A DNA stretch of 42,256 nt from Acidobacteriota bacterium (lineage in GTDB: Bacteria > Acidobacteriota > UBA6911), in NCBI GenBank assembly GCA_017860135.1, contig JAFNAG010000057.1, positions 1 to 42,256 of the forward strand, given 5' to 3'. Below, one piece after another: positions 1 through 42,256 of the stretch (position 1 is its first letter; each line of letters opens with the position of its first letter). The notes under the pieces are model-generated. The model did no database searches, was not told where the DNA came from, and was given only the letters and a program-made list of their open reading frames with translations. Position numbers and translations under genes: made by a program.

Positions 1-152
1 CGGAAAAAAGAAGGGAACCGGGCGAAGATCACGGTCTTGCCCGTGCCGGTCGGGAGGCAGACGAGCTGACGACGCACTCCGGCTTTGTAGCGTCGGAAAA
101 TCGCAGCCAGGCACTCCCGCTGGTAATCGCGCAGCTCGACTTGCCCCTGCAT
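1..152 (-). CDS. DEAD/DEAH-box superfamily 2 helicase, N-terminal fragment (cut by window edge)
   Basis: Reading leftward from ATG at 152 gives 50 codons that run off the window edge. Residues 7-15 (LRDYQRECL) look like the Q-motif region of Ssl2/RecQ-type superfamily 2 helicases. They are followed about 25 residues later by a Walker A motif, PTGTGKT, the ATP-binding P-loop. The remaining helicase motifs would lie outside the window. Proteins of this layout unwind nucleic acid with ATP. The exact subfamily cannot be told from 50 residues. A GGGTGAG stretch about 15 bases upstream is a possible ribosome site. The gene points away from the ADOP permease on its right, so the two do not share an operon. 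Confidence 0.75.
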   Translation of the reverse strand, partial: MQGQVELRDYQRECLAAIFRRYKAGVRRQLVCLPTGTGKTVIFARFPSFF

Positions 153-259
153 GGGATCGAGTATATCTCACCCCGGCCGCAGATCAGGAAAGGATTGAGC
201 AAGATATCAGGCGTTGCGTTGGCCCGCACCACATGGCAGGACGATTCCGCGCAATCCTC

Positions 260-301
260 GGTATCGATATCGGTACTGGTATCGGAGTAGATAACGGTAA
301 C
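260..301. repeat. degenerate hexanucleotide tandem repeat
   Basis: Seven imperfect 6-base units follow one another: GGTATC, GATATC, GGTACT, GGTATC, GGAGTA, GATAAC, GGTAAC. The period of six and the shared G-GTA- core suggest a decayed microsatellite. It lies in the 153-704 stretch, in which I see no convincing gene apart from a 27-codon mini-ORF at 491-574. Confidence 0.5.
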
Positions 302-490
302 AGATCGAGACCGACAGCAATGCCGCAGCTTTCAGGTATACATCATTTCGATACAGATCCCAAGCCTGAGGCATTCTTAGTCGCATCGGGCATGCGTTAC
401 CGCTACAACAAGACGCCGCCACCCCGGAGCCTCCCGGGATCGCACAGCTGAGAGCTGGTGTGAAAGAGATGAAAATGATATGAGGGCCGG

Positions 491-574
491 ATGCAAAAAC
501 CACGGTTGGCAGCAGTCTCGGTGGCGCTCGCCGCGCTGATGTCATGGAACGATCCTCCATCGGAAAACGTATAG
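491..574 (+). pseudogene. 27-codon signal-peptide-like mini-ORF, possible gene remnant
   Basis: A GAGGG ribosome-site-like sequence at 483-487 precedes an ATG that encodes a basic start (MQKPR) and a hydrophobic stretch (LAAVSVALAALM). It stops at 572-574 after 27 codons. This looks like the first exported residues of a lost secreted protein. No downstream frame continues it. Chance occurrence in GC-rich DNA cannot be ruled out. Confidence 0.25.
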
Positions 575-704
575 CTTGTCGAGTGGGCTGTGAATCCGGA
601 ATCTGGCTGTCCTCGTAGGCTTCGGAGCAGGTATGCACCTGGAATCAGGTCGTGGCAAAAGCGGCAAATCTGCATCCGCGGGATCCGAGGCGGGAGCAAA
701 AATC

Positions 705-3167
705 ATGGCAGGCTTGCTTCAGGATCTCCGCTATGGTTTCCGACAACTCGGCAAGAGCCCCGGGTTCCTGGCGGTCGCGATTGCCATCATGGGACTCGGC
801 ATCGGGGTGAACACCGCGATTTTCAGCCTGATCAACACAGTCTTATTCTGCTCCATTCCCTACCGGGATCCCGCCGGGGTAATCCGGATTTACACTAAAT
901 CCGCGCAAAGCCCTGATTTCAGCTGGATGTCCTATCGGGAGTTCTGCGACCACCGGGACGGGACGGATGTCTTTTCGACAGCGGCAATCGCCAGCGATGG
1001 GAAATTGCTGACGATCCTTTCCGACGGAAAACCGGGGGTTGCCACCGGCGAATTTTTCTCAGAGGGATTCTTATCTCTCCTGGATTTCTCCCCAACCATT
1101 GGCCGAGTTTTCATGCCCGCTGAAAACGAGCCGGGTTCGGAACCAGTGGTTATTATCAGTCACTCGCTTTGGCAACGCAGGTATGGTGCGGATCCGAACA
1201 TCCTGGGCCTGGCCATCTCCATGAACGGCCACCCTGTCACCGTGATCGGGGTGGGGCCGAAAGGATTCAGGGGGACCCTGAAGATATTCACGAGCGACTA
1301 CTGGATGCCCCTGGGAACGGCTGCGGTCATCAGTCCCATTAATCTGGAAAGCCGCGACAACCGTGACTTTCGCATGTTTGCCCGCATGAAACCAGGCATT
1401 GCCATCGAGCAGGCAGAGGCCAGGCTCAACACCTTGGCGGCAAATCTGGCAATGGACTATCCGGAAACCAACAAGGATCGACGGGCGGTTCTTTTTCGCG
1501 CCACCGAAATCTGGCTGGATCCCCTCGTGGACAAGGCGCTCGTGCCGGTCTCCGCATTCCTGCTGGTCGTCGTGGGGCTCGTGCTTGTCGTAGCCTGCTC
1601 CAACCTGGCCGGACTGCTTCTGATGCGCGCATCTTCCAGACTCAAAGAGGTGGCCATTCGCCTCGCAATCGGCGCCGGCAGGCGGAGGATTGTGCGCCAG
1701 TTTTTGACCGAGAGTGCGCTGCTCGGGCTGATGGGGGGCGCTTTTGGCCTGATCGTCGCCCTGTGGTTGGCGGACGCCTTTTCCACCCTCAATGTCCCAC
1801 TGCCGGTCAGCCTGCAGATCGATATGAGACTCGATTGGCGGGTGCTGCTTTATGCCATATTCCTGTCGATCGCCACAGGCATCTTCTTTGGTCTGGCTCC
1901 GGCTCTCAAGGCAACCAGGCGGGACATTATCGTTACCATCAAGGACGATGCTCCCTCCCTCATGACCGAAAGAAGGCGCTTCAACCTCCGCAACATTCTC
2001 GTTGTCGCGCAGGTTGTGGTCTCCGTAGTCCTCCTGGCCGCAGGTGGATTGTTTGTCCGTGGCATGGGAAGGGGACTCCAAGCGGATCCAGGCTTCCAAA
2101 CGGAGCATACCGCCATCGCTGCGATTGATGTTGAGGTGGGCGGATACCAGGAGGAGTCTGCAGGCCGTGCGTTTTATCAGCGATACGTCGAGAAAATATC
2201 TTCATTGCCTGGAGTCCAGACGGCCGCCCTGGCGAGTCGCATCCCCTTCGGATTGTGGGGCAACCGGAAAGTACGTATCCGATTGCCTGGAAAAAACGTC
2301 GAAAACAACGAACAAATCCCCAGAATCGATTATGCCGCCGTAACATTAGAGTATTTTGGGACCATGGATATCCCCATACTGCTGGGCCGGAATTTCGCAC
2401 TGTCCGACACACGCACAGCTCCCCGAGTCGCCATCGTCAGCGAAGCGATGGCCAGAAGATTTTGGGGATCCGCGAGTCCCGTGGGAATGCCGATCCTGTT
2501 GGGAGGCATGGGCCGGGAAGAGTCCATAGAGGTGGTCGGCGTCGCCCGTGATGTATACCTGGAAATGGACTCGATCCGAGGGGAGAGCATACCATTCCTC
2601 TACCTGCCCTTTGCGCAGAGTTACTCGGGAGACATGATCGTCATCGCGCGCACCTTCGACACTGCGGACGGCATGCCTGAGAAAATGTTGCGCGAACTCC
2701 GTGCCCTCGATGCAAGGGTTCCGGCATTGGAAGCGGAAACGATGAAAGAGCATCTACAGGCCAGCTTTTTCATGCATCGCGCCATAGCCGTCTTTCTCGC
2801 GGCCTTCGGCATCCTGACGCTGATCCTCGCCGGCATTGGCCTGTACGGGTTGGTTGCATTCTCCGTGTCACAGCGCATGCGCGAAATGGGAATACGGATC
2901 GCTCTGGGAGCGCAGGCGACACAAGTGGTCAGGATGGTCCTGAGCCAGGCGATATGGCTTATTATAGCCGGCTTGATCATCGGATTGCCTCTCGCCGGCC
3001 TGGTGATGTATCCGTTATCAAAGGCGCTGCTCGGTGTCTCGGCCTTTGATCCACTTACATTCGCCGGGATCGCACTCCTCCTGGCGGCGGTAGCCGTTCT
3101 GGCCGGTTATGTCCCGGCTCGACGGGCCACCAGGCTGGATCCCATGGCAGCGCTGCGCAACGAGTGA
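705..3167 (+). CDS. ADOP-family orphan ABC-type permease (MacB/FtsX-like), copy 1
   Basis: The protein has 820 residues. I start it at ATG 705 rather than 633 because GGCGGGAG lies just upstream and because family proteins begin with this type of short helix followed by a first membrane segment (residues about 16-45). A MacB-like extracytoplasmic domain follows. Membrane segments lie near residues 281-305, 340-358, 380-401 and 430-453, then a second extracytoplasmic domain, then three C-terminal segments near 692-720, 741-768 and 786-805. The cytoplasmic loops show the FtsX patterns EVAIRLAIGA and EMGIRIALGA, so the MacB unit is duplicated. MacB relatives drive export of peptides or lipoproteins across the envelope with a separate ATPase. 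No ATPase gene is adjacent, which is typical of the acidobacterial duplicated orphan permease group. The substrate is unknown. A second, divergent copy lies at 7830-10238 on the other strand. Confidence 0.9.
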   Translation: MAGLLQDLRYGFRQLGKSPGFLAVAIAIMGLGIGVNTAIFSLINTVLFCSIPYRDPAGVIRIYTKSAQSPDFSWMSYREFCDHRDGTDVFSTAAIASDGKLLTILSDGKPGVATGEFFSEGFLSLLDFSPTIGRVFMPAENEPGSEPVVIISHSLWQRRYGADPNILGLAISMNGHPVTVIGVGPKGFRGTLKIFTSDYWMPLGTAAVISPINLESRDNRDFRMFARMKPGIAIEQAEARLNTLAANLAMDYPETNKDRRAVLFRATEIWLDPLVDKALVPVSAFLLVVVGLVLVVACSNLAGLLLMRASSRLKEVAIRLAIGAGRRRIVRQFLTESALLGLMGGAFGLIVALWLADAFSTLNVPLPVSLQIDMRLDWRVLLYAIFLSIATGIFFGLAPALKATRRDIIVTIKDDAPSLMTERRRFNLRNILVVAQVVVSVVLLAAGGLFVRGMGRGLQADPGFQTEHTAIAAIDVEVGGYQEESAGRAFYQRYVEKISSLPGVQTAALASRIPFGLWGNRKVRIRLPGKNVENNEQIPRIDYAAVTLEYFGTMDIPILLGRNFALSDTRTAPRVAIVSEAMARRFWGSASPVGMPILLGGMGREESIEVVGVARDVYLEMDSIRGESIPFLYLPFAQSYSGDMIVIARTFDTADGMPEKMLRELRALDARVPALEAETMKEHLQASFFMHRAIAVFLAAFGILTLILAGIGLYGLVAFSVSQRMREMGIRIALGAQATQVVRMVLSQAIWLIIAGLIIGLPLAGLVMYPLSKALLGVSAFDPLTFAGIALLLAAVAVLAGYVPARRATRLDPMAALRNE

Positions 3168-3350
3168 GCGCAATCTTTCTAATGCATCCGGAGAAAATTT
3201 TGCCGCGTATCTGTCTATCGACAAACGACCGGCGCGCCTGGAATCGAGGATTTCCGGAGAGAGCAGGTGCGGTCGCGCTGCTATGTGATGGACACCACGG
3301 GGTGTGAGGTGGTAATCTTTTCTCCCGCTAAGGTGTTGAGACTACATAAT

Positions 3351-3428
3351 GCGCCTGTAGCTCAGTTGGACTAGAGCGTCGGTCTCCGGAACCGAAGGTC
3401 GCAGGTTCGAACCCTGCCAGGCGTACCA
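3351..3428 (+). tRNA. tRNA-Arg, anticodon CCG
   Basis: A full cloverleaf can be folded by eye. The acceptor stem is GCGCCTG with CAGGCGT (a G-U pair at the end). The D stem is GCTC/GAGC. The anticodon stem TCGGT/ACCGA encloses the loop CTCCGGA, which places CCG at positions 34-36 and reads CGG arginine codons. The variable loop is five bases. The T arm is GCAGG TTCGAAC CCTGC. The discriminator A and an encoded CCA end at 3428. Confidence 0.95.
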
Positions 3429-3502
3429 CTAAAACAAAAAACTTAGCCGCCTACTCCATTACTCATCCCATTACTGAGAGTGCTTCAACAAAGGGACAGT
3501 CC

Positions 3503-3769
3503 CTATTCCGGCATAAGCCAGCCTGCGAGCCGCCGTACCAGGTTAGAACTGAAATGCACGACCACCCCGGGGCGGATCGAGCCCGTCCTCCAGGCAACCG
3601 TACCGTAGAGGCAACCGAACAGGAATGCGCTGGGGAGCGCATCAAGAAATCCCGGCCCGCGCGATAGATGCGCGAGGGTACAGAGAAGCGCCGATACAAT
3701 AGGGCTAACGACCTCTGTTCGCCGCGATTGCCAATGTATCACAAGGCCTGCTTTGAGAGATTTTGATTT
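3503..3769 (-). pseudogene. CPBP-family intramembrane protease, C-terminal remnant
   Basis: A stop-free stretch reading leftward resembles the C-terminal third of CPBP (Abi/CAAX-like) membrane proteases. It has a hydrophobic helix ending in LCTLAHL, which matches the second conserved histidine motif. A glycine-rich helix and RTGSIRPGVVVHFSSN follow, which match the HxxxN motif near the end of the family. The EExxxR motif that should lie upstream is not in this frame. A different frame further upstream carries NGYLLALAQQ, which may be what remains of it. The family cleaves membrane peptides or processes prenylated proteins, but this copy lacks its catalytic glutamates and is read as a broken gene. 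It lies just downstream of tRNA-Arg and runs toward it. Confidence 0.5.
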
Positions 3770-3930
3770 TCAGCGTGCCGGACGTCCTGTTGCGCCAGAG
3801 CAAGAAGATAGCCATTCCTATGTGCGCATTGTCGCTGCTACTATAACGACTGCGGCGAGCTCATGGGCGATTGAGAACAGCACATTGGACTCCGCCGGGA
3901 AACACGGATATTCCGGCGAAAGGGATTGGA

Positions 3931-4818
3931 ATGAAACTCTTCGTTTGCTTGAGTTACGCTTTGGCTCTGGCCTTTGTCTTACTATTACTGGCGCCGGGAG
4001 CGCGCGGGGAGGAAGGCGGCGCTGCTTTGATCCAGCGAAAGACATGTCTCGCGGCCGATGGAGTAACGGTCGTATACTCCGTGGCTGGAGCGGGCGAAAC
4101 AGCTCTGCTCTTTATCCACGGAGGTCTTGCCGACCGCAGCTTCTTTATCCGGCAGCTCAATGCTTTTGCAGACCGCTACAGGGTCGTCGCCGTTGACCTC
4201 GTAGGGCATGGGGAATCCGGCGCGAACCGAAAAAAGTGGGGACTTCCGGAATTTGGCGCCGATGTCAAAACTGTCGTCGATGCCGAAAACTTGAAGCAGG
4301 TGATTCTTTTTGGCAATTCGCTCGGCGGACCTGTAGCCATCGAAGCAGCACTGCTCCTTCCCGGCCGTGCCATAGGCGTCGTCGGCATCGATACCTTCCA
4401 AATCCTTGATTACACGCTTACGGCTGAAGAAGCGCGCCAACGAGCGGAGGCATTTCGCACAGATTTTGCCGGCAGCATGAAGGGAATGGTAAGAGATCTG
4501 TTTCACCCCGATGCAGATCCCGCCCTGGTTGCGGAGACCGAGAAGCGCATGCTGAAAACTTCACCCGCCGCTGCGTATGACCTGTTTATGGGCATGGCCG
4601 GCTATGCCCAGGCCCCTTCGGCGCGCAAGCTGACCGTCCCCTTGCGCGCCATTAACGGGGACCTTTTTCCAACCGATGTTCAGGCCTCACGGAAGGTGAA
4701 AGCCGACTTCGGCGCGATCATCATGAAACACACAGGGCATTACCCCATGATCGAGAGACCCGCAGAATTCAATCGTCACGTTGCCGGGATCGTCGAAGAA
4801 CTGGCAAAGCGGAAGTAA
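3931..4818 (+). CDS. secreted alpha/beta-fold hydrolase
   Basis: The protein has 295 residues from ATG 3931, preceded by AAAGGGA. An earlier in-frame ATG at 3871 would put about 20 hydrophilic residues ahead of an obvious signal peptide (MKLFVC followed by a leucine/alanine helix and an ARGEEG cleavage region), so I reject it. The mature part shows the alpha/beta hydrolase order. An HGG oxyanion motif lies near residue 63, then the strand VVAVDLVGHGES, the nucleophile elbow GNSLGG with Ser130, a late Asp in INGDLF and a His in HTGHYPMIE. The enzyme should act outside the cytoplasmic membrane on an ester or amide substrate that cannot be named from sequence. It appears to be a single-gene unit, flanked by the CPBP remnant and a repeat element. 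Confidence 0.85.
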   Translation: MKLFVCLSYALALAFVLLLLAPGARGEEGGAALIQRKTCLAADGVTVVYSVAGAGETALLFIHGGLADRSFFIRQLNAFADRYRVVAVDLVGHGESGANRKKWGLPEFGADVKTVVDAENLKQVILFGNSLGGPVAIEAALLLPGRAIGVVGIDTFQILDYTLTAEEARQRAEAFRTDFAGSMKGMVRDLFHPDADPALVAETEKRMLKTSPAAAYDLFMGMAGYAQAPSARKLTVPLRAINGDLFPTDVQASRKVKADFGAIIMKHTGHYPMIERPAEFNRHVAGIVEELAKRK

Positions 4819-4906
4819 GATGCGCGGCCGTCCCGATCCACGAAGAAGCGGGGTGGAGATCCTGCCAAGCCATTCCATGGAATTTCGAGGTCATGGCGCC
4901 TGTCCC

Positions 4907-5100
4907 GAATGGTGCTTAGTCAAGAGTGGCCACAATGACCTGTTAGTGCCGCCAAATCAAGTGATTAAGCCCCGAAGGGGCTGGGCGGGAAAGCCCAGGG
5001 CGCAAGCCCTGGGTAATGGGGGCAAAGGAGACCAGCCCTCCTGGGCTTTCCTTCTGAACCCTTTCGGGGTTTATTTGAAATCCTTAACTAAGCGCCATTC
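4907..5100. repeat. nested inverted-repeat element (MITE-like) A
   Basis: Outer arms lie at 4907-4924 and 5083-5100 and match at 16 of 18 positions as inverted copies (core GAATGG-GCTTAGT). Inner imperfect arms lie at about 4967-4997 and 5042-5072 (AAGCCCCGAAGGGG against CCCTTTCGGGGTTT). Inside these is a compact hairpin, CCCAGGGC/GCCCTGGG, at 4994-5013. No ORF of note is present. The layout resembles a non-autonomous mobile element or REP-type cluster. It fills the gap between the hydrolase and the lipoprotein gene. Confidence 0.6.
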
Positions 5101-5188
5101 GCGCCTGTCCCCGAAATTGTGTGAAAGGCCCGCGTGGAAATGTCGCTATATACAGCAGGGAGACAAAATAGCCCCCCAGGAGGGAACC

Positions 5189-5779
5189 ATGAAGATGATA
5201 CGATTTGTACCGGCAATGCTGATTGTCATTCTTGCTTCTGCATGTGTGCCTTTGGCCTCGTTGAATCCACTGTGGGACGAATCGCACCTCGTGCCGCTCC
5301 CCGCACTGGAAGGACGCTGGGCGAGTGAGGACGGCGACAACGCGCTCGCCTTCGTGCAGGCGGAAAAAACAAAATATCACCTGACATTATCCAACAAGGA
5401 GGGCACGAGTCAGTTCGAGGTGCGCGCCGTCATGATCGACAAGCGCACCTACCTCGATTTCTTCCCGGACGAGAAATCACTCGAGAAACGCTGGGCAGGA
5501 GAAGCATACCTGCCGGTAATCCCCACACATTTCTTCGCGCGCGTTTCCTTCAGAGGAGACGTGATGCAAATTGCCGTGCTTGACGACGAAGTGCTGGAAA
5601 AGAAAGTGCAAAGCGGGGAGACAAGCATCCTGATCGCGCGCTTTGAGGATGGAATATTGCTCACAGCCGAGACACCGGCAATTCAGGAACTGGTCGCACG
5701 CTTTGCCGACGATCAGGGATTCTGGGGAGAACCCGATTCCTTCCAGCGCATTCCTGCCAAACGTGATGGCGTGAATTGA
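5189..5779 (+). CDS. putative lipoprotein, unknown function
   Basis: The protein has 196 residues from ATG 5189, which has a strong AGGAGGG ribosome site six bases upstream. That decides against the long in-frame extension to 4781, which runs through the repeat element. The N-terminus is a lipoprotein-type signal (MKMIRFVPAMLIVILASAC) with Cys19 as the likely lipidated residue. The lipobox is slightly atypical, with Ala at -3. The mature part is mixed charged and beta-rich, with LEGRWASEDGDNALAF followed by several strands and a C-terminal WGEPDSFQRI. I recognise no enzymatic motif. It is probably anchored in the envelope. Confidence 0.7.
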   Translation: MKMIRFVPAMLIVILASACVPLASLNPLWDESHLVPLPALEGRWASEDGDNALAFVQAEKTKYHLTLSNKEGTSQFEVRAVMIDKRTYLDFFPDEKSLEKRWAGEAYLPVIPTHFFARVSFRGDVMQIAVLDDEVLEKKVQSGETSILIARFEDGILLTAETPAIQELVARFADDQGFWGEPDSFQRIPAKRDGVN

Positions 5780-5849
5780 CGAGCGGTTGCGTGTCCCGGC
5801 AGAATCCATCAAGCCACGAATTTCACAAATTTCACGAAGTGGCGAACGG

Positions 5850-6139
5850 TCAGAATTCCCGTTTTTGGTAGGATCGGACGGATATTGCGATCGACGCCGG
5901 GATCCAGCCCAGGAGCAATATCCCGACAAAGCCTGCTATGGCCGGAACCATCATCCATTCCCGCAGCATCCTTGCTTCGTGCTCCGCATCCCACGCGGGC
6001 GACCAGAACCGCAGCATCAGGACTGTTGCCAGAGAGAATCCAACTGCAACATATGAAAAAACCAGGACCGCCTTTCCCGGGCCACAGCGGAAATGGAACG
6101 GCAAGTAGAGAAAAATATAGAAGAGCGCCGTTACACCCA
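5850..6139 (-). pseudogene. ABC-2 type permease, C-terminal fragment
   Basis: About 95 residues of a membrane protein remain. Two strongly hydrophobic helices (FYIFLYLPFHF... and VLVFSYVAVGFSLATVLML) are followed by a loop and a third helix (MMVPAIAGFVGILLLGWIPASIAIS), ending in SVRSYQKREF. Helix order and a short basic tail are as in permeases encoded after GntR and ATPase genes in YtrA/YtrB-type operons. The fragment has no start of its own. Its frame is joined near 6138, with a shift, to the truncated ATPase upstream, so the permease N-terminus and the ATPase C-terminus were lost together. Confidence 0.6.
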
Positions 6140-6372
6140 AACCGGGCCTTTGCTTCCCTCTCATGGCGCACATGGTCGAGCCCGAACAGAAGCACTTCGC
6201 CGGCGTCTCTGCGGACCAGGTTCATAATGATCTTGACGATGGTGGTCTTGCCGGCGCCATTGAGACCGATCAACCCCATGATGCTCCCCGTCGGAACACG
6301 GAACGTAGCATTCCGAAGCAGGAACGACTTGTAGGATTTACACAATCCGAGAATCTCCAGCGCATACTCCAT
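6136..6372 (-). pseudogene. ABC transporter ATP-binding protein, N-terminal fragment
   Basis: From ATG 6372 the first 79 residues are a normal ABC ATPase start. They contain a Walker A motif, GLNGAGKT, at residues 36-43, and then GEVLLFGLDHVRHEREAKA, which leads toward the Q-loop region. After about 6136 the sequence changes to membrane-permease sequence in another frame, so the signature motif and Walker B are missing. The start overlaps the stop of the GntR gene as TGATG, a translational-coupling arrangement that shows the original operon order. The fragment cannot hydrolyse ATP. Confidence 0.8.
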
Positions 6373-6670
6373 CACTGTTCCTCCTGAAAGAGCAGGGTCA
6401 GCATCTCCTGGAGTTCGGGAAGCGTCATTCCCATCACTCTCAATTCTGCAATGGCTTCCGCAAGCTTCTCCTCCACGACTTTCATCCTCTTCTCCCGGAT
6501 GAATTCTTTGTTTTGCGCTGCTACGAAGGTCCCCTTGCCTCCCACCGTGTCGATGAACCTCTCGCGCTCGAGTTCCTCGTAAGCCCGTTTTGTGGTGATG
6601 ACGCTCAGCTGCAGGTCCTGAGCCAGTTTGCGAATCGAAGGAAGTGGATCCAGTTCGGAGAGCTCGCCAC
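6372..6670 (-). pseudogene. GntR/YtrA-family regulator, 5'-truncated
   Basis: The C-terminal 95-100 residues of a YtrA-type GntR regulator are intact. These include the winged-helix core LPSIRKLAQDLQLS, TTKRAYEELERE and GKGTFVA, then an amphipathic tail ending LFQEEQ. The usual first 30-35 residues are missing. Upstream of about 6670 the DNA becomes the inverted arylsulfatase piece, read from the other strand. Such regulators repress their own ABC-transporter operon, which matches the ATPase gene that overlaps its stop codon. With its start removed it is probably not expressed. Confidence 0.75.
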
Positions 6671-6679
6671 GGAAACGCT

Positions 6680-7187
6680 CGACGGCCGCACCGTGCGGTT
6701 TTTCAACAACCCGGACATTCTGCCAGGCGCCGATGACACCTATCAGAGTTATGGCCGGCCCTGGGCGAATCTCTCCAACACGCCGTTTCGCCTCTTCAAG
6801 GTTTCGGCCCACGAAGGCGGCGTCGCCACACCGCTCGTTGCCCACTGGGCCCGGCGCCATCAAGGCGCACGGCGAATTCCGCGGGCCTCTCAGCCACATC
6901 ATCGACATCATGGCGACCTGCGTCGAGGTGAGCGGCGCGAAATACCCGGCCGAAGCGAACGGGGAGGCGATTCAGCCGATGGAAGGCCGGAGCCTTGTTA
7001 CGACGTTTTCGGGCGGCGCACTCGAACGGGAGGGAATGTATTGGGAGCACGAGGGCAACCGGGCCGTCCTCACACAGGATTGGAAACTTGTGGCACGAGG
7101 ATGGAAGGGGGGCCTGGGAACTCTACAACATGGTTGCCGACCGCACGGAAACCAACAACCTTGCGGCGGAGAATCCGGGCCAGGTAA
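6680..7187 (+). pseudogene. arylsulfatase C-terminal third, inverted and frameshifted
   Basis: Three frames in order reconstruct the end of a type I arylsulfatase. At about 6693-6848 the reading is FFNNPDILPGADDTYQSYG, then NTPFRLF and HEGGVATPLVAHW. At about 6850-7099 it is SHIIDIMATCVEVSGAKYP, then IQPMEGRSLV and WEHEGNRAVL. At about 7109-7186 it is GAWELYNMVADRTETNNLA. Two frameshifts (near 6850 and 7100) and the lack of any start make it non-functional. It points opposite to the N-terminal part of the same kind of gene at 7190-7488. Flipping 6680-7187 would restore N-middle-C order, so the piece looks inverted in place. Confidence 0.75.
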
Positions 7188-7189
7188 CA

Positions 7190-7488
7190 TTGCTCGCCGT
7201 CATAGGGATGCTCTTCCCATCGTCCCTCGTATTCGGCCAGGGAGTCTTCCGGCACCTGAAGCGCCAGGTGCGGATGAGTTTTCCGCCGTAACAGCCAACA
7301 TCGGTCAAACCCAGGTCAGTCAAACCCAGGTCATCCCCCAATATCAGGATGATGTTTGGCTTGCGCTTCCGCGCCGCCGCGCCGAAAAGAGATCCGTGCG
7401 CACCCAACCCCGTCGTGCTTCCGGTAACGGCGGCCACACCCGCGACGCAAGCCGTCTTGAAAAACTTTCTTCGTAGTATCCGGCTCAT
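7190..7488 (-). pseudogene. arylsulfatase N-terminal and middle fragments
   Basis: From ATG 7488, which has GGAGGG just upstream, come a basic signal region (MSRILRRKFF), a hydrophobic helix, and then the sulfatase opening KPNIILILGDDLG...GCYGGK with the metal-binding Asp pair. After about residue 74 (position 7267) the frame shifts to LAEYEGRWEEHPYDGE, which belongs to the middle of arylsulfatases. The sequence between, including the CxPxR motif whose Cys becomes formylglycine, is gone. The gene is therefore catalytically dead even before its C-terminal third was inverted. Confidence 0.75.
7304..7333. repeat. 15-base perfect tandem duplication inside sulfatase N-terminus
   Basis: GTCAAACCCAGGTCA occurs twice in a row. 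On the minus strand it repeats five residues, giving LGLTDLGLTD where sulfatases have a single copy between the metal-binding Asp pair and GCYGG. The frame is kept, so the duplication adds a five-residue insertion. Confidence 0.85.
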
Positions 7489-7604
7489 AGGCCCTCCTCA
7501 TTCACCAGTTGAGTGCAACCGGGAGTTTCCCTGACGACGTCCTCCGGATCATGCAATCCCGAGCCGCTATCTTACGCCAGATCGGGCTGTGGAGCACGCG
7601 CCAA

Positions 7605-7816
7605 GGGTCCCACCTGCGATTCAGACACTGGGAGTCGACTGTATTGAGGCGATGACGCTGGAGGCCGTGAGGCCGCACAGAACCGCGACCGTTAGGGAGC
7701 GGATTGCTTTGATCTGCTGGCACACTACCCGCTCCCTAACGATCGCGGCTCTGAATGCCGTGCCGAACGCCGGGCGGGCAATACGCGCCGTTACTGTCTG
7801 AATCGCAGGGATCCCA
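7605..7816. repeat. nested inverted-repeat element (MITE-like) B
   Basis: Outer arms at 7605-7627 and 7795-7816 share the inverted core TGCGATTCAGACA plus a neighbouring GGGATCCC-like block. Inner arms at 7683-7702 and 7729-7748 match at 19 of 20 positions (CCGCTCCCTAACG-TCGCGG) around a 26-base loop. No gene is present. The element fills the space between the sulfatase remnant and the stop of ADOP permease 2. Confidence 0.6.
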
Positions 7817-7829
7817 CGAAGCGTACTGT

Positions 7830-10238
7830 TTATTGCTGGCGCAAGGAGACCATAGGATCGACTCTGGCCGCGCGACGCGCAGGAATATAACTGGCGAAAA
7901 GGGCCACGGCGATGAGCAGGAGTGCCGTTCCAGCCAGCGCGACTGGATCAGCCGGGCTGACCTGGTAGAGTGCACCGCGCAGGGAATAACTCGCGGAGAG
8001 AGCCAGCGGCAAGCCTATGCCGGCGCCCAGGAGCGCGAGCACCAGCCCCTGGCGCAGGACAAGGCGCACTGCGTCGCTGCGCTGCGCCCCGAGAGCCATG
8101 CGCAGGCCTATTTCGCGCGTGCGCTGGCTGACCGTATAGGAGACGATACCATAGAGTCCGAAGGAGGCCAGAATCAAACCGAGCAAGCCGAAGGCGCCCA
8201 TGAACGATGCCAGCATTTCCTGGTCGTACAGCCCTTGACGAATGACCTCCCTCAGCGTGTTGATGAGAAAGGGAGATACGCTTCTGTCGAGTGCATGAAT
8301 TGCCTGCCGCAGCGGGCCTGCCAGCACGCCCGGATTGCCGTCGGTTTCCACCAGCAGGGAAAGCTCGCCGCCGAAACCGCGGACAAGAGGCTGATAGAAG
8401 TAAGGCTCGGGATTTTCGCCGATTCTGTTGATGGGGCCGTCCCGCGCGATCCCGATCACGGTGAATGCATCCGTCTGTGGCGGAATGCCGATGCGCAGGA
8501 CCTGCCCCACAGGATCCGCACCGGGCCAGACACTTCCGGCGAATGTCTGGTTAATAATCACCACCCTGGCGCGCGAATCGATGTCCTGTGGCGTAAAGGC
8601 CCTTCCCCTGAGGATCGAAATTCCCATAGCCTGGAAAAAGCCTGCATCCACGCTGTTGTTCTTGATGTTCCTGGCATTCTGCTCTCCCGGAATCGATACC
8701 GGCTGACTGATGCCGCCGCCCGAAAGGCTGAGGGGCAAGCGCCTTGCAAGGCTTACGCTCCTTACCCCGGGCAGCACCCGGACCCTTTCCTGCAGCTTCT
8801 GAAAAAAGGCGTGGGCTCTGCTCTCGTCATATCCGTACATGCCCAGCGCAGTCTGCACCACGAGCATGTCCTTATTCTCGAACCCGACATCCGCTCGCAG
8901 GCTGCGTGTGAAGCTCTTCACCAGCAAGGCAGACTGGCTCAAGAGGACAAGCGAAACGCAAAGCTGGCCGACAACCAGAGCATTGCGGCCCAAGTGCCTC
9001 CGGCCACCCTGCCCGCCGGATGCCGATTCGTTCAGCAGGGGCACGAGATCGATCCTGGAAGCATGAAGGGCGGGTATTAGGGCAAAAACCAGCGTAGTGA
9101 GAAATGCCAGGCCGACGGTGAAGATGAGGGTTCTTGCATCGGGAGCGATTTCCGGAAAGACTCGTATGGGTGCCGGGGGCAGGAGCGCCGGAAGAGCCTG
9201 TACCGCCCATTTTGTCAGCAGCATGCCGACCGCGGCCGCTACCAGCGACAGGACGAGGCTCTCAGTGAGCAGTTGGCGTGTGAGCCGAAGACGGCTGCCG
9301 CCAAGCGCCAGGCGCACGGCAATCTCCTTGCGGCGCGTCTGGGACCGCGCCAAAAGCAGGTTGGATACGTTTACGCAAGCGATGAGCAGGATCAGCCCCG
9401 TCATGGACATACTGATGAGACCGAGGGTGCCGAACCTGTCCATATAGTCTTTGCCTTCGAGAGCGATGCTTGCTCCCAGGATCTTTGGCGCCGCGGGATC
9501 GCTACGGGTCAGCCGGCGCACAATGGTATCCACTTCCGCCTGGGCCTGCACAATCGGAACGCCGGCAGCCAAGCGCCCGATGAGATCGAAGCCTTCGGCT
9601 CTCGGTCCAGAAAGAGGCGCGCCCCAGGTTTCCGCGGGATACCAGACATCCGTAACGGCGGAAGGCCGATTCGTCCCGCCAAAGCCATTCGGTGCGATGC
9701 CGATGACAGTGACCGGTCGCCTGCTGAGCTCAATCGTCCTGCCGACCGCCGCGAGGTCTCCGCCGAAACGGCTTTGCCAAAGCCTGTAGCTCAGGATCGC
9801 AACCGGCAATGTTGTATCTTCGTCCCCATAGCCAAAAAACCGCCCCGCGTGAGGCCTGACGCCGAGAACGGAAAAATAATTTCTGGTGACGACTTCTGCG
9901 CGCAAAATCTCGACACTCTCGCCGTTGTCAAGGAGTGCCCCATGCCGCGAAGTACCGATGATTCCGGACAGAGATTGGCATTGATCCCGGAGCTCGAGAT
10001 ATTCAGGATTAGGCAGAGAGTGCAACGGGCCGCCCTTTTCTGTCTGGATCCTGAACAACACAAGCCGATCGGGCTGCTCCACCGGCAACGGCCGCAGGAT
10101 CATTCGATCCACAACGCAAAAAATAGTGGAATTCAAACCGATCCCCAGCGCCAGCGAGATGACGGCGGTTGCCGCAAAGCCCGGATTCTTAAATAGTAAT
10201 TTTAAGCCGAACCGGATATCCAGCCAAAGACTCTGCAT
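7830..10238 (-). CDS. ADOP-family orphan ABC-type permease (MacB/FtsX-like), copy 2
   Basis: The protein has 802 residues from ATG 10238, with GGGGAG seven bases upstream. It has the same architecture as copy 1. There is a short amphipathic start, a first membrane segment (FAATAVISLALGIGLNSTIF), a MacB-type extracytoplasmic domain, a block of four segments around residues 275-450 with the loop RRKEIAVRLALGGSR, a second extracytoplasmic domain, and three C-terminal segments with TREIGLRMALGAQ. It ends in ARRAARVDPMVSLRQQ, the ending expected for this family. The overall motif layout is shared with copy 1, but the sequences are clearly divergent, so this is not a recent duplication. No ATPase gene is adjacent. 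The likely role is envelope transport or stress, and the substrate is unknown. Confidence 0.9.
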   Translation of the reverse strand: MQSLWLDIRFGLKLLFKNPGFAATAVISLALGIGLNSTIFCVVDRMILRPLPVEQPDRLVLFRIQTEKGGPLHSLPNPEYLELRDQCQSLSGIIGTSRHGALLDNGESVEILRAEVVTRNYFSVLGVRPHAGRFFGYGDEDTTLPVAILSYRLWQSRFGGDLAAVGRTIELSRRPVTVIGIAPNGFGGTNRPSAVTDVWYPAETWGAPLSGPRAEGFDLIGRLAAGVPIVQAQAEVDTIVRRLTRSDPAAPKILGASIALEGKDYMDRFGTLGLISMSMTGLILLIACVNVSNLLLARSQTRRKEIAVRLALGGSRLRLTRQLLTESLVLSLVAAAVGMLLTKWAVQALPALLPPAPIRVFPEIAPDARTLIFTVGLAFLTTLVFALIPALHASRIDLVPLLNESASGGQGGRRHLGRNALVVGQLCVSLVLLSQSALLVKSFTRSLRADVGFENKDMLVVQTALGMYGYDESRAHAFFQKLQERVRVLPGVRSVSLARRLPLSLSGGGISQPVSIPGEQNARNIKNNSVDAGFFQAMGISILRGRAFTPQDIDSRARVVIINQTFAGSVWPGADPVGQVLRIGIPPQTDAFTVIGIARDGPINRIGENPEPYFYQPLVRGFGGELSLLVETDGNPGVLAGPLRQAIHALDRSVSPFLINTLREVIRQGLYDQEMLASFMGAFGLLGLILASFGLYGIVSYTVSQRTREIGLRMALGAQRSDAVRLVLRQGLVLALLGAGIGLPLALSASYSLRGALYQVSPADPVALAGTALLLIAVALFASYIPARRAARVDPMVSLRQQ

Positions 10239-10633
10239 GGCAACTCCCCGTCATTCTGCACAGATGAGTGGTGATCACACCTGCTCGTATAACGCATCTT
10301 CACCGGAATAGGTTCCATCCCCGTTCATCGGCGATGGTAGTGACGCCCGACAACGCAACGCTGATCCCCTGGACGCTTCATAAACCGCGTCCGCCCGCAC
10401 ACAATCATCCGATACGCCGCCCGATGGATCTATAGACTTGACTGAAGAATCTGTCTACCACCTCCCCTGCGATTATTCCTGACCAGCAACCCTATTCCAT
10501 TCCGTTGCGAATGGCCCCGTTTCAATCCGCTGATGACAGGATGGGGCACTTGTACGCGAAGCGCACAAAGCGCCCAACAGTGGAAACATCCCTTCACAAG
10601 CTTGTGATCCGTCAATAGCGTGGAGACCCAGTT
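10239..10633. other. intergenic stretch, nothing recognised
   Basis: This 395-base gap separates the divergently transcribed ADOP permease 2 and the small secreted protein at 10634. I find no plausible gene, RNA or clear repeat. Promoters for both directions presumably lie here, but I cannot place one with confidence. Confidence 0.4.
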
Positions 10634-10915
10634 ATGACATCCAAGATTTGGCACGGCATTGCATGTTTGTTAATTCTGTCATGCGCGGCGCTTGGATTGA
10701 CGCAAGAAGGCCGCTTGATATTCAAGCCTGTACTCACCCTTGATCTGTCGGATGTGACAGTAGAAGCTGTCCTGACTGCGATTGCCAAGAGATACGGCGG
10801 AGACTGTTGCTGGACCGTGGAGTATTATTCTGAAGCAAATCGATTCGAAGATTCTCTTCTGACATTCTTCGTTCCGAAGGGAATTCGTGTCTCAGCGGGT
10901 CCACGAAGCAATTAA
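10634..10915 (+). CDS. small exported protein with STN-like segment
   Basis: The 93-residue protein starts at ATG 10634 with GGAG about ten bases upstream. Residues 1-23 form a signal peptide (MTSKIWHGIACLLILSCAALGL). Residues about 33-55 (VLTLDLSDVTVEAVLTAIAKR) resemble the secretin/TonB short N-terminal (STN) domain, which occurs at the front of outer-membrane secretins and TonB receptors. No secretin or receptor follows, so this is either a stand-alone periplasmic protein or the front of a truncated gene. Two adjacent cysteines follow (GGDCCW). Function unknown. Confidence 0.45.
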   Translation: MTSKIWHGIACLLILSCAALGLTQEGRLIFKPVLTLDLSDVTVEAVLTAIAKRYGGDCCWTVEYYSEANRFEDSLLTFFVPKGIRVSAGPRSN

Positions 10916-11247
10916 GCTGCGCATAAAATATTGAAGCTTGCGGATTTATTACAGCCAGGCAGCCTGCTCTAAGCCTACCTATGTGCCTGTCGGCGTATAG
11001 TCGGAACAAGCTGCAGTTTTGCATTGCAGCCTGCCCGTCTGCACCTGCTATAAAGAGCCGACCAGCAGCGCGACAAAATTCTCCACTCGGTGTCGCTCAC
11101 GTTCCGTCCAGGTCTGAGCGAAGTGGGCTGACTCTGTGATGGCAACAATGAGGAGAGCCGTAGTGCACCGATGCGTTTTCTGGTACAGCAGATCGACGCC
11201 AATCCAGCGAAGGCAGCCGATTCCCTCGCCTGACTGGCGAGAGCGTG
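10916..11247. other. intergenic stretch between convergent small genes
   Basis: No supported gene lies in this 332-base gap. A stop-free leftward frame from 11247 to 11048 has no start codon of its own, so I do not call it. No clear inverted repeat or terminator was seen. Confidence 0.4.
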
Positions 11248-11460
11248 CTACTCCTTCACACTGCGCCCCCGCAGCCTTCTTTGAGCGAAGCTGCCCAGAA
11301 GGGCACCCAGCGTCGCCAGGATAATCGAAAGCACTATCAGGGCAATACTGGCAACAGCATCCGTGTATCCCTCAGAAGGCGGGCGACTCGGAACAATGAA
11401 GGCATAATAAATAATTACTGCGGCAACCATCCCTGCGATAAGGCCTATTCTGGCCCACAT
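11248..11460 (-). CDS. small two-helix membrane protein, unknown function
   Basis: The 70-residue protein starts at ATG 11460, with GAAAGGA about eight bases upstream. It consists of two transmembrane helices (residues about 4-23 and 35-58) joined by a short polar loop (PSRPPSEGYTD). A basic cytoplasmic tail, QRRLRGRSVKE, suggests both ends face the cytoplasm. It lies 98 bases downstream of the M16 protease gene on the same strand and could be cotranscribed with it. No family recognised. Confidence 0.65.
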   Translation of the reverse strand: MWARIGLIAGMVAAVIIYYAFIVPSRPPSEGYTDAVASIALIVLSIILATLGALLGSFAQRRLRGRSVKE

Positions 11461-11558
11461 TGTGCAATCCTTTCTTCTGGCCCGGGACGAAGGATTCTTG
11501 TGACTCTCACGAATGGGTGCGATTCGCCTTCGGAGATCACGGGTCTGCCTTCCTTATT

Positions 11559-14495
11559 TCAAGCAGCCGGTTGAAGGCTTATGACGGGTAGTTCCTCCCG
11601 CTCCTCTTGCTTCGAAGCTGCGTCGTTCTTCGATTCCGGAAAGAGTGTCACCTTCACAAAGCTATCCGTGTTGAGATACGCGCGGGCAGCCTCCAGAATC
11701 ATCTCCGCATTGAGGGTCTTGTAATACTCCGGCAGATTGAAATATTCCCCGAGATCCTGAGGCACCTGATACCGAAGATAGATCTGTCCCAGCAAATAAC
11801 TGTTCTGTTTGACGTTCGTTTCGAAATCCCGGACCAGCGCCTCCCTGACATCGCTGACCTGCTTTTCGCTGGGGCCGTTCTTTTTCAGATTCTCGATCTC
11901 CTGGAAAATAACCTTTACCAGCTCATCCGTGCGCTTCGGATTGCAGCCGAACCGGATCGCGAAGGAATACTCTTGGCGCGGGATGATCGTGTAGCCCGGC
12001 GACACGCTGACACCATAGGTCCCGCTCAGCTCTTCGCGCAGCACCTCGCGCAGCTTCGTGTCCAGAACCATTCCCATCGCGCGGATCGCAACCCGATGGT
12101 CGCGATCATACTGGAACGGTCCCGTAAACACGATTGCCGCCTGGCTCTGCGGCTCGATTCCCTTGTTCACCGACTTCTCGACCACGCCCTTCGGCGGGCG
12201 GATTCCCACGTCTCTCCAGGTTTCTTTCCGGTGCAGCGCCGGCAGTGACGCGAGGTATCTCTCGGCAAAGGGTCTCATCGTCTCGAGGTCGAAACTTCCG
12301 ACGAACACGAACGTGAAGTCGCTGGCGTCGGCAAAGCGATCCTTGTAGAAAGCGAGAGATTGCTCGAGATTCATCCGGTCGATCATTTCCACGGTCATCA
12401 TGCGTGCACGAGGGTGATCCTGCGACAGTGCCGACTGCAGGGTTTCGCTGAATGCATAGCCAGGGCTGGCCTGCTGGTTTGCCAGGACCGCTTTCCCCTG
12501 CGCCTTGTTCGCGGCGAACGCCTCAGCGTCCGCGCGCGGCGCCGTAAACCTCAGGTAAATGAGCTGGAACAAGGTTTCCAGGTCTTTCGGAGAACAGGCG
12601 CCGCTCAGGCCTTCTTCCAATTCTCCTATCAAGGCGCTTACCGATGCGATCTTTCCGGCAAGCACTTTCCTGAGATCAATCGCGCTGAATTTCCCCAGCC
12701 CGCTGACGGACATCACCTGGGCGGCGGTCCTGGCCGGAATGAAATCCTCCTCGCGGGCCAGCGACGTCCCACCGGGACTCGTCGCCCGGAACACGATCTC
12801 GTCCATCTTGTAGTTTGTCGGCTTGAGCACGACTTTGACCCCGTTCGATAACCCCCACTCGGTTATGCCGAACGCTTCCTTGCTGGTTGTATTGAGGATC
12901 TTTCCCGGCGCGGGGATTTTGTCGAGGAGCACCGCACCCGCTACCGTGTCGACGTAAGCGGTAATCTCCTTTGCTCCGATCCCCTTGACCACGCCGGCAA
13001 GCCTGGTTTCGTCCGGCACGACTGCGCCGGCTTTGTCAGGAGCACTGACCATCACAACCCGACTCGCGTCCTGCGTCCACACCTTTCCGACTTTGTTGAC
13101 CTCATCGAGCGTGATCTCCGGCAGGAACCGTTGGTGGAGCGAGTACTCCAGAGCCGGACCGGGCAAGGTTTCCTTTTGCGTGAAATTCCGGACAAGCTCG
13201 TCGGCAAGTGCCCTCGACTCGTGCTTGTCCTTCTCAGCCAGATACCGCTCGTACGTGCGCACCGTTTGCTGCTTCTGGCGCTCGAGTTCCGTCGCGGTAA
13301 AGCCGAAACGCGAAACCCTGGCGGCCTCGATCAGGAGCGCCTCCAGCGCACTGTCGATGTTCCCTTCTTTCGGGATCGCATTCAACATGGCGGCTTCCTT
13401 CGTGCGCACGAAGATCGACAGGCCGGCAGCAGCCATTACAAAAGGCGCGTCAGGCTTCTGGGTAAGGTCGGTCAGGCGGCGGCTGAGCATGCCGGCAGCA
13501 AGCCGGTCCACGATCTTCTCCCGGTAGGCGCCGACGGTGCCTTGTTCGCGGAGCGGCAGCTTGTTGTACACGGAGACCTGCGTCATTGTGGCCTCTTTGT
13601 CGGTGGCCACGGTATAAAGCGTGTCCGCATGGTCGGGAACGTTGTATGTCGGCCGCAGCCTCGGGACTTTCGGCGCGGGAATCGATGCAAAGTGCTGCTT
13701 GATGAGGCCCTCCACCACGGTGTTGTCGAAATCACCAACGGCAACAACGGCCATCTGGTCGGGCCGATACCAGTCCTGATAAAAGCGTTTGAGCGCATCG
13801 TGTTTGAATGTCTCGATGCTTTCCCTGGTGCCGATGGGGAGGCGCCCGGCATAGCGGGCGTTCTTCAGCAGGATCGGAAATTGCTTTTCCTGCATGCGGG
13901 CGTTGGCGCCTCTCCCCAGCCGCCACTCCTCGACAATCACGCCGCGCTCCTTGTCGATCTCGGCGGGAAGGAAGGATAAATTGTGTGCCCAGTCTTCAAG
14001 GACCAGAAACGCCTTGTCCACCAGCTCCGGCTTGTCCGTGGGGATTTGAAGCATATAGACTGTCTCGTCGAAACTGGTGAAAGCGTTGATGCTGGGGCCC
14101 GCGCGCATGCCGATCGACTCCATGAACTGCATAACTGACGGTCCGGGAAAGTGGGAAGTGCCGTTGAAGGCCATGTGCTCGACGAAATGCGCCAGCCCGA
14201 GCTGGTCATTATCTTCGAGTATGGATCCCGCATTCACCGCGAGGCGAAGCTCCGCCCGATTCTCGGGCAATCTGTTATTCCGAACGTAATAGCGGAGCCC
14301 GTTGGGAAACCTGCCGATCGTGATCTGCGGATCGACTGGCATCGCATCGGTGAGCGACAGGCTCTTCGCCAGGGTTTGTATCTGCGCTTCAGCCTGAACG
14401 GAAATTGCGGCCAATCTGGGCCCTGCAGCGCTCAGGCAGAATGCAGCCACAAGGGCAGACAACAACAATACATGTACATTTCTGCGCGTACCCAT
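11559..14495 (-). CDS. M16 family (insulinase-like) zinc metallopeptidase, exported
   Basis: The protein has 978 residues from ATG 14495, with AAGGAGG eight bases upstream. A longer in-frame opening to 14738 has no such site and would bury the signal peptide (MGTRRNVHVLLLSALVAAFC). The inverted zinc motif HxxEH is present as H103-F-V-E106-H107. The downstream glutamates in ERGVIVEE (183-190) supply the third ligand. A second M16 domain without a zinc motif fills the C-terminal half, giving the clam-shell pitrilysin layout in one chain. It should degrade peptides in the periplasm. Family members of about 950 residues are the norm, so the gene appears complete. It is followed on the same strand by the two-helix membrane protein. 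Confidence 0.93.
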   Translation of the reverse strand: MGTRRNVHVLLLSALVAAFCLSAAGPRLAAISVQAEAQIQTLAKSLSLTDAMPVDPQITIGRFPNGLRYYVRNNRLPENRAELRLAVNAGSILEDNDQLGLAHFVEHMAFNGTSHFPGPSVMQFMESIGMRAGPSINAFTSFDETVYMLQIPTDKPELVDKAFLVLEDWAHNLSFLPAEIDKERGVIVEEWRLGRGANARMQEKQFPILLKNARYAGRLPIGTRESIETFKHDALKRFYQDWYRPDQMAVVAVGDFDNTVVEGLIKQHFASIPAPKVPRLRPTYNVPDHADTLYTVATDKEATMTQVSVYNKLPLREQGTVGAYREKIVDRLAAGMLSRRLTDLTQKPDAPFVMAAAGLSIFVRTKEAAMLNAIPKEGNIDSALEALLIEAARVSRFGFTATELERQKQQTVRTYERYLAEKDKHESRALADELVRNFTQKETLPGPALEYSLHQRFLPEITLDEVNKVGKVWTQDASRVVMVSAPDKAGAVVPDETRLAGVVKGIGAKEITAYVDTVAGAVLLDKIPAPGKILNTTSKEAFGITEWGLSNGVKVVLKPTNYKMDEIVFRATSPGGTSLAREEDFIPARTAAQVMSVSGLGKFSAIDLRKVLAGKIASVSALIGELEEGLSGACSPKDLETLFQLIYLRFTAPRADAEAFAANKAQGKAVLANQQASPGYAFSETLQSALSQDHPRARMMTVEMIDRMNLEQSLAFYKDRFADASDFTFVFVGSFDLETMRPFAERYLASLPALHRKETWRDVGIRPPKGVVEKSVNKGIEPQSQAAIVFTGPFQYDRDHRVAIRAMGMVLDTKLREVLREELSGTYGVSVSPGYTIIPRQEYSFAIRFGCNPKRTDELVKVIFQEIENLKKNGPSEKQVSDVREALVRDFETNVKQNSYLLGQIYLRYQVPQDLGEYFNLPEYYKTLNAEMILEAARAYLNTDSFVKVTLFPESKNDAASKQEEREELPVISLQPAA

Positions 14496-14739
14496 GTGCC
14501 AGACCTCCTTGAATGGATCGCAAAGCTGCTGAATCGGTGATGAAATTATATCACCCCTCGCCAGGCAAATCTCCAGTAAGTGTCTCCCGTATGGGAGATT
14601 CGCACATGAGGATGCATCCATCACAATATTGGCACCATTCATCATGCTTCTTCCGGGAAGCCAAGGGGAAGAAACCATTACGCGCTGCCGCATGCGCGGC
14701 CGCGGCATCGTGAGCCATATTTGCTTGATGGGCGCCACG

Positions 14740-14985
14740 CTAGATTAAGATGTCATGAGCGGCAACTGGCGCATTACAGAAGTGCCCCTTCCGTATGGCC
14801 AGATAAATATAGATCCGGAAGATCGCCAGAACCAGAAACATGACCGGCAGATGCGACAGGAGGAAGATTTCCGGGAACGCGGCGCCCTGCTCAACGATAG
14901 GAAGCGGCCGCGCGGTCGCAGAGGCGCCGACGTCGTAAGATTTTCGTTTGTGCTTGCCTGGCCGGATGGAAAAATCAGAATACAC
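14740..14985 (-). CDS. possible small membrane protein (weak)
   Basis: A GTG-started frame of 81 codons lies upstream of the M16 gene on the same strand. Residues about 40-65 (FLLSHLPVMFLVLAIFRIYIYLAI) form one convincing hydrophobic helix, and a positively charged RKGHF follows. The first 30 residues are basic and low in character. A GGATAGAGT sequence before the GTG is only a weak ribosome site. I recognise no family. An alternative is the decayed end of a larger membrane gene. The remaining DNA between 14496 and 15059 shows nothing else I can support. Confidence 0.3.
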   Translation of the reverse strand: MYSDFSIRPGKHKRKSYDVGASATARPLPIVEQGAAFPEIFLLSHLPVMFLVLAIFRIYIYLAIRKGHFCNAPVAAHDILI

Positions 14986-15059
14986 ACTCTATCCAAGTCG
15001 GTTTATACTGGTATCCGGAACGAGGCGGATTCCGGACACTTTCAGAAAGGGGGAGAAGC

Positions 15060-15563
15060 ATGGGGACCAGAGGGCGCGAGATCATCGGGATGAATGTGGA
15101 CGAGTTGCTGAAGATGCTGGATGAAGCGTTCGCCAGCGAGTGGCTTGCCTATTATCAGTACTGGCTTGGCGCCAAGCTGATCAAGGGCCCGATGAAAGAC
15201 GCCGTCGCCGCGGAACTCAACCTGCACGCCACCGAAGAGCTGAATCACGCCAACCTGCTCGCTGCCCGCATTATCCAACTCGGAGGCAATGCGGTCACCG
15301 ACCCCAGGCGCTGGTTCGACCTCAGCCCGTGTACCTATGAGTCTCCCGACGACCCGTACGTCGCGGTTCTGCTGGACCAGAATATCGCGGGAGAGCAGTG
15401 TGCTATTTCCGCGTACAAGCGGATCATGGACGCGACGAAAGACAAGGACATGGTGACCTACAACCTCGCGCTGACCATCCTGGAACAGGAGGTCGAGCAC
15501 GAGGAGGACCTTCAAAGCCTGAAAGAAGACCTGGAATTGATGGTGTCCAGAGCAAACCGGTAG
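15060..15563 (+). CDS. ferritin-like (bacterioferritin/Dps-type) di-iron protein
   Basis: The 167-residue protein starts at ATG 15060, after AGGGGGAG. It is predicted to be a four-helix bundle. The expected iron ligands recur at helix positions: Glu in FASEWLAYYQYW (residue about 27), Glu/His in ATEELNHANLL (about 58-62), Glu in IAGEQCAISAYKRI and the EQEVEHEEDL cluster (about 142-151). Proteins of this class oxidise and store iron or protect against peroxide. The helix lengths fit the ferritin-like domain seen in archaeal-type DpsL and bacterioferritin relatives. I cannot say which. The thioesterase gene follows 66 bases downstream on the same strand. Confidence 0.8.
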   Translation: MGTRGREIIGMNVDELLKMLDEAFASEWLAYYQYWLGAKLIKGPMKDAVAAELNLHATEELNHANLLAARIIQLGGNAVTDPRRWFDLSPCTYESPDDPYVAVLLDQNIAGEQCAISAYKRIMDATKDKDMVTYNLALTILEQEVEHEEDLQSLKEDLELMVSRANR

Positions 15564-15629
15564 GGCGGAAACGGATTTCTTCCATGAAACGAGTGCCGCC
15601 TCGCAGGAGGAGGCCAGGGACAGAGATAT

Positions 15630-16115
15630 ATGAGCGGCAAGGCCATTCAGGACTTTTACCCCACCGATGTCAGCTACTGTTACGGCTGCGGGCGCCTCAA
15701 CGAACACGGGCATCGCATAAAGACACACTGGGACGGCGACGAAACCGTCACCATGTTCACGCCGCAGCCATTTCACATCGCGATACCCGGATATGTTTAC
15801 GGCGGCCTGCTGGCGTCGCTGGTCGATTGTCATTCGACAGGAACAGCTGCGGCGGCCGCTTACAGGGCCGAAAACCGCGAGCCGGGAACCGATCCGCCGT
15901 TCCGGTTCGTGACTGCTTCGCTCAAGGTGGACTACCTCAAACCGACACCGCTGGGAGTGCCGCTGGAAATCCGCGGCAGAGTCGTGGAAATCAAGGGGAG
16001 GAAGGTGGTCGTAAGCGCCGCCATCTCCGCACGCGGAGTAGTCTGCGTCCGCGGAGAGGCTGTGACCGTGCAAATGCCGGAGCAGATGCTGGCAGAGAAA
16101 GGCGCCACGACCTGA
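15630..16115 (+). CDS. PaaI/4HBT-type hotdog thioesterase
   Basis: The protein has 161 residues. The N-terminus carries CYGCGRLNEHGHRI, a Cys-rich opening common in one PaaI-like subgroup. The hotdog helix follows as GYVYGGLLASLVDCHSTGTAA, where Asp is the expected catalytic acid. Strands then read TASLKVDYLKPTPLG and VVVSAAISARG. The likely reaction is hydrolysis of an acyl-CoA. The natural acyl group cannot be told. An AGGAGG sequence lies too far upstream to be the site, and GGGACAG is nearer. The gene probably shares a transcript with the ferritin-like gene. Confidence 0.8.
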   Translation: MSGKAIQDFYPTDVSYCYGCGRLNEHGHRIKTHWDGDETVTMFTPQPFHIAIPGYVYGGLLASLVDCHSTGTAAAAAYRAENREPGTDPPFRFVTASLKVDYLKPTPLGVPLEIRGRVVEIKGRKVVVSAAISARGVVCVRGEAVTVQMPEQMLAEKGATT

Positions 16116-16172
16116 CTGAGAGCCGCCGATTATAACGGTGCAATCGAGAAGGCGGCCAGCGCCGGGCCGCGA

Positions 16173-16229
16173 TGGAGCGCGGGCCTCCCGCCCGCATCTC
16201 CACCTTTGCGGGCGGGGCGCCCGCGCACC
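16173..16229. repeat. GC-rich palindromic repeat, copy 1
   Basis: TGGAGCGCGGGCCTCCCGCCCGC and GCGGGCGGGGCGCCCGCGC form an imperfect inverted pair with an 11-base loop. Related pairs occur at 24093-24230 and 31080-31140. It lies between the converging thioesterase and thymidine kinase genes and could also act as a terminator hairpin for either, though no T run follows. Confidence 0.55.
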
Positions 16230-16283
16230 GAGGCAGGACCTCTCCATCGGCGGAGCGATTCATCCTGATACAGCCGCCAGACT

Positions 16284-16898
16284 TCAGGGGGCTCCTGTCC
16301 CGTTCGACGCCCGCGTGGAGGTCGGCGCGGTCTCTCTGGCCAGGTTCGGTTCAAAACAACGGCGGCAGCGGGCCTCATACATGCCGCCGGCGCCGACCAC
16401 GATCAGTTCATCGCTGACGACCAGGCGCTGCGTGTGTTTCGCAGGGTTTCCGCACTGCATGCAGATGGCGAGTGTTTTGGTGATCTCGTCGGCGACGGCC
16501 AGCAGGTCCGGTACAGGATGGAACGGCCGACCGAGGTAGTCGGTGTCAAGCCCGGCAATGATGATGCGCTTGCCCAAGTCCGCGAGCCGCACCACCAGGT
16601 CCACCAGCCCGTTTCCCAGGAACTGGCTTTCGTCGATCCCGATGACCTCGGTGCGCAGATCGAGGGCCGCCTCGAGTTCTGCCGCATCTTTTACGCTCGC
16701 GGAGCGGATCTTCAATGCACTGTGCGAGACGATATGGTCTTCAGCGAAACGCTGATCGATCGCCGGCTTGAAAATCTGGACTCTCTGCCGTGCGATTTCC
16801 GCCCTTCGCAGGCGGCGGATCAGCTCCTCGCTCTTGCCGCTGAACATGGGTCCGCATATGACCTCGATCCAACCCAGATTCCCCTTGGCGAAATTCAT
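16284..16898 (-). CDS. tdk: thymidine kinase (type II)
   Basis: The 204-residue protein starts at ATG 16898, with AAGGAGAG upstream. It phosphorylates thymidine with ATP to dTMP in the cytoplasm (EC 2.7.1.21). The P-loop GPMFSGKS lies at residues 16-23. The Walker-B-like strand is [10 protein letters not shown], with the catalytic Glu. The lasso-type loop reads [13 protein letters not shown] zinc ribbon is formed by CMQCG and CRRC. Size and order match bacterial type II kinases. Upstream on the same strand is a broken adenosine deaminase, 18 bases away, so both were one operon within the nucleoside salvage island. A ten-residue tail ([12 protein letters not shown]) past the zinc ribbon is of low complexity. 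Confidence 0.95.
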
Positions 16899-16916
16899 GG
16901 TGCTCTCTCCTTGGAT

Positions 16917-17249
16917 TCAATCCGCCTGGAGCTCGCCGGAAAGTTCGGGAGACGCCCTTTCCAGGCTCTCGTAATAGTCGATGATGCGCCGGACATATCG
17001 CCTTTTCTCGAGGTAGGTTGCCGGGAAAAAGCTGCGCTTGAACCCGTAGATCAGGTTCCGTTTGACGTCGGCCGCAGTCAGCCCCAGGTGGCGGACCGCC
17101 AGCTCGATTTCCCTGGAAACGGTCGTGTCGGAGACCGTTCGGTTGTCGGTGCAGAAGGTAGCGGAGCAGCGGGCCGCCTGGATCGAGCCGTCCAGGCACA
17201 CATGGAGGTCGGTTTTCGGGAGTTTTTCGATGAGTTCCGGCGGTATCAC
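16917..17249 (-). pseudogene. adenosine deaminase with large in-frame internal deletion
   Basis: The first 25 residues (IPPELIEKLPKTDLHVCLDGS) are the opening of adenosine deaminase. The rest (CTDNRTVSDTTVSREIELA, then LKR-type and GFKRSFFPA motifs) is its last quarter. About 230 residues between, with most of the active site, are missing, yet the frame is kept for 110 codons. The metal-binding HxH of the first motif reads H-V-C, so even that site is altered. The GTG start at 17249 keeps a good AAAGGA site, so a short protein may still be made. It cannot deaminate adenosine. It lies directly upstream of tdk. The divergent cdd promoter is on the other side. Confidence 0.8.
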
Positions 17250-17390
17250 GTGAGTCCTTTCGGCGCCGTCCCGGCGGGTGTGCCCGGATCATCCTAGCAG
17301 AACCCGCCGGGTTCGACCACTGGGGAGGGAAATTCCCGCGGATATGCATGCGGGGAGCCACCTGGCAAGACAGGAACCCCACTTAACCGC

Positions 17391-17419
17391 TTGACTCCCG
17401 GCACCTTCTCACCTTAAAT
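17391..17419 (+). promoter_or_regulatory. sigma70-type promoter for the cdd operon
   Basis: TTGACT at 17391-17396 and TTAAAT at 17414-17419 are separated by 17 bases. They match the -35 and -10 consensus at five and four of six positions. They lie 110 bases before the cdd start in the divergent gap. Confidence 0.5.
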
Positions 17420-17528
17420 CTCCTCTTGCTCACGAGTTCCCAGCATCAGCGGCCGGATCCTGCAGCCGGTACCGGTTTTCTGGACAGGACTCCAGCCCAG
17501 ATTGCGCGCAAAGCGCAGGGAGGATACC

Positions 17529-17957
17529 ATGTCCCCAAGGAAAGCGAGTAAGACTGGATCCCGTCTCGCCCGGGAGCAGCGCGACCTGCTGCTTGCGAGT
17601 GCAAAAAACGCTCTCCATCATGCTTACGCGCCGTATTCCGGATTTCACGTCGGCGCTGCGGTTCTCACCGAAAAGGGAGAAACCTATACAGGCTGCAACG
17701 TGGAAAATGCGTCGTACGGCCTGACCAACTGCGCCGAGCGCACCGCGATATGCAATGCCGTTGCCGCAGAGGGCGCCTGCATGCGACTGCGCGCTGTGGC
17801 CGTATGGAGCAGACCCGAGCGGCCTTGCGCTCCCTGCGGCGCCTGCCGCCAGGTGATCCTTGAATTCGGCCCGGAAGCCATGGTGTTCTACCAGGACAGG
17901 AAGGGTGTTGCGGAAACGCAGGCACAGGACCTGCTTCCCGCCGGCTTTCGATTGTGA
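17529..17957 (+). CDS. cdd: cytidine deaminase
   Basis: The protein has 142 residues from ATG 17529, which follows AGGGAGGA. An in-frame ATG at 17502 lacks a site. The enzyme hydrolyses cytidine and deoxycytidine to uridine and deoxyuridine plus ammonia in the cytoplasm. The substrate region YAPYSGFHVGAAV is followed by GCNVENASYG and the zinc/proton-shuttle motif NCAERTA (Cys68, Glu70). PCGACRQ supplies Cys103 and Cys106. This three-cysteine layout is that of the small tetrameric deaminases. It is the first gene of a rightward operon with the phosphorylase, transporter and purine phosphorylase genes, and its products feed the pyrimidine phosphorylase that follows. Confidence 0.96.
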   Translation: MSPRKASKTGSRLAREQRDLLLASAKNALHHAYAPYSGFHVGAAVLTEKGETYTGCNVENASYGLTNCAERTAICNAVAAEGACMRLRAVAVWSRPERPCAPCGACRQVILEFGPEAMVFYQDRKGVAETQAQDLLPAGFRL

Positions 17958-18030
17958 GCGAATGAATGCAGCGGCCGTTGCACTGCTGTCTCGCAGCGCA
18001 GGCTGAAACGCGATTCCCCGGATACCTCCA

Positions 18031-19395
18031 ATGCGCATGCTGGACCTGATCGAAAAGAAGCGCGACGGCAAGGAACTGACGGGCGAGGAAATCCTCCACG
18101 TCGTGTCCGGGTACACACGGGACCAGATCCCGGACTATCAGGCAGCGGCATTCCTGATGGCGGTTTTCCTGCGCGGCATGACCCGCGTGGAATTGGCAGC
18201 GCTCACCGAGGCCATGCTCCGCTCCGGCGATGTACTCGATCTGGCGCGGATCCCGGGACCGAAGGCGGACAAGCACTCCACCGGCGGTGTCGGGGACAAG
18301 ACCTCGCTTGTCCTGGCCCCGATCGTGGCTGCCGGCGGGGTAACAGTCCCTATGATCAGCGGGCGCGGTCTCGCTCATACCGGCGGGACACTCGACAAGC
18401 TCGAGTCCATTCCCGGCTTCAACGTGAATCTGTCGCTTTCCCGCTTCATGCAGGTCCTGGAGGAATGCGGATGCGGCATGATCGGCCAGACCGATGAAAT
18501 CGCCCCTGCAGACAAAAAGTTCTATGCCCTGCGCGGCGTCACGGGAACTGTCGCGAGCCCTTACCTGATTTGTGCCTCCATCATGAGCAAGAAGCTGGCC
18601 GAAGGCATCGATGCCCTGGTGCTCGACGTCAAGACCGGGTCCGGCGCATTCATGAAACGGGAAGAAGATGCAGTATTTCTGGCCGACCTGATGGTCGAAA
18701 CCGGCCGGCGCATGGGCAAGAGGACCGTCGCCCTCATTACCGGCATGGACCAGCCTCTGGGCCGTGCGGTCGGTAACGCCCTGGAGGTGATCGAGTGCAT
18801 CGAGGTGTTGCGGGGGGGAGGGCCTGGCGATCTGCGCACACTCTCACTGGAGCTCTGCGCCTGGATGTTCTGCCTCGCCGGGCGCACTCCGACGGTCCCG
18901 GACGGCAGGAAACTCGGTGAGGAACTCATCGCCAGCGGGGCGGGGCTCCGGAAATTCCGGGAGATTGTCCGTTCCCAGGGCGGCGATCCTCTTGCCGTCG
19001 ATCACCCTGCGCGCCTGCCGCGGGCAGCGCATTGCATGGATGTGACGTGCGCTTCAAACGGCTTCGTCACTTCCGTCGACTGCGAGAAGATCGGCGTCGC
19101 CGTAGTGCTGCTCGGCGGCGGCCGGGAAGAGAAGGACGACGAGGTGGACCCCGCCGTCGGCATCCGGATTCACAGGAAGATGGGCGATCCCGTATTGCCG
19201 GGCGAACCCGTCTGCACCATCCACTATAACTCGGACCGTCGGCTCAGGGATGCCTGCACCCTGATCCAGGATGCCTACAGCATCGGAAACATGGCGACAC
19301 ATCAACCGCGGCCCCTCGTCCGCCGGATCATCCAACCGGCCGCCGGAACGGAGCCGGACACACCGTCGAGGGACTGCCGGGGAGCGAGCCGGTGA
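18031..19395 (+). CDS. pyrimidine-nucleoside (thymidine) phosphorylase
   Basis: The 454-residue protein cleaves thymidine and/or uridine with phosphate to the base and (deoxy)ribose-1-phosphate. The signature block at about 81-112 (KHSTGGVGDKTSLVLAPI) binds phosphate, and SGRGLAHTGGTLDKLE follows. The helical N-terminal domain starts MRMLDLIEKKRDGKEL, and the C-terminal domain ends HQPRPLV. Residues after about 430 are a proline-rich tail not needed by the family. Whether it is deoA-type (thymidine) or pdp-type (broad) cannot be decided by eye. The start has no strong ribosome site. Spacing of 73 bases after cdd and 31 bases before the transporter gene supports one operon. Confidence 0.93.
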   Translation: MRMLDLIEKKRDGKELTGEEILHVVSGYTRDQIPDYQAAAFLMAVFLRGMTRVELAALTEAMLRSGDVLDLARIPGPKADKHSTGGVGDKTSLVLAPIVAAGGVTVPMISGRGLAHTGGTLDKLESIPGFNVNLSLSRFMQVLEECGCGMIGQTDEIAPADKKFYALRGVTGTVASPYLICASIMSKKLAEGIDALVLDVKTGSGAFMKREEDAVFLADLMVETGRRMGKRTVALITGMDQPLGRAVGNALEVIECIEVLRGGGPGDLRTLSLELCAWMFCLAGRTPTVPDGRKLGEELIASGAGLRKFREIVRSQGGDPLAVDHPARLPRAAHCMDVTCASNGFVTSVDCEKIGVAVVLLGGGREEKDDEVDPAVGIRIHRKMGDPVLPGEPVCTIHYNSDRRLRDACTLIQDAYSIGNMATHQPRPLVRRIIQPAAGTEPDTPSRDCRGASR

Positions 19396-19426
19396 CGACA
19401 CTTCGCGCCATATATGGGGAGAACTC

Positions 19427-20701
19427 ATGAGCCGATTGATAGGAATTCTGGGCTTTGCCACGCTGCTGGCGCTGGCCTACCTGTTTTCACGCAACCGCCG
19501 CGCGATCCGGCTCAAGACCGTGCTCTGGGGGATCGGGCTTCAGATCCTATTCGCATTCGCGGTGCTCCGTTTCGAACCGGGCCGCGCCGGGATTCAAAAG
19601 GCCGGGGATGCGGTAAACAAGCTGCTCAGCTATTCCTTTGCCGGTTCAGAATTCGTCTTCGGCGAGCTCGGCAAAAGCGCAAGCAGATTCGGCATGATCT
19701 TCGCCTTCCAGGTGCTTACCACGATCATCTTCATCTCAGCGTTTTTCGCCATTCTATATTATTTCGGCATCATGCAGTTCGTCATCCGCCAGGCAGCAAA
19801 GATCATGACGAGAATGGGCGCAAGCGGCGCCGAATCGCTGGACGTCGCTGCCAGCATCTTCATGGGCCAGACGGAAGCGCCGCTCACCATCCGACCTTTC
19901 CTGCCGTCCTGCACCAGGTCCGAGCTCATGACCATCATGACGGCGGGCATGGCGCATGTCTCCGGCGGCATCATGGGGGCCTACATCCTGTACGGCATCG
20001 AAGCCAAGCACCTGCTTACCGCCGTGATCATGACCGCTCCCGGCACGATCCTGATGGCGAAGATGCTGGTGCCGGAAACCGAAGCGCCGGTTACCGCCTC
20101 CCGTTCGACAAAGCCGGCGGGCGCCGGTGAGCCGTTGCCGGAGACCCGTGTCGACACGGTCGAAATGCCACGGGACTCGAACGTCCTGGGAGCGATCTCG
20201 CGCGGCACAACCGACGGCCTGCACCTGGCGCTCAACGTCGGCGCCATGCTGATTGCGTTTCTGGCACTGATCGCCCTGGCCAACGGGATCCTCGGCGGCA
20301 TTCACAACAGCCTCGCCCGGGCGGGCTTCCAGTGGTTTCCAGTGTCACTGGAATCGATTTTCGGCCACATGTTTGCGCCGATCGCATGGTTGATCGGCGT
20401 GCCCTGGCGCGATTGCGGGGCCGTGGGCAACCTGCTGGGCACGCGCATGGTGATGAACGAGCTGGTGGCGTTTTCGCAGCTGGGGCCGCTGAGATCCGCT
20501 CTGGATCCGCGCAGTTTCACCATCGCGACATTCGCGCTGTGCGGATTCGCAAACTTCAGCTCCATCGGCATCCAGATCGGCGGTATCGGCGCGTTGGCGC
20601 CGAACAAGCGCGACGAACTTGCGCGCCTGGGATTCCGCGCCATGCTGGCCGGAACGATGGCCAATCTGATGTCGGCCAGCATTGTCGGCGTCCTGATGTA
20701 A
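19427..20701 (+). CDS. concentrative nucleoside transporter (CNT/NupC family)
   Basis: The protein has 424 residues from ATG 19427, which has GGGGAGA just upstream. The longer frame back to 19271 overlaps the phosphorylase tail and is rejected. It imports nucleosides with H+ or Na+ across the inner membrane. The N-terminal helices, the gate region (residues about 95-190, with SLDVAASIFMGQTEAPLTIRPF) and the C-terminal block (GVPWRDC then LLGTRMVMNELVAF) are the conserved CNT motifs for nucleoside and cation binding. About ten membrane segments are visible. A polar linker near residues 217-255 (RSTKPAGAGEP) is longer than I would expect. Confidence 0.95.
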   Translation: MSRLIGILGFATLLALAYLFSRNRRAIRLKTVLWGIGLQILFAFAVLRFEPGRAGIQKAGDAVNKLLSYSFAGSEFVFGELGKSASRFGMIFAFQVLTTIIFISAFFAILYYFGIMQFVIRQAAKIMTRMGASGAESLDVAASIFMGQTEAPLTIRPFLPSCTRSELMTIMTAGMAHVSGGIMGAYILYGIEAKHLLTAVIMTAPGTILMAKMLVPETEAPVTASRSTKPAGAGEPLPETRVDTVEMPRDSNVLGAISRGTTDGLHLALNVGAMLIAFLALIALANGILGGIHNSLARAGFQWFPVSLESIFGHMFAPIAWLIGVPWRDCGAVGNLLGTRMVMNELVAFSQLGPLRSALDPRSFTIATFALCGFANFSSIGIQIGGIGALAPNKRDELARLGFRAMLAGTMANLMSASIVGVLM

Positions 20702-20844
20702 TCCCCGGCCGCGCCCGGAAGGCGCATCCGGCCGCGGGCAAAGCCTGATGGCACCGCGCGGGTCTCGAAGTCCCCGGAGTGTTTTCCTTGAGGTCCTCGC
20801 GGTTCCGCTTTTCGGGCCGGGACAAAGTGATGTACAGTGAGGTG

Positions 20845-21693
20845 ATGAGCAGACCAGCGCAATCCGAATTCGACCGCGCGGATCAGGCGGCACAGTACAT
20901 CCATTCGAAAACAGACGTGCGCCCGCAGATCGCGCTTGTGCTGGGATCGGGACTCGGCGCCATCGCCGACTCCCTTGCCGGGGCAATTTCCATCCCGTAC
21001 TCCGACATTCCATTCTACCCCAGGCCGACCGCCGAGGGACATGCGGGCCGGCTGGTGATCGGCCGGGCGGCCGGTGTCGCCGTCGCCGCCATGCAGGGAC
21101 GCGTCCACCTCTATGAGGGGCACCCCGTCAAGGACGTTGTCTTCCCGATGCGCGCGTTCGGTCGCATGGGGATCCGGGGCGTCATCCTGACCTGCGCCGC
21201 AGGCGGCATCAGCGCCAAGTATTCCCAGGGGTGCCTCGTCGTCATCCGCGACCACATCAACCTGAGCGGGACGTCGCCCCTCATCGGCCCCGACGATCGG
21301 CGCTTCGGCATCCGTTTCGTGGACATGTCGGAGGCATATGATGCCGAGTGGCGGGAAGCGGCGCTCGAAGAGGCCCGCAAGCTCGGCCTCGAGGTTTTCT
21401 GCGGCGTGTTTGCCGGCCTGTCGGGCCCCAGTTACGAAACCCCGGCGGAAATACGCTACCTGCGCGAAATAGGCGCGGATCTGGTGGGAATGAGCACCGT
21501 CAACGAAGTGATCGCCGCCCGCCACATGGGCATCCGGGTTCTTGCCATTTCCTGCGTCACCAACATGGCAGCGGGCATAGTCCACCGGCCGATCACGCAC
21601 CAGGAAGTGCTGGAAACGGGAGCGCGCGTTCGCGCCGGGTTCGAAGCATTGCTGTGGGCTGTGATTCCGCGCATCGTTACAGTAAATTCCTGA
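20845..21693 (+). CDS. purine-nucleoside phosphorylase (class II trimeric type)
   Basis: The protein has 282 residues if started at ATG 20845, which follows GTGAGGTG. In-frame starts at 20830 and 20779 are possible but lack a better site. It releases purine bases from (deoxy)inosine and (deoxy)guanosine with phosphate. Seen motifs are the phosphate loop VLGSGLG, the ribose/phosphate His in GRVHLYEGHP, LTCAAGGI, the base-pocket GPSYETPAEI and GMSTVNEVIAARH, and SCVTNMAAGI, where Asn contacts the purine. These belong to the trimeric PNP/MTAP fold. The gene closes the salvage operon, and with the adenosine deaminase broken, adenosine may not reach this enzyme as inosine. Confidence 0.93.
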   Translation: MSRPAQSEFDRADQAAQYIHSKTDVRPQIALVLGSGLGAIADSLAGAISIPYSDIPFYPRPTAEGHAGRLVIGRAAGVAVAAMQGRVHLYEGHPVKDVVFPMRAFGRMGIRGVILTCAAGGISAKYSQGCLVVIRDHINLSGTSPLIGPDDRRFGIRFVDMSEAYDAEWREAALEEARKLGLEVFCGVFAGLSGPSYETPAEIRYLREIGADLVGMSTVNEVIAARHMGIRVLAISCVTNMAAGIVHRPITHQEVLETGARVRAGFEALLWAVIPRIVTVNS

Positions 21694-21790
21694 TGCTCCC
21701 CGATGTCGATGGCGGCTTTGCGCTTGCTTCCGCGACAGCGCAAGATAAGACCATGGGGCAGGAATTATCATAGTTAAAGGAGAATCCGTT

Positions 21791-23977
21791 ATGCCTATGA
21801 CACGAAAGCTCGCTTTTTGTATGATCGCTTTGCTGGCAGCACTCGGACTGCGTGCCGAGCAGGGGATGTGGATGCCGCAGCAGATCCCCGCACTGGCCCC
21901 ACAGCTGCAGGCCCTTGGTTTCAAAGGAAATCCCAAAGCGTTTGCCGACCTCACGGGTCAGCCGATGGGAGCGGTCGTGTCGCTGGGCGGGTGCACGGCA
22001 TCCTTCGTGTCGCCCGACGGCCTGATCGTCACCAACCACCACTGCGTCACGGGCGCACTTCAGTACAATTCGACTCCGGAGCGCAACCTGCTCAGGGATG
22101 GATTCCTCGCCAAAACCCGGGATGAGGAGTTGTCGGCAGGCCCCGGCCAGCACGTTTACATCACCACTTCCTTCACGGAAGTGACCCGGGCCATCACGGG
22201 CAATATCGATCCGAAAGCCGCCGACCGGCAGCGCAGTGAGATCATCGACCGCAGGATGAAGGAACGCGTAGCGGCCTGCGAAAAGGAAGGCATGCGCTGC
22301 AACGTGGCCTCTTTCTTCGAAGGGCTTCAGTACTTCGAAATCGCCCAGCTTGACATCAGGGACGTGCGTCTCGTCTATGCGCCGGCCGAGGGGATAGGGG
22401 TTTTCGGCGGGGAAACAGACAACTGGCGCTGGCCGCGCCACACCGGAGACTGGAGCTACTATCGCGCCTACGTGAACAAACAAGGACGGCCGGCAGCCTA
22501 TGCGAAGGAAAACATCCCTTACAAGCCCAAGCATTGGCTTCAGGTCTCCGCTGAAGGCACGAAACCGGGGGAACTCGTCTTCGTGGTGGGATATCCCGGC
22601 CGCACCCAGCGATACCAGACCTACGCGGAGGTGAGGGAAACCACCGAGTGGTCCTTCCCGCGCTCTGTCCGCCTCGCACAGGAGCAGCTGGCGGTCATTG
22701 ACAAACTGCTCGCCGGCAACAAGGACCTTGGCATCAAGGTTGCCAACCGCATCCAGAGCCTGAACAACAACATGACCAATCAGAAGGGCATGCTGGAAGG
22801 GCTGGTAAAGGGCGGCGCCCTCGCGGAAAAGGCGGCACAGGAAAAGGCCCTGGCTGCCTGGATTACAGCCGACCCCGCGCGGCAGAAGAAATTCGGCGAT
22901 GTCCTGCCCGCGCTTCAGGCCATGCAGACGGAGGGGGAGAAAACCCGCGAGCGAAATGCGGTCATGGGAAATCTCTCTGCAGCATCCTCGTTCCTGAACG
23001 CAGTGCAGACCCTGTACCGGCTCTCCGTGCAGCGTCCGAAGCCTGATCTGGACCGGGAAGCAGGATATCAGGAACGTGACTGGCCACGCATCCGCGAAAA
23101 CCAGGAGCGTCTGCAGCGAACCATGGACGCCACCGTGGACCGGGTGTTCCTGCGCTGGGCGATGGGCTTGGCGGCGGCACTCCCCGCGGGACAGAGAATC
23201 GAGCCTTTGGACCGGGTGGCCGGATTGAAAGCCGGAATGGCCGGGCCGGAAGCCGGCAGAGCGATCGACGCCTTCCTCAACAAACTCTACGCGGGCACCA
23301 GGATCGGCGACAGGGATTTCCGCATGGGACTGCTCGAAAAGAGTACGGCGGATCTTACCGCCGTGAATGATTCTTTTATCGCTTTCGCCGCCGCCTTGGA
23401 GCCCCTCGCCGAATCGATCCGGGAAGCCGGCAAGGATCGAGCCGGAGCATCCTCACGCCTGCGTCCGCGCTACATGGAAGCGATGCTGGCGAAAGCCGGA
23501 GGCCTCGTCGCACCCGACGCGAACAGCACCCTGCGCGTCACCTACGGCCAGGTCATCGGCGTCGATGCCAAGGACGGACTTTTCTACAAGCCGCAAACAG
23601 GGCTGAAGGGCATTCTCGAAAAGCAGACTGGCGAGGGGGATTTCAATGCGCCGCAGAATCAGATCGAGGTCATCCGCAAGTTCCTGGCAGGCGCCAGGAA
23701 GTCTCCCTACACCGATCCGGCGCTGCATGACGTCCCCGTGAACTTTCTTTCGACGGTGGATACGACAGGAGGCAATTCAGGGTCGCCGACTCTCAATGGG
23801 AAGGGCGAACTCGTGGGCCTGCTGTTCGACGGAACCTACGAGTCCGTTGCCTCAAATTTCCTTTTCGACAACGTGAAGACCCGGTCCATCCACGTAGACA
23901 GCAGATACATGCTGTGGAACATGAGCGAGGTCGACAACGCGGTCAATCTCCTCAAGGAAATGGGAGTCGTCAGATAG
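21791..23977 (+). CDS. S46 family dipeptidyl-peptidase (DPP7/DPP11-like), exported
   Basis: The protein has 728 residues, with AAAGGAG upstream of ATG 21791. The signal peptide is MPMTRKLAFCMIALLAALGL. The chymotrypsin-like triad is visible: His in TNHHC (residues 83-84), Asp in TDNWRWPRHTGD (about 210-220) and Ser663 in GNSGSP. Length and the long helical insertion between His/Asp and Ser are typical of S46 enzymes, which remove dipeptides from the N-terminus of peptides in the periplasm. The specificity residue near Ser663 was not assigned, so DPP7 and DPP11 types cannot be told apart. No operon partner is clear. It starts 97 bases after the purine phosphorylase stop. Confidence 0.95.
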   Translation: MPMTRKLAFCMIALLAALGLRAEQGMWMPQQIPALAPQLQALGFKGNPKAFADLTGQPMGAVVSLGGCTASFVSPDGLIVTNHHCVTGALQYNSTPERNLLRDGFLAKTRDEELSAGPGQHVYITTSFTEVTRAITGNIDPKAADRQRSEIIDRRMKERVAACEKEGMRCNVASFFEGLQYFEIAQLDIRDVRLVYAPAEGIGVFGGETDNWRWPRHTGDWSYYRAYVNKQGRPAAYAKENIPYKPKHWLQVSAEGTKPGELVFVVGYPGRTQRYQTYAEVRETTEWSFPRSVRLAQEQLAVIDKLLAGNKDLGIKVANRIQSLNNNMTNQKGMLEGLVKGGALAEKAAQEKALAAWITADPARQKKFGDVLPALQAMQTEGEKTRERNAVMGNLSAASSFLNAVQTLYRLSVQRPKPDLDREAGYQERDWPRIRENQERLQRTMDATVDRVFLRWAMGLAAALPAGQRIEPLDRVAGLKAGMAGPEAGRAIDAFLNKLYAGTRIGDRDFRMGLLEKSTADLTAVNDSFIAFAAALEPLAESIREAGKDRAGASSRLRPRYMEAMLAKAGGLVAPDANSTLRVTYGQVIGVDAKDGLFYKPQTGLKGILEKQTGEGDFNAPQNQIEVIRKFLAGARKSPYTDPALHDVPVNFLSTVDTTGGNSGSPTLNGKGELVGLLFDGTYESVASNFLFDNVKTRSIHVDSRYMLWNMSEVDNAVNLLKEMGVVR

Positions 23978-24058
23978 AGCCTTGGCTCAGGATCTACCCG
24001 GGAGCAAGCTTCGACCCAATGGAATGGCTGCCAAACGAAGGATTACTCGTTTTGAAGC

Positions 24059-24295
24059 GCGCGGGCTGAAGAGGGTGTCCAACGGTTGATCCCTGGGAGC
24101 GCTGGCGTCTCGCCCGCAAAATCCGGCTGCAAAACATGATTTTCGACTGCGGCATTCACCGTGTGTGACGTAAAGGCCCTGTCCGGTGGAGCTTATGCGC
24201 ATGTTGCGGGCGGGACGCCCGCGCTCCCAGGACGGCCGTAAGCCAACCCAGGCTGGCAGCAAAATCAACCGTTGGACAGCCTCTTCAGCCCGCGC
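24059..24295. repeat. nested inverted-repeat element (MITE-like) C
   Basis: Outer arms of 32 bases at 24059-24090 and 24264-24295 match at 31 positions as inverted copies (core GCGCGGGCTGAAGAGG). Inner arms of 27 bases at 24093-24119 and 24204-24230 match at 25 positions (core GGCGTC-CGCCCGCAA). The inner arms start only two bases from the outer left arm, with 84 bases between them. No ORF fills it. The inner arms belong to the GC palindrome family also seen at 16173 and 31080. This is the best preserved element of the window. Confidence 0.8.
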
Positions 24296-24331
24296 TCACA
24301 TGGTTTCAGCCCGCGCGCTTTCAGCCTTTGG

Positions 24332-24843
24332 CTAAGGTCCCACTGGCAGGCGAATGATGGTTTTGAGTTTGGCCGGGGCAACCCTTCTCGGATCGCTGAT
24401 GTAAATCTCGTGTGCGGGGCAGACCGCAGTGAGGCCCTTAGCCGCACCACGCCGGCAACGTCCAGCTCTCTCTTCCGGCGGATCTCAGCTGCGGCCTTTT
24501 TAAGGTCGCTTGATGTCACCGCATCGGGAATGCGAATCAAGAGTTGCCACTTCCATTCGGATCGGGGCAGGGTATCGGGGTTCTCGATGCGCCAGAGGCA
24601 TTCCAGCCTGCTAACGGCGAAATCCAGCTTTCCCTCGTATTTGAGCATGAATTTCGTGGTATAGGCTACTGTATACAGCTTCTGGATGGCTTCCTGGAAG
24701 GCAGGCCCGCCGGGCTCTCCCTTCCCTTCCACCGTCAGGAAGGTCGCCTTCCCGACTGCCAGTTCCTTAACTTTGGAAGTGGCGGAGTAAAGGTCCTTGT
24801 GGATCTTGCCGAAATCGATTTTTTCCGGCTTTTGAGTTTTCAT
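24332..24843 (-). pseudogene. GyrI-like small-molecule-binding protein, frameshifted with internal deletion
   Basis: From ATG 24843, with GGAGG eight bases upstream, about 130 residues follow the GyrI-like family. They include KIDFGKIHKDLY, a central FQEAIQKLYTVAYTTKFM, and SEWKWQLLIRIPD. Near 24430 the frame fails. A second frame then supplies the family ending, HEIYISDPRRVAPAKLKT and IIRLPV, with its stop at 24332-24334. The stretch of about 35 residues that should link GLTA to HEIY is missing. The uncorrected frame instead runs into element C and picks up an artificial tail. Intact relatives bind small hydrophobic molecules; this copy is presumed inactive. Confidence 0.75.
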
Positions 24844-25013
24844 GGCACGCCTCCAGGCCTCGATTTGCCGTCACGCAATCAACGAACAAGAGAAAACCGG
24901 AAATGCCAGGCCCAGGCTGCACGAAACATCGGCTGCCTGGGATGTTTCGGAAGGGAGAAAGCAACCCGCAGGTGCTCTCTCCCTCCGATGAATAAGTAAC
25001 TGTGATGCGGAAG

Positions 25014-26726
25014 CTACGGCTCATATCGAACGGGCAGGTACTCCGGATACCACATCGCCTGCCGGACACGTTCTTCCAGGCCCTCGAGGTTCTCCGCATC
25101 CGCATGACCTTCTACGACGGCGCGTTTCACCGTGGCACACGCGACCGCGTGGGAGCATTCCCGGATCCTGGGGAGTTCCGGATAGACTGCGGTTTCATCG
25201 AGGTCTTTCAAAGTCACATTGGCTGCAAGGGCGCGAGCCGCTTCCAGGAACATGCCGTCGGTGGTCCGCCGCGCTCGGGATACTGTAAGTCCGAGCCCGA
25301 CGCCTGGGAAGACAAACGCATTGTTGCCCTGGCCGATCCGATGGCGTTTCCCGTTGTGGACCACAGGATCGAAGGGGCTCCCCGTCGCGAGGATGGCACG
25401 CCCCTCTGACCAGTGGATGCCGTCTTCGGCGGTGCACTCGGCTTTGGATGTGGGATTGGACAGAGGGAAGATAATGGGACGCTCATTGACTTTCGCCATC
25501 AACTCGACCACCTGCCTGGTGAATGTCCCCGGGGTCCCCGAGGTTCCGATCAGGATGGTCGGTTTGACGTTCTCCACCACTTCGGCCAGGGTGATGTTGC
25601 CCCTGTCTTTGACCTTGTAGTTCGCAGTCTCTTCTATGTCTCTGGCATACGTGGCCTTGAAATCTTCGAGGTTGGTGCGGGCTTTGGTCACCAGCCCCTT
25701 GGAGTCCGTAGTCCAGATGCGTTTGATCGCCTCTTCGCGGGTCAAACTCTCTTCCATCATCGCTGAAACAAGAAGATCCGATATGCCCTGCGCCGACGCA
25801 CCGGCACCGGCGAACACGATGCGCTGTTCGCGCATGGGTTTCTTGGTAATGCGCAGAGCGCTGTATAAACCTGCCAGTACCACCCCCGCGGTCCCCTGGA
25901 TATCGTCGTTGAAGGTGCACAGCTTGTCCTTGAAGCGTTTGAGCTGCTTGATCGCATTCCCCTTGAGGAAATCCTCCCATTGCAGAATCGCCTTGGGGAA
26001 TACCTTCTGGAAGGCGGCAACAAACCGATCGATGAACTCCTGATACTCGTCGCCGCGGATCCTCTTGTGCCGCAATCCCAGATACAGCGGATCGTTCAAT
26101 CTCTCCTCGTTGTCGGTGCCGACATCAAGTGTGATCGGAATGGTGTTATGGGGGGAGACTCCGGCGCAGAGAGTGTAGAGGCAGAGCTTGCCGATAGGGA
26201 TGCCCATTCCGCCCGCCCCCTGATCGCCGAGCCCGAGAATACGTTCTCCGTCCGTCGCGACGATAATAGAGGGATTACTGATCTCGTAATTGCCGAGGAT
26301 CTTTTCAATCTGGTGCCTCTGGTCATAGCCGATATAAAGGCCACGGGCTTTGCGGTAAATATGAGAGTATTTCTGGCAGGCTTCCCCGACTACCGGCGTG
26401 TAGACGATCGGCATCATCTCGTCGATGTGCTCGAGCACCAGACGGAAGTAGAGGGTTTCGTTCCGGTCCTGCAATCCCGAGAGATAGATGAATTTTTCCA
26501 GGAGGTTCGGCTTCCCAGCAAAATTTTCATAGCTGCGATCGAGCTGCTGCGTCATCGTGGAAACGATCGGCGGAAGGAGGCCGTGGAGATCCAGTTCATC
26601 CCGCTCCTGATTGGTGAATGCGCTCCCCTTATTTATGAGGGAATCCGCGAGAACCTGCCTCCCCTTCGCCGAAACGGCGACGTACTTCTGCCCTGTTGCC
26701 GAATCAATCCTGATACTGGTCTTCAT
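25014..26726 (-). CDS. NAD-dependent malic enzyme
   Basis: The protein has 570 residues from ATG 26726, preceded by AAGGAG. A 20-residue upstream extension has no site. It oxidatively decarboxylates malate to pyruvate. The N-terminal malic domain shows MPIVYTPVVGEACQKYSHI, ARGLYIG, and the divalent-metal region QWEDF followed by FNDDIQGTAGVVLAG. The Rossmann domain carries VFAGAGASAQGI, then the LIGTSG and FPLSNPTSKAEC motifs. It ends in FPGVGLGL and a helical tail. Length fits the MaeA-type NAD enzymes of about 565 residues rather than the longer phosphotransacetylase fusions. It seems to be a single-gene unit. It could link C4 acids to the pyruvate pool. Confidence 0.95.
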   Translation of the reverse strand: MKTSIRIDSATGQKYVAVSAKGRQVLADSLINKGSAFTNQERDELDLHGLLPPIVSTMTQQLDRSYENFAGKPNLLEKFIYLSGLQDRNETLYFRLVLEHIDEMMPIVYTPVVGEACQKYSHIYRKARGLYIGYDQRHQIEKILGNYEISNPSIIVATDGERILGLGDQGAGGMGIPIGKLCLYTLCAGVSPHNTIPITLDVGTDNEERLNDPLYLGLRHKRIRGDEYQEFIDRFVAAFQKVFPKAILQWEDFLKGNAIKQLKRFKDKLCTFNDDIQGTAGVVLAGLYSALRITKKPMREQRIVFAGAGASAQGISDLLVSAMMEESLTREEAIKRIWTTDSKGLVTKARTNLEDFKATYARDIEETANYKVKDRGNITLAEVVENVKPTILIGTSGTPGTFTRQVVELMAKVNERPIIFPLSNPTSKAECTAEDGIHWSEGRAILATGSPFDPVVHNGKRHRIGQGNNAFVFPGVGLGLTVSRARRTTDGMFLEAARALAANVTLKDLDETAVYPELPRIRECSHAVACATVKRAVVEGHADAENLEGLEERVRQAMWYPEYLPVRYEP

Positions 26727-26786
26727 TGAGATTCTCCTTGCTCGAAATGAAACGTATGAAATGATTGCGCTGTGGAACCAGCGCAT

Positions 26787-27053
26787 TCTGGATCAATCCT
26801 GATTGCCACCCCCAAAATAGCTCCGTTCACAAAGCGATGACCGAAGGTCCCTTATCCGGGGTGAACTGGTCCAAGGAACCTAAAGTCGTACATTATATCC
26901 TTTTTGGGGCGGGGAATCTCCTGTTTGCTGCAATCCGGGCGGAAATTTTCAACCGGCAGTGCGACAGTCACGCCTGCACGCTTGTTCCAGGCAGCCAACC
27001 GCGCCGGAAACCGCGGTATTTTCGGCGACTCGAGCGGCCCGCCGCCCCTCAGG
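26787..27053. other. intergenic stretch, nothing recognised
   Basis: This gap lies between the malic enzyme start and repeat element D. I see no gene with a ribosome site, no RNA and no clear palindrome. The malic enzyme promoter should be here. Confidence 0.4.
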
Positions 27054-27290
27054 GTTCGCGCCAAAATAAGTTCACATGCTGGCGCGAGCGCCGGGCGGGC
27101 AGATGCAAGGCGCCGCGACGCAGGCGATGTAGTGACATCGCCGAGGAGCGGCCACGCAGCAGATGCCCGCCCGCCGCCGCGCACCGAAGGGCTGCAGCCT
27201 CTCCGATATGCTGAATTCCTAAGCCCATCGTTCCGCACATTCCTCGGCTTCCCATGCTGCGGCAGAATGTGAAGTTATTTTTGCACGAGC
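27054..27290. repeat. inverted-repeat element (MITE-like) D
   Basis: Terminal arms at 27054-27077 and 27267-27290 match at 20 of 24 positions as inverted copies (core AAAATAA-TTCACAT). They are AT-rich, in contrast to a very GC-rich interior. The interior carries its own weaker pair, GGGCGGGCAGATG at about 27095 and CAGATGCCCGCCC at about 27169. It abuts the stop codon of uppS (27292). No gene was found inside. Confidence 0.65.
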
Positions 27291-27291
27291 C

Positions 27292-28014
27292 CTAAGCGGG
27301 TACTCGGGCGGCACACGGCAGGGCGCCGAATTTTCGCGTGCGTGCATGGTAGTCGTCCAAGGCATTCTGCAGATCGCTCTCGCCGAAATCGGGCCAGAGC
27401 GTGGGCGAGAAATGCAGTTCCGCATATGCCGCCTGCCAGAGCAGGAAATTGGACAGACGCTGCTCCCCAGCGGTACGGATGACCAGGTCGGGATCCGGAA
27501 CGTCCCTGGACGACAGCATGCCGGAGAACAGCGCTTCGTCGATCTCGGCGGGGGACGTCTTTCCACGCACGGCCTGAAGCGCCAGGGTCCGGGCGGCTTC
27601 CACGATCTCGTATCGGGCCCCGTAATCGAGGCCCAGCCGCAGATGCAGCCGCGTACAATGTCGAGTGGCTGTTTCCGCACGCTCGAGTGCGCCGACCACT
27701 TCCGTCGAGAACCGGTCGCGCCGGCCGAAGGCGGACAGGCGAATCCCGTTCTCCTGCAACTCGTCCAATTCCTCGGCCAGATATTTTTGAAAGAGACGGA
27801 AGAGGATGCGGACCTCGTGTTCCGGGCGTTTCCAGTTTTCGCTCGAGAAAGCGAACAGGGTCAGGACCGGGATGTCGCGCCGGCATGCCGCTTCCACTGT
27901 CCGGCGCACCGCGCGGGCGCCGGCTTCGTGGCCCTTCCAGCGCGGCATCCCACGCTGCTCGGCCCATCGACCGTTTCCATCCATGATGATCGCAACGTGC
28001 TGTATGGAATTCAT
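27292..28014 (-). CDS. uppS: polyprenyl (undecaprenyl) diphosphate synthase
   Basis: The protein has 240 residues from ATG 28014, with TGAGG upstream. It adds cis-isoprene units to farnesyl diphosphate to make the C55 carrier of cell-wall synthesis. The first conserved block is IIMDGNGRWA, with catalytic Asp12. Other blocks are FAFSSENWKRP, LGLDYGARYEI, DPDLVIRTAGEQRLSNFLLWQ and ELHFSPTLWPDF. The usual Ser of RTSGE is Ala here. It lies seven bases after the regulator gene, so it is translated from that transcript. The cdsA gene that often follows uppS is not here; repeat element D is instead. Confidence 0.95.
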   Translation of the reverse strand: MNSIQHVAIIMDGNGRWAEQRGMPRWKGHEAGARAVRRTVEAACRRDIPVLTLFAFSSENWKRPEHEVRILFRLFQKYLAEELDELQENGIRLSAFGRRDRFSTEVVGALERAETATRHCTRLHLRLGLDYGARYEIVEAARTLALQAVRGKTSPAEIDEALFSGMLSSRDVPDPDLVIRTAGEQRLSNFLLWQAAYAELHFSPTLWPDFGESDLQNALDDYHARTRKFGALPCAARVPA

Positions 28015-28021
28015 ACGGGCC

Positions 28022-28405
28022 TCAGCTGTGCAACGGCACAGGGTGAATACCGGGGCGGATCGAACCTCCCGGCCGCCCGCGCACCTGCGCAAGGTCGGGG
28101 AGAAGCCCCGACAGCTTTTCGAGATACTCTTCCAGCGCCAGGCGTCCCGCAGGACTTAACCTGTAAGTGCTTCTGGGTTTCCGGTCCTCGAAGCACTTGT
28201 CGCAGACGACATAGCCGGCTTCTTCCAGCTTGCGCGCCTGGACGCTGAGGTTACCGTCGGTTGTCTGCAGCAGTTCGCGCAGTTCCGTGAACGTGAGCGA
28301 CTCCTGGACCACGAGGGCCGACAGGATCCCCAACCGCAGCCGCTCGTGTATCATCGGATCCAGGTCATTGGGAGTGGGACGCGCAGGTTTGCTTTTTCTA
28401 GCCAT
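28022..28405 (-). CDS. winged-helix DNA-binding regulator (PF13601-type)
   Basis: The protein has 127 residues from ATG 28405, with GGAGG seven bases upstream. A longer frame to 28642 runs through the membrane-protein gene and is a shadow. Residues about 18-100 form a MarR/ArsR-like winged helix. Helix-turn-helix motifs lie in LTFTELRELLQTTDGNLSVQARKLEEAGYV, and the wing in KSFEDRKPRSTYRLSPAGR-type sequence, although the aligned wing starts CDKCFEDRKPRS. Such regulators are often coded beside membrane proteins. It overlaps the membrane protein gene by eight bases and precedes uppS by seven. A palindrome upstream of the operon is a candidate operator. Confidence 0.9.
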   Translation of the reverse strand: MARKSKPARPTPNDLDPMIHERLRLGILSALVVQESLTFTELRELLQTTDGNLSVQARKLEEAGYVVCDKCFEDRKPRSTYRLSPAGRLALEEYLEKLSGLLPDLAQVRGRPGGSIRPGIHPVPLHS

Positions 28406-29003
28406 TGTGCCTCCAGGCGATGTAGGCGCCGAAAACCAGGTGCAGCCATCCGAAACCGACTGCCAGCCAGGCCAATCCCAAACCGGGGGGTGAGGCGGCG
28501 GCGCCGGCCGCAGCCGCCAGTAACAGCAACCCGAGATAGCGCACCGGCGCCACCGAAACAAGTCCGCCATTGACCACTGCCGCGCCATAGCAGCCGAGCC
28601 AGATCGCGGGCAGCCAGTCGAGATTCTGTGTGTGAACGGCAAGACTCGTCAGCACCGCACCAACAAAAAGGGCGGGACAAAGGCTCCAGAGGAGCTTTCG
28701 CACCAGAGGAATGTGTAACTGCGTATGCGTCAGCCGGGACTTGCGGTAGATTCCGTAGGAGACGATCGCGACCGAAACTGAAAGAACGCCCCCCCAGATC
28801 CGCAGCGCGAGCACGTGCAGAGGGCCTTCTCCCCAGGGTGCGCCGGTAACAAAGCAGTTCAGCGCCACGCCCCCGAGAGCCGCAGCGCCCGCCGCCATGA
28901 GGCCCTTGCCCGGAACTGCCGTGAATCGGCCGGCGGCATCCAGCGTCTTGCGGATGTACTGCAGATTTTCCTGAGCCAACTCCCTCGTGATTGGATCCAC
29001 CAC
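28398..29003 (-). CDS. polytopic membrane protein paired with winged-helix regulator
   Basis: The protein has 201 residues from GTG 29003, preceded by GGAGGG. The first 30 residues are polar and helical (ITRELAQENLQYIRKTLDAAGRF). Five or six membrane segments follow, rich in Ala, Gly and Leu. The sequence ends in a short HNG tail. No catalytic motif was recognised. The stop overlaps the start of the regulator gene, so translation is coupled. This suggests it senses or is controlled with the regulator. It may be a signal-input or envelope-stress protein, but that is inference. Confidence 0.8.
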   Translation of the reverse strand: MVDPITRELAQENLQYIRKTLDAAGRFTAVPGKGLMAAGAAALGGVALNCFVTGAPWGEGPLHVLALRIWGGVLSVSVAIVSYGIYRKSRLTHTQLHIPLVRKLLWSLCPALFVGAVLTSLAVHTQNLDWLPAIWLGCYGAAVVNGGLVSVAPVRYLGLLLLAAAAGAAASPPGLGLAWLAVGFGWLHLVFGAYIAWRHNG

Positions 29004-29025
29004 AGCAGCCCTCCGGAATGGTCAT

Positions 29026-29054
29026 TGGTATCACGAATGAGATGAGCATGTCAA
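29026..29054 (-). promoter_or_regulatory. promoter for membrane protein/regulator/uppS operon
   Basis: On the minus strand a perfect TTGACA (29054-29049) is followed after 16-18 bases by weak -10 candidates, GATACC or TACCAA, near 29032-29025. The start codon is at 29003, so a short leader would result. Confidence 0.45.
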
Positions 29055-29055
29055 G

Positions 29056-29074
29056 TACTTTATTATGTAAAGTA
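29056..29074. promoter_or_regulatory. palindromic operator candidate
   Basis: TACTTTA (29056-29062) and TAAAGTA (29068-29074) form a perfect seven-base inverted repeat with a five-base spacer. It touches the -35 box of the operon that contains a winged-helix regulator gene, so it is a natural binding site for a dimer of that regulator. Binding is not shown. Confidence 0.55.
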
Positions 29075-29087
29075 TATTCCCGCCAAA

Positions 29088-29489
29088 GGGGTGTTGGGTG
29101 CTGGGTGTCGGCTGTCAGGGATCTTGGAATGCCGAGAAAGGATCACGGAATGCGGGGTTTTCGAATGCGGTGCGGGACGTGGGATGCAGAATGTCCTGTG
29201 GCATGGGGGAAATGCCTATACCGATTGAGCAGGATTTCTGTTGACAGCTGCCGAGAGCCAAACGCGGAGCTACAGCGTCAGACAATCATTGTTCGCCTGC
29301 TTTGCATCGCTTCCCCCCATCGGGCATCGCGAATCCGGTGTGTCAATTCCCTCAACGCCTCATTGCGCTCATGACGTCCGGCTCCGAATTCGGTGCACTA
29401 TCACTCGGAATTCCACTTCCTGCATTTGAGATTTATAGACTTTACTTCTCCAACTCCCGAGCACCCAACACCCGGCACCCAGCACCCCC
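29088..29489. repeat. GGGTG-type simple repeats in inverted orientation flanking a gene-free stretch
   Basis: A run of GGGTGTTGGGTGCTGGGTG-like units at 29088-29111 reappears inverted at 29461-29489 (GCACCCAACACCCGGCACC). The 350 bases between carry no supportable gene. The pair could be ends of a degenerate mobile element or two decayed simple repeats. Confidence 0.5.
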
Positions 29490-29518
29490 AGGAAATCCAC
29501 GTCCCGAGTATGAACCGG

Positions 29519-30907
29519 CTATTGGGTAAACGGAAATCCGGGTCCCAGCTTCCGGGCGATGCGGTCGGCGATCCAATGGCCGTCCCACCATTCCACTGGA
29601 TTGACCGGCAGTCCGTCGAGGATGACGGCAAAATGGAGGTGATCGCCGCCTGCGAGTCCGGTTTCCCCTGTCTGTCCGATGGTGTCGCCGCGCGCGACCT
29701 TCTGACCCGGAGTCACGCCGATGTTTGAAAGATGTCCGTAAAGGGACATTATGCCGCAGCCGTGGTTAATTACCACCGCGTTGCCGTAAATCCCGAAGTA
29801 TCTGGCCAGCGCCACGATGCCATCGTTGGCGGCCGGGACGGGCGCGCGACGGGTTACGGCCAGGTCATAGCCGAGGTGCGTCTGGCGGTCCACGACATTC
29901 CCCTGGTGCAGGTAGGTGCGGGAGTCGGCAAAGCCCGCCATCACTTTGCCGTTTGGTATGGCGACAAACGGCTTGCTCCAGAGCATTTCCTGGCCCGGCT
30001 TTTGGGCAAGTTCCAGGAGCGCCTCAGCGTTTTTCTGGCGCAGATCCCGGTTGATCGCGAGATAGTTATCGAGCAGGTTCCCGCGGTCCTGCAGTTCGGG
30101 AGTCTGCGACATGATTTCGGGAACGACCTTGTTGAGGAACGCTTCCGACAGCTCCACGGCGTCCTGTTTGAACTCTTTGGGGAAGAACTGGTCGATGAAA
30201 GAGCGTTCCGCCTGGTTTTCGGATGCATCGAAGGCCATCAGGCGGGCATCGGCGGAATTCATGTCATAGGGTATGGCGAAGATCGCGAAGCGCGCCCCTT
30301 TTTCGCCTCCCGGCAGCGGGTAGCCGGGGAACCACCACTTGCCGGCGCGCACACCGTCGTGGACTGAGGAATCATCCACACGGTACACAACCGCCTCGCA
30401 GCCCCCTTGCGCGACATATGTCTGCGTGGAAATCACCTGCAGGGCAGGCGGCGACAGGCGCACGGGAAGAGTGATTTCCTGCCTGACAGGATCGGGACGG
30501 CGCAGCCAGGTTCCGACCCTGCCGGCTGTGACCCGGATAGTGGCTTCGCCCGGTTTCAGGCCGGGGTTCTTCTCGCGACCGGCTTCCGCCGTGATGGTGT
30601 CGCGTATGGTGCCCGCGCTCCAGAACGCCGCGGCGGACGGATAGTCATAGTTCTTCGCCGCCAGCGGGACACTCAGATTTCCCTGCACGAGCTCGACCCC
30701 CACATAGCTCAGTCCCCTCCTGGGTTCGGCAATTTCCACCGTAACGGGTGTGCGTTTGCCGATAAAGGCGATCGCAGGACGGATCACAATCTCAGGTGGA
30801 GGACCTACGCGGAGCAGTTCCATCCCAACCCAAACCAGGACAGCCACAACTAACAAAATCAGGACCGCTGTCGGACGCAGGCTTCGTTGTTCGACCAGAT
30901 CTTTCAT
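29519..30907 (-). CDS. M23 family (LytM-type) metallopeptidase, membrane-anchored
   Basis: The protein has 462 residues from ATG 30907. A TTG nine bases further up is possible, and neither start has a strong site. Residues about 11-33 are a single signal-anchor helix (AVLILLVVAVLVWVGMELL). A long beta-rich extracytoplasmic region of about 280 residues follows. The C-terminal LytM domain shows a zinc-type HxxxD (HLGYDLA), INHGCGIMSLYGHL, GDTIGQTGETG and the closing HLHF. All ligand positions are present, so it should cleave peptidoglycan cross-links. The N-terminal domain fold is not recognised. It is the next gene up from the regulator operon on the same strand, but 500 gene-free bases separate them. 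Confidence 0.92.
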   Translation of the reverse strand: MKDLVEQRSLRPTAVLILLVVAVLVWVGMELLRVGPPPEIVIRPAIAFIGKRTPVTVEIAEPRRGLSYVGVELVQGNLSVPLAAKNYDYPSAAAFWSAGTIRDTITAEAGREKNPGLKPGEATIRVTAGRVGTWLRRPDPVRQEITLPVRLSPPALQVISTQTYVAQGGCEAVVYRVDDSSVHDGVRAGKWWFPGYPLPGGEKGARFAIFAIPYDMNSADARLMAFDASENQAERSFIDQFFPKEFKQDAVELSEAFLNKVVPEIMSQTPELQDRGNLLDNYLAINRDLRQKNAEALLELAQKPGQEMLWSKPFVAIPNGKVMAGFADSRTYLHQGNVVDRQTHLGYDLAVTRRAPVPAANDGIVALARYFGIYGNAVVINHGCGIMSLYGHLSNIGVTPGQKVARGDTIGQTGETGLAGGDHLHFAVILDGLPVNPVEWWDGHWIADRIARKLGPGFPFTQ

Positions 30908-31079
30908 GGATTTCAATCCGGGAAGGGCGAGACTGCCCCTGCTGCGCCCGCGGAACTAACAGCGGCCGGTCTCCCTGCTGTGGGGACCGGAAGGCACCGC
31001 GACTCAAGCGCTCATGGTAGCATAAGGCCGCGGCGCCTGCGCCCGCTTTCATGGCACCGCAGCCGTTCGCTGCCGCCTC

Positions 31080-31140
31080 CTGGAGTGCGGGCATCTCGCC
31101 CGAAGACACCGGCGATGCGGGCCGGACGCCCGTGCTCCAG
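31080..31140. repeat. GC-rich palindromic repeat, copy 3
   Basis: CTGGAGTGCGGGCATCTCGCCCG at 31080-31102 is answered by CGGGCCGGACGCCCGTGCTCCAG at about 31118-31140 in inverted form. The arms resemble the inner arms of element C and the repeat at 16173. It lies in the divergent gap between the M23 peptidase and the hydrolase. Confidence 0.6.
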
Positions 31141-31289
31141 GGCGGTCCGCAAAAGCCGATGGCAATGAAGAAGCAGGTTAGGAACGCGATGATCTCTGCT
31201 ATCATTAATGGTATCGTTTTTGACAGCTCGTCAAAATTTATCCCGGGCGGGACGGTATCTGTTTCGCCGGCTCCTTCGAGGAGAGGCGC

Positions 31290-32081
31290 ATGAGAGTGTT
31301 GGTGAACGGGATTCAGGTCCAATACGAACTCGAAGGTCCGTCTTCTGGCCCGGTCGTGCTGCTCGCACATTCACTCGCGACGAACCTGTCGATTTGGGAG
31401 CCCCAGGTGCGAATGCTGGCGGAAAACTTCCGAGTGCTCAGGTACGACGCATTGGGGCATGGGGGAACGGGAGTTCCTGCGGGCCCCTACACGATGGACC
31501 GGCTCGCCACGCAGGCTGCCGGCCTGCTCGGCGCACTTGGCCTGGAAAGGGTCCATTTCATGGGGCTTTCCATGGGGGGGATGATCGCACAGCTGCTGGC
31601 GATACGGGCACCCCGGAAACTCGCGAGTCTGCTACTTTGCAGTACAACCAGCCGGATTCCTCCGGAAGCTCTGGCGCTCTGGCAGGAGCGCATCCGGATT
31701 GCGGAGACGGAAGGAATGGAGCCGCTGGTTGAGCCCACGATCGGCCGATGGTTCACCCCTCCCTTTCGAATTGCCCATCCCGACGTCATCGACAAGGTGC
31801 GCGCCATGATCCGCGCCACGCCTCCCGCGGGCTACTCAGCCTGTTGCCACGCGGTGTCACGGCTCGACCTCGCTGCGGAACTCCAGGCGATCCGCGCGCC
31901 TACCCTCATGATTGTCGGCGAGGAAGACCCGGGCACTCCGGTGGAAGCGTGTCGCACGATCCAGGAACAGATCCCCGGCTCGGAGCTGGCAATCATCCCG
32001 TCGGCCTCCCACCTTTCGAACCTGGAACAAACCGAGCCCTTCAACCAGGCGGTCAGCTCATTCCTCGCCCGCGTCGTGTGA
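31290..32081 (+). CDS. alpha/beta hydrolase, 3-oxoadipate enol-lactonase-like
   Basis: The protein has 263 residues with no signal peptide. GAGGAGAGG precedes ATG 31290. Features are an opening MRVLVNGIQVQYELEG, the oxyanion loop AHSLATN, RYDALGHGGTG, the nucleophile elbow GLSMGGM (Ser at about 100), the acid in VGEEDPGTP and the His in ASHLSNLEQ. The order and the short length match PcaD-type enol-lactonases and their relatives. No other beta-ketoadipate gene is near, so the true substrate may be another lactone or ester. It is cytoplasmic. The lactate permease gene follows in the same direction after 260 bases. Confidence 0.85.
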   Translation: MRVLVNGIQVQYELEGPSSGPVVLLAHSLATNLSIWEPQVRMLAENFRVLRYDALGHGGTGVPAGPYTMDRLATQAAGLLGALGLERVHFMGLSMGGMIAQLLAIRAPRKLASLLLCSTTSRIPPEALALWQERIRIAETEGMEPLVEPTIGRWFTPPFRIAHPDVIDKVRAMIRATPPAGYSACCHAVSRLDLAAELQAIRAPTLMIVGEEDPGTPVEACRTIQEQIPGSELAIIPSASHLSNLEQTEPFNQAVSSFLARVV

Positions 32082-32341
32082 CAGGAACCGGCAGCCTGCC
32101 GGCCGTCTGATCCAACGCTGTCGGCTCGGGCGGAATCCAGCTCCTGGACCGCTGTGCCCCGGGAGACAGCATTCCTGCCTCGGGCAGTCTATCGAGTTCC
32201 GCACCTGCGCCGGGTTGAACCGGATTGCGTACAATCCCTGCAAATCCGCAGACCCGGAAGGAATTTCTTTGAGGTCTCCCATGACTTTGTGGTTTATATC
32301 TCTGCGAGCCGGATGATCGCGGCCGGCAGGGGGGAGATGCC

Positions 32342-33967
32342 ATGTGGCAACACGACTATACGCCGATTGCTGGAAGCCTCGGAATTTCGGCGCTTGCCGC
32401 GGCGGTTCCGGTCTTCTGCCTGCTGCTGCTCCTGGGCGTGATGCGCAAACCCGCATGGATCGCAGGACTGGCAGGAGTTGTCACAGCCGCGGCGGCTGCA
32501 GGACTCGCCTACCATATGCCCGTCGGTGTGATGATCAGCGCGATCACCTATGGGGCAACCTTCGGGCTGTTCCCGATCGGCTGGGTGGTATTCAGTGCCA
32601 TCCTCCTGTACAACATTACCGTCGAAACCGGCCAGTTCGAGATCGTCAGGGATTCGGTAGCAGCGCTCACCTCCGACAGGCGACTGCAGGCACTGCTGAT
32701 CGCATTCGCATTCGGTGCATTCATCGAAGGCGCCGCGGGTTTCGGCACCCCGGTCGCGGTGTGCGCGGCAATGCTGGCCGGACTCGGGTTCCCGCCGTTT
32801 TATGCCGCTGCCATCTGCCTGCTGGCAAACACTGCCCCGGTAGCCTTCGGTTCCATCGGCATCCCGATACTGACCCTGTCAGGTGTGACCGGCCTTCCGA
32901 TAGACCGCCTGAGTGCCGGCGTGGGGCGGATCTGCGCTCCCGTATCCCTGCTGATCCCGTCCTACCTGGTCTTCATCATGGGCGGCTGGAAAGCCTGGCG
33001 TGGAGTGTGGCCGGCCGCCGCGCTTTGCGGCTGTTCCTTCGCCGGTGTCCAGTTGGTGGTATCGAATCATGTGGGCCCGCAACTGACCGATATCCTGAGT
33101 TCGCTGGCTGCGATGGGGTCGCTGGTGCTGTTGTTCCTGATCTGGAAGCCCGGGGATCGCTTCGATCTACGTGGCAACGCCGCCGCGCCCGCCCCGGTGC
33201 GCTCCCGCTCGCCTCGGGCAATCCTGCGCGCATGGGGACCCTATCTGCTCCTGGTGGTGTGTGTGCTGGTTTGGGGGTGGTCCCCCGTCCAAGGCCGCTT
33301 CAATGCGTTGAGCCTTTCGTTTCCGTGGCCGGGGCTTCACAACGCCATCGAGCGCATGCCTCCGGCAGTGCCTGCGCCTGTCCCTTACGGTGCAATCTTC
33401 CAGTTCAACTGGCTCTCCGCCTCCGGCACCGCCTGCCTGGCCGCCGCGGTGGCCTCGGCACTCTGGCTGCGCATGTCCGTGCGGCGTTTCGGCAAAGTCC
33501 TGCGGCAAACGGCCCGGCAGCTGCTGCTGCCGGAACTCACGATCGCGTCGGTCCTGGCGCTTGCCTTCCTGATGAATTACTCGGGCGCGACTGCAACGCT
33601 CGGGCTGGCATTCGCCGCGACCGGGGCCGTATTTCCCTTCTTCAGCGCCCTGCTCGGTTGGCTGGGAGTCTTCCTGACCGGCTCCGACACCTCGGCGAAT
33701 GCACTGTTCGGAAATCTGCAGGTGGTCACCGCGGGGCGGCTCGGCCTGAATCCCGTCTTGATGGCGGCGGGCAATTCCAGCGGCGGAGTCATGGGGAAGA
33801 TGATCAGCCTGCAAAGCATCGCCGTCGCGGCGGCTGCGACAGGAATGCGTCCGGAAGAGGAGTCACGACTGTTCCGCTTTACGCTGCGCCACAGCATCCT
33901 GCTGGCGTCCGCGATCGGGTTGATCACGATTGTTTACGCGTACGTCCTTCCGGGCTGGGCGCCCTGA
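32342..33967 (+). CDS. lctP: L-lactate permease (LctP/LldP family)
   Basis: The protein has 541 residues with GGGGGAG before ATG 32342. It has about 12-14 membrane segments. The family motifs FGAFIEGAAGFGTPVA and ANTAPVAFGSIGIP are present near residues 120-180, as is GVFLTGSDTSANALFGNLQ with AAGNSSGGVMGKMIS near the end. It imports lactate or glycolate with protons. Together with the malic enzyme it hints at use of organic acids. The same DNA also has an open +2 frame of 553 codons, which I treat as a GC-driven shadow because it has no motifs or ribosome site. Confidence 0.95.
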   Translation: MWQHDYTPIAGSLGISALAAAVPVFCLLLLLGVMRKPAWIAGLAGVVTAAAAAGLAYHMPVGVMISAITYGATFGLFPIGWVVFSAILLYNITVETGQFEIVRDSVAALTSDRRLQALLIAFAFGAFIEGAAGFGTPVAVCAAMLAGLGFPPFYAAAICLLANTAPVAFGSIGIPILTLSGVTGLPIDRLSAGVGRICAPVSLLIPSYLVFIMGGWKAWRGVWPAAALCGCSFAGVQLVVSNHVGPQLTDILSSLAAMGSLVLLFLIWKPGDRFDLRGNAAAPAPVRSRSPRAILRAWGPYLLLVVCVLVWGWSPVQGRFNALSLSFPWPGLHNAIERMPPAVPAPVPYGAIFQFNWLSASGTACLAAAVASALWLRMSVRRFGKVLRQTARQLLLPELTIASVLALAFLMNYSGATATLGLAFAATGAVFPFFSALLGWLGVFLTGSDTSANALFGNLQVVTAGRLGLNPVLMAAGNSSGGVMGKMISLQSIAVAAAATGMRPEEESRLFRFTLRHSILLASAIGLITIVYAYVLPGWAP

Positions 33968-34082
33968 CAGAACGGGTAACGGCGGGACAGACACGGGGGA
34001 ATTGACGATTTCGGCGGCATGCACGGCCAGAGCGAGACACCCCGGCTCGCGTTGCAGGTCTCATGCGGGTGCGCACCGACCT

Positions 34083-34176
34083 GTCCCGGGGCCGCCGCCC
34101 CGGGACGGATCCTGCCGGTGATGGTTTGCAGCGCTTCGTTTCTGCTCCCTCCGCGGGCAGCGCGCGCTGCCCGCGG
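34083..34176. terminator. two strong hairpins between convergent lctP and groEL
   Basis: GTCCCGGGG (34083-34091) pairs with CCCCGGGAC (34098-34106) around a six-base loop. At 34151-34176 there is a perfect 26-base palindrome with half-site CCGCGGGCAGCGC. The genes on both sides converge here, so these may stop transcription both ways. Neither has a T run, so intrinsic termination is uncertain. Confidence 0.45.
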
Positions 34177-34191
34177 ATGCATCTCCTCTTC

Positions 34192-35823
<1,632 letters not shown>

Positions 35824-35873
35824 TCATCTACTCCTTGTTGTCTGCGTTATCTTTCCAAGCTCGATGCCCTGAC

Positions 35874-36173
35874 TTACTTCTTGTCTTTCCCGATCACTGC
35901 GAGGATTTCCTCCTCCCGCATGATCACGAACTCCTGGTCATCAATCTTGATCTCGGTGCCGGCGTACTTTCCGAACAGCACCCGATCCCCCGCCTTCACA
36001 TCCATGGGCGCCCGCTTGCCGTCCTCCATCATTTTCCCCGGTCCGACTTCCACAACCTCTCCCTCCATGGGCTTCTCTTTGGCCGTGTCCGGGATGATGA
36101 TGCCCCCCTTTACGACTTCTTTCTCCTCGATCCGTTTCAAAAGTACTCGATCGTGCAAAGGCCTTACTTTCAT
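35874..36173 (-). CDS. groES: co-chaperonin GroES (10 kDa)
   Basis: The protein has 99 residues from ATG 36173, which follows AAAGGAG. The longer frame to 36215 is rejected since the family starts with [10 protein letters not shown]. The mobile loop is [18 protein letters not shown], and the roof strand region is [10 protein letters not shown]. The end, [10 protein letters not shown], is as expected. It caps GroEL rings. It is the first gene of the groES-groEL operon, 52 bases below the CIRCE element. Confidence 0.98.
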
Positions 36174-36225
36174 TTGTTTAGATCTCCTTTCCTGATTGAA
36201 ATCCTCGCACTCCATGATGCCGTTA

Positions 36226-36252
36226 TTAGCACTCGACCAAGACGAGTGCTAA
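36226..36252. promoter_or_regulatory. CIRCE operator (HrcA binding site)
   Basis: TTAGCACTC (36226-36234), nine-base spacer, GAGTGCTAA (36244-36252). This is a perfect match to the consensus inverted repeat bound by the heat-shock repressor HrcA. It lies between the promoter and groES. No hrcA, grpE, dnaK or dnaJ gene is in the window. Confidence 0.97.
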
Positions 36253-36253
36253 T

Positions 36254-36281
36254 AATATAAGGCGGAACCCAAACTTGTCAA
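36254..36281 (-). promoter_or_regulatory. sigma70-type promoter of groES-groEL
   Basis: On the minus strand TTGACA (36281-36276) is followed by 16 bases and TATATT (36259-36254). It sits next to CIRCE, so bound HrcA would cover the start of transcription. Confidence 0.8.
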
Positions 36282-36282
36282 A

Positions 36283-36963
36283 TGACCGGAAGAAAGAAAT
36301 TCGGTTTTACGGGTGCGCGGGGAGGATAATCCCGCGCAGGCTTGCAGCACGCCGCTTCCGGGACTGCAATCGGGGGGCCGCACGCTGCGGGTGCGCGCGG
36401 CGCCAATCGCCGGGATGGACGGCCCGTGCGAGCTGTCCGGCACTGCCGGGATGCTCATAAACCGGGATGATAGAATTCCCGCGCATGCGGGACAAGCTGG
36501 AAGTAAAGGAAATCAAAGTAATCCGGCCCAATATTTCGTGGGTTACGGTCGATACATGACGATAAATAATGGAGGAAGCGTGGGGAATTGTTGAATCCCA
36601 CAACGTAACATGCCACAATTCAGGCAGGCGTTGTTCTGGACAAGAGCATCGTGCAAAGTGCCCATATCTGTTGGAACTTCGCGGGATGAAAGGCGTCCAA
36701 GCCTGAGGGGAGATTGCACAGTATCCGTCACGCTCCCGCTGGTGCGAAGAACGGGGGGGGGTGGCGGGTGAAACTCGCACGCCTTCGCTATCATCTTAAT
36801 AAGTGATTCGGCAGGCATCAAGAAGCGCATTCCGCACCCGGGGATACGACGACAGGTGTAGGAGGACGCCGGGAAAATTCAATATAGGAAATATATAGTT
36901 GATTTGAATTTTTGGAATCCATTAGAATGCGCTAGTCCGCTGACATTAAAGGGGGAACGATCC
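36283..36963. other. long intergenic stretch, no gene
   Basis: These 680 bases separate groES and the TPR gene, which diverge. Short ORFs here have neither ribosome sites nor family motifs. A run of nine or more G lies near 36752. An AT-rich patch at 36880-36950 (AATATAGGAAATATATAG) is the likely promoter region of the TPR gene. Nothing else is recognised. Confidence 0.45.
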
Positions 36964-38052
36964 ATGAACCAAGGCCGAAGATGGCTGTTCCTTGGAATAC
37001 TGGCTGCATCCGTTACTCTGCTTCCCGGGTTCTGCTGGGCTCAGAGTCAGGATGATCTGCAGGCCGCACAGCAGCAGAAGAAGGCTGTGGAGCAGCAAAA
37101 GCAGGATCCCGAGCAGGAATATACGGAAGAGGAGTATGACGCCTATGATAAGGCGGTCAAGGAACCGGATCTGGGCAAACGACCAGCCGCCCTGATTGCT
37201 TTCATGGAGAAATACCCCAAATCCAAGCTCCAGCCTCACATCGTCTTTGCCTACGAAAGCCTGTTATTCGAATATCAGAAGGCCGGGGATTCCCAGAAGC
37301 TGCTGCCGCTTGCTGAGCAGTGGCTGAAGTTTTTCCCGAATGACCTCAAACTTTTCGCCTACATCACGGAAGCCGCTCAAAAGCTGGGGCAAGACGCCAA
37401 GGTCATCGAATACGGGCAGAAGGTATATGCCCAAAGGCCGAGTGCTCAAGTGGCCTTCCTGATATACCAGACATACCAGAAGATGAAGGACACTCCCAAG
37501 CAGCAGGAGTGGGGCCTGAAGCTGCTGGAATATCCGGAATTCAATGACAACTTCGAGATCCGGATGCAGTATGTCATCAAATATGTGAATGAGAAAAACC
37601 TGCCGAAAGCCGCCGAATACGCTTATTTGACGCTGAAGTCGCTGGACCTGGCGAAGAAGCCGGAAGCTGCATCCAACGGGGACTGGAACAAGGCGGTCAC
37701 CTTCGTCAGGAGAACCTCCCACGACGTCATCGGCATGAACCTCTACGAGCGCGGCAAGTACAATGAAGCCATCGAGGCACTGCGCAAGGCTCTCGCCGTG
37801 GAGATGTATGACACGGCATGGTATTACATCGCACTCGCACAGTGGAAGTTGCAGGAAATCGAGGACGCCATTCAATCTTTCGCCATTGCCGAGCTGCTCA
37901 AGGGCGAGTTCCAGGCCAAAGCCAAAGAAAACTGCGAACTCCTGTACAAGGAGACCCACAACGGCAATCTCACGGCCATCGACAAGGTGTACCGGAAGGC
38001 CCAGGCCGCGATTGACGCCGGTGTCAAGATCGATCTGATCGTGAGGAAATAG
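36964..38052 (+). CDS. exported tetratricopeptide-repeat protein
   Basis: The protein has 362 residues from ATG 36964, which follows AAAGGGGGAA. An in-frame ATG at 36904 lacks a site and would bury the signal peptide (MNQGRRWLFLGILAASVTLL). After cleavage comes a Gln/Glu/Lys-rich, probably coiled stretch (AAQQQKKAVEQQKQDPEQE). The rest is helical repeat. TPR-like units are clearest around residues 110-150 and 265-300 (MNLYERGKYNEAIEALRKAL and WYYIALAQWKLQEIEDAI). It should act as a periplasmic scaffold for protein contacts; the partner is unknown. A terminator-like nested hairpin follows the stop. Confidence 0.85.
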   Translation: MNQGRRWLFLGILAASVTLLPGFCWAQSQDDLQAAQQQKKAVEQQKQDPEQEYTEEEYDAYDKAVKEPDLGKRPAALIAFMEKYPKSKLQPHIVFAYESLLFEYQKAGDSQKLLPLAEQWLKFFPNDLKLFAYITEAAQKLGQDAKVIEYGQKVYAQRPSAQVAFLIYQTYQKMKDTPKQQEWGLKLLEYPEFNDNFEIRMQYVIKYVNEKNLPKAAEYAYLTLKSLDLAKKPEAASNGDWNKAVTFVRRTSHDVIGMNLYERGKYNEAIEALRKALAVEMYDTAWYYIALAQWKLQEIEDAIQSFAIAELLKGEFQAKAKENCELLYKETHNGNLTAIDKVYRKAQAAIDAGVKIDLIVRK

Positions 38053-38084
38053 CCGGGAAAGTATTTGAGATTCGGAGAGTGGCG

Positions 38085-38158
38085 AACCCCGCGGGGTTAC
38101 GCAGGCGAGCCCAGGGATTGCGCACCGGGCTTGCCCGCGTGATGACTGCGGGGTTTTT
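38085..38158 (+). terminator. nested hairpin with T run after the TPR gene
   Basis: Outer stem AACCCCGC (38085-38092) pairs with GCGGGGTT at 38148-38155, and TTTTT ends at 38158. Inside, CGCAGGCGAGCCC (38100-38112) pairs with GGGCTTGCCCGCG (38127-38139). It fits a rightward intrinsic terminator between converging genes. Confidence 0.55.
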
Positions 38159-38223
38159 GGTTACGGCGCATTCCACTGAATGCGTTGCGAGCGCAGTAAT
38201 GCGGAGCCTTCAGGCGCCGCCTG

Positions 38224-38661
38224 TCATCGGGGGTATGGCTTGGAGCCGCGTTGGTGGTGCCGGGCCACTTCCAGGCGCGAGATCGCTTTGAGGAGCGCGA
38301 GTTCGGCGCGGGTAAAATCGAGCGAAGGGTCTTTGGATGCCAGGCGCCGCTCCGCACGGGACTTCGCCTGTTCCGCACGATTCAGATCGATGCCCGAAGC
38401 CGCTTCCGCAGTCTGTGCGAGCAGCACGACCCGATCGGGCAGAATTTCTGCGAAACCCCAGGAGCAGAAGAGAAGCTCTGTCTGGCTCCCGATAGAGTAG
38501 CTGATGTTGCCGATACCCAGTTCGGCGAGCAGAGGCGCATGTCCCGGCAGGATTCCCAGATAGCCCTGGCTGGAAGGTATGGTGACCCGATCGACAAGGC
38601 CGTTGAAGATCTGTAATTCCGGCTTCACGATGACGAGGTGAATCTTTTCAGGTAGTGCCAT
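38224..38661 (-). CDS. atpC: F1F0 ATP synthase epsilon subunit
   Basis: The protein has 145 residues with AGGATCT before the ATG. It is the central-stalk subunit that inhibits ATP hydrolysis. The N-terminal beta-sandwich shows IHLVIVKPELQIFNG, VTIPSSQGYLGILPGHAPLLAELGIG and the strand ILPDRVVLLAQ. The C-terminal two-helix part (LNRAEQAKSRAERRL and FTRAELALLKAISRLEVARHH) is intact. It is the last gene of the leftward atp cluster. A 139-base gap to atpD is larger than usual for this gene pair. Confidence 0.93.
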   Translation of the reverse strand: MALPEKIHLVIVKPELQIFNGLVDRVTIPSSQGYLGILPGHAPLLAELGIGNISYSIGSQTELLFCSWGFAEILPDRVVLLAQTAEAASGIDLNRAEQAKSRAERRLASKDPSLDFTRAELALLKAISRLEVARHHQRGSKPYPR

Positions 38662-38800
38662 ATAGATCCTGGGAGTCAGGCGTCAGGAGCCGGAATGAAA
38701 AGAAGATCTTCCCCCCACAGTTCCTGACCTCCGGCATTCCCTTGTGAACTTCGGTCCGGTATTCTCGAATCCCGCAAATCCCCTGACTTCTGACTTCTGT

Positions 38801-40210
<1,410 letters not shown>

Positions 40211-40292
40211 TCAGTCTCCTCTCGACAGCCTGGTCCACGGATCCGGGCTCAGGATTCCATCCGCGTCCCCCATCAGCGGCGACCGGGCCGGA

Positions 40293-41153
40293 TCAGGATC
40301 CGGCAGCAGCTGCGCCGCTTACGACTTCAATCAACTCCTTGGTGATGCCCGCCTGCCGGACTTTGTTGGCGTGGAGCGTCAGGCTGTCGATCATTTCGGA
40401 AGCGTTTTTGGTCGCCGCATCCATGGCGGTCATGCGCGCACCCTGCTCCGAGGCAGCCGCTTCCAGGAGGGCGCGGAATATCTGCGTCTCCACGTGGCGT
40501 GGAAGCAGGTTGCCGAAGATCTTGACGGGGGATTCGTCGTAGAGATACTCGACGAGGGGTGCCGCCTCCAGGCCGGCGAGCCTCCGGATGGGCAGGAGTG
40601 GCTCCGCCACCACATGCTGCTGCACGACGGACTTGAACTCGTTGTACAGGAGCCAGACCTGGTCGATCTTCTTGCTTTCGAACTCCGTGATGATGTCCCG
40701 GGCAATCGCGGCAGCGTCGGCGATGCCCACTTTCTGCAGCACCCCGATGGCCTCGTGCCGCACCGCATAAGACCGGCGCCGGAAGAAGTCCCTGCCGCGC
40801 CTCCCCAGGATGTTCAGATCGATGGCAGCTTCCTTGTGCACGAGGATGAACTCGACGGCGTTCCTGAGTATGTTCGTATTGTAAGCGCCGCACAAGCCTT
40901 TGTCCGCCGTGATGACCACCAGTTCGATGCGGTTGTCATGCCGTTGCGCGAGCAGGGGGTGGCTCTGCTCGGGGACGCGCGTCGCCAGGCTGTTGAGTAC
41001 CGCCAGCATCTGCTGGGCATAGGGGCGCGCCGCGATCACGCGCTCCTGCGCTTTCCTCAGCCGCGCCGCAGAAACGAACTTCATCGCGCGGGTGATCTGC
41101 TGGATGTTTTTGGCGCTTCGGATGCGCCGCCGGATATCTCGAATGTTCGCCAT
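40293..41153 (-). CDS. atpG: F1 ATP synthase gamma subunit
   Basis: The protein has 286 residues. It forms the rotating central shaft. The N-terminal helix [27 protein letters not shown]-type block is present (here ending [14 protein letters not shown]). The central [16 protein letters not shown] motif and the C-terminal helix ([37 protein letters not shown]) are complete. It starts 15 bases after the atpA stop, in line with a tightly packed operon. The end AAAAGS is a short tail. Confidence 0.97.
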
Positions 41154-41168
41154 AATCCCGCCGGTCGC

Positions 41169-42256
<1,088 letters not shown>

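Follow-up and report, generated by a model that had tools for sequence, protein, structure and literature searches.

Bacterial MITEs such as RUP, NEMIS, Nezha and MITEAba12 are short, non-coding, intergenic sequences with terminal inverted repeats, which occur in dozens of copies and show target duplications at the family level. Several IS elements (ISPsy8, ISRm22, IS1397 and ISPpu9/10) target REP sequences, which they split at a fixed position, some of them at the symmetry axis, with nearly all copies lying in REPs and with short direct repeats that are imperfect in some cases (PMC1525189). ISPsy8 inserts at the symmetry axis of its REP with a duplication of 3 bp, while ISRm22 makes a 6 bp duplication at the axis of palindromy, some of these duplications being imperfect, for which recombination between copies has been proposed (PMC1525189). 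REP and BIME sequences, described together with REP-associated tyrosine transposases (RAYTs) and the GTAG superfamily, are short palindromes, dispersed in the genome and asymmetric at the 5' side, and TIRYTs, in which long inverted repeats flank a tyrosine transposase, have been reported in Acidobacteria (PMC3733652). The Acido-Lenti-1 motif (RF01687) was interpreted in the original paper as a probable RNA without a cis-regulatory role (PMC2864571).

We analysed a stack of inverted repeats in positions 1 to 42,256 of contig JAFNAG010000057.1 from an Acidobacteriota bacterium (assembly GCA_017860135.1); this whole stretch of 42,256 nucleotides is referred to as the window, and the genome to which it belongs is a fragmented draft of 6.05 Mb in 715 contigs. 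The stack contains a small, non-coding, MITE-like mobile DNA, one of dozens of relatives in its own genome. In the reading that we favour, with a probability of roughly 0.85, a transposase acting in trans inserted this element into the loop of a REP-like hairpin (REP-A), and the element carries a nested doublet of a second dispersed repeat (REP-B). The element resembles bacterial MITEs in its short length (213 bp), its terminal inverted repeats, its intergenic position and its dozens of copies with a family-level target duplication, but it differs from them in being highly selective for hairpin loops, in having an interior built from other dispersed repeats, and in that its autonomous partner was not found among the transposase genes searched. 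It shares with the REP-targeting IS the splitting of a REP at a fixed position, the location of nearly all copies in REPs and short direct repeats that are imperfect in some copies, whereas the inserted DNA is here a non-autonomous MITE and an unrelated palindrome serves as the target in a relative. REP-A and REP-B are comparable to REP/BIME palindromes in their dispersal and asymmetric 5' side, and REP-B forms inverted doublets, but the tag of the GTAG superfamily is not present in REP-A, the tags being GTGA and GGGAG instead, and no linked RAYT was found in the assembly. In standard siblings the interior is filled by an inverted pair of RF01687, which is absent from the window copy, where the REP-B doublet is found instead. 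The family is new; the type of element is already known, and is seen here in unusually clear layered form.

Layout of the stack and its neighbours

The stack is located between a convergent S46 peptidase gene and a GyrI-like pseudogene (Table 1). A previous sequence-only reading had described two nested inverted pairs, and the repeat search returned both at the same positions, the inner 25/27 core noted at that time falling within a 34-nt arm; a third pair, outermost of all and perfectly matched, was absent from that reading. As the repeats were found as placed and the fold of 24055-24320 (-158.7 kcal/mol) is far better than those of 200 dinucleotide shuffles (-107.1 ± 5.0 kcal/mol; z = -10.4; 0/200 as good), the stack is real and not a product of chance. 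The outer and inner pairs had been considered unrelated, and each does belong to a different dispersed repeat family, but the proposal of one element is replaced by three nested repeat families. The stretch had been described as free of ORFs, which is true insofar as it contains no gene; mechanically predicted ORFs do overlap it.

Table 1 Features of the repeat stack and its flanking genes, with positions in the window.
Feature	Position	Strand	Basis
S46 peptidase gene	21791-23977	+	PF10459
REP-A palindrome 3' half (target): stem GCCCGCGC, conserved tail GCTTCAAAACGAGTAATCC	24040-24066	-	matches solo REP-A
Outermost inverted pair, 16 nt, 100%	24055-24070/24305-24320		repeat search
Outer inverted pair, 32 nt, 31/32 matching (97%)	24059-24090/24264-24295		repeat search
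Left loop 4-mer TGAA; place of the 4-bp target duplication in siblings	24067-24070	.	no direct-repeat match to right 4-mer
Left terminal inverted repeat TIR1 GAGGGTGTCCAACGGTTG of MITE-like element	24071-24088	+	TIR1 search and pair analysis
MITE-like element, 213 bp, non-coding	24071-24283	.	TIR1 bounds; 24 arm pairs in own genome
Inner inverted pair, 34 nt, 88%	24092-24125/24198-24231		repeat search
REP-B left copy; core GGGAGCGCTGGCGTCTCGCCCGC at 24095-24117	24092-24125	+	repeat search and genome search
REP-B doublet spacer; left part AAAATCCGGCTGCAA..GATTTTCGACTGCGGC common to TIR1-less doublet on C341	24118-24205	.	
REP-B right copy, inverted; core 24206-24228	24198-24231	-	repeat search and genome search
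MITE-specific stretch with small hairpin, common to composites on C177 and C330	24232-24265	.	
Right terminal inverted repeat TIR1 GAGGCTGTCCAACGGTTG	24266-24283	-	TIR1 search and pair analysis
Right loop 4-mer TTCA	24284-24287	.	pair analysis
Split REP-A palindrome 5' half: tag GTGA, stem GCGCGGGC	24288-24299	-	matches solo REP-A
Additional REP-A half AAGCGCGCGGGCTGAA, outermost arm, partner 24055-24070	24305-24320	-	third inverted pair
GyrI-like pseudogene, end ~24335	24335-24843	-	

The adjoining GyrI-like gene had been noted as broken, in agreement with the internal deletion and frameshift that we observe within the gene. Its C-terminal codons (HEIYISDPRRVAPAKLKTIIRLPVGP and the stop) are preserved in a different frame and stop ~15 bp short of the repeats; neither the repeats nor the MITE broke the gene. 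The GyrI-like name is a reading of the sequence of a broken frame without a Pfam match, and is best considered putative. Orthologues of the S46 gene in two other genomes (81% in G001, 73% in G005) have no such element downstream, but the genes beyond S46 also differ in both, so that this represents absence of the element and not a true empty site.

Elements with TIR1 ends in hairpin loops

Comparison of the stretch with its own genome gave 89 matching pieces, which fall into three repeat families. REP-A, with the structure GTGA-GCGCGGGC-TTCA-GCCCGCGC-GCTTTAAAACnnnTTA, is present in ~50 exact solo (empty) copies, most of them with a TTCA or TTTA loop and usually with the asymmetric flanks GTGA...GCTTTAAAAC. 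It is a dispersed short palindrome, its position between genes being established for the window copy only. Among solo copies with two substitutions, 10/18 are Watson-Crick compensated, with two kinds of change only, perhaps representing two old events. The flanks of the MITE-like element in the window are the two halves of one REP-A repeat, and only 20 nt of each 32-nt outer arm are terminal repeat proper, 8 nt belonging to the REP stem and 4 nt to its loop.

The two TIR1 copies in the window match at 17/18 positions. A search with TIR1 (GAGGSTGTCCAACGGTTG) at ≤1 mismatch retrieved 52 arms from the own genome, the reversed pattern used as a control giving none, and a REP-A stem and 4-nt loop directly precede the TIR, at the same offset, in 58/69 arms examined. 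Across 24 TIR1 pairs, the left and right loop 4-mers, compared as direct repeats, match at 72/96 positions and are identical in 9 pairs (shuffle mean 48.7; 0/20,000 shuffles reached 72), but compared as inverted repeats they match at 45/96 positions only. A few of these pairs are non-independent (one element on two contig ends and one locus counted twice), which leaves the picture unchanged. This agreement as direct repeats across the family indicates that the 4-bp loop of the hairpin was duplicated as the target site. The sequence-only reading had suggested a non-autonomous mobile element, which is borne out by the 52 arms and the family-level direct repeats, in addition to the lack of a transposase gene in so short an element; the search that it proposed for copies of the outer arm with target duplications gave many copies, with duplications at the level of the family and not in the window copy. 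The 4-mers of the window copy (TGAA/TTCA) match at 2/4 positions as a direct repeat and at 4/4 as an inverted repeat, mixed loop repeats are also present in other TIR1 copies, and decay or recombination between copies is a possible cause of the missing direct repeat. The target duplication is therefore a property claimed for the TIR1 family rather than for the window copy.

The entire outer arm, including the REP-A half, might instead be the terminal repeat of one element, with the solo palindromes as deletion products, as the 32-nt arms of the window match through the REP-A half and this arrangement is that of most copies. Against this, the outer ends are asymmetric (GTGA versus GCTTTAAAAC) like those of solo REP-A, the 4-mers are direct rather than inverted repeats, and TIR1 is also found in other palindromes and sequences, including a copy at L003. 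TIR1 copies outside REP-A include one flanked by TTGT/TTGT (L112) and one by ACGA/ACGA within GGGC-ACGA-GCCC (L028). In the relative G013, which belongs to the same family as the window genome, the same TIR is located in the loop of CCGGCC-TGAA-GGCCGGG (L048), and TIR1 is also present beside GTCGCGGC halves. Since TIR1 elements outside REP-A follow the 4-mer rule too, and the same TIR splits another palindrome in G013, the palindrome and REP halves are the target and not part of the element, and a terminal repeat spanning the whole arm is, in our assessment, the least probable of the readings.

Under the preferred reading of insertion into a REP-A loop, the REP-A hairpin repeat would have been present first, between two convergent genes, and the MITE-like element with its 18-bp TIR1 would have inserted at the REP-A apex, in the 4-nt loop, with a 4-bp target duplication. 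The length of the duplication suggests a transposase of DDE type acting in trans, which may recognise the symmetrical or extruded hairpin. The REP-B doublet would have come to lie inside the TIR1 element and the composite would have spread, a TIR1-REP-B junction being common to at least three places. In favour of this reading are the repeat families and their copy numbers, the loop position, the family-level 4-bp direct repeats, the occurrence of the parts apart from each other, the shared composite junction, the absence of such an element behind the S46 orthologues and the precedent of IS insertion at a REP apex; against it are the window copy without a direct repeat, the lack of a TIR1-ended transposase gene among those searched, the lack of a true empty site and the fragmented state of the draft genome. 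Homing of a MITE to REP-like hairpin loops would explain nested inverted repeats that can be taken for an RNA structure, by eye as well as by folding software.

REP-B and Acido-Lenti-1 as interior repeats

REP-B (GGGAGCGCGGGCGTCCCGCCCGC) was found at 25 places in the own genome (≤2 mismatches), several of which are inverted doublets; it also occurs alone, and is missing from most TIR1 elements. A doublet with a homologous spacer (AAAATCCGGCTGCAA..GATTTTCGACTGCGGC) is present on contig C341 with no TIR1 nearby, with more doublets on contigs C237 and C273. The junction between TIR1 and REP-B that lies in the right half of the element has counterparts on C177 (91%) and C330 (84%), where the outer flanks are unrelated; as the junction is shared and the flanks differ, the REP-B doublet appears to have become nested in a TIR1 element, with the composite spreading afterwards. 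Another REP-B-like unit (TGGAGCGCGGGCCTCCCGCCCGC, 2 mismatches) is located elsewhere in the window, at 16173-16195 (+).

Most siblings have an inverted Acido-Lenti-1 RNA pair where the window copy has the REP-B doublet. The standard sibling element measures 283 bp with its REP-A stems, and within it lie two RF01687 matches in inverted orientation, the scored copy falling just below the gathering score; other copies in the own genome are well above it, and nearly all own-genome matches among those listed are at TIR1 arms. RF01687 is present in 31/60 genomes, where tens of copies are common (at least 84 in the highest case), and minus-plus pairs 142–154 bp apart recur in the own genome and its relatives (L052, L053, L057, L059 and L207-L246), with about fifteen such pairs in G024 alone. 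In several genomes such pairs are enclosed by differing longer inverted repeats (CTGGGTGCAAACGGAAGTGAGAGTCAA in G012, CGGTATCTTCTCAATAAATCGG in G016, a 38-nt repeat in G007 and GTGTTCATTYCCAGGACATCCTTTACA in G024), which are indicative only, the outer-repeat finder having missed many pairs and one cross-genome control having scored 19. A different nesting order is found at one locus of G012 (L235, contig C304), where REP-B-like arms (CTGGGAGCGCCGGCG..) enclose an Acido-Lenti-1 pair.

Inverted pairs within mobile shells fit a DNA repeat, while there is no obvious reason for an RNA gene to be arranged in this way. Judged by this arrangement, which is found in many Acidobacteriota, RF01687 is probably not an RNA gene but a dispersed repeat of the DNA, and its suggested status as an amplified DNA repeat would affect the automatic annotation of small RNA in Acidobacteria. 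We give an even chance to the broader proposal that RF01687 is half of a ~180–200-bp inverted-repeat DNA element, present in tens of copies in many Acidobacteriota and repeatedly enclosed in lineage-specific shells, of which the TIR1 line would be one; the window copy would have the shell of this line with a REP-B doublet in place of the core, shell and core being exchangeable. Exchange of terminal repeats and of core hairpins seems to have taken place among this set of elements.

A structured transcript had also been suggested for the window copy. A small RNA or mRNA 3' element between the convergent genes, with its long hairpin under selection, would be consistent with the very stable fold, with the location and with the two RF01687 matches found in siblings. 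However, the arms of 21 element pairs present 0 shared versus 34 one-sided substitutions, and the variable fifth base is unmatched; as the arms do not covary, a selected long RNA helix is unlikely, and the strong selection for folding proposed earlier is not supported. Each end conforms to the consensus independently of the other, as expected for transposase-binding ends. No Rfam match, promoter-like site or terminator-like site was found in 23900-24450, and the window copy has no RF01687 covariance-model match above the gathering score. In addition, the element is absent downstream of the orthologous S46 genes and the same parts are found in other combinations elsewhere, and we consider a structured RNA at this locus very improbable.

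Candidate transposases, age and distribution

No autonomous partner with TIR1 ends was found among the Y1, DDE_Tnp_1, DDE_Tnp_1_6 and rve genes, in a draft assembly that is broken at repeats. The own genome has no DDE_Tnp_1_6 gene, and none of the DDE_Tnp_1 and rve loci whose ends were inspected in four genomes has TIR1-like ends. Neither of its two Y1 genes is flanked by TIR1, REP-A or REP-B in this incomplete assembly, one being IS200-like and the other RAYT-like. The RAYT-like Y1 transposase (L042 on contig C693 of the own genome, ~1396-1977, minus strand, 194-codon frame) has inverted REPs of the sequence GTGAGGACCGGTCTCCAGACCGGTCC on both sides, which represent a third REP family, tagged GTGAG. 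TIR1 arms that lack a partner and have a long interior were considered as a possible autonomous element and proved to be truncated copies. Two TIR1 copies separated by 1.2 kb and flanked by TGAA/TGAA (L083, 1501-2722, on contig C109 of G005) were rejected as an autonomous element, as the interior contains no recognisable transposase, only a protein fragment without a Pfam match.

The locus could alternatively be a REP/BIME cluster only, spread by a RAYT without DDE-type transposition. Both REP-A and REP-B are REP-like, with inverted doublets in the case of REP-B, the own genome has the RAYT-like gene between inverted REPs with a similar tag, and TIRYTs offer an Acidobacteria precedent for tyrosine transposases with long inverted-repeat flanks. 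However, Y1 (HUH) transposition of the IS200/IS605 family is not known to produce a target duplication, whereas TIR1 pairs show 4-bp direct repeats, and TIR1, REP-A and REP-B are missing from the flanks of both Y1 genes; spread by a RAYT without a DDE-type step is thus unlikely.

For the MITE-like element that we prefer to see as inserted in a REP-A loop, there is no sign of recent movement. Full-length TIR1 elements are 87–90% identical to one of their number, composites are 84–91% alike, several TIR1 copies are truncated and the duplications have decayed. The recent activity previously deduced from the high identity of the arms is not supported, given the 87–90% identity between full-length copies, the decayed duplications and window 4-mers that do not form a direct repeat, and at present the element is probably inactive or moves only rarely.

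The distribution of TIR1 is narrow, with matches at ≤1 mismatch in 5/60 genomes (own included); G013 has ten such places, and the other genus member has five. Exact TIR1 matches outside the own record were found at 9 places in the genome collection scan, 4 of them in G013. Five TIR1 relatives in G013 (L043, L046, L048, L051 and L105) have a second nested terminal repeat (GAGACTGTCTCAAAACTC) together with GTCGCGGCTTCAGCCGCGAC palindromes, a nest deeper than that in the window.
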